A DNA stretch of 64,000 bases, from the NCBI GenBank assembly GCA_903870055.1, contig CAIQBG010000009.1, forward strand, positions 1 through 64,000, given 5' to 3'. Source of the stretch: an uncultured Pseudomonadota bacterium (GTDB lineage: Bacteria > Pseudomonadota > Gammaproteobacteria > Burkholderiales > Rhodocyclaceae). Both the position numbers and the translations under genes were made by a program. The notes under the pieces are model-generated. The model was not told where the DNA came from, did not search any database, and saw only the letters and a list, made by a program, of their open reading frames with translations. Positions 1 through 64,000 of this stretch are shown piece after piece. Numbering within the stretch: position 1 is the stretch's first letter; every line of letters starts with the position of its first letter.

Positions 1-95
1 CCGTGCTCCCGGCACAGCTCAGGGACAGGGCTACCAGCCTCTGCCTGCTTCAGAATCGACAGTATCTGGCTGTCGGTAAACCGTGATGTCTTCAT
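1..95 (-). CDS. IS3-family transposase OrfA, N-terminal fragment
   Basis: Reading leftwards from an ATG at 95, the product begins MKTSRFTDSQILSILKQAEA and continues with SPVPELCREHG. This is the typical start of the helix-turn-helix OrfA of IS3-family elements, which binds the terminal repeats and is fused to the OrfB integrase by programmed frameshifting. A Shine-Dalgarno sequence (TGAGGAA) sits about 6 bases before the ATG. Only 31 residues are in the window, so intactness and subgroup cannot be judged. Confidence 0.75.
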   Translation of the reverse strand, partial: MKTSRFTDSQILSILKQAEAGSPVPELCREH

Positions 96-170
96 GTAAA
101 AATTCCTCAGGTTGCTTTGGAGAAAATTCTACTTTTAACCACTGCTAATTTATGGGGGGATTACCTAGTG
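1..170 (-). mobile_element. End of an IS3-family insertion sequence (partial)
   Basis: The first 95 bases encode the start of an IS3-family OrfA on the minus strand. Bases 96 to about 170 look like the non-coding end of the same element. On the minus strand this part carries a run of C (complement of 154-159), as is common near IS3-family terminal repeats. The rest of the element lies outside the window, so the exact terminus and any target-site duplication cannot be fixed. Family assignment is from the protein; the boundary is inferred. Confidence 0.6.
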
Positions 171-212
171 GCGATAACATTTTATATTTCTATAGTCATT
201 TAGAAAGTAAAT

Positions 213-236
213 CGCCGTAGCGGTTAAGCTACGGCG
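213..236 (-). terminator. Hairpin downstream of the tRNA, probable end of the rpoD-tRNA transcript
   Basis: A perfect 9-base-pair stem (CGCCGTAGC / GCTACGGCG) with a six-base loop lies 6 bases beyond the CCA end of the tRNA. On the minus strand it is followed by GATTTACTTTC, a weak T tract. Position and stem strength fit an intrinsic terminator for the rpoD-tRNA transcript. The poor T tract leaves an RNA-processing role possible. Confidence 0.6.
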
Positions 237-242
237 TTGTTT

Positions 243-321
<79 letters not shown>

Positions 322-330
322 GGTTAAGCT

Positions 331-2901
331 TTAGTTGTTGGTATCAACGAAGCTGCGCAGCTTGTCCGAACGGGAAGGGTGGCGCAGCTTGCGCAGCGCT
401 TTGGCTTCGATCTGACGGATACGCTCACGTGTAACATCGAACTGCTTACCCACTTCTTCCAGCGTGTGGTCGGTATTCATTTCGATGCCGAAGCGCATAC
501 GCAGTACTTTGGCTTCCCTTTGCGTCAGGCTGTCCAGGATGTCTTTGGTCACTTCGTGCAGGCTGGCGTTCATAGCCGCTTCCAGTGGTGACAAGGTGGC
601 CTGGTCTTCAATGAAGTCGCCCAGATGCGAATCGTCGTCGTCGCCGATCGGCGTTTCCATTGAGATCGGTTCCTTGGCAATCTTGAGGATCTTGCGGATT
701 TTGTCTTCCGGCATTTCCATCTTGATGGCCAGGGTAGCTGGATCCGGCTCGAAACCGGTTTCCTGCAGGATCTGACGCGAGATGCGATTCATCTTGTTGA
801 TGGTTTCGATCATGTGCACCGGGATACGGATGGTGCGAGCCTGGTCAGCGATAGAGCGCGTAATGGCCTGACGGATCCACCATGTTGCGTAGGTCGAGAA
901 CTTGTAACCGCGGCGGTATTCGAACTTGTCCACAGCCTTCATCAGGCCGATGTTGCCTTCCTGGATGAGATCAAGGAATTGCAGGCCACGGTTTGTGTAC
1001 TTCTTGGCGATGGAGATAACGAGGCGCAGGTTGGCTTCGGTCATTTCCTTTTTGGCGGCGCGTGCGTGACGTTCGCCCTTGGTCATTTGCTTGTTGATCT
1101 CACGTACTTCAGCCAGCGTGATGCCCAGATTCTCTTCCATGGCGATCAGCTTCTTCTGCCATTCGTGAACGGCAGGTACGTTACGCTCAAGAACACCCTG
1201 TGTATGCTTAGGCGCGTTGGCAACTTCTTTCTCAATCCACTTCAGGTTCACGATGTTCGGTGGGAAGGTTTTGATGAAGTGGTCACGCGGCATGCTGCAC
1301 TTGTCTACACAGATCGAAAGCACGGTGCGCTCTGCACGGCGAATCTGATCCATTAGTTCACGAACGCGGCCACATAGTTTTTCAATGGTACGCGAGTTGA
1401 AGCGGATGTTAAGTAGCTCTTCGGAGATCTGTTTGCGGGCGCGCTGATAGTTAGGATCTGTTGTGCCCTTGGTTTTGAGGGCTTTGAGTTCCTTGCTGTG
1501 CAGTGCTTCGATTTTGGCGAAGCGCTCCAGGGCAGCGTCTTTCAGCTTGGCTAGCGAGGCTGCTGTAGCAGCAGCCTTAGCTTCACCGCTGTCCTCTTCG
1601 CTTTCATCTTCGACGTCTTCGTCTTCATCATCTTCAGCGGCAGCAGCAGCGGCTGCAGCAGCGGCCGCAATCACCTGTTGTTCGGCTTCAAGATCAACCA
1701 GGCCATCGACTAGCTCGTCAATCTTCATTTCATCGATAGCCACTTTTTTGGCCATGTCGATGATTTCGGAAACGACAATCGGGCAGGCGCTGATGGCTTG
1801 AACCATATCGCGTAGACCGCCTTCGATCTTTTTGGCGATAACAATTTCGCCTTCGCGAGTCAGTAGCTCGACCGTACCCATTTCACGCATATACATGCGG
1901 ACGGGGTCAGTCGTGCGGCCGAATTCGGAGTCGACAGTGGCAAGGGCTTGCTCCGCCTGTTCTTCAACGACCTCATCATCGGTAACCGGTGCGGCAGCAT
2001 CGGTCATCAGCATGTCTTCAGCGGCAGGGGCTTCGTCGAAGACACGAATGCCCATGTCGTTAAAGGTGGTGATCATGGCCTCTACCTGCTCGGCTTCCAT
2101 GACGGTGTCGGGCAGGTGGTCATTGATTTCGGCGTGCGTCAGGTAACCGCGTTCCTTGCCCATCTTGATCAGGGAGGTGATGCGGGCCTTGCGCTCTTCC
2201 GGAGAAATTTGCTGTACGGCTGTTGTGCCTAGTAGGCGTTTGCCATCCTTGCCTTTGCTCTTGCCTTTGCCTTTTAGAGCGGGGGCTTCTTCAACCACTG
2301 GTGCGGCTACAGCCTTGGGAGCTTCTTCAGCCTTCTTAGCAGGGGCCGCTTTGGCAGGTGGAGCAGCCTTAACTGGGGCTTTGGCTGGTGCCACGGCCTT
2401 TGTTACCGCTGGTTTGGCAATTGCTTTGCTTGCGGGTGCTTTGGTCGGAGCCTTTGGGGCTGGTTTTTTGGCAACAGGTTTGGCAGCTACAGGTTTTTTT
2501 GCTATGGGTTTTGCTGCGGTTTTCGCAGGCGTTTTGGCGACGGGTTTTTTCGGGGCCGGCTTGGCAGCAGCTTTAACAGGTGCTTTGCCCTTAGGGGCCA
2601 GCTTGGTGGTTTTTGTTGTCGTGGCTTTGGTCACAGTTTTCTTGGGTGCAGCCGCCTTTGCCGGAGCTTTTTGGGCGACTGGCTTAGCGACAGGTTTAGT
2701 TGTTTTGGCAGCTGGTTTGGCAACCGGCTTTTTGGCCGGCGCTAGCTTGGTAGGTGCTTTTTTTACTGATGCCTTGGCAACAGGCTTACTCACGGCCTTG
2801 GCCACGGGTTTGCTGGATTTAACCGCAGGTTTTTTAGCTGGCGCACTTTTGGCGACAGGTTTGGCGGTTTTCTTTGCAGCAGTTTTGGGTTTTGTGGCCA
2901 T
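331..2901 (-). CDS. rpoD: RNA polymerase primary sigma factor RpoD (sigma-70)
   Basis: Housekeeping sigma factor that directs core RNA polymerase to -10/-35 promoters. With an ATG at 2901 ([11 protein letters not shown]) it has 856 residues, far longer than the 613 of E. coli. The first 220 or so residues are Lys/Ala/Pro repeats resembling a histone H1 tail. Region 1.1 follows, then region 1.2 ([16 protein letters not shown]), and a non-conserved insert with a poly-Ala run and a very acidic stretch near residues 409-445. Region 2 is near 619-695 ([17 protein letters not shown]), and region 4 with the helix-turn-helix ends the protein ([20 protein letters not shown]). The frame stays open upstream to a TTG at 2982 that abuts an AGAGG, so the true start could be earlier; MATK resembles related proteins best. 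It is last protein gene of rpsU-yqeY-dnaG-rpoD. Confidence 0.97.
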
Positions 2902-3016
2902 GGCAGCATCCGTTGCGTCATTGCGGCGCGTGGGTTGAACATGAGGGCGAAGAGTCATTTTCCAGTTCGACAAAGCGCGCAACCTCTTGAGTCAATAGAA
3001 ATACAGTAAACCTTTA

Positions 3017-3048
3017 ATTATACACGAAAATTAGCCTAATTTCTAGGC
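3017..3048 (-). promoter_or_regulatory. Candidate internal rpoD promoter and small hairpin between dnaG and rpoD
   Basis: In the dnaG-rpoD gap the minus strand carries a perfect TATAAT (3022 to 3017) preceded by GTG. About 12 bases upstream lies a 5-base-pair hairpin GCCTA/TAGGC (3048-3034). No good -35 hexamer is visible at 16-18 bases. A separate promoter before rpoD would fit the known internal promoters of the E. coli operon. The hairpin may weaken read-through from dnaG. Inferred from sequence only. Confidence 0.45.
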
Positions 3049-3063
3049 AATTTCCGTGCCAGA

Positions 3064-4839
3064 TCAGCGTCGGCGTCCTGTTCTGCCCAGCTGTTGCAGG
3101 GTTTGTAGTAGCTCGGTATATCGTGCCTTCTCGGGCGCGCTCAGCGTTCCACGTTGGGCTGCTTGTTGCAGGGTGCCCAGTTCGGTATCAAGCTGATCGC
3201 GCTCCATTTGAGCAACGATGCCTTTCAGTTCTGCGCCTAGCGCTTCTTTTTCAAGGGGTTCGGTGAGCAAACTGGCAAATATTTCTGCTAGCAGGGGCGC
3301 ATCTTCTGCACCGCGAAGACGTTCGAGCAATTCGGAAGGCTGAGGATTGCTGGCTAGGTGCGGTAGCAGACGATGGAGACTGGCTGATAGCGGGTCATTG
3401 GCAGGCAAGCCCTGTAGTAGTGATGGTTTGATCGTGCTGGTGAGATCGGGCGACTGAACAAGCAGGCGCAGTAGGCGTCGCAATATCGACGGGGCATGGC
3501 GCGGGGCGCGGGCTGGCGCGTTGTTTTGTGTTGCTGCCTGGCGAGAAAGCTCACAGCCTCGTTCGACTTCGCTTGGCTGAAGCCCTGTTTTTTCGGCAAG
3601 TTGCTTAACGATCTGTAGGCGCAACATGGGGGTCTGAATTTTCTGGAGCAGGGGCTTTGCTTCGCCTAGTAATTTGGCGCGGCCCTCCGCACTAGTCAGA
3701 TCGACATGGCTGCTGAGTGTTTGCAGCAGAAACTCTGAAAGCGGTGTTGCACGATCAATCGCTGCCTGGAATGCCTCTTTGCCTAGATCGCGGACATAGC
3801 TATCCGGATCATGTTCTGGTGGGAGGAAGGCAAACGCTAGCACTTTCTGTTCGGCCAGTGCTTCTAGGCTATTTTCCAGCGCACGCCAGGCGGCTTTGCG
3901 ACCGGCAGCATCCCCGTCGAAACAGAAAACCACGCGGTCCACCATGCGTAGTAGTTTCCGGATATGTGTCGTGGTAGTGGCAGTGCCGAGTGTGGCGACG
4001 GCGTTGCCAATGCCATGTTGAGCAAGGGCCACGACATCCATGTAGCCTTCGACAACGATAACGGTATCGGTTTGACGGCAGGCTTCACGCGCTTGCGGTA
4101 GCCCGAAGACTTCCCTGCCTTTTTCAAAGAGCGGGGTTTCCGGCGAGTTCAGGTATTTGGGTTCGCCCTGATCCAGAATGCGTCCACCAAAGGCAATCAC
4201 CTGACCCTTCTGGTCAAGGATCGGAAACATGACCCGGTCACGAAAGCGATCGTAGCGTCTTTTCTGCTCGTTCTCAATGATGAGCCCAGCTTTGAGCAGC
4301 GTTTGAAATGACGGTGTGTCGTATTCGGGAAAGAGTGGGCGCAGATTCTGCCAGCCATCTGGGGCGTAACCGATGCCGAAACGGGCGGCAATTTCCCCCG
4401 TAAGTCCACGACCTTTGAGGTAATTGATAGCGCGTGGCGATTTTTTTAGTTCGTCACGATAGAACTTGTGTGCCTTGAGCATCACGTCTAGCAACGATGG
4501 GCCCTCTTCGCTACCGATGGCCGGTTTGCGGAAAGCACGATCATTGTCTTCCTGCGGCACAGTCAACCCACAGTGGCGGGCGAGGTCTTCGATAGCATCC
4601 GGGAAGCTAAGGCCCTGGTGCTCCATCAGAAAACCGATGGCGGTGCCATGCGCGCCACAGCCAAAGCAGTGGTAAAACTGCTTGCTTTGGCTAACGGTGA
4701 ACGAGGGAGATTTTTCTTTGTGAAATGGACAGCATGCTGCGTAATTGGCACCGGCTTTTTTAAGCGGCACAACGCGGTCGATGATTTCGACAATATCCGT
4801 GCGAGCTAATAGCTCCTGGATAAAGGATTCCGGAATCAT
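3064..4839 (-). CDS. dnaG: DNA primase DnaG
   Basis: Synthesises RNA primers at the replication fork with the DnaB helicase. The 591 residues are near the family norm. The N-terminal CHC2 zinc finger is visible (C37, H40, then CFGC at 58-61). The TOPRIM catalytic core carries VEGYMDVVALAQHG and FCFDGDAAGRKAA, supplying the acidic metal ligands. The divergent C-terminal third would be the helicase-binding domain. The ATG at 4839 is preceded by GGAG at suitable spacing. It lies 21 bases after yqeY and 162 bases before the chosen rpoD start, inside the macromolecular synthesis operon. Confidence 0.97.
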   Translation of the reverse strand: MIPESFIQELLARTDIVEIIDRVVPLKKAGANYAACCPFHKEKSPSFTVSQSKQFYHCFGCGAHGTAIGFLMEHQGLSFPDAIEDLARHCGLTVPQEDNDRAFRKPAIGSEEGPSLLDVMLKAHKFYRDELKKSPRAINYLKGRGLTGEIAARFGIGYAPDGWQNLRPLFPEYDTPSFQTLLKAGLIIENEQKRRYDRFRDRVMFPILDQKGQVIAFGGRILDQGEPKYLNSPETPLFEKGREVFGLPQAREACRQTDTVIVVEGYMDVVALAQHGIGNAVATLGTATTTTHIRKLLRMVDRVVFCFDGDAAGRKAAWRALENSLEALAEQKVLAFAFLPPEHDPDSYVRDLGKEAFQAAIDRATPLSEFLLQTLSSHVDLTSAEGRAKLLGEAKPLLQKIQTPMLRLQIVKQLAEKTGLQPSEVERGCELSRQAATQNNAPARAPRHAPSILRRLLRLLVQSPDLTSTIKPSLLQGLPANDPLSASLHRLLPHLASNPQPSELLERLRGAEDAPLLAEIFASLLTEPLEKEALGAELKGIVAQMERDQLDTELGTLQQAAQRGTLSAPEKARYTELLQTLQQLGRTGRRR

Positions 4840-4860
4840 CGCGGTCTCCGGCTTTGTGCC

Positions 4861-5316
4861 TTAGCCTTGCAGTGCTGATTTGATGCGTTGCGAAACTGCC
4901 GCCAGATCGGTCTTGCCGGCAAGCTCCGACTTCAGGATGCCCATGACTTTGCCCATATCGGCAGGGCCTGTTGCGCCGGTCTGGCTAATGGCCGCTTTAA
5001 TGGCGGCATCAACTTCTTCGGCAGACAATTGTGCCGGCTGATAGGGGCTAAGCACTTCAATTTCGGCACGTTCTGCTGCTGCCAGATCTTCTCGACCGGC
5101 CTGTTCGAACTGCTGAATGCTGTCGCGGCGCTGTTTGATGAGTTTGTCGATCACAACGGCTACCGCGGCGTCGTCTAGCGTGATGCGCTCATCCACTTCG
5201 CGTTGCTTGATAGCGGCCATGAGCAGACGGATCGCGTTTAGGCGATCTGTTTGACGCGCCTTCATGGCGCTTTTCATGTCATCCTGGATACGGTCTTTGA
5301 GGCTGGTCGTTGTCAT
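4861..5316 (-). CDS. yqeY: GatB/YqeY domain protein
   Basis: A 151-residue protein of the YqeY family, helical and related to the tRNA-binding C-terminal domain of the GatB amidotransferase subunit. Typical features are the start TTTSLKDRIQDDMKSAMKAR, the central KLIKQRRDSIQQFEQAGR, and the end MGKVMGILKSELAGKTDLAAVSQRIK. Its biochemical role is not established; binding to charged or mischarged tRNA is a family-level guess. It sits between rpsU and dnaG, as in many Betaproteobacteria, and is expected to be co-transcribed with dnaG by read-through of the terminator after rpsU. Confidence 0.93.
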   Translation of the reverse strand: MTTTSLKDRIQDDMKSAMKARQTDRLNAIRLLMAAIKQREVDERITLDDAAVAVVIDKLIKQRRDSIQQFEQAGREDLAAAERAEIEVLSPYQPAQLSAEEVDAAIKAAISQTGATGPADMGKVMGILKSELAGKTDLAAVSQRIKSALQG

Positions 5317-5351
5317 GATGGGCTCAATCAGGAGAGGGTATTAAAACGGCA

Positions 5352-5378
5352 AAAGCCGCCGGGGTGACCGGCGGCTTT
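5352..5378 (-). terminator. Strong intrinsic terminator between rpsU and yqeY
   Basis: A perfect 11-base-pair stem (AAAGCCGCCGG / CCGGCGGCTTT) with a 5-base loop lies 26 bases after the rpsU stop codon. On the minus strand it is followed by TGCCGTTTTAATA. It occupies the place of the partial terminator after rpsU in the E. coli rpsU-dnaG-rpoD operon, where it keeps S21 output above primase and sigma. The same role is inferred here. Confidence 0.85.
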
Positions 5379-5404
5379 GCCTGATTCTTGCGAAGGCTCT
5401 GTAA

Positions 5405-5617
5405 TTAGTAGAGCTTGCGCGGCAGCTGTTGGCTGCGCAGACGCTTGTGCAGACGCTTTACAGCGGCAGCCAGCTTGCGCTTGCGCTCAGCGGTCGGCTT
5501 TTCGTAGAACTCACGGGCACGCAGCTCGGTCAGCAGACCGGTTTTTTCGACAGTGCGCTTGAAGCGGCGCATGGCGACTTCGAACGGCTCGTTTTCTTTT
5601 ACGCGAACGCTAGGCAT
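5405..5617 (-). CDS. rpsU: 30S ribosomal protein S21
   Basis: A 70-residue basic protein, the standard S21 length. It starts [20 protein letters not shown] and has the family's Arg/Lys-rich C terminus ([17 protein letters not shown]). S21 helps the 30S subunit engage mRNA during initiation. It is the first gene of the minus-strand rpsU-yqeY-dnaG-rpoD cluster and is followed by its own terminator. The ATG at 5617 is preceded by TTGGAGTTGATTGA, which contains a good GGAG ribosome-binding site. Confidence 0.98.
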
Positions 5618-5643
5618 TCAATCAACTCCAATTATTTTGAGTG

Positions 5644-5673
5644 CTGACTCGGCTAAAACGGGTGCCCAGTCAG
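5644..5673 (-). promoter_or_regulatory. Hairpin in the rpsU leader region
   Basis: In the divergent rpsU/tsaD intergenic region an imperfect hairpin pairs CTGACT-C-GGC with GCC-C-AGTCAG around a 10-base loop, 27 bases upstream of the rpsU ATG. If transcribed it would lie in the 5' leader of rpsU. It could be a leader structure for ribosomal-protein control or simply promoter-region symmetry. Nothing else supports a function. Confidence 0.35.
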
Positions 5674-5754
5674 GAAATGAAATCTTAAGAACTGACTAGT
5701 TTACGATAAAACCCTGAAAATTCCAAATGTTCCTGTTAATCGTGCTGGAGTCGC

Positions 5755-5760
5755 TACAAT
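5755..5760 (+). promoter_or_regulatory. Candidate -10 box just upstream of tsaD
   Basis: TACAAT within CGCTACAATAGCG ends only 8 bases before the tsaD ATG. If it is the -10 element, transcription would start at or within a base or two of the start codon, giving a nearly leaderless mRNA. There is no Shine-Dalgarno before that ATG. CTGTTA at 5733-5738, 16 bases upstream, is a weak -35 candidate. Confidence 0.4.
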
Positions 5761-5768
5761 AGCGCCCC

Positions 5769-6848
5769 ATGGATCAACCAGTTTCTTCTGCTCATAAATT
5801 GCCCATCGTGCTCGGGGTTGAGTCTTCGTGCGATGAAACGGGCGTGGCTTTAGTGACGCTAGATCCCGATACAGGCGCGCCGCGTCTGCTGGGGCAGGCG
5901 CTGCATACGCAGGTGGCCATGCATGCCGCCTACGGTGGCGTCGTCCCGGAATTGGCCTCTCGCGATCATATTCGTCGAGTGGTGCCATTGCTACGACAGG
6001 CGTTAGCGGAGGCATCTATATCTCTGGCTGAGGTAGATGCCATTGCATACACCGCCGGTCCAGGGCTGGCGGGTGCTTTGCTCGTGGGCAGTGCTTTTGC
6101 CGAAGCGCTGGCGTTTGCACTCGAAAAGCCGGTGCTGCCCGTGCATCACCTGGAAGGACATTTGCTATCCCCCTTGCTGGCATCGACGCCGCCCGAGTTT
6201 CCGTTTGTAGCGCTGCTGGTTTCTGGCGGCCATACACAGCTGATGCGGGTGACCAAGGTTGGTGAGTACGAGCTGCTGGGTGAAACTCTGGATGATGCTG
6301 CTGGCGAAGCTTTTGATAAAACAGCGAAGTTGTTGGGCCTGGGTTATCCGGGTGGCCCGGCACTTTCTAAATTGGCGGAGACGGCCGAACCTGGTTTGGT
6401 AGCCGAGATAAAACTTCCGCGTCCTATGCTGCATTCCGGTGATCTGGAATTCAGTTTTGCCGGTTTGAAGACAGCCGTTTTGACCAAGGTCAAAGCAGCT
6501 CAGGCAGAAGGTGTTTTGAACGAAGCCATGCGCGCAGCACTGGCAGCAGCCGTCGAGCAGGCCATTATTGATGTGCTGGTGGCCAAGTCGGTACAGGCCT
6601 TGAAACAGACCGGCTTATCGCGCCTGGTAGTGGCTGGAGGGGTGGGGGCAAATCGCCATCTGCGGGAAACCCTGGTTACCGCTTGCAAGCGGCGGAAGGC
6701 GGAGGTTTATTTTCCCGAGTTGGATTTGTGTACGGATAACGGCGCCATGATTGCGTTAGCAGGTTTATTACGCCTCGTTGGTGGCGCAACGCCGAAAACA
6801 GCTGGCGGCTTTTCGGTAAAGCCGCGTTGGCCGTTGATAGATGCTTAA
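5769..6848 (+). CDS. tsaD: tRNA N6-adenosine threonylcarbamoyltransferase TsaD
   Basis: Transfers the threonylcarbamoyl group to A37 of ANN-decoding tRNAs, with TsaB, TsaC and TsaE. The 359 residues show the ASKHA-fold ATP site ([13 protein letters not shown]), the metal-binding HHLEGH (residues 126-131), the phosphate loop LVSGGHTQL, and a C-terminal [12 protein letters not shown] with [10 protein letters not shown]. The protein carries about a dozen residues before the usual start ([12 protein letters not shown]), so a GTG within PIVLG remains possible. There is no clear ribosome-binding site for either choice. It is divergent from rpsU, and its last four bases overlap the convergent plsY. 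Confidence 0.96.
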
Positions 6849-7507
6849 GACTTTTTCTTTTTACTGCCGATCTTGGTTTCCTGGCCAGCCATTAAACGGC
6901 GCAGGTTACCTGCATGCTTGATCAGCAGTATTGTTGCCATGATCGTTACTGGTACGACGACGGAGGTTGGCAACCCCATCGCTACAGCAAAGACGGGCGC
7001 CATCAAGGCAGCAGTAATGGCGGATAGCGAGGAATAGCGGAAGGTAAAGGCCATAAACAGCCACGTGCCTAGCGTTGCGAGTCCCAACGGCCAGTAAAGC
7101 GCTAGCAGGACACCGGCAGAAGTAGAAACGCCTTTGCCACCCTTAAAGCCTAGCGTGATGGGGAATACATGCCCCAGAAAAGCAACGAGACCAATCCAGC
7201 CGAACAGGTCCGATGGAACGCCCAGGGCGGCAGCAACGCCAATGGCAATTGCACCTTTTGCAGCATCGCCCAGCAGAGTCAGTAAGGCTGCAAGCTTATT
7301 CCCTGTGCGTAGTACGTTGGTAGCGCCGGGATTGCCGGAACCAAAAGAGCGTGGGTCGGCCAGGCCAAAGGCCTTCGAAACGACTACGGCAAAAGGAATA
7401 CAGCCAATCAGATAGGCCACGATGGTAGCGCTGAGCAGGAGCATGGGGCTAGCGTCTAGTGGCAGAATCCGGGCAAGTAAATCAGGGGTCATATCAGTCG
7501 TAAGCAT
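6845..7507 (-). CDS. plsY: Acyl-phosphate:glycerol-3-phosphate acyltransferase PlsY
   Basis: Integral membrane enzyme that makes lysophosphatidate, the first acyl transfer to glycerol-3-phosphate in phospholipid synthesis. The 220 residues carry the family motifs [12 protein letters not shown] and [21 protein letters not shown], and several hydrophobic segments fitting the usual seven-helix topology. The C terminus is very basic (KIGSKKKKS). About 20 residues precede the first membrane segment, so a downstream start is possible. It faces folB across an 83-base gap containing a large dyad. Confidence 0.95.
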
Positions 7508-7526
7508 AGGGTGGGGTCTTATGTCA

Positions 7527-7559
7527 GCTACAATGCGGCCGCAGCGAAACTATTGTAGC
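7527..7559. promoter_or_regulatory. Dyad with TACAAT boxes between plsY and folB
   Basis: GCTACAAT (7527-7534) and ATTGTAGC (7552-7559) are perfect inverted copies, separated by the palindrome GCGGCCGC plus nine bases. Each arm contains TACAAT in the orientation of one of the two divergent genes, so the symmetry may reflect paired -10 boxes or an operator over them. On the minus strand, TTGGTT 15 bases upstream of one box is a weak -35 match. Confidence 0.4.
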
Positions 7560-7590
7560 GCGCCAGCCAGATAACCAACGTCTTTGTGCC

Positions 7591-7941
7591 ATGGACATTA
7601 TTTTTATTGATTCATTTCGTGTAGAAACACTGATCGGTATTTATCCGCGTGAGCGGATTGTGCCGCAGCCGGTTGTGCTTGACCTGAAGATTGGTCATTC
7701 GACCGCAACGGCCGGTGCCAGTGATGATATCCATGACACGATTGATTATGCCGAGGTGGTAACACGTTTGCGTACTGTTCTGGCCGAGAAGCATTTTCTG
7801 CTACTGGAAAAGCTGGCAGAGTTTGTGGCAACCATGCTGCTGGAAGATTTTGGTGCGCAGTGGGTGCGGGTGTCGGTAGCCAAGCTGGGGATGATGCCAG
7901 GTGTGGCGCGCGTCGGCGTGGTGATCGAGCGTTCCGCCTGA
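7591..7941 (+). CDS. folB: Dihydroneopterin aldolase FolB
   Basis: Cleaves 7,8-dihydroneopterin to 6-hydroxymethyl-dihydropterin and glycolaldehyde in folate synthesis. The 116 residues match the family length. It begins MDIIFIDSFRVETLIGIYPRER, with the conserved ETLIGIYPRER strand and Glu of the active site, followed by DTIDYAEVV and FLLLEKLAEFVA. It is transcribed away from plsY and converges on xerD. Other folate genes in the window (folA, nudB, thyA) are far away. Confidence 0.95.
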   Translation: MDIIFIDSFRVETLIGIYPRERIVPQPVVLDLKIGHSTATAGASDDIHDTIDYAEVVTRLRTVLAEKHFLLLEKLAEFVATMLLEDFGAQWVRVSVAKLGMMPGVARVGVVIERSA

Positions 7942-7980
7942 GATAAGACCGCCCTAGCTTTTTCACTCACCCCCCACTCT

Positions 7981-8904
7981 TTATCCTCTAGGGTGATGCT
8001 TTTCGTGGAGCGATTTCAATCGTTCGCGGGCTACATGGGTATAAATCTGGGTCGTTGTGATGCTGGCGTGACCAAGTAATAATTGCACGACACGTAAGTC
8101 GGCACCATGATTGATCAGGTGTGTCGCAAAGGCATGACGTAGCACGTGCGGCGATAAACGCTCACGCGGAATGCCTGCTTTAACCCCGTAACGTTTGATA
8201 ATCAGCCAGAAGCCTTGGCGTGTTAGCGGTTTCGTTTTCTGGCTGATAAAAATCACATCCGCCGGTTGGCCGCCAGAAAGCTCTAAACGGGCCGATTCCA
8301 TGTAGCGCTGAACGGCATCAAGCGCTGTTTCTCCAAGGGGCACCAGACGTTCTTTGTCGCCTTTGCCCATAACGCGCACGATGCCCATGTCGCGATTCAG
8401 ATCGGTGAGTCTTAGATTAACCAGTTCTGAAACACGAAGCCCGGTTGCGTAAAGCACTTCCATCATGGCCAGATCACGCATGCCGCGAGGTGTTTGTGTA
8501 TCCGGTGCCTGGAGCAGTGATTCGACGTGGCTTTCGCTCAAGGTTTTAGGCAGACGCCCAGGCCTAATGGGCATAACTAAGGCACGTGTCGGATCGTCGG
8601 AGCGTTCTCCCCGTGCAACAGACCAGCGGAAATAGCGGCGAAGCGTTGAGATGGCGCGGGCTTGCGAACTTTGCTTGTGACCTTGCGCCAGATGAGCGAT
8701 GTAGCGACTCAGGTCGACTTCTGTTGTGCCTCGTAAACTACTGTTGTGCTTGATGAGCCAGTGTGAAAGCGCAGTGAGATCGCGTCTATAACTGGCGAGA
8801 GAATTAGCCGAGAGCCCCGCTTCAAGCCAGAGGCTGTCACAAAAGGTGTCGATAACCTGCTGGGCTTCGACCGGTAATGGGGGATGGACGGGGGCTCTAG
8901 GCAT
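7981..8904 (-). CDS. xerD: Tyrosine recombinase XerD
   Basis: Site-specific recombinase that resolves chromosome dimers at dif with XerC under FtsK control. The 307 residues have the SAM-like N-terminal DNA-binding domain (SLWLEAGLSANSLASYRRDL, typical of XerD rather than XerC) and a complete catalytic set. This comprises Arg in TGLRVSE (about residue 155), Lys in GKGDKERLVPL, HVLRHAFATHL (about 255), GHAS (about 278), and the Tyr nucleophile in TQIYTHV (about 287). Its start overlaps the end of ogt by 8 bases, making it the last gene of the leuS-lptE-holA-proA-ogt-xerD run. No integron or phage context suggests another role. Confidence 0.93.
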   Translation of the reverse strand: MPRAPVHPPLPVEAQQVIDTFCDSLWLEAGLSANSLASYRRDLTALSHWLIKHNSSLRGTTEVDLSRYIAHLAQGHKQSSQARAISTLRRYFRWSVARGERSDDPTRALVMPIRPGRLPKTLSESHVESLLQAPDTQTPRGMRDLAMMEVLYATGLRVSELVNLRLTDLNRDMGIVRVMGKGDKERLVPLGETALDAVQRYMESARLELSGGQPADVIFISQKTKPLTRQGFWLIIKRYGVKAGIPRERLSPHVLRHAFATHLINHGADLRVVQLLLGHASITTTQIYTHVARERLKSLHEKHHPRG

Positions 8905-9460
8905 TAAAGTTGAGGCTTGGTGCTTCTCTTGCTAGCAACCACGCTTTAAGTTCAAGCATGACGCCATCACTCTTATGGTTAAAACCAGTCAGGCGATTTT
9001 TACCGGCTGAGATCACACGGTGGCAAGGCACGATGAGTGGCAGGTTATTGCTGCCTAGCGCTTGCCCAACAGCACGTGGCGCACTGTTTAACTGATCGGC
9101 TAGGTTGCCGTATGTGCAAGTGGTACCGCTGGGCATAGATAAAAGAAAGTTACGCAGTTTTGCCTGAAAGCCGGTAGGAGGTTTTGCCAGCGGCACACTA
9201 AAACGAAAGCTCGGGTCTTTGAACCAGGCAATCAGTTGTTGGCGGGTGATTTCCAATAGCGGTTCGCGAGCTCCGCAGACGGTGGCTTTGGCCGCTGCAG
9301 TTTTATTGACAGCACCTTCCAGAAAAACCAGTTCGGAAAGCGCGTCACCTTCTGGTGTCCAGCGTAGCCCTAATGAGATCTGCTTTGCCAGATTGGCAGG
9401 ACAACCCGGCGCCACATCAGTGAGCGCCAGGGTAGCGTCAAACTCAGCGGCGAGTTTCAC
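8897..9460 (-). CDS. ogt: Methylated-DNA--[protein]-cysteine S-methyltransferase
   Basis: Suicide repair protein that removes alkyl groups from O6 of guanine onto its own cysteine. The C-terminal half carries the acceptor motif VPCHRVI (Cys near residue 145) and the DNA-binding region [12 protein letters not shown] and [12 protein letters not shown]. The N-terminal half is the divergent alpha/beta domain. No Ada-type AraC domain is present. I chose a GTG at 9460 ([13 protein letters not shown]), which gives 187 residues and overlaps proA by 17 bases. The frame stays open further left into proA, but that part reads as a shadow of proA. Confidence 0.85.
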
Positions 9461-10718
9461 CGTGACCCAGCACGATCCATTTTTGAGAGGTGAGCCCCTC
9501 AAGGCCAACCGGACCGCGTGCGTGGATCTTGTCGGTTGAGATGCCAATTTCGGCACCCAGGCCGTATTCGAAACCATCGGCGAACCGCGTTGAAGCGTTG
9601 ACCATGACGGAACTTGAATCCACTTCACGCAGGAAGCGCATGGCATTGCCGTAGTGATCGGTGACAATGGCTTCCGTATGTTGGGAGGAGTACGTGTTGA
9701 TGTGCGTAATGGCTTCGTCCAGACCACTGACCACTTTGACTGCGATCACTGGTGCCAGGTATTCGGTGACCCAGTCTTCATCCGTAGCGGCTTCGGCAAA
9801 GGGCAGCAGTGCGCAGGTCTCAGCGCAGCCACGAATGACCACGCCCTTGTCCTTAAGCATAGCGCCAATGCGTGGCAGCAGTGCAGGCGCAATGCTACGG
9901 GCGATAAGCAGCGACTCGGTGGTATTGCAGGTGCCATAGCGCTGGGTCTTGGCGTTCTCGACGATGCGTAGTGCCATGTCGGGATCGGCATCGTCGTCCA
10001 CGTAGACATGGCAATTGCCATCGAGATGCTTGATCATAGGCACGCGTGATTCTTTGATCAGTCGCTCGATCAAACCCTTGCCGCCACGCGGCACGATGAC
10101 GTCGATGTCATCACGCAGCGTAATGAGAATACCAACAGCGGCACGGTCGGTAGTGTCGATACATTGCACGCCTTGGGCGGGCAAACCTGCTTCGGACAGG
10201 CTCTGTTGCACAAGTGCCGCTATGGCTCTGTTGCTGTTGAGCGCTTCTGAACCGCCGCGCAGAATCGTTGCATTGCCTGATTTAATACAGAGTGCCGCGG
10301 CATCAGCTGTGACGTTAGGACGCGCTTCGTAAATGATGCCGATTACGCCTAGGGGTACGCGCATTTTGCCAACCTGGATGCCGGAAGGGCGCATGCTCAT
10401 GTCCGTGATGCTGCCAACGGGATCAGGGAGTGAAGCGATCTGTTCCACACCTTCTGCCATCGCCTCGATACCTTTGTCATTGAGCGTGAGCCGATCCAGC
10501 ATAGCTGCTTCCAGACCTGCTTTACGGGCGGCGGCAAGATCCAAGTCGTTGGCGGCGCGTAAAGCTGTGGCTTCGGTACGAATCAGCCTGGCAAGGGCGT
10601 GAAGGGCATTGTTCTTTTGCTCGGTTGAGGCGCGTGCCATGCTACGCGAGGCTGCGCGGGCGTCTTTGGCCAGTTGGCGGATGGCTTGATCAAGAGCGGT
10701 GTTGGTTTCAGTCGTCAT
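9444..10718 (-). CDS. proA: Gamma-glutamyl phosphate reductase ProA
   Basis: NADPH-dependent reduction of gamma-glutamyl phosphate to glutamate semialdehyde, the second step of proline synthesis. With the ATG at 10718 ([13 protein letters not shown]) it has 424 residues, the usual length. The catalytic Cys lies in [11 protein letters not shown], and [15 protein letters not shown] and the C-terminal [24 protein letters not shown] are diagnostic. An upstream in-frame start would overlap holA and is rejected. It begins 16 bases after holA. Its usual partner proB is not in the window. Confidence 0.96.
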
Positions 10719-10734
10719 GGTGCAATGATGCCTG

Positions 10735-11751
10735 TCAGCAGAGTTGTAACGCAAGTGCAGCGAGCTCGGTCCAGGGGTCGCCCTGGCCAATACCCTTTGA
10801 GAGTCGGTCTATCTTGGCAATGGATTCCAGTGCGGAACGCCAGGATGTTTTGGTGCGCCGGTTAGCGGCGCTTCTCATCTGCTGTGCACGTTGTGGCGGC
10901 ATACGCAGATTGTTCAGACGTTGCTCGGGCGTACTACCCGGTGCAGTGAGCTGCACCAGAGTCCGGATATCTTCGGAGAGCCAGTACAAAATTAATGGAA
11001 GGGCTTCCCCCTGTTCGCGAAGTGCGGCCAGGGTACGTGAGAATCGGGGTAGGTCGCCATCCAGCAGCGCGCTACGCAGCATATCCATATCAAGCCGCGC
11101 GACATCAGTGACAGCTTCTCGTATCTGCTCCAGGGTAAGCGGACCCGTGGGGTAAAGCAGGCCGAGCTTGAGGACTTCCTGATTGGCAGCCAGTAAATTG
11201 CCCTCGACATGATGGGCAATGTATTCCAGTGCATCCTGCGGCGCTGATTGTTGCTGGCGGGCAAGACGTTCGGCTAACCAGCGGGGCAGCGCTTTGATGC
11301 CGGGTGGCACGCACGGGATAACGATGGCGTTTTTGCTGCTGACAAAATTCTGGAACCAGGCAGTTTTTTGCTCGCGCCAGCCAAATTCATGCAGCGTCAT
11401 CAGAATGAGGAAGTCTGTCGCAGTTGGGCCCGATTGATCTAGGAGTGCTTGAAGCGCCTCTGGGCCACCACGCCCCAGTTTGCCGGTGGGCACACGCAGT
11501 TCGACTAGTTTGCAGCCACCAAACAGAGAGCCGCCCTGAGTGGCATAGGCTACTTGCTTCCAGTCGAAGGGGTGGCTGACGGTAAGGACTTCGCGCTCGT
11601 CAAAACCCTTGGCTCGTGCGGCAGCACGAATGGCATCAGCCGCCTCGATGACCAGTAGCGGATCGTCACCATGAATGGCATAAATGGGCGCTAGCGGTCC
11701 ATTCAGATGGGCAGCCAGACGACTGGTGCCGTCTGTGCCACCCAGATTCAC
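10735..11751 (-). CDS. holA: DNA polymerase III subunit delta HolA
   Basis: Clamp-loader subunit that opens the beta sliding clamp. The 338 residues show the family's N-terminal AAA+-like domain ([37 protein letters not shown], and [11 protein letters not shown]). The C-terminal collar region is all helical. Sequence identity is typically low in this family. The upstream lptE stop overlaps its start by 4 bases, and the lptE-holA pairing is a widely conserved neighbour relation that supports the call. Confidence 0.94.
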
Positions 11752-12413
11752 TGTGCGTCTCCGCCTAGCGGTTGCATGCCGGTAGGCGTTGTTAGCACTT
11801 CAGGGGTTGCGGTGGTTTGCTGTTTGCCCTTGGTGGTGCTGGCGGCCCCTTTCTTTTTGGGTGCGGTTAACACCGTACCGGCAGGGACTCGAATGGTCGA
11901 TAGTCGTTGCATCACCTGAATAGCGGCATCGTTTTGCATATCTCGGATCAGCAAGGCATCTTCTTGTTCCTTCGATAGCACTTCCTGCGCGGTCTGTGGG
12001 TTAAAGGAGATGTCACGACTCAATTCAATGGTGGTCGCTGGATAGAGCTCGATGCCGGAACCGGAGTCCACCTTAAAGCCCAGGCGGTAATTCAGGCGGT
12101 ATTCACGCGCCAAACCGGACGGGTTAATCGCTAAAACGACTTTGGATTGCTGGTCACCCAAAACGCGCAGAATAACTTCTGCACGATCCTTGTATTCTTC
12201 AGGAACAACGCCAATACCGTTAGCGCGTAATTGGGCTTTGAGGACCTGAGAGAACGGAGAGGTGTCTGGCACGCCAGAGACATAAACTGTTTTGAAGGGC
12301 AGATCAACGCTAATCGCGCCCCGCATTTTGAAACCGCACCCGACCACTATGGCCAGCATGAGCGTGGACAGCAGCAGACGGTGGAGTGCGGTGAAATTGG
12401 GGAGACGCATCAT
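11748..12413 (-). CDS. lptE: LPS-assembly lipoprotein LptE
   Basis: Outer-membrane lipoprotein that plugs the LptD barrel for lipopolysaccharide insertion. The 221 residues start with a lipoprotein signal (LLLSTLMLAIVVGCGFKMRG) whose lipobox VVGC gives the lipidated Cys. GCGFKMRG and the following strands match the LptE/RlpB family. The C-terminal tail after residue 180 or so is Lys/Thr/Pro-rich and probably disordered. GAGG lies 7 bases before the ATG pair. It lies 18 bases after leuS, and the leuS-lptE-holA order is conserved in Proteobacteria. Confidence 0.92.
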   Translation of the reverse strand: MMRLPNFTALHRLLLSTLMLAIVVGCGFKMRGAISVDLPFKTVYVSGVPDTSPFSQVLKAQLRANGIGVVPEEYKDRAEVILRVLGDQQSKVVLAINPSGLAREYRLNYRLGFKVDSGSGIELYPATTIELSRDISFNPQTAQEVLSKEQEDALLIRDMQNDAAIQVMQRLSTIRVPAGTVLTAPKKKGAASTTKGKQQTTATPEVLTTPTGMQPLGGDAQ

Positions 12414-12431
12414 GAGTTAGCCTCTATTTAA

Positions 12432-15106
<2,675 letters not shown>

Positions 15107-15137
15107 CCGGCCCGGACACACTCTCGGCGGGTTCTCG

Positions 15138-15191
15138 ATGTGCGTAGTTCGCTCACATGGCGCTGCGCGCCAATTCGCGCACAAGCGCCAT
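15138..15191. repeat. Two adjacent hairpin-forming sequences between leuS and an unknown gene
   Basis: The first hairpin (15138-15158) pairs ATGTG-CG with CG-CT-CACAT. The second (15157-15191) pairs ATGGCGC-TGCGCG with CGCGCA-CAA-GCGCCAT around the loop CCAATT. Together they fill the space after the stop codon of the unknown gene ending at 15223. There is no T tract on either strand, so a standard intrinsic terminator is unlikely. An extragenic palindrome or an RNA-stability element are alternatives. Confidence 0.5.
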
Positions 15192-15222
15192 CAACAACTC
15201 GCCTAAGGGGGTGCCGGCCAGC

Positions 15223-15573
15223 TTACCGTGCTAGCTGGGGTATGGTCATTGCTTGTTGCCAGAACTTGGCAAAAGCACCACCAGCAACTAGCGCCATGTC
15301 ACCCAGACGGCCGTAGTGGCTGTAAAGCCAGCCAAAGCCATTGGGTTGTTCTGAGTAATCAGGGGTAATCGGTAGACCGGCCTCTTCACCGATCCGTTCG
15401 ATAAAGCGCGCCATGCGTGCTTTCGGATTGCTTTTGTCCGTTAATTCCTGGCACGTAAGATCCCACAGCACCTTGGCGCGCGCTTCAGCGATGCCGGCGC
15501 GGCGAGCAAACCATGGCAGAACCTCTGGATAGGCGGGTGATGCGATAACGTTTTGATTTTTATGATTTTTCAT
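15223..15573 (-). CDS. Protein of unknown function, 116 residues
   Basis: I do not recognise this gene. The ATG at 15573 has a good ribosome-binding site (TAGGAG, 7 bases upstream), supporting translation from MKNHKNQNVIASPAYPEVL; a longer in-frame start adds 27 atypical residues. The product is soluble-looking, with no signal peptide or membrane segment. Its amphipathic helical centre is ARAKVLWDLTCQELTDKSNP, and its C-terminal part is aromatic and glycine-rich (NGFGWLYSHYGRLGDMALVAGG). It lies between leuS and the divergent uvrD with its own upstream region, so it is probably monocistronic. No function is proposed. Confidence 0.7.
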   Translation of the reverse strand: MKNHKNQNVIASPAYPEVLPWFARRAGIAEARAKVLWDLTCQELTDKSNPKARMARFIERIGEEAGLPITPDYSEQPNGFGWLYSHYGRLGDMALVAGGAFAKFWQQAMTIPQLAR

Positions 15574-15674
15574 ACGGGTACTCCTAGGGTCGGCGGTGGA
15601 TGACTGCCGGATTTTTATGCAAACCGTCTTTTCGTGGAAGATGATTTGTTGCACTGCACAACATTATGTAGGTT

Positions 15675-15738
15675 ATAACGCCTGACTTCAAGATATGTTG
15701 ACGTCTATTGAAAAGAATCTTTTATTACAAGGCGTTAT
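15675..15738. repeat. Inverted 9-base repeat flanking the divergent promoter region before uvrD
   Basis: ATAACGCCT (15675-15683) and AGGCGTTAT (15730-15738) are perfect inverted copies 46 bases apart. They bracket the AT-rich centre of the 198-base gap between the unknown minus-strand gene and uvrD. The spacing suits a looped pair of half-sites or a bracketed promoter. TTGACG at 15698-15703 lies inside as a -35 candidate. Function unknown. Confidence 0.45.
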
Positions 15739-15771
15739 GAAAACGGAATCCTTTGGCCGGATAATACGGGT

Positions 15772-18072
15772 ATGAACGCTCCGTCATCGTCATCCATCGC
15801 TGCTACATCAATACCAGAAGCCTTTGGCGGCCCAGTCGGGGCGCCTGTCGGCGGAGCAGGAGCGCTACGGGAGCACCCCCTCCTGAACGGCTTGAACGAG
15901 CCACAAAAACAGGCGGTTTGTCTGCCGGCTGAGCATGGTCTAATTCTGGCGGGCGCTGGTTCAGGCAAAACACGGGTGCTGACAACGCGAATTGCATGGT
16001 TAATGCAGACGGGGCAGGTCTCGCCACAAGGCATTCTGGCCGTAACGTTTACCAACAAAGCCGCCCGCGAGATGCTGACGCGGTTGTCGGCCATGGTGCC
16101 GATTAACGTGCGCAGCCTCTGGGTGGGTACATTTCACGGTTTGTGCCATCGCCTTTTGCGGACCCACTGGCGGGCGGCGCGGTTGCCGGAAACGTTCCAG
16201 ATCCTCGATACCGGTGATCAGCAGGCAGCGATTAAACGTCTGATTAAGGCGATGGGTGTCGACGAAGAGCGTTTTCCGCCGCGCGACATGATGCATTACA
16301 TCAACGCCTTGAAAGAACAGGGGATTCGTTCCGGACAAGCTGAAGCGCACGATGCGCATACGCGCCGTAAGGTTGAGATTTACGCTGAATACGAAGCGCA
16401 GTGCCAGCGGGAAGGTGCGGTAGATTTTGCCGAACTTCTGTTGCGCGCCTATGAGTTGCTGCAACAGGATGAAGCGCTAAGGATTCATTACCAACAGCGG
16501 TTCCGCCACATTCTGGTGGATGAGTTCCAGGATACCAACCCGCTGCAATACGCCTGGCTACAGTTGTTGTGCGGGCCACAAACGGTCATTTTTGCCGTGG
16601 GCGATGATGACCAGTCGATTTATGCGTTCCGCGGTGCCGATGTCGCTAATATGCGGGCCTTCGAACGCAACTATGCTAAGGGCAATGTGATCCGGCTAGA
16701 GCAGAATTACCGCTCGCACGGTAACATTCTCACGGCGGCCAATGCGCTCATTACCAATAATGCAGATCGGTTGGGTAAAAATCTCTGGACCGATGCGGGC
16801 GAAGGCGAACTCATTCGTGTCTTCCAGGGCGTGTCTGATCTGGATGAAGCCCGTTACATCGTTGATGAAATTAGAGAGCTGACGCGAGAAGGATTTTCGC
16901 GCCATCAGATGGCATTGCTTTATCGCTCCAACGCGCAGTCACGCGTATTGGAACATGCACTCTTTCAGGCGGGTATTGCTTACCGTGTGTATGGTGGTCT
17001 GCGCTTTTTCGAGCGACTGGAAGTGAAGCATGCCTTGGCCTATCTGCGCCTGATTGCAAATCAGGATGATGACACGGCATTTTTACGTGTCGTGAATTTC
17101 CCGACGCGCGGTATTGGCGCGCGCAGCCTAGAAGCTTTGCAGGTTGAAGCGCGTCAGTTGAATAGTAGTCTCTATAACGCTGCAGCCAGTTTGACCGGTA
17201 AAGCGGGTACGGCTGTTAGTCAGTTCATTCGTTTGATTGAAGGGTTGCGCGTTGAAACCTCGGGGTTGACGTTGCCGGAGGTGATTGATCATCTGCTGGA
17301 CCGTTCGGGATTGCGACAGCATTACCAGGCAGAAAAAGATGGACAGGACCGCCTGGAGAACCTGGAAGAACTGGTCAATGCAGCAGCAACTTTTGCCGAT
17401 GATCCGGAAGCGGCCCATAACATTGATCGGGAAACCGGCGAGGCGACAAGTCTGCTGGCTGATTTCCTAGCTCACGCAGCACTAGAGGCCGGTGAGCATC
17501 AGGCCGGCGATCAGGATGAAGCTGTTCAGCTGATGACGGTGCACTCGGCCAAAGGCCTGGAATTTTCTGCAGTCTTTATTGTGGGGCTGGAACAGGGTCT
17601 GTTCCCGCACGAAAATGCCATGATGGCGCGCGACGGCCTCGAAGAGGAGCGGCGGCTGATGTATGTGGCTATTACCCGGGCCCGCCAGCGCTTGTATCTG
17701 TGTCACGCGCAGACTCGTATGCTGCATGGGCAGACGCGCTACTGCTTGCCATCATCGTTTCTCGACGAGTTGCCAGAAGCTCTCCTGCAACGGATTAATA
17801 CCGTGCCGGCCTGGTCTGCGGGTAGCTACAGTACCGGTTGGTCAGATGCGCCGGCGGTTGATATGGCAACGCGTGTTTCGGCACGCGCTGCGGGTGCAGC
17901 CGAGAGTGCCGGTGGGTTTCATGTGGGGCAGAGTGTGGTGCATGCCAAGTTTGGTGCGGGCGTTATTCTTTCGGCAGAAGGCCGGGGCGACGAGGCGCGT
18001 GTGCAGGTGCGGTTTGGACAAGCGGGCACAAAGTGGCTTGCGTTGGCGTATGCCAAACTGGAGGCAGCATGA
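15772..18072 (+). CDS. uvrD: ATP-dependent DNA helicase UvrD (superfamily 1)
   Basis: 3'-5' helicase for nucleotide-excision and mismatch repair. The 766 residues contain the SF1A motifs in order: Q motif LNEPQKQAVC, Walker A GAGSGKTRVL, TFTNKAAREM, Walker B VDEFQDTNPLQY, GDDDQSIYAFRGAD, QNYRS, VHSAKGLEFSAVF, and YVAITRARQRL. The C-terminal VGQSVVHAKFGAGVILSAEG segment is the Tudor-like RNA-polymerase-interacting domain of UvrD/PcrA, which argues for UvrD rather than Rep. About 30 Ser/Ala/Gly-rich residues precede the helicase. It overlaps dgt by 4 bases (ATGA). Confidence 0.94.
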   Translation: MNAPSSSSIAATSIPEAFGGPVGAPVGGAGALREHPLLNGLNEPQKQAVCLPAEHGLILAGAGSGKTRVLTTRIAWLMQTGQVSPQGILAVTFTNKAAREMLTRLSAMVPINVRSLWVGTFHGLCHRLLRTHWRAARLPETFQILDTGDQQAAIKRLIKAMGVDEERFPPRDMMHYINALKEQGIRSGQAEAHDAHTRRKVEIYAEYEAQCQREGAVDFAELLLRAYELLQQDEALRIHYQQRFRHILVDEFQDTNPLQYAWLQLLCGPQTVIFAVGDDDQSIYAFRGADVANMRAFERNYAKGNVIRLEQNYRSHGNILTAANALITNNADRLGKNLWTDAGEGELIRVFQGVSDLDEARYIVDEIRELTREGFSRHQMALLYRSNAQSRVLEHALFQAGIAYRVYGGLRFFERLEVKHALAYLRLIANQDDDTAFLRVVNFPTRGIGARSLEALQVEARQLNSSLYNAAASLTGKAGTAVSQFIRLIEGLRVETSGLTLPEVIDHLLDRSGLRQHYQAEKDGQDRLENLEELVNAAATFADDPEAAHNIDRETGEATSLLADFLAHAALEAGEHQAGDQDEAVQLMTVHSAKGLEFSAVFIVGLEQGLFPHENAMMARDGLEEERRLMYVAITRARQRLYLCHAQTRMLHGQTRYCLPSSFLDELPEALLQRINTVPAWSAGSYSTGWSDAPAVDMATRVSARAAGAAESAGGFHVGQSVVHAKFGAGVILSAEGRGDEARVQVRFGQAGTKWLALAYAKLEAA

Positions 18073-19400
18073 TGAGTGTGCAGGAACGCTGGCTGAAGCT
18101 GTTATCCCCAGAGCGTCTGGGCGCTGCTGCCGAGCATGTTGCCGGGCACTCGCCAGATCGCAGTCGTTTCCAGCAAGACTATGATCGTATTGTGTTTACA
18201 TCTGCGCTGCGTCGCCTCAAAGATAAAACGCAGGTATTCCCTTTAGCGCAAAGTGACTATGTGCGTACACGGTTGACCCATAGTCTGGAGGCATCCTGCG
18301 TGGGCCGTTCATTGGGATCGATGGTGGGACGGGCGATTGTCGATCGTCATGGTTTGGCGCCGGAAGTGCACCCATCCGATTTTGGTGCCGTGGTGGCAGC
18401 CGCCTGTCTGGCGCACGATATAGGTAATCCACCGTTTGGCCACGCTGGCGAAGACGCCATGCGTGCCTGGTTTGCCTCGCACAGTGCTTATCTGGCCGGA
18501 TTAGATCCGGATCAACGCGCTGATTTGTTAAATTATGAGGGCAATGCACAGGGCTTCCGTATTCTGACGCACTTGCAGAATCCGACAAACCCAGGTGGGT
18601 TGCAACTGACCTGTGCTGTCTTGGCGACCTTTGCCAAGTATCCGCGACGTTCTCATCTGGCAGAACCGCTGGCAGGAAAAAGCGCGCGAAAGTTTGGTTA
18701 TTTTCAGGCCGAGTCGGGGCTTTTTGCCGAGGTAGCAAATACCGTAGGACTGATTCCACGTTCGGAGGGCGCCTGGTTCCGGCATCCGTTAACTTTCCTT
18801 GTGGAAGCGGCGGATGATACCTGTTACCTGGTGGTCGATATTGAAGATGGAGTGCAGCAGGGTTGTGTTTCTCCGGAGCAGGCAGAGGCCTTGCTGCTGG
18901 ATCTGGCGGGCGGTATAGGTGCTGCCTCGCGACTAAAACATTTAGAAGACCCTAAGCGACGTATTGAGTACTTACGCGCGCGTGCAATTGGGCGATTGGT
19001 CGATGAAGCTGCGCGAATTTTCCTTGAAAACGAAGCGGCGATTCTCGATGGCAGTTTTGACCATGCATTGTTTGATGTCTCACCGGTGGGTGAAACTTTG
19101 CAAACGGTGCGCAAAGTCGCCGAAGAGCAGATCTATAACGCCCGTCAGGTGATGGAAGTGATGGCGGCGGGTTATGAAGTTATCAGCGGATTGCTGGATG
19201 GATATGTGGCCGGTGCCTGTGGTCCGCAAACTGCTCGGAACCGTGTCTGGGCTAATTTGTTGCCTGAAGACTTTGCTCGTACGGCAGGTGACAGTAACTA
19301 TCTGCGCTTGTTACAGGTTGCTGACATGATTGCGGGTATGACAGACTCGTACGCCGTGTCTGCCTATAGACGTTTGAAGGGAATCGAGCTGCCCGGTTAA
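18069..19400 (+). CDS. dgt: Deoxyguanosinetriphosphate triphosphohydrolase-like protein
   Basis: HD-domain dNTPase that splits dNTPs into deoxynucleosides and triphosphate. The chosen ATG at 18069 overlaps the uvrD stop and has GGAGG 4 bases upstream, giving 443 residues. The HD metal site is visible as TRLTHSLEASCVGRSLG, ACLAHDIGNPPFGHAGE, and FLVEAADDTCYLVVDIEDG. It sits between uvrD and dnaE, 11 bases before the latter, a sensible place for a dNTP-pool enzyme. Substrate preference among dNTPs cannot be read from sequence. Confidence 0.92.
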   Translation: MMSVQERWLKLLSPERLGAAAEHVAGHSPDRSRFQQDYDRIVFTSALRRLKDKTQVFPLAQSDYVRTRLTHSLEASCVGRSLGSMVGRAIVDRHGLAPEVHPSDFGAVVAAACLAHDIGNPPFGHAGEDAMRAWFASHSAYLAGLDPDQRADLLNYEGNAQGFRILTHLQNPTNPGGLQLTCAVLATFAKYPRRSHLAEPLAGKSARKFGYFQAESGLFAEVANTVGLIPRSEGAWFRHPLTFLVEAADDTCYLVVDIEDGVQQGCVSPEQAEALLLDLAGGIGAASRLKHLEDPKRRIEYLRARAIGRLVDEAARIFLENEAAILDGSFDHALFDVSPVGETLQTVRKVAEEQIYNARQVMEVMAAGYEVISGLLDGYVAGACGPQTARNRVWANLLPEDFARTAGDSNYLRLLQVADMIAGMTDSYAVSAYRRLKGIELPG

Positions 19401-19411
19401 CCGGATACGCT

Positions 19412-22400
19412 GTGCTGATGCTGCCTGATTTCGTTCATCTGCGCCTTCATTCCGAGTATTCGATCACGGACGGCATTGTTCGTATCGATAAAGCAGTGTC
19501 GCGCGCGCGCGATGATGGACAACCGGCGCTGGCGTTGACTGATCTGGGCAATGCATTCGGATTGGTGAAGTTCTATCAGGCCGCACGCAAAGCCGGTATT
19601 AAGCCACTGCTGGGTACCGATATCTGGGTGGGCAACCCCCAGGAGCCCGAAGAAGCATCCCGACTCTTGTTGTTGTGTCGTAACAATGAGGGATATCGCC
19701 AGCTCTGTGAGCTGCTGAGTCGGGGCGCGCTCTGCCAAGGCCGTCGCGAACGCGTGGTGCTGGATCCTGCCTGGTTCAACGAAGTCGGCTGTGATGGATT
19801 AATTGCATTGTCTGGTGCTGCCGAAGGCGACGTGGGCAAAGCAATTCTGCAGGGTCGTATAGATGAAGCGGCACACAGGATATCGGCCTGGAAAACAATT
19901 TTTGGTACTGGCTATTATTTAGAAGTTCAGCGTTATGGTCATCCGGATGAAGAGATTCTGGTAGCGCAAACAGCGCAATTATCGCTAGATGCCGATGTGC
20001 CATTGGTAGCAACGCACCCGGTACAGTTTATTGATCGGGACGATTTTCGTGCGCACGATGCGCGCGTATGTATTGCCACGGGATATACGTTAGCCGATAA
20101 ACGTCGTCCACGCGTGTTTACCGAGCAGCAGTATTTCCAGACGCGTGCCGATATGGCCGAGCGGTTTTCGGATATGCCGCAGGCGCTGACCAATGCATTT
20201 GAAGTGGCGCGTCGTTGTAACGTGACGCTGACGCTGGGCAAGAGTTTCCTTCCGGATTTTCCAACGCCGAATGGCGAGGGTTTTGATGAGTTTCTGATTG
20301 CCGAGGCGCGCCGAGGCCTGGCTATTCGACTCCAGCAGCTTTATCCGGATGAAGCTGTGCGTGCTACACGCCAGGTCGAATACGATGAGCGGCTGGATTT
20401 TGAGTGCAAGACTATCGTCCAGATGGGGTTTCCCGGTTACTTCTTGATTGTGGCCGACTTCATTAATTGGGCAAAAAACAATGGGGTTCCAGTGGGGCCG
20501 GGCCGGGGTTCAGGCGCGGGATCGCTGGTTGCCTATTCTCTTGGTATTACCGATCTAGATCCGTTGGCGTATGCCTTGCTGTTTGAACGTTTCCTGAATC
20601 CGGAACGCGTATCGATGCCTGACTTCGATATCGATTTCTGCCAGGACAATCGCTGGAAGGTGATTGAGTACGTTCGTGACAAATATGGCGCTGACGCCGT
20701 GTCGCAGATTGCCACTTTCGGCACGATGTCTTCCAAGGCGGTGATTCGTGACGCAGGCCGCGTATTAGATCTGCCTTACAACTTCTGCGATCAGCTATCG
20801 AAGCTGATTCCCGTTGTGCAGAACCGGCCCGTTTCTCTTGCTGAAGCGCTTTCCGCCGAACCGCAGTTGCAGGAACGTTACGAGCGCGAAGAGGAAGTCA
20901 AAGAACTCTTTACGCTGGCGAACAAACTGGAAGACCTAACGCGTAACGTGGGTATGCATGCGGGTGGTGTTCTGATTGCGCCGGGTAAGCTAACGGACTT
21001 CTGTCCGCTCTACACGCAGCCAGGCGGCGATGCCGTTGTGAGTCAGTACGACAAAGACGATGTGGAAAAGGTCGGCCTTGTGAAGTTTGACTTCCTCGGC
21101 TTACGCAATCTGACGATTATCGAACTGGCGCTGGATTATGTGGCGCGGCTAACGGGTGAACGCCCGGATTTGAATGCACTGGCCTTTGATGATCCGAAGG
21201 CCTATCAGATACTCAAGGATGCCAATACGACTGCCATCTTCCAGGTGGAATCGGAGGGCATGAAGAAGCTGCTTAAGAAGCTGGCCCCCGATCGTTTTGA
21301 AGACATTATTGCTGTGCTGGCGCTTTATCGTCCGGGCCCATTGGGTTCGGGCATGGTAGATGACTTTATTCTGCGCAAAAAAGGCCTGCAGAAAATCGAA
21401 TATTTCCATGAGTCGCTTAAGGCCTGTTTGACGCCGACCTATGGCGTGATCGTGTATCAAGAACAAGTGATGCAGATTTCCCAGCTGATCGGTCGTTATA
21501 CGCTGGGTGCAGCCGATATGCTGCGGCGGGCAATGGGTAAGAAAAAACCCGAAGAAATGGCAGAGCACCGCGATATTTTCCGTGAAGGTGCTAAACAGAG
21601 TGCGATCGACGAAAGGCTGGCTATGCAGCTTTTCGATCTGATGGAAAAGTTTGCCGAGTACGGCTTTAATAAATCGCATACGGCTGCTTACGCCGTAGTG
21701 ACGTATCACACTGCCTGGCTGAAGGCACACCACGCGGCCGCGTTCATGGCCGCGACATTGTCTTCCGATATGGATAGCACCGATACGGTGAAAATTTTCC
21801 ACGACGATGCCAAAGCAAATGGCCTGACGATTCTTGGCCCGGACGTTAATCATTCCGAATTCCGTTTTGCGCCAGTTGATGCACAGACAATCCGCTATGG
21901 GTTGGGTGCTGTTAAAGGTACGGGTGAGAATGCCGTTAATGCCATCATTGCAGCGCGTAAGGCCGCCGGGCCCTTCAAGGACATTTTCGATTTCTGCCAG
22001 CGCGTAGACCGTCGAGTTGTGAACCGCCGCGCCATGGAGGCGCTGGTCCGTGCTGGCGCATTTGATGCTTTGGACGCCGAGCGTTCGCGCGTATTGTCGC
22101 AAGTGGCTTTGGCTGTGGAAACGGCTGAACAGGCAGCGGCTAATGCGCATCAGAACAGCCTGTTCGGCATGGATGATCTTTCGGCGCCTCAAGCTCAACC
22201 TCGTTCTGGCAATGCAGACGCGCAGAGCTATCCGCGTTGGTCCGAGCGGCAGCGTTTGATTGAAGAGAAGGCGGCGCTTGGCTTCTTCTTCTCGGCACAT
22301 CCTTTCGATATTGTCCGTGCTGAAGTCCGGCCTATGTGCCCAATGCCGATCGGTCGTCTGGAAGCGGGTAGAGATACTACGCTGGTGGCGGGAATTGTGA

Positions 22401-22936
22401 CGGACGTACGGACGCAGATGACGCGTCGAGGCAAAATGGCTTTCGTTACGCTGGATGATGGTGAGGGACGAATCGAGGCAGCTGTATTCAGTGAGCTGTT
22501 CGATGCGCAACGACATAAGCTGCGTATGGATGAATTATTGCTCGTTGAAGGTAAAGTGAGCCGAGATGAATTCCGCGATGCCCTTAAGCTGGGCGTAGAT
22601 CGTCTTATGACTTTTAACGAGGCTCGTGCTCAGTGGGCTCACGCATTGCGTATCGATCTACGGGGATTGGATATTCGTGCACTAGGCGGCGTTCGCCGTC
22701 TATACGACCTGTTGCAACCTTTTGCCCAATTGGCAGAAGCCACTACAGCGCCAACGGCACGAGGCTGCCCCGTAAGTCTGACCTATAGTAATGGCGCTGC
22801 TGAAGCGGTACTGGAAGTTGGCGATGGTTTACGTGTACGACCAGATACCGATTTGCTAGATGCGTTACGCAGTTTGCTCGGCAACGAGCGGGTCCGATTG
22901 GATTATCAGTTGGGCGCGCAACAACGCATCCGTTAA
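19412..22936 (+). CDS. dnaE: DNA polymerase III subunit alpha DnaE
   Basis: Replicative polymerase of the chromosome. The 1174 residues match the DnaE1 type. They comprise an N-terminal PHP domain (FVHLRLHSEYSITDG), the C-family palm with GRGSGAGSLVAYSLGITD and the catalytic aspartates in MPDFDIDFCQDNR, the tandem HhH region, and an OB domain (TTLVAGIVTDVRTQMTRRGKMAFVTLDD). It starts at a GTG (19412) or, six bases on, an ATG; the GTG has the better-placed GGA. It is third in uvrD-dgt-dnaE. Its last 72 bases overlap the convergent SulP transporter gene. Confidence 0.96.
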   Translation: MLMLPDFVHLRLHSEYSITDGIVRIDKAVSRARDDGQPALALTDLGNAFGLVKFYQAARKAGIKPLLGTDIWVGNPQEPEEASRLLLLCRNNEGYRQLCELLSRGALCQGRRERVVLDPAWFNEVGCDGLIALSGAAEGDVGKAILQGRIDEAAHRISAWKTIFGTGYYLEVQRYGHPDEEILVAQTAQLSLDADVPLVATHPVQFIDRDDFRAHDARVCIATGYTLADKRRPRVFTEQQYFQTRADMAERFSDMPQALTNAFEVARRCNVTLTLGKSFLPDFPTPNGEGFDEFLIAEARRGLAIRLQQLYPDEAVRATRQVEYDERLDFECKTIVQMGFPGYFLIVADFINWAKNNGVPVGPGRGSGAGSLVAYSLGITDLDPLAYALLFERFLNPERVSMPDFDIDFCQDNRWKVIEYVRDKYGADAVSQIATFGTMSSKAVIRDAGRVLDLPYNFCDQLSKLIPVVQNRPVSLAEALSAEPQLQERYEREEEVKELFTLANKLEDLTRNVGMHAGGVLIAPGKLTDFCPLYTQPGGDAVVSQYDKDDVEKVGLVKFDFLGLRNLTIIELALDYVARLTGERPDLNALAFDDPKAYQILKDANTTAIFQVESEGMKKLLKKLAPDRFEDIIAVLALYRPGPLGSGMVDDFILRKKGLQKIEYFHESLKACLTPTYGVIVYQEQVMQISQLIGRYTLGAADMLRRAMGKKKPEEMAEHRDIFREGAKQSAIDERLAMQLFDLMEKFAEYGFNKSHTAAYAVVTYHTAWLKAHHAAAFMAATLSSDMDSTDTVKIFHDDAKANGLTILGPDVNHSEFRFAPVDAQTIRYGLGAVKGTGENAVNAIIAARKAAGPFKDIFDFCQRVDRRVVNRRAMEALVRAGAFDALDAERSRVLSQVALAVETAEQAAANAHQNSLFGMDDLSAPQAQPRSGNADAQSYPRWSERQRLIEEKAALGFFFSAHPFDIVRAEVRPMCPMPIGRLEAGRDTTLVAGIVTDVRTQMTRRGKMAFVTLDDGEGRIEAAVFSELFDAQRHKLRMDELLLVEGKVSRDEFRDALKLGVDRLMTFNEARAQWAHALRIDLRGLDIRALGGVRRLYDLLQPFAQLAEATTAPTARGCPVSLTYSNGAAEAVLEVGDGLRVRPDTDLLDALRSLLGNERVRLDYQLGAQQRIR

Positions 22937-24631
22937 GCTCAGACTGATGCCGTGAGGGCCTAGAGCCGCGGCAAATCCAGAGCGTTCGACAAGAGAAGCT
23001 GGTTGTGCATTTAGCCCCGAAAGAATTAGCTTGCCACCGCGCTTGCCGAGTGTTCGTTCCAGCGTTTGTAATAAATCGAGTCCTGTTGTGTCGAGAGATA
23101 CCATCTTCGTCATGTCGAGTACAAGCACGCGCGCCATGGCATCCTGGCTTTCGAGAAGCGCCTCAAGTTTGCTAATGGCTGCAAAGAAAAGTGAGCCGTA
23201 AATACGGTAGGCGGCAATACGTTGCTGACCGCCAGCATTATCGATGGCGCCTGATCCGTAATAATCCTCTAGAGGAATACGTTCGACCTGGGTCAGTTCA
23301 GACATACGGTACAAATAGAATAGGCAGGCGAGAATCATGCCGAGTTCAACCGCGAGAGTTAGATCAAAAACAACCGTGACGATAAAAGTAGAAAGCAATA
23401 TGGCGCGGTAAGGGATGGTGAAGCGGCGAAGTTCTGTGAAGGCATGCCACTCACCCATGTTCCAGGCGACAAGCATCAGAATGGCAGAGAGCGCCGGCAG
23501 TGGCACATAGATCGCCGCAGGCGCTGCAATGACAACCACGAGTAGTAGCGTTAGCGAATGGCAAATACCGGAAATGGGTGAACGACCGCCGGCTCGTACA
23601 TTGGTTGAGGTGCGGGCAATGGCGCCGGTAGCAGCAAAGCCGCCGAATAGGGGCGCTACGATATTGGCAATTCCTTGTGCCATCAGTTCCTGGTTGGGAT
23701 CGTGGCGATCGTCAATCGCAGCATCTGCTACGCGCGCAGAGAGTAGGGATTCAATGGCACCTAGCAATGCAATGGCGATGGCGGGCTGAATCAGTTGATT
23801 AAGTGCAGACAGCGAGAAAGTCGGCAGCGTTAGGGCTGGAATGTCACGGGGAATGCCACCGAATTTCGAACCAATGGTTTCCACCGGAAAAGCAAACAGG
23901 GCTTGTAAACCTGTTGCCACCAGTAGTAACACCAGCGGGCCGGGGATTTTGCCAAGTGCCGGTATCCAGTGACTAGCGCGTTTATTCCAGAGAATCAGCG
24001 CAATGAGCGAGATGGCAGACATGGTTACCGTGGGCGCCTGCATGGTGCTGGCGTAGGCCCAGAGGGTTTCCATCTTCTCAAAAAATTCGGCCGGCATGTT
24101 CGGTATCTGTAGGCCAAAGAAGTCTTTGATCTGGCTCATGAATATGACGACAGCGATACCGTTCGTAAAGCCGATGACTACGCTGATCGGTATAAACCGG
24201 ATCAGAACGCCCATCTTGGTCAGGCCCATTATGAATAGCAGAACGCCTGCAATGATTGTGGCAACCATGAGATTCTGGAAGCCGTAGATGCTGACGATGC
24301 CGAAAACAATCGGTATGAAGGCGCCTGTCGGGCCGCCGATCTGAACGCGCGAACCACCCAGAAGAGAGATGATCAGTCCGGCAACAATTGCGGTCCAGAT
24401 GCCGGCAGAAGGAGAGCATCCCGAAGCGATTGCGAACGCAATGGCAAGCGGTAGCGCAAGAACGCCGACCGTCACGCCGGCAGCCATGTCCTTGACGAGG
24501 AGCTCCGGCGTGTAATCCTTGAAGCAATCAAGCAGCTTGGGATGAAAGCGGGCAAGGGGGTATTTGCTGGTGGCTTTCCCTGAAAACGCCGACTCTGGCT
24601 GCTTTAATTCCCCGACTTCTGCCTCACTCAT
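22865..24631 (-). CDS. SulP-family anion transporter with STAS domain
   Basis: Inner-membrane SLC26/SulP carrier. Members move sulfate, bicarbonate or dicarboxylates, and the substrate cannot be told here. The 588 residues have a cytoplasmic N terminus, about a dozen membrane segments starting near residue 50 (GVTVGVLALPLAIAFAIASG), and the family signature GPTGAFIPI. A C-terminal STAS domain follows (RVLVLDMTKMVSLDTTGLDLL), its DTTG loop resembling the anti-sigma antagonist phosphorylation site. GGGAGGG lies before the ATG. Its 3' end overlaps the 3' end of dnaE by 72 bases on opposite strands. Confidence 0.9.
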   Translation of the reverse strand: MSEAEVGELKQPESAFSGKATSKYPLARFHPKLLDCFKDYTPELLVKDMAAGVTVGVLALPLAIAFAIASGCSPSAGIWTAIVAGLIISLLGGSRVQIGGPTGAFIPIVFGIVSIYGFQNLMVATIIAGVLLFIMGLTKMGVLIRFIPISVVIGFTNGIAVVIFMSQIKDFFGLQIPNMPAEFFEKMETLWAYASTMQAPTVTMSAISLIALILWNKRASHWIPALGKIPGPLVLLLVATGLQALFAFPVETIGSKFGGIPRDIPALTLPTFSLSALNQLIQPAIAIALLGAIESLLSARVADAAIDDRHDPNQELMAQGIANIVAPLFGGFAATGAIARTSTNVRAGGRSPISGICHSLTLLLVVVIAAPAAIYVPLPALSAILMLVAWNMGEWHAFTELRRFTIPYRAILLSTFIVTVVFDLTLAVELGMILACLFYLYRMSELTQVERIPLEDYYGSGAIDNAGGQQRIAAYRIYGSLFFAAISKLEALLESQDAMARVLVLDMTKMVSLDTTGLDLLQTLERTLGKRGGKLILSGLNAQPASLVERSGFAAALGPHGISLSLTDALLRAQLIIQSDPLVAEQTA

Positions 24632-24714
24632 TGCGCCCTCCCCGGTGCTTTTTAGGCGCCCCGGAGATTTTTGTTTTATGAGGGGCGCAACTTAATTCCC
24701 TATAGTGTAACCGG

Positions 24715-26844
24715 TTATTTAACGCGCATGCCCGGTTGAGCGCCAGCATCAGGGCTCAAGATAAAGAGACCGGGGTGTTTATCATCCGTACCCGAAGCGG
24801 CAAGCACCATGCCTTCGGACATGCCAAACTTCATCTTGCGTGGGGCCAGATTGGCAACCATCACCGTGAGACGACCGACCAGCTGGGTTGGATCGTACGC
24901 AGATTTGATGCCGGCAAAGACTTGGCGGTGCTTAGGCGCACCGTTCTCGGTCTCGCCAATGTCCAGTTGCAGGCGGATAAGCTTGTCAGCGCCTTCGACA
25001 TGCTCGGCATTCACAATTCGTGCGATGCGGAGGTCGACTTTAGTGAAGTCATCAATGCTGATGTGTTCGTTGGCACCCGCTTTGGCTTCCTCTGCTTTGA
25101 CCTGTTTTTGTGCAGCCTGCTTGGCATCAGTTTTTTTGTCTGCTTTAGCGGGTTCGGTCGCTTGCAGCGAATCGCTGTTAGCGGCAATTAGCGAGTCAAC
25201 CATGGGGCGTTCAATCCGGTTCATCAAATGCGCGTAATCGTTAATACGATGGCCTGCCGCCAGCGGGTTGCGGGCATCAGCCCAGACCAATGGCGTTGCG
25301 TTGTAGAAAGCCTCAACCTGGCTCGATAGGGCGGGCAGCACAGGTTTCAGTAGGACGGTGAGGCTGCGGAACAGGTTGAGTGCCGTGCTGGCAACTTGGT
25401 GTAGTTGCGCACGCTGTTCCGGATCCTTAGCCAGTAACCAGGGCTGTTTGTCATTGACGTACAGGTTAGCTTCGTCGGCCAGATGCATGATCTGACGAAG
25501 TGCTCGGGCACTGTCGCGCGCTTCGAAAGCAGCGGCGATTTCAGCTAGAGCTTCGTCGGTGACGATGCGATCGAAAACTGCACGATCAGTTTCGCCAAGG
25601 GCACCATCAAACTGCTTACGGATAAAGCCGGCGCAGCGGCTGGCGATGTTGACGTACTTTCCAACTAGGTCGCTATTCACCTTGGCGATAAAGTCATCGA
25701 GGTTCAGGTCGATATCTTCCATGGTGCCGTTGAGCTTGCTGGCAAAGTAGTAACGCAGCCACTCGGGGTTGAGCTTCTGTTGCAGATAACTTTCTGCGGT
25801 AATGAAGGTGCCACGCGATTTTGACATCTTGGCACCATCAACGGTCAGGAAGCCGTGGGCACAGATGCGCGTTGGCACACGGAAGCCGCCTTCATGCAGC
25901 ATGGCTGGCCAGAAGAGCGCATGGAAATAAAGGATATCTTTGCCGATAAAGTGGACCAGCTCGGTTTGCGAACCCGGTTTCCAGTAGGCGTCAAAATCCA
26001 GGCCTTCCTTTTTAGCGAGCGCCTTGAAAGCGCCCATATAGCCGATGGGCGCATCGAGCCAGACATAGAAGTACTTGCCCGGTGCATCCGGAATGGCAAA
26101 GCCGAAATAGGGCGCATCACGTGAGATATCCCAGTCGCTTAGCTTGTTTTCGCCAGCGGCACCTAGCCATTCCTGCATCTTGTTGGCGGCTTCGTGTTGT
26201 AGCACCGGAATGCCATCAGGAGCGCTGCGCGTGAAGTCACGCAGGAACTGCTGGCAGCGTGGGTCTGAGAGCTTGAAGAAGTAGTGTTGCGAGGGTTTCA
26301 GTACGGGGACGCTGCCGGACACGGCTGAGCGCGGGTTCTTCAGATCAGAAGGCGTGTAAGCAGCGCCACAGGATTCACAGTTGTCACCGTACTGATCGGC
26401 TGCCCCACACTTAGGGCAATCGCCTTTGATAAAACGGTCGGGCAGGAACATGCCCTTTTCCAGATCGTAATACTGCTCGATTTCGCGGACATCAATCAAG
26501 CCAGCGGCTTGTAAATTGCGGTAGATCGTTTCGGCACACTCACGGTTCTCGTCGCTGTGGGTCGAGTGGTACAGATCAAAATTAATATGAAAACCAGTGA
26601 AGTCGCGCAAATGCTCATTGTGGACGCGAGCGATCAAAGCTTCCGGCGTGATGCCTTCCTTTTCAGCGCGTAGCATGATCGGGGTGCCATGGGTGTCATC
26701 GGCGCACACATAGGTTGCCTGGTTGCCAATCAGTTTCTGGAAGCGTACCCAGATGTCTGTCTGGATATATTCGACCAAATGACCGAGGTGGATGGCCCCG
26801 TTCGCGTAGGGCAGCGCGGAAGTAACAAGCAGAGAACGTTTCAT
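24715..26844 (-). CDS. metG: Methionyl-tRNA synthetase MetG
   Basis: Charges both initiator and elongator tRNA-Met. The 709 residues form the dimeric form of the enzyme. They include the HIGH-type motif [16 protein letters not shown], a zinc knuckle ([17 protein letters not shown]), KMSKS ([13 protein letters not shown]), and the anticodon-binding helical domain. After an Ala/Lys-rich linker comes a C-terminal EMAP/Trbp111-like tRNA-binding domain ([17 protein letters not shown]). It is divergent from apbC; metG and mrp/apbC are often neighbours in Proteobacteria. Confidence 0.97.
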
Positions 26845-27001
26845 GGGCGTGATTTTAGCCGATCAGGGCGCTCTGACAGGGGTTTTTGCATAACATGGCC
26901 TTCGAATTTGCTAAAAAACGGGCGTAAAATCGACCCGATCGACGAGATCTCGCCCATCGCAGGTGAGAACCGGTTATTGCCCCCTTGCCAACGGAGTACC
27001 C

Positions 27002-28105
27002 ATGAGCCCCTCTGAACAAAACGACTTGCTGGCCCGTGCCAGTGACGTTCTAGCAACGCTGGTTGATCCGATCACCGAAAAGCCCTATTGGACGGCGAAC
27101 CTGGTTGAAGGTGCGCTAACTTACGCTAATAGCCAGTTACAGGTTCGGGTACGTGTGGGATACCCCGTCGCGCTGGTTGCCGGAGAAATCCGTGAACGAA
27201 TTCTAGAGGCACTCAAATCGGCTGAAGGCCAGACGCCCGTTGAGGTTGAAGTTCAGAGCGCGATCGAATCACATGTAGTGCAGCGCAATCTGCCGTTGCT
27301 CAAGGGCGTCAAGAATCTGATTGCTGTTGCTTCTGGTAAAGGCGGTGTCGGTAAGAGCAGCACCGCAGTGAACCTGGCGCTGGCATTGTCGCGGCATGGC
27401 GCTAAGGTCGGTTTGCTGGATGCAGATATCTATGGGCCTTCGATTCCCCAGATGTTGGGGGTTGGTGGGCAGCAACCGCATTCACCTGATGGTAAGCACA
27501 TCGAGGCGTTGCGGGCGCACGGTATCGCATTGATGTCTATAGGTTTTCTGGTGGACGCTGAGTCCCCGATGGTCTGGCGTGGCCCGATGGTGACCTCTGC
27601 GCTAGAGCAGTTGTTGCGCGATACGCTTTGGGGGGAGCTGGATTATCTGGTGGTCGATATGCCACCGGGCACAGGTGATATCCAGCTGACATTGGCCCAG
27701 AAGGTGCCGGTGACAGGTTCCGTGATTGTGACGACGCCACAAGACATTGCACTACTGGATGCTCGCAAGGGGATTCGCATGTTCGAAAAGGTGGGCGTAC
27801 CGATTTTGGGCATCGTCGAGAATATGTCGATGCATATCTGCAGCAATTGCGGGCATGCCGAGCCGATTTTCGGTGAAGGTGGTGGGGAAGTATTGGGCGC
27901 GGATTACCGGGTGCCCTTGTTGGGTAAATTGCCGCTGGATCTGCGCATTCGGGTCGGGCTAGATGCTGGCCAGCCCATTATGGCGGCAGATCCGGATTGT
28001 GCTATTAGCAAGCTGTACCTGGACATTGCGCTCAAGGTGGCGGGCGCCGTTGCAGCTAGAGCTAGGGATACCAGCCATAAATTCCCCAAAATCGTCATTG
28101 AATAA
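27002..28105 (+). CDS. apbC: Iron-sulfur cluster carrier protein ApbC/Mrp
   Basis: P-loop ATPase that carries and delivers Fe-S clusters. The ATG at 27002 has GGAG at good spacing and gives 367 residues. An N-terminal MIP18/DUF59-like domain (LATLVDPITEKPYW) precedes the deviant Walker A of the MinD/Mrp class (VASGKGGVGKSSTAVNLA). DADIYGPSIPQML and VDMPPGTGDIQLTL follow, then the cluster-binding CxxC in MHICSNCGHAEPIFGEGG. It is divergent from metG and lies 114 bases upstream of dcd. Confidence 0.95.
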   Translation: MSPSEQNDLLARASDVLATLVDPITEKPYWTANLVEGALTYANSQLQVRVRVGYPVALVAGEIRERILEALKSAEGQTPVEVEVQSAIESHVVQRNLPLLKGVKNLIAVASGKGGVGKSSTAVNLALALSRHGAKVGLLDADIYGPSIPQMLGVGGQQPHSPDGKHIEALRAHGIALMSIGFLVDAESPMVWRGPMVTSALEQLLRDTLWGELDYLVVDMPPGTGDIQLTLAQKVPVTGSVIVTTPQDIALLDARKGIRMFEKVGVPILGIVENMSMHICSNCGHAEPIFGEGGGEVLGADYRVPLLGKLPLDLRIRVGLDAGQPIMAADPDCAISKLYLDIALKVAGAVAARARDTSHKFPKIVIE

Positions 28106-28219
28106 GCCGATTTGCCCTTGATTTGTCCCTGATTTTGCTTTGATCGCGGTACAATTTCTGCCAATTTTGTGAACCTTTATGAACCGAATTCCCCCCAGGG
28201 GGAGAGTGTTGGAGCTGGT

Positions 28220-28786
28220 ATGAGCATCAAGTCTGACAAGTGGATCCGTCGCATGGCCGAACAAGAGGGCATGATCGAGCCTTTTTCACCGGAACTCGTG
28301 CGTGAAGTAAACGGTCAGAAGATCGTTTCCTACGGCACTTCCAGCTACGGCTACGACATCCGTTGTGCTCGTGAATTCAAAGTGTTCACTAATATCAACA
28401 GCACCGTTGTTGACCCGAAGGCCTTCGATCCAAAGTCTTTCGTGGAAATCGAGTCGGATGTTTGCATCATTCCACCGAACTCGTTCGCACTGGCGCGTAC
28501 GGTTGAGTATTTTCGCATCCCGCGCAGTGTGCTGACGGTATGCCTCGGCAAGAGCACCTATGCGCGTTGCGGCATTATTGTGAACGTGACGCCTTTTGAA
28601 CCCGAGTGGGAAGGTTATGTCACCTTGGAGTTCTCGAACACGACACCGCTACCGGCTAAGATTTACGCTGGCGAAGGTTGTGCACAAGTGTTGTTCTTCG
28701 AGTCTGATGAAGTTTGCGAGACGTCGTACAAAGATCGTGGTGGTAAGTACCAGGGTCAGGTCGGTGTCACACTACCAAAAATTTAA
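28220..28786 (+). CDS. dcd: dCTP deaminase Dcd
   Basis: Deaminates dCTP to dUTP, feeding thymidylate synthesis. From the ATG at 28220 ([15 protein letters not shown]) it has 188 residues, the usual length. Signatures are [14 protein letters not shown], the catalytic region [36 protein letters not shown], and the C-terminal lid [11 protein letters not shown]. The frame extends 17 codons further upstream but without family similarity. TACAAT at 28150-28155 is a -10 candidate. A hairpin terminator follows the gene. Confidence 0.96.
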
Positions 28787-28819
28787 AGCTTTAGACTCTC
28801 GAGTCTTTTGGTTTTCGCG

Positions 28820-28860
28820 CCGCGTGCCTTGGCTGATGCCTGCACGCGGTGTTTGTTTCT
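28820..28860 (+). terminator. Intrinsic terminator after dcd
   Basis: CCGCGTGC (28820-28827) pairs perfectly with GCACGCGG (28842-28849), with an inner GGC/GCC extension, and is followed by TGTTTGTTTCT. It lies 33 bases after the dcd stop and just before the ribosome-binding site of the decarboxylase gene. It therefore either separates the two units or acts as an attenuator in the decarboxylase leader. Confidence 0.75.
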
Positions 28861-28878
28861 GGCTTAGGAGCCGCTGCC

Positions 28879-31116
28879 ATGAAATTTCATTTCCCAATCA
28901 TTGTTATTGACGAAGACTTCCGTTCTGAGAATGCGTCTGGCCTAGGAATTCGTGCGCTAGCAGAAGCAATCGAAAAAGAGGGCATGGAAGTGCTGGGCGT
29001 TACCAGTTACGGCGACCTGACATCGTTTGCGCAGCAGCAGAGTCGGGCATCGGCTTTTATTCTATCGGTGGATGATGAAGAGCTATTGAATGACGAAGAA
29101 AAGACGATTGCCGAATTGCGTGGCTTTGTCGAAGAGATTCGTTACAAGAATGCTGAAATCCCGATTTTTCTGCATGGCGAAACGCGTACATCACGTCACA
29201 TACCGAATGACATCCTGCGTGAACTGCATGGTTTTATTCATATGTATGAAGACACGCCGGAATTTATCGCGCGTAATGTTGTGCGTGAGTCAAAGGCTTA
29301 TTTGGATTCTTTGCCGCCGCCATTTTTTCGTGCACTGACGCATTACGCAGCAGATGGTTCGTATTCGTGGCACTGCCCTGGGCACTCGGGTGGTGTCGCT
29401 TTCCTGAAGAGCCCAGTTGGTCGGATGTTCCATCAGTTTTTCGGTGAAAACATGCTGCGCGCCGACGTCTGTAACGCTGTGGAAGAGCTTGGGCAGCTGC
29501 TGGACCATACGGGCCCGGTAGCCGCCTCCGAGCGTAATGCCGCCCGTATCTTCAATTGTGATCATCTGTACTTTGTGACCAACGGCACATCGACGTCGAA
29601 CAAGATCGTCTGGCACTCCACCGTGGCGCCGGGCGACATTGTGGTGGTTGATCGGAACTGCCACAAATCAGTACTGCACTCGATCATCATGTGTGGCGCT
29701 GTCCCCGTATTTCTGATGCCGACCCGCAACAACTTCGGCATCATTGGGCCGATTCCGAAGACTGAGTTTTCTTGGGAAAGCATCCAGAAGAAGATTGCTG
29801 CCAATCCGTTTATTACCGATAAAAGTGCTAAACCGCGGGTGCTGACAATTACCCAATCGACCTACGACGGTATTCTCTACAATGTCGAAGAAATCAAGGA
29901 AATGCTCGACGGTAAGATCGATACGCTGCACTTTGATGAAGCCTGGCTGCCGCACGCGGCGTTCCATGACTTCTATGGTGATTATCACGCCATAGGCGCA
30001 GACCGTCCGCGTTGTAAAGAGTCGATGGTTTTCTCGACGCAGTCGACACACAAGTTGCTGGCCGGTTTGAGCCAGGCTTCGCAGATCCTTGTTCAGGATT
30101 CGGACGAGCGCAAGCTGGATCGCGATGTGTTCAACGAAGCCTATCTGATGCATACATCAACGTCACCGCAGTACGCCATTATCGCCTCGTGCGATGTGGC
30201 AGCTGCGATGATGGAAGAGCCCGGCGGCCCAGCGCTGGTGGAAGAGTCTATTGCCGAAGCACTCGATTTCCGCCGCGCCATGCGCAAAGTTGATGAGGAG
30301 TGGGGCGAAGGCTGGTGGTTCAAGGTCTGGGGTCCGGATGACTTGTCCGAAGAAGGTATCGAGGAGCGCGAAGCATGGATGCTGAAACCGGGTGAGCGCT
30401 GGCACGGGTTCGGTCAACTGGCCGATGGCTTCAACATGCTTGACCCAATCAAGGCAACTATCATCACACCGGGGCTCGACGTTGACGGTGCTTTTTCAGA
30501 AGGCATCGGTATTCCGGCCGCCATCGTGACCAAGTACTTGGCCGAGCACGGTGTGATCGTCGAGAAGTGTGGCCTGTACTCGTTCTTCATTATGTTCACG
30601 ATCGGCATCACCAAGGGCCGCTGGAATACGATGGTGACCGAGTTGCAGCAGTTTAAGGACGACTACGACAAGAACCAGCCATTGTGGAAGGTGCTGCCGG
30701 AGTTCTGTCAGAAACATCCGCGTTATGAGCGGGTTGGTTTGCGCGATCTGTGTCAGCAAATCCATGATGTTTACAAGGCCAACGATGTTGCCCGTCTGAC
30801 GACCGAGATGTATCTATCGCCAATGGTCCCCGCGATGCGGCCGGCCGATGCGTTTGCCAAAATGGCGCACCGCGAGATTGAGCGCGTGGCCATTGACGAT
30901 CTGGAAGGCCGCATTACCGCCATGTTGGTAACGCCCTATCCGCCTGGTATTCCACTGCTGATTCCGGGTGAGCGTTTCAACAAAACCATTGTGAATTATT
31001 TACAGTTCGCGCGTGAGTTTAATGAGCGTTTCCCGGGTTTTGAAACAGATGTGCACGGTCTCGTCAAAGGCGAGAAGGATGGCAAGACTGCCTACTATGT
31101 TGATTGCGTGCGCTAG
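28879..31116 (+). CDS. Orn/Lys/Arg decarboxylase (PLP-dependent, probably arginine/lysine type)
   Basis: Large inducible-type basic amino acid decarboxylase, giving a polyamine or precursor plus CO2 and consuming a proton. The 745 residues include an N-terminal wing domain (FPIIVIDEDFRSENASGLGIRAL), the fold-type I core with SYSWHCPGHSGGVAFLKSPVG and FVTNGTSTSNKIV, and the PLP lysine in QSTHKLLAGLSQASQ. The C-terminal domain carries LVTPYPPGIPLLIPGE. Length and wing domain place it with AdiA/LdcC/SpeC. Which of arginine, lysine or ornithine is used cannot be read reliably. TAGGAG lies 8 bases before the ATG. No amino-acid antiporter is adjacent, unlike classical acid-resistance loci. Confidence 0.9.
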   Translation: MKFHFPIIVIDEDFRSENASGLGIRALAEAIEKEGMEVLGVTSYGDLTSFAQQQSRASAFILSVDDEELLNDEEKTIAELRGFVEEIRYKNAEIPIFLHGETRTSRHIPNDILRELHGFIHMYEDTPEFIARNVVRESKAYLDSLPPPFFRALTHYAADGSYSWHCPGHSGGVAFLKSPVGRMFHQFFGENMLRADVCNAVEELGQLLDHTGPVAASERNAARIFNCDHLYFVTNGTSTSNKIVWHSTVAPGDIVVVDRNCHKSVLHSIIMCGAVPVFLMPTRNNFGIIGPIPKTEFSWESIQKKIAANPFITDKSAKPRVLTITQSTYDGILYNVEEIKEMLDGKIDTLHFDEAWLPHAAFHDFYGDYHAIGADRPRCKESMVFSTQSTHKLLAGLSQASQILVQDSDERKLDRDVFNEAYLMHTSTSPQYAIIASCDVAAAMMEEPGGPALVEESIAEALDFRRAMRKVDEEWGEGWWFKVWGPDDLSEEGIEEREAWMLKPGERWHGFGQLADGFNMLDPIKATIITPGLDVDGAFSEGIGIPAAIVTKYLAEHGVIVEKCGLYSFFIMFTIGITKGRWNTMVTELQQFKDDYDKNQPLWKVLPEFCQKHPRYERVGLRDLCQQIHDVYKANDVARLTTEMYLSPMVPAMRPADAFAKMAHREIERVAIDDLEGRITAMLVTPYPPGIPLLIPGERFNKTIVNYLQFAREFNERFPGFETDVHGLVKGEKDGKTAYYVDCVR

Positions 31117-31154
31117 CAATAGTATTTTTTTGGTGCAACACGGCATAAATATCC

Positions 31155-32319
<1,165 letters not shown>

Positions 32320-32343
32320 CTCGTCTGATTAAGGAGGTTGAAA

Positions 32344-33753
32344 ATGGCTGAATTTCGGATTGAGCATGATTTATTGGGAGAGGCTGAGATTCCAGAAGCA
32401 GTCTTCTGGGGTATTCATACCCTTCGGGCGATTGAGAATTACCCGATTACCGGTAAGACCATCGGCACCTACACGAGCCTCGTGCGCGCACTAGCCCTAG
32501 TTAAGCAGGCTGCCGCCGAAGCAAATGCATTATTAGGGCACCTATCTAAGGAAAAAACAGAGGCCATCGTGGGTGCCTGCAGGGATGTGCTGGATGGGCA
32601 ATTGCACGATCAGTTCGTGGTCGATGTGATTCAGGGCGGTGCAGGAACATCGACCAACATGAACGCTAATGAAGTTATTGCCAACCGGGCCCTCGAACGT
32701 ATCGGCCATGCAAAGGGTGAGTATCAGTACATCCACCCGATTAATGACGTCAATATGTCGCAAAGCACGAATGACGTGTATCCGACAGCGCTCCGTGTAG
32801 CGACTTGCCTGGCGATCGGAGAGTTGCTCTCAGCAATGGCAGAGCTGCGTGAGGCCTTTGCGCAGAAAGCCGATGAGTTTAAAACGGTACTTAAAATCGG
32901 TCGTACCCAGTTGCAGGATGCGGTACCGATGACGCTGGGCCAGGAATTTTCAACCTATGCCGTTATGCTGGAAGAAGACGAGTCGCGCTTGCGCGAAGCC
33001 ATTTCACTCATCCGTGAAGTCAATCTCGGCGCCACAGCGATCGGCACCGGTATCAATACGGATGTGCGTTATGCGCAGTTGGCTACAGAGCGCTTGAGTG
33101 AACTATCCGGTCTACCGCTGATGAGTGCGCCTAACCTGATCGAAGCCACTCAGGACTGCGGCGCGTTCGTTCAACTTTCAGGCGTGCTGAAACGAGTTGC
33201 AGTGAAGTTGTCGAAGACTTGTAATGACTTGCGGCTGTTGTCTAGTGGCCCGCAGGCTGGTCTTAATGAGATTCGTTTGCCGCCGCGAGCTGCGGGCTCA
33301 TCAATTATGCCTGGCAAAGTGAATCCGGTTATTCCGGAAGTAGTCAATCAGGTTGCGTTCGAAGTCATTGGTAATGATATGACGATCACGATGGCCGCAG
33401 AAGCAGGGCAGCTGCAGCTAAATGCCTTTGAACCGATTATTGCGCATAGTCTTTTTAAAAGCGTCGAGCATCTGGCGGCCGCTTGCCGAACGCTAACAGT
33501 GCATTGTGTGCGTGGGATTACTGCCAATCTACCGTTGTTGGCTGAGCGTGTGCGCACATCGGCCGGTTTGGCTACGGCACTTAACCCCTATATCGGTTAT
33601 GAGAATGCAACGCTGGTGGCCAAGCGCGCATTAGCTGAAAACCGTCCTGTGGCAGACCTAGTGTTGGAATTGGGCTTGCTGGATAAAGAAACGCTGGCAC
33701 GTGTATTGCGTCCGGACGTCCTCACCCACCCGGGTCTGCCGGATCAATTCTAA
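32344..33753 (+). CDS. aspA: Aspartate ammonia-lyase AspA
   Basis: Converts aspartate to fumarate and ammonia in the cytoplasm. A strong AAGGAGG lies 6 bases before the ATG at 32344, giving 469 residues, close to the E. coli 478. The fumarase/aspartase signature GSSIMPGKVNPVIPEVVNQV is present with its mobile catalytic serine. GAGTSTNMNANEVIANRA and NDVNMSQSTNDVYPTALR mark the substrate sites. Fumarase is the main alternative, but the flanking asparaginase and amino-acid symporter favour aspartase. Confidence 0.92.
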   Translation: MAEFRIEHDLLGEAEIPEAVFWGIHTLRAIENYPITGKTIGTYTSLVRALALVKQAAAEANALLGHLSKEKTEAIVGACRDVLDGQLHDQFVVDVIQGGAGTSTNMNANEVIANRALERIGHAKGEYQYIHPINDVNMSQSTNDVYPTALRVATCLAIGELLSAMAELREAFAQKADEFKTVLKIGRTQLQDAVPMTLGQEFSTYAVMLEEDESRLREAISLIREVNLGATAIGTGINTDVRYAQLATERLSELSGLPLMSAPNLIEATQDCGAFVQLSGVLKRVAVKLSKTCNDLRLLSSGPQAGLNEIRLPPRAAGSSIMPGKVNPVIPEVVNQVAFEVIGNDMTITMAAEAGQLQLNAFEPIIAHSLFKSVEHLAAACRTLTVHCVRGITANLPLLAERVRTSAGLATALNPYIGYENATLVAKRALAENRPVADLVLELGLLDKETLARVLRPDVLTHPGLPDQF

Positions 33754-33761
33754 AGAGCATC

Positions 33762-35042
33762 ATGGAATCTAAACGACTTACGCAATATATTATCGGGGCC
33801 CTAGTTCTGGGCGTTGCCTCCGGAGCCGCCGTGCATACCTGGGGAACTGAGTCCGGGTTTTCGATGGAGTATGCGGAAAATGTTTCCCTGTTGACGGATA
33901 TCTTCTTGCGCATGATCAAGATGATTATTGCGCCGCTAGTCTTTGCAACCTTAGCGGTAGGTATTGCCAGCATGGGTGACTCCAAAACCATTGGCCGTGT
34001 CGGTATCAAAACCTTTGGCTGGTTTCTGACGATGTCCTTTGTCTCCTTGCTGCTGGGTCTCTTGATGGTGCACCTGCTGGAACCGGGTATCGGTGTTAAT
34101 CTGCCGGTGCCAGAAATCACGGCAAGTAGCGGTATTACACAATCCGGTACCGGTCTTAAGAATTTTCTGAACCATGTGTTTCCGGCAAGCATCATGGATG
34201 CCATGGCCAAGAATGAAATTCTGCAAATCGTCGTGTTTGCCGTGTTCTTCGGTTTGGCAGGCGCCCACCTGGGGCCACGCGCACAAGAGTTCTTCCGGAA
34301 TCTGGACATGCTCTCGCATGTCATGTTGCGCATCACTACGATGGTCATGAAGTTTGCGCCAGTGGCTGTCTTTGCTGCTGTGTCCGCTGTTATTGCAAAG
34401 AACGGCCTGGGCATCTTGGGCACCTATGCCAAGTTCATGTTGGCGTTTTATACGTCGATTCTCACGCTGTGGCTGGTGATTATTCTTGCCGGTTCGCTGG
34501 TGCTGGGTAAATCCGTATTGAAGCTGGTGGCGATGCTCCGTCAGCCTCTGGTGTTGGCATTTACAACGGCTAGCTCCGAAGCGGCTTATCCGAAGACGCT
34601 TGAACAGGTCGAACGTTTCGGCGCACCCAACAAAATCGCTTCCTTTGTATTGCCCATCGGGTATTCCTTTAACCTTGACGGTTCGATGATGTACTGCACC
34701 TTTGCAACGCTATTCATCGCACAGGTGTATGGCATCGAGATGAGCCTAGGTCAGCAATTTCTGATGTTGCTGATGCTGATGGTGACGTCCAAAGGGATTG
34801 CCGGTGTGCCACGTGCATCGCTGGTCGTGATTGCCGCCACGCTGGCGCATTTTAATATTCCGGAAGCGGGTGTGCTACTGATTCTAGGGGTGGATCACTT
34901 CCTGGATATGGCCCGCTCTGCAACCAACGTGCTGGGTAATGGCATTGCAACGGCAGTGGTGGCCAAGTGGGAAGGTGTGCTTACGCGGCACCCGTCGAAC
35001 GCGTATAGCGAACCAGCGCATACGGAATCCCCGACGCACTAA
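33762..35042 (+). CDS. Dicarboxylate/amino acid:cation symporter (DAACS/SLC1 family)
   Basis: Inner-membrane carrier of aspartate, glutamate or C4-dicarboxylates driven by protons or sodium. The 426 residues have the family's eight-helix plus two-hairpin pattern. Hallmarks are the serine-rich hairpin TTASSEAAYPKTLEQVERFG, SFVLPIGYSFNLDGSMMYCTFATLFIAQ in helix 7, and the final helix GVDHFLDMARSATNVLGNGIATAVVAKWEG with the substrate-binding Asp and Asn. It follows aspA by 8 bases, so aspartate import, or exchange with fumarate, is the likely job. Its last 62 bases overlap the convergent folA. Confidence 0.9.
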   Translation: MESKRLTQYIIGALVLGVASGAAVHTWGTESGFSMEYAENVSLLTDIFLRMIKMIIAPLVFATLAVGIASMGDSKTIGRVGIKTFGWFLTMSFVSLLLGLLMVHLLEPGIGVNLPVPEITASSGITQSGTGLKNFLNHVFPASIMDAMAKNEILQIVVFAVFFGLAGAHLGPRAQEFFRNLDMLSHVMLRITTMVMKFAPVAVFAAVSAVIAKNGLGILGTYAKFMLAFYTSILTLWLVIILAGSLVLGKSVLKLVAMLRQPLVLAFTTASSEAAYPKTLEQVERFGAPNKIASFVLPIGYSFNLDGSMMYCTFATLFIAQVYGIEMSLGQQFLMLLMLMVTSKGIAGVPRASLVVIAATLAHFNIPEAGVLLILGVDHFLDMARSATNVLGNGIATAVVAKWEGVLTRHPSNAYSEPAHTESPTH

Positions 35043-35499
35043 GGTGTTCGCTACGTGAAACTTCCCGCCATTCACCGCTGAATGGTGGGAATTTCGTATC
35101 ACCTTCTGCATCAAGACCGACTTCGGTAATGATCAGATGCCCGGCAAATGGCAGCGACTGTCGATAGAGTTCTGCGCCGCCGATAATGAAAGCGGGCGCG
35201 TCGCCTACGGCGGCTACTGCTGTCGGGAGCGAGTCAAAAACTTCGGCACCGGTTGTCTTGTAGTCGGCTTGGCGCGTGATAACCATGTTGCGCCGGTTGG
35301 GCAATGGGCGGCCAAGTGATTCCCACGTTTTGCGACCCATAATGATCGGGTGGCCGTTGGTGGTCTCTTTAAAATGCTTCAGATCTTCTGGCAGGTGCCA
35401 CGGTAGCGCGCCCTTACCGTCTTCATTGGTGCGGCCGATGATGCCATTACGGGCAATGGCGACAATGATGGATAGTTGCGGGTGGGTTTGCTCAGCCAT
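34981..35499 (-). CDS. folA: Dihydrofolate reductase FolA
   Basis: NADPH-dependent reduction of dihydrofolate to tetrahydrofolate. The ATG at 35499 (MAEQTHPQLSIIVAIARNG) overlaps the pgi stop by 8 bases and gives 172 residues. Motifs are NGIIGRTNEDGKGALPWHLPEDLKHFK with the catalytic acidic residue, IIMGRKTWESLGRPLPNRRN, and FIIGGAELYRQSLP. It lies last in thyA-pgi-folA. This puts the reductase with thymidylate synthase, whose by-product it recycles. Its 3' end overlaps the symporter gene by 62 bases. Confidence 0.95.
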   Translation of the reverse strand: MAEQTHPQLSIIVAIARNGIIGRTNEDGKGALPWHLPEDLKHFKETTNGHPIIMGRKTWESLGRPLPNRRNMVITRQADYKTTGAEVFDSLPTAVAAVGDAPAFIIGGAELYRQSLPFAGHLIITEVGLDAEGDTKFPPFSGEWREVSRSEHLSASGIPYALVRYTRSTGAA

Positions 35500-37138
35500 G
35501 AGTTGTTTGTGTCCAGTCAATCAGGCCGCGAGTTGATGCATCCAGCGCCTCTTTGCTGCCTTCGCCATTGAGCACCGGTAGGACGCGGGAAGCCAGTTGT
35601 TTACCGAGCTCCACGCCCCATTGGTCAAAAGAGTTGATGCCCCAGATAACACCTTGTACAAAAACCTTGTGTTCGTAAAGCGCCAGCAACAAGCCAAGAT
35701 GGTACGGATCGAGGCGTGGCAGTAGCAGTGTCGTCGAGGGCTGGTTGCCGGCAAAGACTTTGTGCGGTAGCAATGCATCACGGTGAGCAGCAGAAAGGCC
35801 TGCGGCATCAAGTTCTGCGCGGGCTTCGGCCTCGGTTTTGCCAAAAGCCAGCGCAGCGCTCTGCGCAAAGCAATTGGCAAGTAGCGGTGCTTGATGGCCT
35901 GGTAACGGGTAGTCGCTTAACGCGGTGGCGATGAAGTCGCACGGCACCAGCCAGCCACCTTGATGGAGAAGCTGGAAGAAGGCATGTTGGCCGTTAGCGC
36001 CAATTTCGCCCCAGACAATCGGATTGGCCGGACAGGTTAATGGTTGCCCATCGCGGTTGACGGTTTTGCCGTTAGATTCCATCTCCAGCTGTTGTAGATA
36101 GCCGGGTAGGTGACGCAGCGATTCGTTGTAAGGAACGATGGCCGAAGTATGGGCGCCAAGGAAGTTGGTATTCCAGATGCCGAGGAGTGCCAGTAGCACC
36201 GGGAGATTTTCTTTGAGCGGGGCACGGCAGAAATGCTGATCCATGGCCTGAGCGCCAGCCAACAGGCGCTCGAATCCGCTCATGCCGATGCTGATTGCCA
36301 GAGGTAAACCAACAGCCGACCAGAGCGAATAACGACCCCCTACCCAATCCCACATCGGTAGTACTTGCGCTGGCGGAATGCCGAACTCGGCAGCTCGTTC
36401 AGGATGCGCAGAAACTGCAATGAAATGCATGGACAGCGCTTCTTCTGAACCGGTATGCGCCAGCATCCAGTTGCGGGCACTGGCCGCGTTGATCATCGTT
36501 TCCTGGGTCGTGAAAGTCTTGCTGGCGATAATAAACAGGGTACTGCGCGGGTCCAAAGTCTCAAGCAAGGGGGCGAGATGGGCACCATCCAGATTGGAAA
36601 CATAATGGACATGCAGGCCTGGATGGGCAAACGCCGACAAGGCGCGCGTTGCCATCTTCGGACCGAGGTCTGAACCGCCGATGCCGATGCTTACTACGTG
36701 TCGAATCGTGTCGCCGCTGTAACCTTTCCAGGTGCCGCTACGTAACCTCTCAACAATTTCCGCCATCTGGGTACGTACACCGCGCACGTCTGGCATGACA
36801 TCGAATTGATCCGAGGGGAATGCCGTGTCTTCAAGGTGACGCAAGGCGGGATGTAGCACCGCCCGTTCTTCGCTGACGTTGATCTGTTCGCCAGCAAAGA
36901 GACGTTCACGCCAACCAGCGACATTGGCATCATCTGCCAGATTCACCAGTGCATCGAGCACGTCGCTATCCAGACGCTGCTTGGAAAAGTCCAGCAGTAG
37001 ATCGTTGCGCTGAACAGAAAAGTTTTTGAAGCGTTGCGGATCGGCTGCGAATAGCGCGCGCAAATGCGTTTGTGCCAGACGATCCCTTGCCTTAGTCAGT
37101 CGAGACCAGGCGGGTGTTTGAGTGATGTCTTTACTCAT
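35492..37138 (-). CDS. pgi: Glucose-6-phosphate isomerase Pgi
   Basis: Interconverts glucose-6-phosphate and fructose-6-phosphate. With the ATG at 37138 (MSKDITQTPAWSRL) it has 548 residues, one short of the E. coli enzyme. Signatures are VSIGIGGSDLGPKMATRAL, LFIIASKTFTTQETMINA, and the active-site Glu and His region NESLRHLPGYLQQLEMESNGK. The C-terminal signature holding the catalytic Lys is KVFVQGVIWGINSFDQWGVELGK, which I quote only as its ends. It lies between thyA (12-base gap) and folA (8-base overlap). Confidence 0.96.
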   Translation of the reverse strand: MSKDITQTPAWSRLTKARDRLAQTHLRALFAADPQRFKNFSVQRNDLLLDFSKQRLDSDVLDALVNLADDANVAGWRERLFAGEQINVSEERAVLHPALRHLEDTAFPSDQFDVMPDVRGVRTQMAEIVERLRSGTWKGYSGDTIRHVVSIGIGGSDLGPKMATRALSAFAHPGLHVHYVSNLDGAHLAPLLETLDPRSTLFIIASKTFTTQETMINAASARNWMLAHTGSEEALSMHFIAVSAHPERAAEFGIPPAQVLPMWDWVGGRYSLWSAVGLPLAISIGMSGFERLLAGAQAMDQHFCRAPLKENLPVLLALLGIWNTNFLGAHTSAIVPYNESLRHLPGYLQQLEMESNGKTVNRDGQPLTCPANPIVWGEIGANGQHAFFQLLHQGGWLVPCDFIATALSDYPLPGHQAPLLANCFAQSAALAFGKTEAEARAELDAAGLSAAHRDALLPHKVFAGNQPSTTLLLPRLDPYHLGLLLALYEHKVFVQGVIWGINSFDQWGVELGKQLASRVLPVLNGEGSKEALDASTRGLIDWTQTTHG

Positions 37139-37150
37139 GGTGCGATTCAA

Positions 37151-37999
37151 TTAAACAGCCACCGGTGCTGGAATGTGCGGGTGGGGTTCGTAGTTTTCGA
37201 GTGTGAAATCTTCAAAGCGAAAGGCAAACAGATCTTTGACGTCAGGGTTGATACGCATAACCGGAAGCTTGCGAATGTCACGGCTCAATTGCAGTTTGGC
37301 CTGCTCTAGGTGGTTGCTATAGAGATGCGCATCGCCGAGCGTGTGAATGAAATCACCCGGACGGTAATTGCAGACCTGGGCAATCATGAGTGTGAGCAGG
37401 GCGTAGGAAGCAATATTGAAGGGAACACCCAGGAAGATGTCTGCGCTACGCTGATACAGCTGGCAGGACAATCGCGGGCGTTGGTCCGCATCGCCCGGTG
37501 CGGGTGGGGCAACATAAAACTGAAATAGTGCGTGGCATGGCGGCAGCGCCATTTGGTCAACTTCACCCGGGTTCCAGGCGCAAACCAGGTGACGACGCGA
37601 ATCAGGATTGTTTTTCAGGCCTTCAACGAGCTGCGTAATCTGGTCAATGGTGCGAATAGTTGGGGGCGCACCCTCTTTGCCCGGAGCAACCGTCTCCCAT
37701 CGCCGCCACTGTTTGCCATAGACCGGCCCCAGTTCTCCGTTTTCATCGGCCCAGTCGTCCCAGATCGATACGCCGTTTTCTTTCAGATAGGCAATGTTGG
37801 TGCTGCCTTGGAGAAACCAGAGTAGTTCATGAATGATGGAGCGCAGATGGAGTTTTTTGGTTGTCAGTACGGGAAACCCTTCCTCAAGATCAAAACGCAT
37901 CTGCCAGCCGAAAACCGAGCGCGTACCTGTCCCGGTCCGGTCGGTTTTTACGTGGCCTTGATCAAGCACATGCTGCATCAGGTTGAGGTAAGTCTGCAT
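37151..37999 (-). CDS. thyA: Thymidylate synthase ThyA
   Basis: Methylates dUMP to dTMP with methylene-tetrahydrofolate, releasing dihydrofolate. The 282 residues are longer than the 264 of E. coli because of two short insertions, one near [12 protein letters not shown] and one near [12 protein letters not shown]. The nucleophilic Cys lies in [13 protein letters not shown], and [19 protein letters not shown] and the N-terminal [12 protein letters not shown] phosphate-binding Arg are intact. It is first of the thyA-pgi-folA group and divergent from pepA. Confidence 0.96.
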
Positions 38000-38049
38000 A
38001 CGGAAACCCGTTATCTAGTTTTTGAGCTATTTCTGAGGTGAATCAACCC

Positions 38050-38055
38050 TATAAT
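38050..38055 (+). promoter_or_regulatory. Candidate -10 box for pepA
   Basis: A perfect TATAAT stands 31 bases before the pepA ATG in the 87-base thyA/pepA divergent region. TTGAGC lies upstream but with a 22-base spacer, which is too long, so only the -10 element is supported. Confidence 0.4.
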
Positions 38056-38086
38056 CATCGCATATTCCCCTTGAGAATCCTTCGAT

Positions 38087-39778
38087 ATGGCTGTGATCAC
38101 ATCCCGTACGCGTGCAACCCCTGCCTCTGCAAAGGTGCTACCCCTGAATTGGCAGCCCGTTTTGCCACGGGTGGTTCTTGAGAATAGCAAATTAAAAGAC
38201 AGTGTACTCAATGGGTTATCGCATGCACTTGTGCTTTTCCCGGCATCGTTGCTGGTTGGGGGCGCATTGCCGACGGGGTTGCCGGGCGCGGTGCTGCTCA
38301 AACAGGTATTGGGCAGACAGCGCAAGAAACCCACTGCTTTGTTAAGAGTGAGCGCTGGTGCCGGCAAAATGCCGGTAGAGCCTCTGTTGCCGGAAGCAAC
38401 CTTGTCCGGTGGCGGGTTGGTTCGCTGGTTGGCTTTCGACCCGGATGCGCCGACCTTTCTGCGTCACCAGCAATTGCGCCAGGCGTTGAGTGGCCTGTTG
38501 GGCGAGCAGCCTAGCCGTCTAGATATTGTATTTCATGGTTCCGCAGGCTTTGTTGCCAGCGCAATGCCCGATGCAGCTTATGTTGCTGCTGTAAATCGTG
38601 TGGCCTTGCCAAAAACGGCCCTAGCCGAGAAAGCAGCCAAAACATCAGGTGTCGTAAAACCGGCCAAGTTACCTGAAATACGTTTATGGGTCGGTGCACG
38701 CGATCAGGATTTTCTCAAGTCATCGTTAGCGTGCGCACTGGCCAAAGCAGAGGCCAATACGCTGACCCGTGCGTTGTGTGTGTTGCCTCCTAATCAGCTG
38801 ACGCCGGGTTCTTTCCGTTCGCTTATTCCTGCTCAGATCAAGGGTCTGGGTATCCGCTGCGATACCTACGACGTAGCGCAGCTAAAGAAAATGAAAGCAG
38901 GGGCTTTTCTGGCAGTGGCTCAGGGTAGCCCGGAGCAGGATGCGGCCATTGTGCATCTAAGCTATGTGCCTAAAATCAAGCCGGTTAAGCGAGACCCTAA
39001 GGATAAGTCGGCAGCTGCAGCATTGCCGCATGTGGCGTTGGTGGGTAAAGGTATCTGTTTTGATACGGGTGGCCATAATCTGAAGCCGGCGCGCTACATG
39101 GCAGGTATGCACGAAGATATGGCCGGTGCGGCCATCGCGTTGTCGGTTATTCAGGCAGTGGCCCGTCTGCAGTTGCCGGTGCGCATAGATGCCTGGCTAG
39201 CGCTGTCTCGTAATGACATCGGCCCAGGCGCCTATCGTCAGGGCGATGTGGTGACGGCGCTTAATGGCCGCACGATCGAAATCGTACATACCGATGCCGA
39301 AGGGCGGATGGTACTGGCTGATACGCTCACATTAGCTGCAGCGGCTAAGCCAGATGTGGTGCTGGATTTTGCAACACTCACTGGCAGCATGACTACGGCG
39401 CTGGGTAATCGCATGAGTGGTTTCTTTTCAACGCAACGTCCGCTTGGGGCGCGGCTGGAGGACGCCGGAACGGCAGTGGGCGAACGTGTAATGTCTTTTG
39501 TAATGCCAGATGATTACGATAGTGCACTCGACAGTCAGGTTGCCGATATCAAACAGTGCACGCTGGATGGTGAAGCGGACCATATTCTGGCCGCGCGATT
39601 TCTGAATCTGTTTGTTGGGGATGCCGCGTGGATGCATCTGGATCTGTCCGCTGCCACCTGTAAAGGCGGCCTCGGCGCTATTGGAACAGATACCACCGGT
39701 TTTGGTGCAGCGCTGACGATTCAGTTATTGCAGTCGATTGCCGCCAAGGGCTTGCCGCGTTCTTCGCCCGCTTTCTGA
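38087..39778 (+). CDS. pepA: M17 leucyl aminopeptidase family protein PepA
   Basis: Two-metal cytosolic aminopeptidase. The 563 residues are longer than the usual 500 or so. A divergent N-terminal domain includes a Lys/Ala-rich insert (KTALAEKAAKTSGVVKPAK). The catalytic domain keeps the metal ligands: Lys and Asp in LVGKGICFDTGG, the second Lys in HNLKPA, Asp in MHEDMAGAA, and Asp, Glu and Arg in HTDAEGR. The family signature there is normally NTDAEGR; the Asn is His401 here. It is divergent from thyA and converges on darP with a 2-base gap. Confidence 0.9.
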   Translation: MAVITSRTRATPASAKVLPLNWQPVLPRVVLENSKLKDSVLNGLSHALVLFPASLLVGGALPTGLPGAVLLKQVLGRQRKKPTALLRVSAGAGKMPVEPLLPEATLSGGGLVRWLAFDPDAPTFLRHQQLRQALSGLLGEQPSRLDIVFHGSAGFVASAMPDAAYVAAVNRVALPKTALAEKAAKTSGVVKPAKLPEIRLWVGARDQDFLKSSLACALAKAEANTLTRALCVLPPNQLTPGSFRSLIPAQIKGLGIRCDTYDVAQLKKMKAGAFLAVAQGSPEQDAAIVHLSYVPKIKPVKRDPKDKSAAAALPHVALVGKGICFDTGGHNLKPARYMAGMHEDMAGAAIALSVIQAVARLQLPVRIDAWLALSRNDIGPGAYRQGDVVTALNGRTIEIVHTDAEGRMVLADTLTLAAAAKPDVVLDFATLTGSMTTALGNRMSGFFSTQRPLGARLEDAGTAVGERVMSFVMPDDYDSALDSQVADIKQCTLDGEADHILAARFLNLFVGDAAWMHLDLSAATCKGGLGAIGTDTTGFGAALTIQLLQSIAAKGLPRSSPAF

Positions 39779-39780
39779 AT

Positions 39781-40398
39781 TTAGCTTCCGCTATCTTCTC
39801 CCTCGTCTTCCAACGCGGGTTCCGCTGCTGCAGAGGCTTCCTGTAGCGATTTGAGCAATTGAAAAATCGCGCGGTAGGCTTTGGGCGGTTTCTGCTCAGC
39901 CTGTTCTTTCAGCGCATTACGTCGAAGTGTACGTAGTGCAGAGACATCCAGATCCGGGTGCTCGTTCTTCAGCGTTGTAATGACCGACTCATCCGCCAGC
40001 AGTTTTTCACGCTGCTTTTCCAGTGCATGAAACCGAGCATTCGCTTTATTCGAGACCCCGTCGAGTTCGTCCAGCATTTCCTGAATTGGTTCGATATCCA
40101 CATCGCGCATTAGTTTGCCGATGTATTGCATCTGACGACGTAAGGCGCCAAATGACGAGATACGTTTAGCTTCGCGAACCGCATCGGCCAGGATTTCGGG
40201 AATGTCCAGCTTCTTCAGACGTTCGTTGCTAACCCCTACCAAGCGTTTGCCAAGCTCCTGCAGGGCATCCATTTCACCCTTGGCCTTAGTCTTGCTGGGC
40301 CGACGTGATTCCGTTTTTGGCTCAGGTTCGGCATTAACGACTTCCTGCCCCTGACGGGTTTGAAAGTGACTGGGCGGCTTGCTAGCGTGGAAGGGCAT
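39781..40398 (-). CDS. darP: Ribosome biogenesis factor DarP/YjgA (DUF615)
   Basis: Associates with 50S assembly intermediates and helps peptidyl-transferase centre maturation in E. coli. From the ATG at 40398 (MPFHASKPPSHFQTRQ) it has 205 residues. The conserved body is KRLVGVSNERLKKLDIPEILADAVREAKRISSFGALRRQMQYIGKLMRDVD, quoted by its parts, followed by an Arg-rich SALRTLRRNALKE. N-terminal and C-terminal tails are charged and probably disordered. The reading frame upstream of this ATG is a shadow of pmbA. It is divergent from pmbA; the darP-pmbA pairing is common in Proteobacteria. Confidence 0.92.
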   Translation of the reverse strand: MPFHASKPPSHFQTRQGQEVVNAEPEPKTESRRPSKTKAKGEMDALQELGKRLVGVSNERLKKLDIPEILADAVREAKRISSFGALRRQMQYIGKLMRDVDIEPIQEMLDELDGVSNKANARFHALEKQREKLLADESVITTLKNEHPDLDVSALRTLRRNALKEQAEQKPPKAYRAIFQLLKSLQEASAAAEPALEDEGEDSGS

Positions 40399-40424
40399 GA
40401 TGGTTTCTATTGGTCTGCGTATTA

Positions 40425-40448
40425 GATACGGGGTGCGATACGGGGTGT
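40425..40448. repeat. Tandem 12-base repeat between darP and pmbA
   Basis: Two head-to-tail copies of GATACGGGGTG plus one base (40425-40436 and 40437-40448) lie in the 100-base divergent promoter region. They could be paired operator half-sites on one face of the helix or a chance duplication. TATCAT a few bases downstream could serve as a pmbA -10. Confidence 0.5.
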
Positions 40449-40498
40449 ATTTTGCCGCTATCATACCAATCGAACATAAATCCATTGATGATCGCCCC

Positions 40499-41878
40499 AT
40501 GACCAGCCACGCTGTAGACGTTTCAACGAACCACCATCTCTTTGCCCACACCCAGGAAGCATTGTCCCGGATTGCCACGGAGGTGCTTGATTTAGCCAGA
40601 GGGGGTGGCGCTTCCGCATCTGAAGTCGAGATCTCCGAAGGCTTTGGCCAAAGCATTAATGTGCGGCAAGGCGAAGTGGAAACGATCGAGCATCATCGTG
40701 ATAAGCAGGTGGGTGTGACCGTATATCTGGGGCAGCGCAAAGGTTATGCCTCGACCAGTGATTTCTCTGGCGATGCGCTCCAAGCAACGGTTCGCGCAGC
40801 GCTCGACATTGCGCGCTTTACTGCAGAAGACCCCTGTGCCGGTTTGCCGGAGGTCGAGCAGCTCATGCTCGGCCCGGTGCCGGATTTGGATCTTTTCCAT
40901 CCTTGGATGCCCAGCGTTGAGACAGCCGTGTCTCTTGCGCGGGAATGTGAAGCCGCGGGCTTGGCGTACTCAACAGCCATTCAGAATTCCGAAGGTGCTT
41001 CGGTCTCGACGCACCAGGGGCATTTCATCATGGCCAACAGCCTTGGTTTTCTGGGCGGTTATCCCACCAGCCGGCATAGCATGGGGTGTGCGCTGATCGC
41101 GGCCGATGCCCAGGGTATGCAGCGAGACGACTGGTATGAATCTGTGCGCGCGGCAGCGCAGTTTCCGCCAGCGGCGGAAATTGGACTTAAGGCAGCGCAA
41201 CGGGCCGTGGCCAAACTCGGCGGGCGTCAATGCCCCACGGGTGAAGTACCGGTAATTTTTGAAGCGCCAATTGCTTCAACTATTGTCGGGAGTCTGGTGC
41301 ATGCGGCATCTGGCGGCGCCCTTTATCGCAAAAGTTCTTTTCTGGAAGGGGCGCTAGGCACCCAAATCCTGCCGGATTTTGTGGTGCTGGAAGAGCGCCC
41401 ACTGCTGCGTGGTGGTCAATCCAGTGCGCCATTTGATGGGGATGGTTTGGCAACGCGCGATCGTGATGTAGTGCGTGCAGGGATTCTCGAAGGTTATTTC
41501 CTGTCGGTATACAGCGCTCGCAAACTAGGCATGGCGCCAACCGCTAACGGCGGTGGCAGCCACAATCTCTTTTTGCGAGATACGCGAGCGGCGCATCCCG
41601 ATCTGAAGTCCTTAATGAAAACCATGCAGCGCGGTTTGCTGGTAACTGAACTGCTGGGCCAGGGCGTTAATTACGTGAACGGTGATTACTCTCGCGGCGC
41701 TGCCGGTTTCTGGATTGAAAATGGCGAGATCGCTTATCCAGTCGAGGAAATTACCATTGCCGGTAATCTCAAAGACATGATGCAGGGCATTGTAGCGATT
41801 GCCGAAGATCGATTGAGCCGCAGCGCCAAGCAATCCGGGGCCATTCTGCTAGACCGAATGATGGTGGCAGGGGCCTAA
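40499..41878 (+). CDS. pmbA: Metalloprotease subunit PmbA/TldE
   Basis: Non-metal partner of TldD in the heterodimeric TldD/TldE protease, which matures microcins and degrades CcdA in E. coli. From the ATG at 40499 it has 459 residues. Family features are VTVYLGQRKGYASTSDFS, the GCALIAADAQGMQRDDWYE region, and the C-terminal TVVGS-type segment ending YPVEEITIAGNLKDMMQGIVAI. TldE lacks the HExxxH of TldD, and none is seen here. tldD is not in the window. The stop TAA overlaps the next ATG by one base. Confidence 0.93.
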   Translation: MTSHAVDVSTNHHLFAHTQEALSRIATEVLDLARGGGASASEVEISEGFGQSINVRQGEVETIEHHRDKQVGVTVYLGQRKGYASTSDFSGDALQATVRAALDIARFTAEDPCAGLPEVEQLMLGPVPDLDLFHPWMPSVETAVSLARECEAAGLAYSTAIQNSEGASVSTHQGHFIMANSLGFLGGYPTSRHSMGCALIAADAQGMQRDDWYESVRAAAQFPPAAEIGLKAAQRAVAKLGGRQCPTGEVPVIFEAPIASTIVGSLVHAASGGALYRKSSFLEGALGTQILPDFVVLEERPLLRGGQSSAPFDGDGLATRDRDVVRAGILEGYFLSVYSARKLGMAPTANGGGSHNLFLRDTRAAHPDLKSLMKTMQRGLLVTELLGQGVNYVNGDYSRGAAGFWIENGEIAYPVEEITIAGNLKDMMQGIVAIAEDRLSRSAKQSGAILLDRMMVAGA

Positions 41879-42531
41879 TGCGCTGCTGTATCGTTCGGCA
41901 CGGAGAAACATCCTGGAATGCCGACCGCCGGCTACAGGGGCATCAGGATATTCCGCTAAATGAGCTGGGGTTCGCACAGGCAGAGGCCGCGGGCCGATAT
42001 TTACACAATTGCCACCAGCAAACGCCCTTTTCAGCCGTTGTCAGCAGTGATCTGATACGTGCCCGACAAACGGCAGATGAGGTAGCGCGCGCTCTGGGAA
42101 TGACTGTCGTGAGTGATGTCGGGTTGCGCGAACGTCATTATGGCCAATTTGAAGGAAACACGCCTGCGGAGGCGGAAGCACAAGACTCGGCCGCCTATGC
42201 CGCACTCGTCGCGCGGGCGGATTTAGCTGCGACACCGGGTGCTGCTGAGTCGCTACAGGCAATGTTGGCGCGTATTGATGCTTGCTTGAGCCATCTGGCA
42301 AGGGCCTACCCCGACAAAGCAGTGGTTATCGTCACTCATGGCGGCGTTCTGGATATTCTTTACCGGCGAGCCATGGGGCGCACCTTGATGGGGCCTAGAG
42401 ATGCGCCGATTCCTAATGCAGGGCTGAATTGGCTGGATATAGAGGCTGAAGGGTCAGGTTTGCGCTGGACAATGCTGGCTTGGGGCGAAACCGAACACCT
42501 GACAGGCACCAGCCGCGACGAAATCCTGTAA
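41878..42531 (+). CDS. Histidine phosphatase family protein (phosphoglycerate mutase-like)
   Basis: A 217-residue branch-1 histidine phosphatase. It starts with the phospho-His motif IVRHGETSWNADRRLQGHQD, has the acid loop LRERHYGQFEG, and the second catalytic His in VIVTHGGVLDILYRRA. Substrate is not evident; GpmB-like or alpha-ribazole phosphatase-like enzymes look similar. It is translationally coupled to pmbA by a one-base overlap and lies 83 bases before glyA. Confidence 0.88.
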   Translation: MRCCIVRHGETSWNADRRLQGHQDIPLNELGFAQAEAAGRYLHNCHQQTPFSAVVSSDLIRARQTADEVARALGMTVVSDVGLRERHYGQFEGNTPAEAEAQDSAAYAALVARADLAATPGAAESLQAMLARIDACLSHLARAYPDKAVVIVTHGGVLDILYRRAMGRTLMGPRDAPIPNAGLNWLDIEAEGSGLRWTMLAWGETEHLTGTSRDEIL

Positions 42532-42614
42532 AATCACAGCCTTGGCTCTAACCGCTCCTATCGGTAGCCCAGATTTCTGTTTTGTCCGATTTTGACTGAA
42601 TCCCGAGGTTTCTT

Positions 42615-43865
42615 ATGTTCTCTGCCCGCGACACCCTGCAGCAAGTTGACTCCGAACTCTGGCAAGCCATCCAGGCTGAAGACCGCCGCCAGGAAGATCA
42701 TATCGAACTGATCGCTTCGGAGAATTATGTCTCCTATGCCGTTATGCAGGCGCAGGGTTCGCAGTTGACCAACAAGTACGCTGAAGGTTATCCGGGCAAG
42801 CGTTACTACGGCGGTTGCGAGCACGTTGATGTTGTTGAACAGATCGCGATTGATCGTTTGAAAGCACTGTTTGGTGCTGAGGCTGCTAACGTGCAACCAA
42901 ATTCGGGTTCGCAGGCCAACCAGGCTGTGCTGATGGCCTTTGCCAAACCGGGCGACACCATCATGGGTATGAGCCTGGCCGAAGGGGGTCACCTGACCCA
43001 CGGTATGCCGCTCAACATGTCGGGCAAGTGGTTCAACGTCGTTTCCTACGGCCTGAACGCCAAAGAAGAAATCGACTACGACCAGGTAGAAAAGCTGGCG
43101 CGCGAACACAAGCCGAAGATCATCGTTGCTGGTGCTTCGGCCTATTCTCTGCGCATTGACTTCGAACGTTTTGCCAAGATCGCTAAAGAAGTGGGCGCCA
43201 TTATGTGGGTCGACATGGCGCACTATGCCGGTCTGATCGCTGCTGGCTACTACCCGAATCCGGTACCGCACGCTGATGTGGTTACTACTACCACACACAA
43301 GACATTGCGCGGCCCACGTGGTGGCGTCATTTTGATGAAGGCCGAACACGAAAAGGCACTGAACTCGGCCATCTTCCCAGGCCTGCAAGGCGGCCCGCTG
43401 ATGCACGTGATCGCTGCCAAGGCAACGGCTTTCAAAGAAGCAGCGACACAGGGCTTCAAGGATTATCAGGAACAAGTGCTGAACAACGCGCGCGTCATGG
43501 CTCGTGTGCTGGGTGAAGAGCGTGGTCTGCGCGTGGTTTCGGGTCGTACCGAGAGCCACGTATTCCTGCTTGATCTGCGCAACAAGAACATCACCGGTAA
43601 AGAAGCTGAAGCCGCTCTGGGTCGTGCGCACATCACGGTGAACAAGAACGGCATCCCGAATGATCCGCAGAAACCTTTCGTCACCTCGGGTATTCGTATC
43701 GGTTCGCCGGCGATGACGACTCGCGGTTTCACCGAGATCGAAGCCGAGCAGATTGCTCATCTGATTGCTGACGTGCTGGATGCGCCGAACGATGAAGCTG
43801 TACTGGCTAAAGTGCGTGACCAAGTATCGGCACTCTGCAAGCAATTCCCGGTTTACGGTAAGTAA
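42615..43865 (+). CDS. glyA: Serine hydroxymethyltransferase GlyA
   Basis: PLP enzyme converting serine and tetrahydrofolate to glycine and methylene-tetrahydrofolate, the main source of one-carbon units. The 416 residues match the family. Seen are [26 protein letters not shown], the PLP lysine in [16 protein letters not shown], and the C-terminal [22 protein letters not shown] provides the ribosome-binding site. Codon choice looks more biased than in its neighbours, consistent with high expression. It is followed 30 bases on by nrdR. Confidence 0.97.
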
Positions 43866-43895
43866 GCCGGAGTCGTTGAAAAAGGACGAGGCGCG

Positions 43896-44351
43896 ATGAA
43901 GTGCCCTTTCTGTAGCGCGGACGGTACCACCGTTATTGAAACGCGCGAATCGGAAGAAGGGCACATCGTCCGCCGTCGTCGACGTTGTGGTCAATGCGAA
44001 AAACGTTTTACCACGCATGAGCAGGCTGAGATCCAGTTTCCGTTTATCGTGAAACGAAATGGGTCGCGCACAGAATTTAGTCACGACAAGCTGGCCGCCT
44101 CTTTGCAGCTAGCCTTGCGTAAACGCCCAGTCACTGCCGAGGCAATCGATTCTGCCGTGTCGCGCATCGAAGAGAAGTTGCTGGCACTGGGTGAACGTGA
44201 AGTGACTTCGCAGCAAGTGGGAGAGCTCGTCATGCGTGAGCTGAAGAAACTCGATAAGGTCGCTTACGTTCGCTTCGCATCGGTTTACCGAAATTTCACT
44301 GACATCGATGAATTCTCTGAAGTCATTCGCGAGATCTCGCCGGCGCTTTGA
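43896..44351 (+). CDS. nrdR: Transcriptional repressor NrdR
   Basis: ATP/dATP-sensing repressor of ribonucleotide reductase genes. The 151 residues have the N-terminal zinc ribbon (CPFC near residue 3 and CGQC near 31), then the basic stretch HIVRRRRRC. An ATP-cone domain follows ([30 protein letters not shown]). No nrd genes or NrdR boxes were seen nearby. The glyA-nrdR-ribD order is common in Betaproteobacteria. Confidence 0.97.
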
Positions 44352-44372
44352 GCCAGCGACGGGTTAACGTAT

Positions 44373-45521
44373 ATGCCCGATGTAAAAACCCAGACACCTA
44401 CCGCTGCTGATGCAGCTTGGATGGCGCGAGCGCTGCAGTTAGCTGCCAATGGGTTTTACACCACAGGTCTTAACCCACGGGTGGGCTGTGTACTGGTTAA
44501 AGAAAACCAGATGATCGGTGAAGGCTGGCATGAGCGTGCGGGTGAACCGCATGCGGAGGTCATGGCGCTGCGAAATGCCGAACACCGTGGCAATGACGTA
44601 AAGGGTGCCACCGCTTATGTCACGCTCGAACCTTGTGCGCATCATGGCAAAACCCCCCCTTGTGCCAAGGCGTTGATTAAGGCCGGTATCAGACGGGTCG
44701 TGGCCGCGATGGAAGACCCGAATCCCCTGGTGGTCGGTAAAGGCTTCGCGCTGCTCCAAGCCGCTGGCATCGAGGTTGCCACACCACTGATGGCTGCCGA
44801 GTCAGAGGCGCTGAATGTGGGGTTTGTAAAACGCATGCGCCAGGGCAAGCCCTGGGTACGCCTTAAAATGGCAGGTAGCCTGGACGGCCGCAGTGCTTTG
44901 TCGAATGGTCAAAGTCAGTGGATTACAGGCGCTAAAGCGCGTGCCGATGGTCATCGCTTTCGTGCCCGGGCGCAAGCCATCATTACTGGTATCGGCACAG
45001 TGCTTGCGGATGACCCGGTTTTAACGGTACGCGATGTGGCTTTGCCGATCGGACAAGCGGGCCACCCAATACCGCTAACAGCACCATTGCGTGTCGTGGT
45101 TGATAGTCATTTGCGTACGCCGACGACCGCCAAAATTCTTCAAAGCGGGTGCCTTATTGCAACGGCGTCGACAGACTCGGCCAAGCAAGCAGCGCTAGAA
45201 GTTGCCGGAGCGGAAATCGTTGTGCTACCTGATACAGATGGGCGTGTTGATCTAGAAGTGCTGTTACAACATCTGGCGCAACGTGGCGTCAATGAAGCGC
45301 ATCTTGAGGCTGGCTCACGGCTCAGCGGCGCATTCCTCAAGGCGAAGCTAGTTGATGAGCTGCTGCTGTACATGGCGCCAACGCTCTTGGGGAGTGATGC
45401 GCGTGGATGGTTCGACGATTTGAACCTGACCAGTCTGGATCAGAAGACAGACTGGAAGTTTCAGGATGTACGGATGGTTGGGTCAGACTTACGAATTACT
45501 GCGCTTCGCAATTCGCGTTAA
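44373..45521 (+). CDS. ribD: Bifunctional riboflavin biosynthesis deaminase/reductase RibD
   Basis: Carries out the pyrimidine deaminase and reductase steps of riboflavin synthesis. The 382 residues have the N-terminal cytidine-deaminase-like domain with zinc ligands in PHAEVMALR and LEPCAHHGKTPPC. The C-terminal reductase resembles DHFR (LKMAGSLDGRSALSNGQSQWITG, and LEAGSRLSGAFLKAKLVDELLLYMAP in parts). The reductase contains a short insertion near ALPIGQAGHPIPLTA. No other rib genes lie in the window. It converges on moeB with a 4-base overlap. Confidence 0.95.
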   Translation: MPDVKTQTPTAADAAWMARALQLAANGFYTTGLNPRVGCVLVKENQMIGEGWHERAGEPHAEVMALRNAEHRGNDVKGATAYVTLEPCAHHGKTPPCAKALIKAGIRRVVAAMEDPNPLVVGKGFALLQAAGIEVATPLMAAESEALNVGFVKRMRQGKPWVRLKMAGSLDGRSALSNGQSQWITGAKARADGHRFRARAQAIITGIGTVLADDPVLTVRDVALPIGQAGHPIPLTAPLRVVVDSHLRTPTTAKILQSGCLIATASTDSAKQAALEVAGAEIVVLPDTDGRVDLEVLLQHLAQRGVNEAHLEAGSRLSGAFLKAKLVDELLLYMAPTLLGSDARGWFDDLNLTSLDQKTDWKFQDVRMVGSDLRITALRNSR

Positions 45522-46258
45522 GCCTTACAGGTAGGGCAGCAGGGGTCTTTGCTGATGCCTGATTTAGACCACATGCCTGTCAGTGCATCGTAGCGTTGTA
45601 GTCCGAAAGCGGGTGTGCCAAATCCAGCGAGTAATTTGATGGCCTCAACGGCCTGCATGCAACCGATCACACCGGTTAGCGGTGCCAGAATACCGGTCGT
45701 AGCGCAGCGCAGATCTTCGTCTGTACTGTCTTGTGGGTACAGGCAGGCATAGCAAGGCACGTTGTTCTGGCGTGGATCCATGACAAATAGCTGACCAGTG
45801 AGCTTGATGGCCGCACCGGAAACTAAGGGTTTTTTTAGTGAAACACACACTTGATTCAGTGCATAACGAGTTGTGAAATTGTCGCTGCAATCTAGAACGA
45901 TATCGGCTTTAGCTACGGCCTCTATTAATGCAGCGCCTTCCAGTCTGGGCAAGGGCAGCACACGGCAATCCGAGTTGGCGACGGCGAGAGCTGCCTGAGC
46001 GCTAGTTGTTTTTGCTTGGCCGATACGGGCTTCGATGTGCAGGATCTGGCGTTGCAGGTTACTCAGCTCAACGACATCATCATCAGCAATGCTGATGGTG
46101 CCAACCCCGGCAGTGGCTAGATAGAGTGCTGCCGGAGAACCCAGCCCGCCTGCGCCGACAATGAGCGCATGGCTGGCCAGGAGTTTCTCCTGGCCTTCTA
46201 TGCCAATTTCGTCGACCAGAATGTGCCGGCTATAGCGCAGCAGTTGCTGGTCGTTCAT
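45518..46258 (-). CDS. moeB: Molybdopterin-synthase adenylyltransferase MoeB (HesA/MoeB/ThiF family)
   Basis: E1-like enzyme that adenylates the C-terminal Gly of a sulfur-carrier protein such as MoaD or ThiS. The 246 residues show RYSRHILVDEIGIEGQEKL, the nucleotide loop GAGGLGSPAALYLA, SNLQRQILH, and DCSDNFTTRYALN. The zinc cysteines are in CYACLYP and CCPTCKA. MoeB and ThiF cannot be separated by sequence alone. It directly follows ctpA in gpmA-ctpA-moeB, a conserved Burkholderiales arrangement. The ATG at 46258 lies 6 bases after the ctpA stop. Confidence 0.9.
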   Translation of the reverse strand: MNDQQLLRYSRHILVDEIGIEGQEKLLASHALIVGAGGLGSPAALYLATAGVGTISIADDDVVELSNLQRQILHIEARIGQAKTTSAQAALAVANSDCRVLPLPRLEGAALIEAVAKADIVLDCSDNFTTRYALNQVCVSLKKPLVSGAAIKLTGQLFVMDPRQNNVPCYACLYPQDSTDEDLRCATTGILAPLTGVIGCMQAVEAIKLLAGFGTPAFGLQRYDALTGMWSKSGISKDPCCPTCKA

Positions 46259-46264
46259 TGTCAC

Positions 46265-47776
46265 TTACTGTGCGGGCTTGGCCGATTTGTCGGAAGCAGT
46301 TGATTCGTCAGCGCTGGCCTTTGCATCCTTGCTAACAGCTGCTGGCGGTTTGCCGCCGAGACGCTTGATGGCTTCAACGAACTGGCGATCCTTGGCGGAT
46401 GTGTAGTCGGCGATAGCCAGGCCAGGGTCGCTGTCATCCTCCTTGCTACCGTTTTTGCCATTCTTCCCATTGGCTTTATCAGTTTCAGGTTTGCTGTCTT
46501 TGGCGTCTTTGTCTTTTTCGTTGATCAGGTGGCCACCTAGATCTGCTTCACGCAGACCATTTTTCTTGGCGCCCGGCGTTTCTTCAACTTCGACATCTGG
46601 CTCAATGCCCTTGGCCTGAATCGAGCGGCCTTTTGGCGTGTAATAGCGTGCGGTGGTGATCTTGATGGCGGTATTGCCCGGTAGCGGCAGAACTGTCTGT
46701 ACGGAACCCTTACCGAAGGTTTGGGTGCCGAGTACGGTAGCGCGTTTATAGTCTTGCAAAGCGCCCGCGACAATTTCAGAAGCCGAGGCCGAACCACCGT
46801 TGACTAGAACAATCATCGGTACTGTTTTGATGCCAGATGGCAGGTTGCGTAGTTCGTCTTCACGGCCATGTTGGTAATCCTCTGGCTTGGCATAGAACTT
46901 GTGCTTAGCATCCGGTGCACGGCCATCCGTAGAGACCACTAGTTCGTCGGCCGGCAGGAAGACGGCAGAAACACCCACGGCAGCATTGAGTAGGCCGCCC
47001 GGGTCATTGCGCAGATCAAGGATTAGGCCTTTGAGTGGGCCATTCTTATAGAGTTGGTTAACAGCATTAACCAATGCACTGATGGTGTTTTCCTGAAACT
47101 GGGTGATACGGACGTAGCCATAGCCCGGTTCGAGCATTTTGAATTTGACTGACTGCACTTTGATGACTTCACGTGTCAGTGTGACGATCAGCGGTTTATT
47201 CATGCCTTTACGGGCGATGGTTAGCGTGACCTGAGTCTTTGGTTTGCCGCGTAGTTTTTTAACGGCGTCGTTGAGCGTCAGGCCTTTGACTGAGGTGTCA
47301 TCGATCTTAACGATCAGATCGCCAGTTTTTAAACCCGCACGGGCAGCTGGCGTATCTTCGATGGGAGCAATAACTTTAACGAAGCCATCTTCCATCCCAA
47401 CTTCAATACCGAGGCCACCGAATTCGCCATGGGTGCCGACTTGCAGCTCTTTGAATGCTTCGGCATCGAGATAGGTTGAATGCGGATCCAGATTGGACAC
47501 CATGCCGGAGATGGCATTGTTGATGAGCTTCTTATCTTCAACCGGCTCTACATAACCCTGCTTAATGGCATTGAAGACTTCGGCAAAAGTACGTAGATCC
47601 TGAATCGGTAAGCCTGCTGTCTGGCTGGGTGTCGCGGCTTTTTCAGCGAACGCCGGTAGCTGCAGCGCGATCAGGATGCCGGCCACCACGCCGGCAAGAC
47701 CGACACTGGCCGTACGCATCCAATTGGGCCTGGCCTGCTTGGATTTTGGATCGGTCGGTGGGGTCTGGCTTGGCAT
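46265..47776 (-). CDS. ctpA: C-terminal processing peptidase, S41 family (CtpA)
   Basis: Periplasmic or membrane-anchored serine protease. The 503 residues begin with a signal or anchor segment (VGLAGVVAGILIALQLPAFA), followed by a PDZ domain (GLGIEVGMEDGFVKVIAPIEDTPAARAG). The S41 catalytic region has its Ser in NGGSASASEIVAGAL and Lys in GTQTFGKGSVQTVLPL. The C-terminal 90 residues are Lys/Asp-rich with low complexity. It lies between gpmA (30-base gap) and moeB. A role in envelope maintenance is inferred from the family. Confidence 0.94.
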   Translation of the reverse strand: MPSQTPPTDPKSKQARPNWMRTASVGLAGVVAGILIALQLPAFAEKAATPSQTAGLPIQDLRTFAEVFNAIKQGYVEPVEDKKLINNAISGMVSNLDPHSTYLDAEAFKELQVGTHGEFGGLGIEVGMEDGFVKVIAPIEDTPAARAGLKTGDLIVKIDDTSVKGLTLNDAVKKLRGKPKTQVTLTIARKGMNKPLIVTLTREVIKVQSVKFKMLEPGYGYVRITQFQENTISALVNAVNQLYKNGPLKGLILDLRNDPGGLLNAAVGVSAVFLPADELVVSTDGRAPDAKHKFYAKPEDYQHGREDELRNLPSGIKTVPMIVLVNGGSASASEIVAGALQDYKRATVLGTQTFGKGSVQTVLPLPGNTAIKITTARYYTPKGRSIQAKGIEPDVEVEETPGAKKNGLREADLGGHLINEKDKDAKDSKPETDKANGKNGKNGSKEDDSDPGLAIADYTSAKDRQFVEAIKRLGGKPPAAVSKDAKASADESTASDKSAKPAQ

Positions 47777-47806
47777 GATGGGGTTCCTGTCGTCGGGAGA
47801 CGGCGA

Positions 47807-48568
47807 TTATTTCTTGGCAGCTTGTTGTGCTACAGCGGCTGCGGCAGCGGCAGCAGCTTCCTGGTCGCCCAGGTAGTAGCTACGGATTGGCTTGAGCGTT
47901 TCGTCGTCAAGTTCGTAGACCAGCGGAATACCTGTTGGAATATTCAGTTCAACGATGTCGGCATCGGAGATGTTGTCCAGATACTTGACCAGCGCACGGA
48001 TCGAATTACCGTGAGCCGCTACGATGACGCTCTTGCCTGCCTTAACGGCCGGCGCAATCGTGCCTTCCCAGAACGGGACGAAACGGGCCACGGTGTCTTT
48101 CAGGCATTCGGTCATTGGCAACTCTTTTTCGCTCAGACCCGAGAAAGTTTCGCCGTAGCGGGCATCGAAGCGCGGGTGACGCGGATCGTCAAATGCCAGC
48201 TCTGGTGGTGGGGTGTCGTAACTGCGGCGCCAGACGAGAACCTGGTCATCGCCATATTTTGCCGCTGTCTCAGCTTTGTTCAGACCCTGCAGGGCGCCGT
48301 AGTGGCGCTCATTCAGGCGCCAACTGCGCTGAATCGGAATCCACAGACGGTCCATTTCTTCCAGTGAGAGCCAGAGCGTGCGCATTGCGCGCTTAAGCAC
48401 TGAGGAGTATGCCTGGTCAAATTCAAAACCAGCGTCCTTCATCAGGCGGCCCGCCTGGCGGGCTTCTTCTACACCCTTTTCGGTTAGATCGACATCGGTC
48501 CAACCGGTGAAACGGTTTTCTTTATTCCACGAGGATTCGCCGTGGCGCAGCAGCACAATTTTTTTCAT
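47807..48568 (-). CDS. gpmA: 2,3-bisphosphoglycerate-dependent phosphoglycerate mutase GpmA
   Basis: Glycolytic interconversion of 3- and 2-phosphoglycerate. From the ATG at 48568 ([15 protein letters not shown]) it has 253 residues. The phospho-His motif [20 protein letters not shown], the acid loop [19 protein letters not shown], and [17 protein letters not shown] are all present. The C terminus carries a run of eight alanines and ends VAQQAAKK, beyond the E. coli protein. It is first gene of gpmA-ctpA-moeB and divergent from the rhodanese gene. Confidence 0.96.
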
Positions 48569-48614
48569 AGGGATAATTCCATTCATCCGGTATAAATGAA
48601 TCAGTCCGCTATTC

Positions 48615-48620
48615 TATAAT
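48615..48620 (+). promoter_or_regulatory. Candidate -10 box for the rhodanese-grxC-secB-gpsA operon
   Basis: A perfect TATAAT lies 57 bases before the rhodanese ATG in the divergent gpmA/rhodanese region. No convincing -35 is visible. A short dyad ATTCAT/ATGAAT (48581-48586 and 48595-48600) lies just upstream. Confidence 0.4.
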
Positions 48621-48677
48621 GCCGGAGGCGCTGACTCTAGCTGCCGAGCCCCTGACTTCGTATTTTCTGGAAAAAAC

Positions 48678-49106
48678 ATGGATTTCTTTCTACAGCCTGT
48701 AAACCTTGGCCTTTTGGCAATTGCACTGATTTCGGGGGCGCTTCTAGTCCGCCAGGTAGTTCAACCCGGAGGAAAAGGCGTGTCGCCGCAGGTGGCCATC
48801 GCCTTGACCGACAAGGAGGGCGGGGTAATGGTTGACGTGCGCGAAGAGCACGAAGTTGCCGTTGAACACATTCAGGGTAGTCAGTTTATTCCGCTCAAGG
48901 AGCTGCCGAACCAGCTCGCCAAGCTGGAGAAATACCGCAAAAAGCCGGTTGTGGTGGTTTGCGCCGCTGGCCAGCGCTCTGCTGCTGCCTGCCGTTTACT
49001 GAGCAAAGCCGGCTTTGAGAATGTCAGCCAGATCGATGGCGGCATCCAGGCCTGGGAAAAAGCTGGTTTGCCACTTAAGCGGGGCAAAGCCCCAAGCAAG
49101 GCTTAA
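48678..49106 (+). CDS. Membrane-anchored rhodanese-like protein
   Basis: The 142 residues have an N-terminal membrane anchor (VNLGLLAIALISGALLVRQV) and a single rhodanese domain with VDVREEHEVAVEHIQGS. The active-site loop is VVCAAGQRSAAACRLL, with Cys as the persulfide-bearing residue. The sulfur donor and acceptor are unknown. The gene is followed 3 bases later by grxC and then secB, an order seen widely in Proteobacteria, with an AibC/YibN-type role in the envelope. Confidence 0.92.
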   Translation: MDFFLQPVNLGLLAIALISGALLVRQVVQPGGKGVSPQVAIALTDKEGGVMVDVREEHEVAVEHIQGSQFIPLKELPNQLAKLEKYRKKPVVVVCAAGQRSAAACRLLSKAGFENVSQIDGGIQAWEKAGLPLKRGKAPSKA

Positions 49107-49109
49107 TTT

Positions 49110-49364
49110 ATGCCAAAAGTGCTGATGTACTGTACAGCCGTATGCCCTTATTGCGTCCGGGCTGAGCAATTGCTCAATAGCAAAGGCGTGACCGAGATCG
49201 AAAAGATCCGGATTGATCTCAATCCGGAAGAGCGGGATGCCATGATGGCGCGAACGAATCGCCGGACGGTGCCGCAGATTTATATCGGCGAGACGCACGT
49301 AGGTGGTTTCGACGACCTGGCAGCGCTGGATCGTGCCGGCGGGCTTGAGCCGCTCCTCAAATAA
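49110..49364 (+). CDS. grxC: Glutaredoxin 3 GrxC
   Basis: Small glutathione-dependent thiol oxidoreductase. The 84 residues are typical of Grx3. The redox motif CPYC lies in VLMYCTAVCPYCVRAEQLL, the cis-proline motif is RTVPQIYIG, and the glutathione-binding GGFDDLAAL follows. It is transcribed between the rhodanese gene and secB. Confidence 0.97.
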   Translation: MPKVLMYCTAVCPYCVRAEQLLNSKGVTEIEKIRIDLNPEERDAMMARTNRRTVPQIYIGETHVGGFDDLAALDRAGGLEPLLK

Positions 49365-49394
49365 TTTCTAATCTAATAACAAGGGTTTATTACC

Positions 49395-49895
49395 ATGGCT
49401 GAAAACGATCAAAGCAACGAGCAGGCAGCAACTGAACAGCAAGCGCCAGTTCAGCCTATGTTTGCCATTGAAAAGCTGTATGTGCGCGATATGTCGCTCG
49501 AAGTGCCAGGCGGTGCTGAAGTCTTTTTGCAACAGCAAGCCCCAGAAGTCGGTGTTCAGTTCAAGACGGCCTTTACCCAGTTGGGTGATGATGTCTTTGA
49601 AGGCATCCTGCAGGTCACTGTTACGGCCAAGGTCGAGAGCAAGGTGTATTTTCTGATCGAACTGCAACAGGCAGGCATCTTCCGTGTTGCGGGCATTCCA
49701 GAAGAGGCGATGCGTCCTTTCCTGGGTTCTGCTATTCCGAACGTGCTGTTCCCGTATGCTCGTGAAGCCGTGTCTGATGCCTCTACCCGTGCCGGTTTCC
49801 CACCCGTAGTGCTGCAGCCGGTTAACTTTGACGCGATGGCTGAAACCGAGCAGCATGCAGCTGGCGAAGTTGAAGCACCGGCAACGGTCCAGTAA
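49395..49895 (+). CDS. secB: Protein-export chaperone SecB
   Basis: Tetrameric chaperone that keeps preproteins unfolded and passes them to SecA. The 166 residues show the family body FAIEKLYVRDMSLEVPGGAEVF, VYFLIELQQAGIFRVAGIPEE, and the C-terminal LFPYAREAVSDASTRAGFPPVVLQPVNFDA. A short acidic/Gln-rich N terminus (AENDQSNEQAATEQQ) is usual in Betaproteobacteria. The C-terminal SecA/zinc-binding tail is acidic. It sits between grxC and gpsA. Confidence 0.97.
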   Translation: MAENDQSNEQAATEQQAPVQPMFAIEKLYVRDMSLEVPGGAEVFLQQQAPEVGVQFKTAFTQLGDDVFEGILQVTVTAKVESKVYFLIELQQAGIFRVAGIPEEAMRPFLGSAIPNVLFPYAREAVSDASTRAGFPPVVLQPVNFDAMAETEQHAAGEVEAPATVQ

Positions 49896-49915
49896 TTCGC
49901 CAAGCGGGAATGCGC

Positions 49916-50926
49916 ATGAGCCAGGCCACCGAAATCCAGCGCCGGATTGGCGTATTAGCCGCCGGCGCTTGGGGAACGGCGCTAGCTGCCAATTGGGCGC
50001 AGCGCCATCAGGTCACCATCTGGGCCCGCGAACCAGAGGTGGTCGAGAGCATTAACGCGGCGCATGTTAACCAGCGGTTTCTGCCGGATATTCTGTTGCC
50101 GGTTTCATTAAAAGCGACAGGTGATCTGGCGGCGCTTCTGGATTCTGATGTGCTGGTGTTGGCGACGCCTGTAGCCGGCTTGCGTAGCACCCTCGTTGCA
50201 ATGCAGTCATTGGCTGCGGGGAAGGCATTGCCGCCGCTGGTCTGGGTCTGCAAGGGCTTTGAACCGCAAACCGGTTTGCTGCCACATCAGGTTATTCGTG
50301 ATGTGCTTGGCGATGTGCCTGCGGCTGCTCTGTCTGGCCCAAGCTTTGCTCAAGAAGTTGCCAAGGGCTTGCCGACAGCGGTGACGCTGGGTTCGGCGAA
50401 CCTGGCACTGGCTGAGAAATTAGCCGATTGGTTGCACACATCGAATCTGCGTCTTTACGCCTCGGGTGATGTTGTTGGGGTTGAGGTAGGCGGTGCCGTT
50501 AAAAACGTTTTGGCCATCGCCACCGGTATCTCCGATGGGCTATCCTTGGGGCATAACGCCCGGGCAGCTTTGATGACACGTGGCCTGGCTGAAATCGCTC
50601 GATTGTGTGAGTGCTTGGGCGGCCAACGTGAAACGCTCACGGGTCTGGCCGGTTTGGGCGATCTGATTCTGACCTGTACGGGTGATTTGTCTCGTAACCG
50701 TCAGGTTGGCCTGGCATTAGGCTCTGGCAAGACTTTGCAGGAAACGCTGGATGCTCTGGGCCATGTGGCCGAGGGTGTCGGCACAGCACGGGAAGTAGCG
50801 CGACTCTCGGTGGATCTGGCCGTTGATATGCCGATTGCCCGTGCGGTTGCCGCTGTTATTGCCGGCGAGCTGGCTGCAAAAGACGCGGTGACGCAATTGA
50901 TGAGCCGAGCACAGCGCCCCGAGTAA
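49916..50926 (+). CDS. gpsA: Glycerol-3-phosphate dehydrogenase [NAD(P)+] GpsA
   Basis: Reduces dihydroxyacetone phosphate to glycerol-3-phosphate for phospholipid synthesis. I chose the ATG at 49916, which has GGGA 6 bases upstream, over the ATG at 49910; it gives 336 residues. The N-terminal nucleotide loop reads VLAAGAWGTALA where the family has GxGxWG, so the first glycine is Ala15. The rest looks intact: VWVCKGFEPQTG, ALSGPSFAQEVAKGLPTAVTL, VGGAVKNVLAIATGISDGL with the catalytic Lys, and LTGLAGLGDLILTCTGDLSRN. It is last of rhodanese-grxC-secB-gpsA. Confidence 0.95.
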   Translation: MSQATEIQRRIGVLAAGAWGTALAANWAQRHQVTIWAREPEVVESINAAHVNQRFLPDILLPVSLKATGDLAALLDSDVLVLATPVAGLRSTLVAMQSLAAGKALPPLVWVCKGFEPQTGLLPHQVIRDVLGDVPAAALSGPSFAQEVAKGLPTAVTLGSANLALAEKLADWLHTSNLRLYASGDVVGVEVGGAVKNVLAIATGISDGLSLGHNARAALMTRGLAEIARLCECLGGQRETLTGLAGLGDLILTCTGDLSRNRQVGLALGSGKTLQETLDALGHVAEGVGTAREVARLSVDLAVDMPIARAVAAVIAGELAAKDAVTQLMSRAQRPE

Positions 50927-50931
50927 TTGCC

Positions 50932-51435
50932 TTAAAGGGCGCCAACAAAACCGTTCTGGCGCCACATCTCAAATACGACAATTGATGCAGAGTTGGCCAG
51001 GTTAAGGCTGCGTATATCTGGCCTCATCGGAATGCGTAAACGGTGCTTGCTATCGAAGGTCGCCAGAATTTCGGGGGGCAGTCCTTTGGTTTCGCAGCCC
51101 AGCACAATAACGTCATCAGGCTGAAATTTAACTTCATGGTATGGCCGACTGCCTTTGGTCGTCATCGCGAAAAAACGTCGCTTTGGGCCATCAGCTCGGT
51201 TATCGGTGAGTTGGGCGATGCAGGACTCCCAGTCCTCATGCACCTGGAGGAAAGCCTGATCGTGATAATCCAGACCGGCACGGCGCAATGATCGATCGTC
51301 TACATCAAACCCGAGCGGGCGGACTAGATGAAGTTCGAAGCCCGTTGCCGCAGAGACGCGAATGAGGTTGCCGGTATTGGGCGGAATTTCCGGATGCATC
51401 AGAACAATGGCGGGGCGGCGTTGTTGGGTCGTCAT
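50932..51435 (-). CDS. trmL: tRNA (cytidine(34)-2'-O)-methyltransferase TrmL
   Basis: SPOUT-fold methyltransferase that methylates the wobble ribose of tRNA-Leu isoacceptors. The 167 residues show the N-terminal VLMHPEIPPNTGNLIRVSAATGFELHLV and RRAGLDYHD. The C-terminal trefoil knot has VIVLGCETKGLPPEIL and IPMRPDIRSLNLANSASIVVFE. It lies 5 bases after comF and converges on gpsA. Confidence 0.95.
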   Translation of the reverse strand: MTTQQRRPAIVLMHPEIPPNTGNLIRVSAATGFELHLVRPLGFDVDDRSLRRAGLDYHDQAFLQVHEDWESCIAQLTDNRADGPKRRFFAMTTKGSRPYHEVKFQPDDVIVLGCETKGLPPEILATFDSKHRLRIPMRPDIRSLNLANSASIVVFEMWRQNGFVGAL

Positions 51436-51440
51436 AAGAT

Positions 51441-52244
51441 TTATTTGGCATGGCCCGGTTCGGGCGTACGGGCAAGAACGGCAACATCGATACGGGTAGC
51501 CCCCGCATGACGTAACACTTGGGCACAGGCCGATAAGCTAGCGCCCGTAGTGAGCACGTCATCGACCAACAAAATCCGAGCCCCAGAGAGTGGTTTAGGG
51601 CAAGAGAAGGCCCCACGCAGATTAGCCCAGCGCTCTTCCCGGCGCAATCCAGCCTGCGGTGCCGTGTCATACAAACGGATTAGTGCATCACTACACCACG
51701 GTAGCCCCAGATGTTTAGCCGCCTGGCGCGCAATTTCTGCCGCCTGATTGAAGCCTCGATCTTTGAGGCGATTGGGGTGTAGTGGCATAGGAACAATCAG
51801 ATCTGGCTGGGCGTTTCCACGCGCGGTACCCCATTGTTTTATCAGTGTTCGCGCCAGATGCTGGCCGAAAAAACCGGCGAGATAGAGGTGGTGCCCGTAC
51901 TTAAAGTCCTGGATCAGCGTGTCAACGGGAAAACCATAAGACCAGACGGCTGATGCCTTATCAAAGGCCGGCAGGTGGTGGGCGCAATCAGGGCAAGTTA
52001 TTTGGATACCGTTAGCGTTGCCCTGTAGGGGTAGCGCACAGCGTGGGCATTGTTGTCCGGTCAGGCGTGGCAAATCCTTGGTACAGGCGCCACAGACTGG
52101 TTTGTCGCCGCTGGGCAGGCTGCATAGCACACAGGTCTGAGGAAGTAGCGCGTGGCCCAGTAAAGCACCGGCATGTCTGATCGCATGGCGTAGGCGTTGC
52201 GTCAGCGAAAGATCGTTGGTTCGATGAAGTGGCACTTGGTTCAA
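51441..52244 (-). CDS. comF: ComF family protein (phosphoribosyltransferase-like)
   Basis: Family linked to DNA uptake in naturally competent bacteria; the biochemical role is uncertain. The 267 residues have an N-terminal zinc-finger-like region with Cys pairs (CVLCSL, CGAC, CPRC, CPDC). A phosphoribosyltransferase-like domain follows, with LIVPMPLHPNRLKDRGFNQAAEIAR and the PRPP-type loop ILLVDDVLTTGASLSACAQVL. It is divergent from bioB and upstream of trmL. No other competence gene is next to it, though pilC/pilB lie 10 kb away. Confidence 0.92.
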   Translation of the reverse strand: MNQVPLHRTNDLSLTQRLRHAIRHAGALLGHALLPQTCVLCSLPSGDKPVCGACTKDLPRLTGQQCPRCALPLQGNANGIQITCPDCAHHLPAFDKASAVWSYGFPVDTLIQDFKYGHHLYLAGFFGQHLARTLIKQWGTARGNAQPDLIVPMPLHPNRLKDRGFNQAAEIARQAAKHLGLPWCSDALIRLYDTAPQAGLRREERWANLRGAFSCPKPLSGARILLVDDVLTTGASLSACAQVLRHAGATRIDVAVLARTPEPGHAK

Positions 52245-52285
52245 GACAGTATTTATCAGCTATGCGGCGAGGTTCGGGTGCTTCG

Positions 52286-52332
52286 GGCATAATTATGCCT
52301 TTACTAAAGCAATCTACCTCCTATTGAGAGGT
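52286..52332. promoter_or_regulatory. Dyads and ribosome-binding-site hairpin upstream of bioB
   Basis: GGCATAATTATGCC (52286-52299) is a perfect 14-base palindrome. It is immediately followed by CTTTA-C-TAAAG (52299-52309). Further on, ACCTC (52316-52320) pairs with GAGGT (52328-52332), covering most of the bioB ribosome-binding site GAGAGG. These do not match the E. coli BirA operator. They could be a divergent comF/bioB operator plus a translation-control hairpin. Confidence 0.45.
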
Positions 52333-52337
52333 TTCCT

Positions 52338-53348
52338 ATGCAAACAGAGAATATTCCCCTGAATTTTGTTCCGCCACGTCAGAAGAAAAATGGCGCAGAA
52401 GCGTCAATACGTGGAACGGGTCGCTGGTCGACTGAAGCCGTGCTGGAACTGGTTGAAATGCCGTTTATGGCATTGCTGGCCAAGGCACATGCCGTGCACG
52501 CCGAACACTTTGATGAAAATGCCGTACAGCGTTCGACACTGCTTTCGATCAAGACAGGTGGTTGCTCGGAAGATTGCGGCTACTGCTCACAATCGGCGCG
52601 TTACGATACGAATCTGGAACGAGAAGCATTGTTGTCCACAGATGACGTGATCGCTGCCGCCAAAGCCGCTAAAGCTGCTGGTTCGTCGCGCTTCTGCATG
52701 GGCGCCGCCTGGCGCGGTCCGAAAGATAAAGACCTCGATAAGGTCGTCGACATGGTGCAGGAAGTCAAAGCTCTGGGCCTTGAAACCTGCGTGACCCTGG
52801 GCATGCTTAAACCCGGTCAGGCAGAAAAGCTGGCGACGGCTGGTCTGGATTACTACAATCATAATCTCGACACTGACGCCGAGTTTTACAGTGAGGTGAT
52901 CAGCACGCATACGCATGAAGATCGCCTCGATACGTTGGACCAAGTACGTCAGGCCGGCATACACGTTTGTTCCGGTGGCATTGTCGGTATGGGAGAAAAC
53001 CGCAAGAATCGGGCAGCGCTGATTGCACAGTTGGCCAATCTTGATCCGGTGCCTGATTCCGTGCCCATTAATAATCTGGTGCCGATTCCTGGTACGCCGA
53101 TGGCGGGTGTTGACCCGGTCGATGGTATTGAGTTCGTGCGCATGATCGCCGCAGCTCGCATCACGATGCCAACATCATGGGTGCGTTTATCGGCAGGCCG
53201 TCAGGAAATGTCAGATGAACTGCAAGCGCTATGTTTTTTTGCGGGCGCGAATTCGATTTTTTACGGCGAGCAGTTGCTCACTACGGGTAACCCCGACACA
53301 TCGCGTGACCAGAAACTCTTTGCCACGCTGGGCTTGAAAGGCGTCTGA
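52338..53348 (+). CDS. bioB: Biotin synthase BioB
   Basis: Radical-SAM enzyme inserting sulfur into dethiobiotin. The 336 residues carry the SAM cluster motif [14 protein letters not shown] (CxxxCxxC) after LLSIKTGG. The remaining family marks are [29 protein letters not shown] and [11 protein letters not shown]-type sequence ([17 protein letters not shown]). The 2Fe-2S ligand Cys and Arg residues occur in these strands. It is first of bioB-bioC-DUF455, overlapping bioC by one base. bioA, bioD and bioF are not in the window. Confidence 0.97.
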
Positions 53349-54265
53349 TGTCAACGGGGGAGGCGCCCCGTTTCCGGCGCAGCCGGATTCGCCGTGGCTT
53401 TGATCGTGCGGCGCCCGGGTTCAGCGGGAGTGATTTTCTGTATCGGGAAATGGCCCGCCGGATGGGCGAGCGTCTGGATATGGTGCGCATTGATCCACGG
53501 CAGATTCTGGACGCGGGTTGCGGGTTGGGCGCAGATCGCCCGATGCTTGGCCACCGTTACCCTGAAGCGCAATGGCTGGGGGTTGATAGCAGTCAGGTAT
53601 TGCTGAGGCAAGGTCGATGCATCGACCTTGCAGCAACCGGGTTTTTCAGGCGACTGCTCAATCAGGGCAGAAACGCCAGAGCCATGCGTGTCGGCGCAGA
53701 TTTGAATGCGTTGCCGCTATCCGGACAGTGTATGGATCTGATCTGGTCTAATGCCTCGTTGCATTGGCTCGATGATTTGCCAGAGACCTTTAAGGAATTC
53801 AATCGTGTTTTACGAGTCGGCGGTTTGCTGATGTTCAGCTTATTTGGCCCCGACACCCTGAAAGAGTTGCGCTTGGCGACGCAGCTTGCCGCGCCCGGTT
53901 CTGTTGATCGCACGCTCTCGTTTACCGATATGCATGACGTGGGTGACATGCTGGTACATGGCGGTTTTTCTGATCCAGTCATGGATATGGAAACGTTGAC
54001 GCTGACGTACGCCGATCCCTGGCAGGCATTGCGCGAACTAAAAAACATGGGTTCTTGCGTTGCCACGCATTTTGCCGCTCACGGCCTCACCACTAAGCGC
54101 TTCTGGAATGCAGTCATTGCGCAATGGCCTCGCGACGCTGAAGGACTTTACCCGCTGACGTTTGAACTGGTACAGGGGCATGCCTGGAAAATGGCAGCCA
54201 AGCAGCACGAGGATGGCCGCGCTGTCGTTAACTTTATGCCAAGACCTGATCGCCCCCTGCGCTAA
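53348..54265 (+). CDS. bioC: Malonyl-ACP O-methyltransferase BioC
   Basis: SAM-dependent methyltransferase that masks malonyl-ACP so fatty-acid enzymes can build pimeloyl-ACP for biotin. The 305 residues have SAM motif I ILDAGCGLGADRPML, GVDSSQVLL, and DLIWSNASLHWLDDLPETFKEFNRVLRVGG, which I quote in parts. LLMFSLFGPDTLKEL is typical of BioC. An N-terminal Arg-rich stretch (RFRRSRIRRGFDRAA) is common in the family. It overlaps bioB and the following gene by one base each, so the three are probably translated together. Confidence 0.9.
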   Translation: MSTGEAPRFRRSRIRRGFDRAAPGFSGSDFLYREMARRMGERLDMVRIDPRQILDAGCGLGADRPMLGHRYPEAQWLGVDSSQVLLRQGRCIDLAATGFFRRLLNQGRNARAMRVGADLNALPLSGQCMDLIWSNASLHWLDDLPETFKEFNRVLRVGGLLMFSLFGPDTLKELRLATQLAAPGSVDRTLSFTDMHDVGDMLVHGGFSDPVMDMETLTLTYADPWQALRELKNMGSCVATHFAAHGLTTKRFWNAVIAQWPRDAEGLYPLTFELVQGHAWKMAAKQHEDGRAVVNFMPRPDRPLR

Positions 54266-55068
54266 TGCCTGATCTGTTCGCGCAACTAGAAGTGGCCTGG
54301 TACGCATCTGCTACGGAGCAAAAGTGTCAGGCAGTAGATGAATTGATCCCGTGCTACCTGGATTTATGCCTAGGGCATCTACCTGAGATCGCTGGGCGAC
54401 AGGTCCCTGATTGTGCTGAGATCGGTCGTCCAGCGCAGCCTATCTGCGTACCTCCTGAATCATTGCCCTTTCGCAAAGCCATCGATCGTGAAGGGCGGGC
54501 AGCATTGCTACACGCGATTGCCCATATCGAGTTTAATGCGATCAATCTGGCGCTGGATGCAGCCTGGCGCTTTAAAGCGCTCGGGATGTTGTTTGTCAGA
54601 GATTGGATTGGCGTGGCCATTGAAGAGTCTTACCACTTCAAATTGATCGAAGCTCGTTTGCATGACCTCGCCTACGCCTATGGTGATTTGCCTGCGCATA
54701 CTGGCCTGTGGAATCTGGCTAACGAAACGGCGCAGGATGTTCTAGCGCGTATGGCGCTGGTGCCACGGTTAATGGAGGCCAGGGGGCTTGATGCCCTGCC
54801 ACCGATTTTTAGAGCCTTTCAGGGGATTGGCGATAAACCCACGCTTCGGGCTTTATCGGTGATCGCGCGTGATGAAGTGCGGCACGTTGCATTAGGTGAT
54901 TTATGGTTCCGTAAGCTTTGCGCATCGGAAAATCTGCCCGTGTCCGATACCTATCAATCATTGATTGTTGGCTACGATGTGCCGCGACCGCGGCCACCTC
55001 TGAACGAGGCGGCAAGAAGTGCCGCTGGATTCGATACAGCCGAGCTGGATTTATTGTGCGGTCGTTGA
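54265..55068 (+). CDS. DUF455 family ferritin-like protein
   Basis: A 267-residue member of DUF455, predicted to have a ferritin-like di-metal four-helix core. Likely ligand segments are LLHAIAHIEFNAINLALDA, VAIEESYHFKLIEARLHDL, and ARDEVRHVALGDLWF, giving Glu and His pairs spaced as in di-iron proteins. YGDLPAHTGLWNLANETAQDVLARMALVPR is the family's strongest signature region, quoted here in part. The function is unknown; tRNA-hydroxylase-like or oxidative chemistry is speculation from the fold. It is tightly coupled to bioC by a one-base overlap and followed by a strong terminator. Confidence 0.85.
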   Translation: MPDLFAQLEVAWYASATEQKCQAVDELIPCYLDLCLGHLPEIAGRQVPDCAEIGRPAQPICVPPESLPFRKAIDREGRAALLHAIAHIEFNAINLALDAAWRFKALGMLFVRDWIGVAIEESYHFKLIEARLHDLAYAYGDLPAHTGLWNLANETAQDVLARMALVPRLMEARGLDALPPIFRAFQGIGDKPTLRALSVIARDEVRHVALGDLWFRKLCASENLPVSDTYQSLIVGYDVPRPRPPLNEAARSAAGFDTAELDLLCGR

Positions 55069-55080
55069 ACGATAGATAAA

Positions 55081-55108
55081 AAAAGGGCAGCGATTAAGCT
55101 GCCCTTTT
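55081..55108. terminator. Bidirectional intrinsic terminator between the bio operon and cytochrome c4
   Basis: A perfect 11-base-pair stem (AAAAGGGCAGC / GCTGCCCTTTT) with loop GATTAA has A-rich and T-rich flanks on both sides. It lies 12 bases after the DUF455 stop and 21 bases after the cytochrome stop on the other strand, so it can end both convergent transcripts. Confidence 0.9.
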
Positions 55109-55129
55109 CGATGGTCGGAAAGACTGATG

Positions 55130-55780
55130 TTACTGACGCAGACCTGCTGCGTATTCTGCTACGGCAGCCATTTGCGGATCCGTCATTTTGGCAGCGATGG
55201 TACGCATGACGCCTTCTGGATCATTGGCACGGATGCCTTCACGGAAATTCTTGAGCTGCGTAATCACGTACTCAGGGTGCTGACCGGCAAGTGTCGGATA
55301 TTGCGCAGGCAGACCGGCACCAGCAACGCCGTGGCAACCAGCACAGGCTGGAATGCCCTTCTTGAGATCACCCGCGCGCCAGAGTTTGCGACCCTGGGTC
55401 ACCAGCTTTTCATCTTTGGCAACGTCCGGCGTCAGTGTTTGCTTGGAAAAATACTGCGCAAGTGCCTTCATTTCAGCTTCTGACAGCGGCGCAGCCATGC
55501 CGTTCATTATGGCGTTCTGGCGCAATGCCGGTTTGCCATCAGCCGATGCTTTGAAGTTGTTCAGTTGCTTGAGCAGATAAGAAGCATGCTGACCCGCAAG
55601 GCTTGGATTGGCTGGAATGCTGCTGTTGCCATCAGCGCCATGGCACGCGGCACACACGTTCTTAGCGATAGCAGAAGCATCGGCAGCTGCCGGAGTTGCA
55701 GCTGTAGGGGCCGCAGGCTCAGCAGCCAGTGACAGGGCACTGACGGAGCACATCAGGGCGAATGCGACAGCACGAATCAT
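55130..55780 (-). CDS. Diheme cytochrome c4
   Basis: Periplasmic or membrane-associated electron carrier to terminal oxidases. The 216 residues start with a Sec signal (MIRAVAFALMCSVSALSLAAEP). Two cytochrome c domains each have a CxxCH heme site, CAACH and CAGCH, with axial Met candidates in NGMAAPL and AAKMTDP. AGGAG lies 7 bases before the ATG at 55780; a GTG two codons earlier is less likely. It is monocistronic, divergent from engB and shares a terminator with the bio operon. Confidence 0.93.
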   Translation of the reverse strand: MIRAVAFALMCSVSALSLAAEPAAPTAATPAAADASAIAKNVCAACHGADGNSSIPANPSLAGQHASYLLKQLNNFKASADGKPALRQNAIMNGMAAPLSEAEMKALAQYFSKQTLTPDVAKDEKLVTQGRKLWRAGDLKKGIPACAGCHGVAGAGLPAQYPTLAGQHPEYVITQLKNFREGIRANDPEGVMRTIAAKMTDPQMAAVAEYAAGLRQ

Positions 55781-55878
55781 GTCCACACTCCTAATAGGAA
55801 GAATGCGATTCCTTGGGAATCACAGGGTAATTAGTCGGTTAAGGCTGTTATTCTAATACAACCTGAACGAGGCGTACT

Positions 55879-58299
<2,421 letters not shown>

Positions 58300-58306
58300 G
58301 TAGCGC

Positions 58307-59721
<1,415 letters not shown>

Positions 59722-59728
59722 CTTGTAT

Positions 59729-60172
59729 TTAGCCAATCAAGGGCAGCAAGGCAATGCCATCACCGCGTAGGCCGATAAAGGCCCAGAACGGTATCTCCTG
59801 CCCTTGCCAGTGATGACAGGCTCCCTGAAAGGCTTCCAGCAGTTTCTGAACGCCGGTGGGTTCGGAGGCGATTAGATTGTCTGCATCCTCTACAAGCAAC
59901 ACATAACCATTGGCGGGCAGCCATGAAAAATCGCTGAGCATTTCTGCCAGATCATCAAGATGCGCACCCTCGTGTGCAGGGCACTGTGTCGCCTTGGTTA
60001 ATATCTCTAGTGCATCGGCCATGCGTGGCGTTTCTTTGAGCGGAATCTGGATCAGGTGTAGATCGGCCTGTGCACAAGCCTCAACCAAGGCATCCATCCC
60101 GCCTGGCGTGAGATGGTAAACACCCGCCCGCTCGGAGTCTTCGAGCAGGCGGGCAAAGGCAGCCGGATTCAC
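59729..60172 (-). CDS. Barstar-like ribonuclease inhibitor family protein
   Basis: A 147-residue protein with a barstar-type core: ADALEILTKATQCPAHEGAHLDDLAEMLSDFSWLPANGYVLLVEDADNL, cited here by its signature parts LDDLAEMLSDFSWLP and GYVLLVEDAD. Barstar folds bind and block barnase-type ribonucleases, and the acidic helix is consistent. The N-terminal 50 residues (AGVYHLTPGGMDALVEACAQ) are typical of the betaproteobacterial subgroup next to aspS. No barnase-like toxin gene is adjacent, so the target is unknown. It sits 12 bases after aspS and 7 bases before nudB. Confidence 0.75.
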   Translation of the reverse strand: MNPAAFARLLEDSERAGVYHLTPGGMDALVEACAQADLHLIQIPLKETPRMADALEILTKATQCPAHEGAHLDDLAEMLSDFSWLPANGYVLLVEDADNLIASEPTGVQKLLEAFQGACHHWQGQEIPFWAFIGLRGDGIALLPLIG

Positions 60173-60184
60173 GCAGGCCTTCGA

Positions 60185-61987
60185 TCAGGCTTGAGGTGCT
60201 TTAGCAGCTTCGGTCGATGCCGGTTGGCGGAGGCGAATATGTAGTTCGCGCAATTGTTTTTCATCGACATCCGAAGGCGCATTGGTCAGTAGACACTGGG
60301 CACGTTGCGTTTTCGGGAACGCGATCACATCACGGATCGATTCAGCACCGGTCATCATGGTGACGATACGGTCCAGGCCGAAAGCCAGGCCACCGTGTGG
60401 TGGGGCACCGTACTTAAGTGCATCAAGCAGGAAGCCAAATTTGATCTGAGCCTCTTCTTCACCGATACCTAGGGCTTCAAAGACGGTTTGCTGTACATCG
60501 GCACGGTGAATACGTACCGAGCCGCCGCCGATTTCCCAGCCGTTCAGAGCCAGATCGTAGGCCTTGGCCAGGCACTTGCCTGGGTCCGTGGCCAACAACG
60601 CGATGTGCTCGTCCTTCGGGCTTGTGAACGGATGGTGACAGGCGGTCCAGCGCTTGTCATCTTCATCGTATTCGAACATCGGGAAGTCGATCACCCATAG
60701 GGGTGTCCACGCGGCGCCGGTGAGGAAGCTCTTTTCATGACCGATCTTCACGCGCAGGGCGCCCAGCGCATCGTTAACCACCTTGGTCTTGTCGGCGCCG
60801 AAGAAAATCAGGTCGCCGCTTTGCGCACCGGTGCGCTCAATAATGGTCTTCAGTGCGGTTTCGTGCAGGTTTTTGACGATGGGGGACTGTAGACCGGTTT
60901 CGTTGATCAGGCTGGCATCGTTGACTTTGATATAGGCCAGACCGCGAGCACCATAGATGCCTACAAACTTGGTGTATTCATCGATTTCACCCCGGCTTAG
61001 CGAGGCGCCGCCTGGGATACGCATAGCGGCAACACGTCCGCCAGTAGTTGCCGGGCCGCTGAATACCTTGAATGCCACATCGGCAACGGCATCGGTAACA
61101 TCCGTCAGCTCCAGTGTGACGCGCAGATCCGGTTTGTCCGAACCAAAACGCGCCATGGCTTCAGCATAGGTCATGCGGGGGAACGGGTTTGGCAGATCCA
61201 CATCCATAGCGTCTTTGAAGACATAGCGGATCAGGCTTTCCATCATGCCCATGATCTGTTCTTCGCTCAGGAACGATGTTTCGATATCAACCTGAGTAAA
61301 TTCTGGCTGGCGATCAGCGCGCAGATCTTCGTCACGGAAACATTTAACGATTTGATAGTAGCGATCGAAGCCAGCGACCATCAGCAGTTGCTTGAATAGC
61401 TGCGGGGATTGTGGCAACGCAAAGAACTGTCCCGGGTGCACGCGGGAAGGCACCAGATAATCGCGCGCACCTTCTGGCGTCGACTTGGTCAGCATCGGTG
61501 TTTCGATATCGATGAAACCGTTGTCATCGAGGAAGCGACGGAAAGCACGGGCAACGCGATAGCGCAGCTGCAAATTTTTCTGCATGGCCGGGCGACGTAG
61601 GTCAATAACCCGGTGCGTCAGACGAACGGTTTCGGACAGATGTTCTTCATCAACCTGGAACGGTGGCGTGACTGAGGCATTGAGCACTTCGATCTCATGG
61701 CACAGCACTTCAATGCCACCAGAAGCCAGCGTGGTATTTTCGGTGCCGGCTGGGCGCGGGCGGACTTTGCCGGTGATTTTGAGGCAGAATTCTCCACGGA
61801 CGGATTCGGCAATGTTGAACATCTCGGCACGATCCGGGTCGCAGACCACCTGAGCCAGGCCGGAGCGGTCGCGCAGATCGATAAAAATAACGCCACCGTG
61901 ATCACGGCGACGGTGCGCCCAGCCACACAGGGTGACGATCTGTTCGTTCAGCGAAGGGTTGAGGTCGCTACAGTAGTGAGTACGCAT
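60185..61987 (-). CDS. aspS: Aspartyl-tRNA synthetase AspS
   Basis: Class II synthetase charging tRNA-Asp. The 600 residues are the bacterial length. They comprise an N-terminal OB fold ([23 protein letters not shown]), motif 2 [20 protein letters not shown], the GAD insertion domain, and motif 3 [15 protein letters not shown]. Whether it also charges tRNA-Asn was not determined. The C-terminal tail is short and Ala-rich. It lies 30 bases after the DUF502 gene and 12 bases before the barstar-like gene. Confidence 0.97.
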
Positions 61988-62017
61988 GAGGTGTCTTGCT
62001 TTTCTTCAGGGTGGAAA

Positions 62018-62662
62018 TCAGTCGCCAACGTAGGTGGCGGCATCGGGTTGTTTGATTGCTGGCATTGCTTTAGGGGCAGTCGGTGTGACAACGCCCATCG
62101 AGATCAGGTACTTCAGGGCATCTTCGACCGACATATCGAGTTCAACGACATCGGCTTTAGGCACCATCAGGAAGAAGCCGGATGTCGGATTCGGTGTAGT
62201 GGGTACGTAAAGGCTCACCATGTTGTTGCCGAGGTGTTCGGCAATTTCTCCGCCGGGCGCGCCTGTCAGAAAACCGATCGTCCAGCTGCCCTGGCGCGGA
62301 TATTGGACCAGAACGGCCTGACGAAAAGCCTGTCCTGATGGTGAAAATACGGTATCTGAAATCTGTTTGACGCTCTGGTAGATGCTGCGCACTACCGGAA
62401 TGCGATGCAGGAGTGCTTCCCACCACCGCACCAGATGTTGTCCGATAAAGTTGGCAGTCAGCAGGCCGGTAACAAAGACGACCAGCAGCGTCATCAGGGC
62501 GCCGACACCAGGGATGTTGAAGCCGACGAGCGCACGTGGTTGCCAGGCAATCGGTAAGAGCGTGATTGACTGGTCCATCATGCCGAGGATGAACGAAAGC
62601 ACCCAGATCGTAATGCCCAGAGGTGCCCAGATCAGCAGACCAGTAATAAAGTAACGTTTCAT
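62018..62662 (-). CDS. DUF502 family membrane protein
   Basis: A 214-residue inner-membrane protein with two N-terminal membrane segments, FITGLLIWAPLGITIWVLSFI near the start and ALMTLLVVFVTGLLTANFIG near residue 60. Between and after them are the family marks RIPVVRSIYQSVKQISDTVF and GEIAEHLGNNMVSLYVPTTPNPTSGFFLMVPKADV, quoted in parts. The function is unknown. DUF502 next to aspS is a known arrangement in Betaproteobacteria. The small FmdB-type zinc-ribbon gene often found with it is not seen here. Confidence 0.9.
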   Translation of the reverse strand: MKRYFITGLLIWAPLGITIWVLSFILGMMDQSITLLPIAWQPRALVGFNIPGVGALMTLLVVFVTGLLTANFIGQHLVRWWEALLHRIPVVRSIYQSVKQISDTVFSPSGQAFRQAVLVQYPRQGSWTIGFLTGAPGGEIAEHLGNNMVSLYVPTTPNPTSGFFLMVPKADVVELDMSVEDALKYLISMGVVTPTAPKAMPAIKQPDAATYVGD

Positions 62663-62737
62663 CGATTCGCCGCAAGGCGGCAGATAGGTTCCAAACCCTT
62701 GATTATAGCGGACTCGCGGCGATTTCAGTAGGCCAGC

Positions 62738-63946
62738 TTAAAGCACATTGCCCAGCTGGAATATCGGTAGATACATGGCAATGACCATGCCGCCGATAAT
62801 GAGCCCCAGAACGACCATCATTAGTGGTTCCAGTAGGCTGTTGAGCATGCTGACTCGGTCATTGACTTCACGGTCGTAGATCTCGGCAATTTTCCTGAGC
62901 ATATCGTCCAGCGCGCCAGACTCTTCGCCAATAGCGACCATCTGTACAGGCAAAGCGGTAAATACAGGCTGTTGCCTCATGGCGGCTGATAGGCTTGCGC
63001 CCTGCTGTAACTGCTGACAGATTTTGCGGGTTGCCGTGACAAAATTCCGGTTGCGAGCCGTGTCGCCGGCCGGCCCCAGAGCATCCAGCAGGGGAATCCC
63101 GGCACTAATTAGGCTGGACAGCGTCTGGCTCCAGCGTGCCAACGCGGCTTTCTGGAATAGATCGCCCAAAATCGGTAAACGGAAGACTAATCGATCTGTT
63201 GTGGCCTGCCAGTCTGCATTTTGTTGCCATTGCCGATAGAGCAGAAAACCGCACGCACCGATCGAGCCGAACATCAGCAAACCGTAATCTCGTAGGCCGT
63301 TGGACCCGGCAATCATCAGTTGTGTGGGCCAAGGGAGTGCAGCCCCAAAGCTGGAAAAGCTTTGCTCAAAGGCTGGAACAACGAGCCATAACAACAAGAT
63401 GCTCACGGCAACGGCGATGCCAAGAATGGCAATCGGATAAGCCAGGGCGCTCCGAATCTTGCTCTGTATAGCCTGCATTTTTTCGTGATAAGCGGCAATG
63501 CGCTCCAGCATGAGATCAAGAAGGCCAGATTGTTCGCCAGCGGCAACGAGGGTGCAGGTGAGTGGATCAAAGACTTCGGGATGCTGTTGCATGGATTGCG
63601 CAAGTGATGAACCCATCTGCAAGTCAGTCCGCATTTGCAACAGAATCTGGCTTGCCAGGGCTTGTTCCTGGCTCTTGGCGAGCAGCTCCATAGCGGAAAG
63701 CAAGGGCACGCCCGCATGAATCAGCGTTGCCAGCTGGCGCAGTATCAGGCTAATGGTTTTGCTCGATAAACGTGGTTGCCAGCGCCATGGACGCACTACT
63801 TTGATTGGGGTGATGCCTCGTTGACGTAACGCAACTCTGGCCCGCATATCGCTGGCGGCGCTAATTTCTCCTGTGAGCAACGTGCCGTTCTGGGCGATAC
63901 CTGTCCACCCAAAGCGTCTCAATGCTCCGGATTCAGTTTTAGACAC
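62738..63946 (-). CDS. pilC: Type IV pilus inner-membrane platform protein PilC (GspF family)
   Basis: Inner-membrane core of the type IV pilus machine, recruiting the assembly ATPase. The 402 residues show two GspF domains. The first is LILRQLATLIHAGVPLLSAMELLAKS, and the second is LARWSQTLSSLISAGIPLLDALGPAG. Three or four membrane segments include AILGIAVAVSILLLWLVVPAF and the C-terminal MMVVLGLIIGGMVIAMYLPIFQL. The GTG start overlaps the upstream ATPase gene by 8 bases. A type II secretion GspF is the alternative; PilC is favoured by the N-terminal WTGIAQNGTLLTGEI. Confidence 0.9.
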   Translation of the reverse strand: MSKTESGALRRFGWTGIAQNGTLLTGEISAASDMRARVALRQRGITPIKVVRPWRWQPRLSSKTISLILRQLATLIHAGVPLLSAMELLAKSQEQALASQILLQMRTDLQMGSSLAQSMQQHPEVFDPLTCTLVAAGEQSGLLDLMLERIAAYHEKMQAIQSKIRSALAYPIAILGIAVAVSILLLWLVVPAFEQSFSSFGAALPWPTQLMIAGSNGLRDYGLLMFGSIGACGFLLYRQWQQNADWQATTDRLVFRLPILGDLFQKAALARWSQTLSSLISAGIPLLDALGPAGDTARNRNFVTATRKICQQLQQGASLSAAMRQQPVFTALPVQMVAIGEESGALDDMLRKIAEIYDREVNDRVSMLNSLLEPLMMVVLGLIIGGMVIAMYLPIFQLGNVL

Positions 63947-64000
63947 AGCGATCCTCGCTGTGTTCAGTTTCGGCCAGCACTTCGGTCAGGGACGTTATTC
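63939..64000 (-). CDS. pilB: Pilus assembly ATPase PilB/GspE, C-terminal fragment
   Basis: The last 19 codons of an open frame enter from the right edge, reading ITSLTEVLAETEHSEDRCV and stop. ITSLTEVLAET matches the usual end of PilB/GspE ATPases, where a TTSLEEV-type segment follows the last domain. The position directly before and overlapping pilC supports this. The fragment is too short for certainty. Confidence 0.65.
   Translation of the reverse strand, partial: ITSLTEVLAETEHSEDRCV

Follow-up and report, generated by a model that had tools for sequence, protein, structure and literature searches.

Gene Organization at the gpsA Locus

The window, by which we mean the whole stretch of 64,000 nucleotides that was analyzed, carries on its forward strand the gpsA gene (49910–50926). 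It encodes a 338-amino-acid NAD(P)H-dependent sn-glycerol-3-phosphate dehydrogenase, the enzyme that uses dihydroxyacetone phosphate and NAD(P)H to form sn-glycerol 3-phosphate, the backbone of membrane lipids. An alternative ATG start is present at position 49916. The gene was assigned on the basis of Pfam, NCBIfam and a solved structure. Both GPDH domains, N- and C-terminal, score above their curated cut-offs in a full-length match, as does the C-terminal domain typical of bacterial GPDH (PF01210 at 139.6 bits, cut-off 23.1; PF07479 at 175.4, cut-off 25; PF20618 at 77.1, cut-off 27.6). The NCBIfam model NF000940 is matched with a score of 441 (cut-off 202), and the nearest solved relative is the GpsA of Coxiella (PDB 3k96, E 1.5e-78).

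Directly upstream of gpsA lies secB (49395–49895, forward strand; Pfam PF02556, E 2.8e-48), which is itself preceded by a gene for a glutaredoxin of 84 amino acids (49110–49364, forward strand; PF00462, E 8.7e-19) and a rhodanese-domain gene (48678–49106, forward strand; PF00581, E 7.6e-19). From 48678 to 50926 these genes form one same-strand run, in the order rhodanese–glutaredoxin–secB–gpsA. Just past gpsA, a gene encoding a SpoU-family RNA methyltransferase (50932–51435; PF00588, E 1e-30) is found on the reverse strand.

The Dinucleotide-Binding Loop of GpsA

We identified the dinucleotide-binding loop at residues 17–22 (49958–49975, forward strand; codons gcc gcc ggc gct tgg gga), which reads A17-A18-G19-A20-W21-G22. 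Codon 17 (GCC, 49958–49960, forward strand) thus encodes an alanine at the place of the first glycine of the GxGxxG motif. The initial annotation had reported this alanine and noted that its codon is one base from GGC, and both points were confirmed. Its interval for the loop (49958–49969) starts correctly, but holds only the first four codons, and its numbering of the residue as codon 15 is right when counted from the second ATG (49916), the residue being number 17 when counted from the ATG at 49910. The remainder of the enzyme had been described as intact, with which the full-length Pfam match and the presence of a single copy agree. In a set of 334 sequences, 34 residues are at least 98.5% uniform and the GpsA of the window carries all 34. 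The residues Lys115, Lys198, Asp251, Arg262, and Asn263 are invariant in all 334 aligned sequences, including that of the window.

A structural model was made from the GpsA of the window together with four related loci. It has a mean pLDDT of 89.6, with residue blocks 11–20 and 21–30 at 93 and 94, and predicts a strand (residues 12–16) that leads into the loop, followed by a helix (residues 20–29). In a Foldseek search the best match was 3k96 (TM 0.90, E 3.7e-35), and the NAD-bound GPDH of Leishmania (1n1e) was matched with a TM of 0.90 as well; the predicted fold is that of a GPDH, in a confident model. The GpsA of the window resembles these two proteins in its GPDH Pfam domains, its full length and its fold, as well as in the other two glycines of the loop and the five invariant residues named above. 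It differs from its relatives in the PDB in having an alanine where the four with listed alignments have a glycine.

Distribution of the First Loop Residue

Of 297 genomes searched across the family, 290 have a GpsA, and 279 were matched by a degenerate loop pattern in which the first residue may be glycine, alanine or serine. For the census we took one gpsA per genome from 142 family genomes, chosen to cover the genera and partly enriched for those with alanine or serine; one of these (G214) holds a fragment without the loop and is left out of the 141 sequences that were read. Also left out were L031–L034, which are not assigned to a genome (the contigs of L031 and G004 are equally long, 26483), L056, where the pattern matched outside gpsA, and extra loci of genomes already counted. 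The first loop residue is glycine in 105 of the 141 genomes, alanine in 27 and serine in nine. Among the 105 loops that start with glycine, 97 read GAGAWG, six GSGAWG, and two GGGAWG.

Alanine or serine occurs in 12 of the 67 genera sampled, the other genera having glycine. Alanine is found in ten of them: g1, the genus of the window (5/5 genomes), g4 (1), g13 (1), g17 (2/2), g25 (1), g31 (2/2), g43 (1), g52 (4/8), g58 (1), and g61 (9/9). Serine is found in g53 (6/6) and g59 (3/3). Genus g52 is mixed, with alanine in four genomes and glycine in the other four.

In the same order outside the family, 116 genomes were drawn, 111 matched and 107 were read (four with split or partial matches were left unread), and the first glycine is present in 107/107. 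Further out in the phylum, where 145 genomes were drawn, 140 matched and 85 were read, it is present in 85/85; 60 of the phylum genomes were chosen down the score list, a non-random sample. With no exception among these 192 genomes, the first glycine is usually strongly constrained. Glycine occupies residues 19 and 22 in 333/333 sequences. Judging from these alignments, the relaxation is confined, in this sample, to one family and to one glycine of the loop. The second loop residue is variable too, with GHGAWG in 2/107 and GNGSWG in 1/107 of the same-order genomes.

The earlier statement that GxGxxG is nearly universal is accordingly accurate for all 192 genomes read beyond the family. Within the family, 36 of 141 genomes in the partly enriched sample, like the window with its AAGAWG, depart from the canonical motif. 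Since this departure is shared within the family and the curated models are still passed, the canonical GxGxxG is not a defining feature of GpsA. An alignment of the GpsA of relatives, proposed in the initial annotation as a check, shows that the departure from the rule is real, yet clade-wide. A common neutral change in the genus had been named there as a possible refutation, and this applies in part, the change being present in 5/5 genus genomes and, within the family, in no fewer than 11 further genera.

Integrity of gpsA and the Supply of sn-Glycerol 3-Phosphate

An error of sequencing or assembly at 49958–49960 would fit a codon that is a single base away from GGC, and had been named in the initial annotation as a possible refutation. 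The GpsA proteins of four other genomes of the genus (G001–G004) are 80–88% identical to that of the window and all read AAGAWG, with codon 17 being GCC in the window genome (G000) and GCT, GCC, GCG, and GCC in the others. With Ala17 in all five genus genomes we rejected a sequencing error, the chance of which is negligible; as four other genomes share the residue, through partly different codons, it is neither an error nor private to the window. It is also very unlikely that gpsA is decaying or inactive, with lipids made from sn-glycerol 3-phosphate that is imported or otherwise produced. The small size of the window genome (2.05 Mb) would suit such a decay, and so would the eleven weak matches to the transporter family, none of which reaches the GlpT-family cut-off; as the relatives of that family form a broad group, these matches carry little weight. 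Against it, the reading frame is intact, every near-invariant residue is kept, and the differences between the gpsA genes of the genus are mostly silent (pN 0.08–0.15 versus pS 0.65–0.74). The dN/dS ratio is 0.042–0.085 in nine of ten genus pairs, the tenth being saturated, which are rough values as silent sites are near saturation. A further point against decay is that glycerol kinase was not found in the window genome, by a search that was positive in 11 of 14 control genomes.

The window genome gave one match to the GpsA protein and one to the GPDH C-domain; the possibility that a second, canonical GpsA frees this copy from constraint was rejected on the strength of this single match by both protein and Pfam C-domain. 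PlsY, which consumes sn-glycerol 3-phosphate, is present. With a sole GpsA, a glycerol kinase not found in this genome and PlsY present, glycerolipids are probably made by way of GpsA alone, which must then be active. Gene content thus points to GpsA as probably the sole source of sn-glycerol 3-phosphate in this genome.

History of Residue 17

Phylogenetic trees were built without the column of residue 17. A tree of 152 rows requires seven changes between glycine and alanine or serine, at least four of which are forced by starred branches, and a mixture-model tree of 70 rows requires eight, at least five of which are forced. In both trees most rows with alanine or serine fall in branches that also hold nested glycine rows (g62, part of g19 and part of g52), and the glycine rows of g62 are placed among alanine rows with the same neighboring residues. 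The genus of the window (g1) hangs off apart from the main alanine/serine branch in both free trees, on a long branch (0.51 in the 152-row tree, 0.70 in the 70-row tree). When all alanine and serine rows and the nested glycine rows, with g1 included, were constrained to one clade, the likelihood was 12.30 log units above that of the free tree, and the clade was not rejected in the AU test (p-AU 0.689). All nine serine codons are TCN, one base from the GCN of alanine and two from the GGN of glycine, which suggests that serine arose from alanine. As the constrained tree is better than the free one, the simplest history that fits these alignments would be one old change from glycine to alanine, followed by steps from alanine to serine and several returns to glycine. 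The direction of change is one that we infer.

Cofactor Preference and Associated Residues

The residues W38, R40, and E41, which follow strand 2, are fixed in the genus of the window (5/5), and E41 recurs in those members of g62 and g52 that have Gly17 and are nested in the alanine/serine branches. At residues 34–45, no Ala17-linked change was found beyond those that the nested Gly17 relatives have too (positions 41 and 44 in a row-by-row comparison). The columns were screened for a residue that might compensate for alanine or serine at position 17. Among those listed, the strongest raw association was seen for F57, E41, V113, V44, S142, and L82. E41, V44, L82, and V113 are also present in glycine rows nested in the same branch, and from the alignment the strongest associated columns look like a reflection of common descent. 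No column tracked residue 17 on independent branches, of which there are only four starred pairs, too few for significance. Position 85 is alanine in 36/36 of the alanine/serine rows, and alanine in 66, valine in 38 and serine in one of the 105 glycine rows of the family; it was considered as a candidate packing partner of residue 17.

These data bear on other accounts of the substitution. Two or more independent changes from glycine to alanine, one of them in the genus of the window, would be in line with the free trees, which place g1 on its long branch outside the main alanine/serine branch and so make a second origin possible. We consider this the less likely course, as the likelihood rises above that of the unconstrained search when g1 is kept with that branch, and as g1 has E41, V44, L82, and V113, which are common in the main alanine/serine branch and scarcer elsewhere. 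More doubtful is an adaptive role, in which alanine or serine alters the affinity for the cofactor or the preference for NADH or NADPH in the clade. The change has lasted across 12 genera, and according to a study on formate dehydrogenase the residue at this place changes the KM for NAD+ there (PMC4410396). Residue 17 has nonetheless gone back and forth with glycine within g52 and between g62 and g13, g4, and g43, while the residues on the cofactor side stayed largely unchanged, and no column followed it on the independent branches (the four starred pairs). The shift in NADH/NADPH preference that had been suggested for the window is unsupported, since W38, R40, and E41 are kept in the genus and E41 is common to the nested Gly17 relatives. 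It is similarly improbable that the constraint on the first glycine was altered throughout the branch by a change in cofactor use (NADPH preference, affinity, or product feedback inhibition), so that glycine, alanine and serine became interchangeable only there.

Comparison With Other Dinucleotide-Binding Proteins

A literature search, which missed most subscription journals, found no report of a change of the first glycine in GpsA. In GxGxxG loops, how strand and helix lie relative to each other is determined by the first glycine, while the second adjoins the phosphates of the cofactor and the third packs the helix (PMC4410396). According to the same study, most bacterial formate dehydrogenases have a natural alanine as the first residue of the motif, and its angles are strained in two of the structures solved; its replacement by glycine in one of these enzymes lowered the KM for NAD+ from 60 to 35 μM and raised thermal stability 2.5-fold, and in an NADP+-specific mutant the effect of the residue was of opposite sign (PMC4410396). 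The likeness to the bacterial and fungal NAD+ formate dehydrogenases (Ala198) lies in a natural alanine that is present in some members only of a group of active NAD+ enzymes (PMC4410396). They are, however, a different enzyme family, and the effects on KM for NAD+ and on stability were measured there and not in GpsA. The KTN domain of KEA3 offers a second parallel, as its G531A variant also has alanine for the first glycine of GxGxxG. The domain is a regulatory one and the variant was made in the laboratory; it had lost ATP binding in vitro (PMC10981695), for which reason tolerance of such a substitution is not to be assumed. By analogy with the formate dehydrogenases, a moderate effect of Ala17 on affinity or stability is possible.

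We favor, with a high degree of confidence, an ordinary working GpsA in which alanine replaced the first glycine of the Rossmann loop at an early stage of a single branch within the family, the site having since moved between alanine, serine and glycine. As Ala17 is shared with close relatives and found in several related groups, it looks like an old, tolerated variant and not a defect. Since the second and third glycines are retained, the one presumably lying against the pyrophosphate and the other packing the helix, the cofactor site would still form, and the first position, at the turn from strand to helix, would tolerate an extra methyl or hydroxymethyl group. If the analogy with formate dehydrogenase holds, we infer that the cost would be small, a slight loss of affinity or stability that leaves catalysis intact. 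On this account the first glycine of GxGxxG can be lost and regained within one family with the other two staying fixed, and the natural sets of glycine, alanine and serine in close relatives would offer a clean test of the role of the first position. The case also advises caution against calling an enzyme broken or re-tuned when its first glycine is missing.

Absent and Split GpsA Matches

In three near-complete genomes of the same order (G315, G361, and G404; family f20, genus g87, 3/3) a match to GpsA was absent. In two genomes of family f18 (G359 and G402) the match to GpsA comes in two pieces on one contig, split at approximately residue 74–81, with about 72 bases between the pieces, which looks like a lineage-specific insertion.
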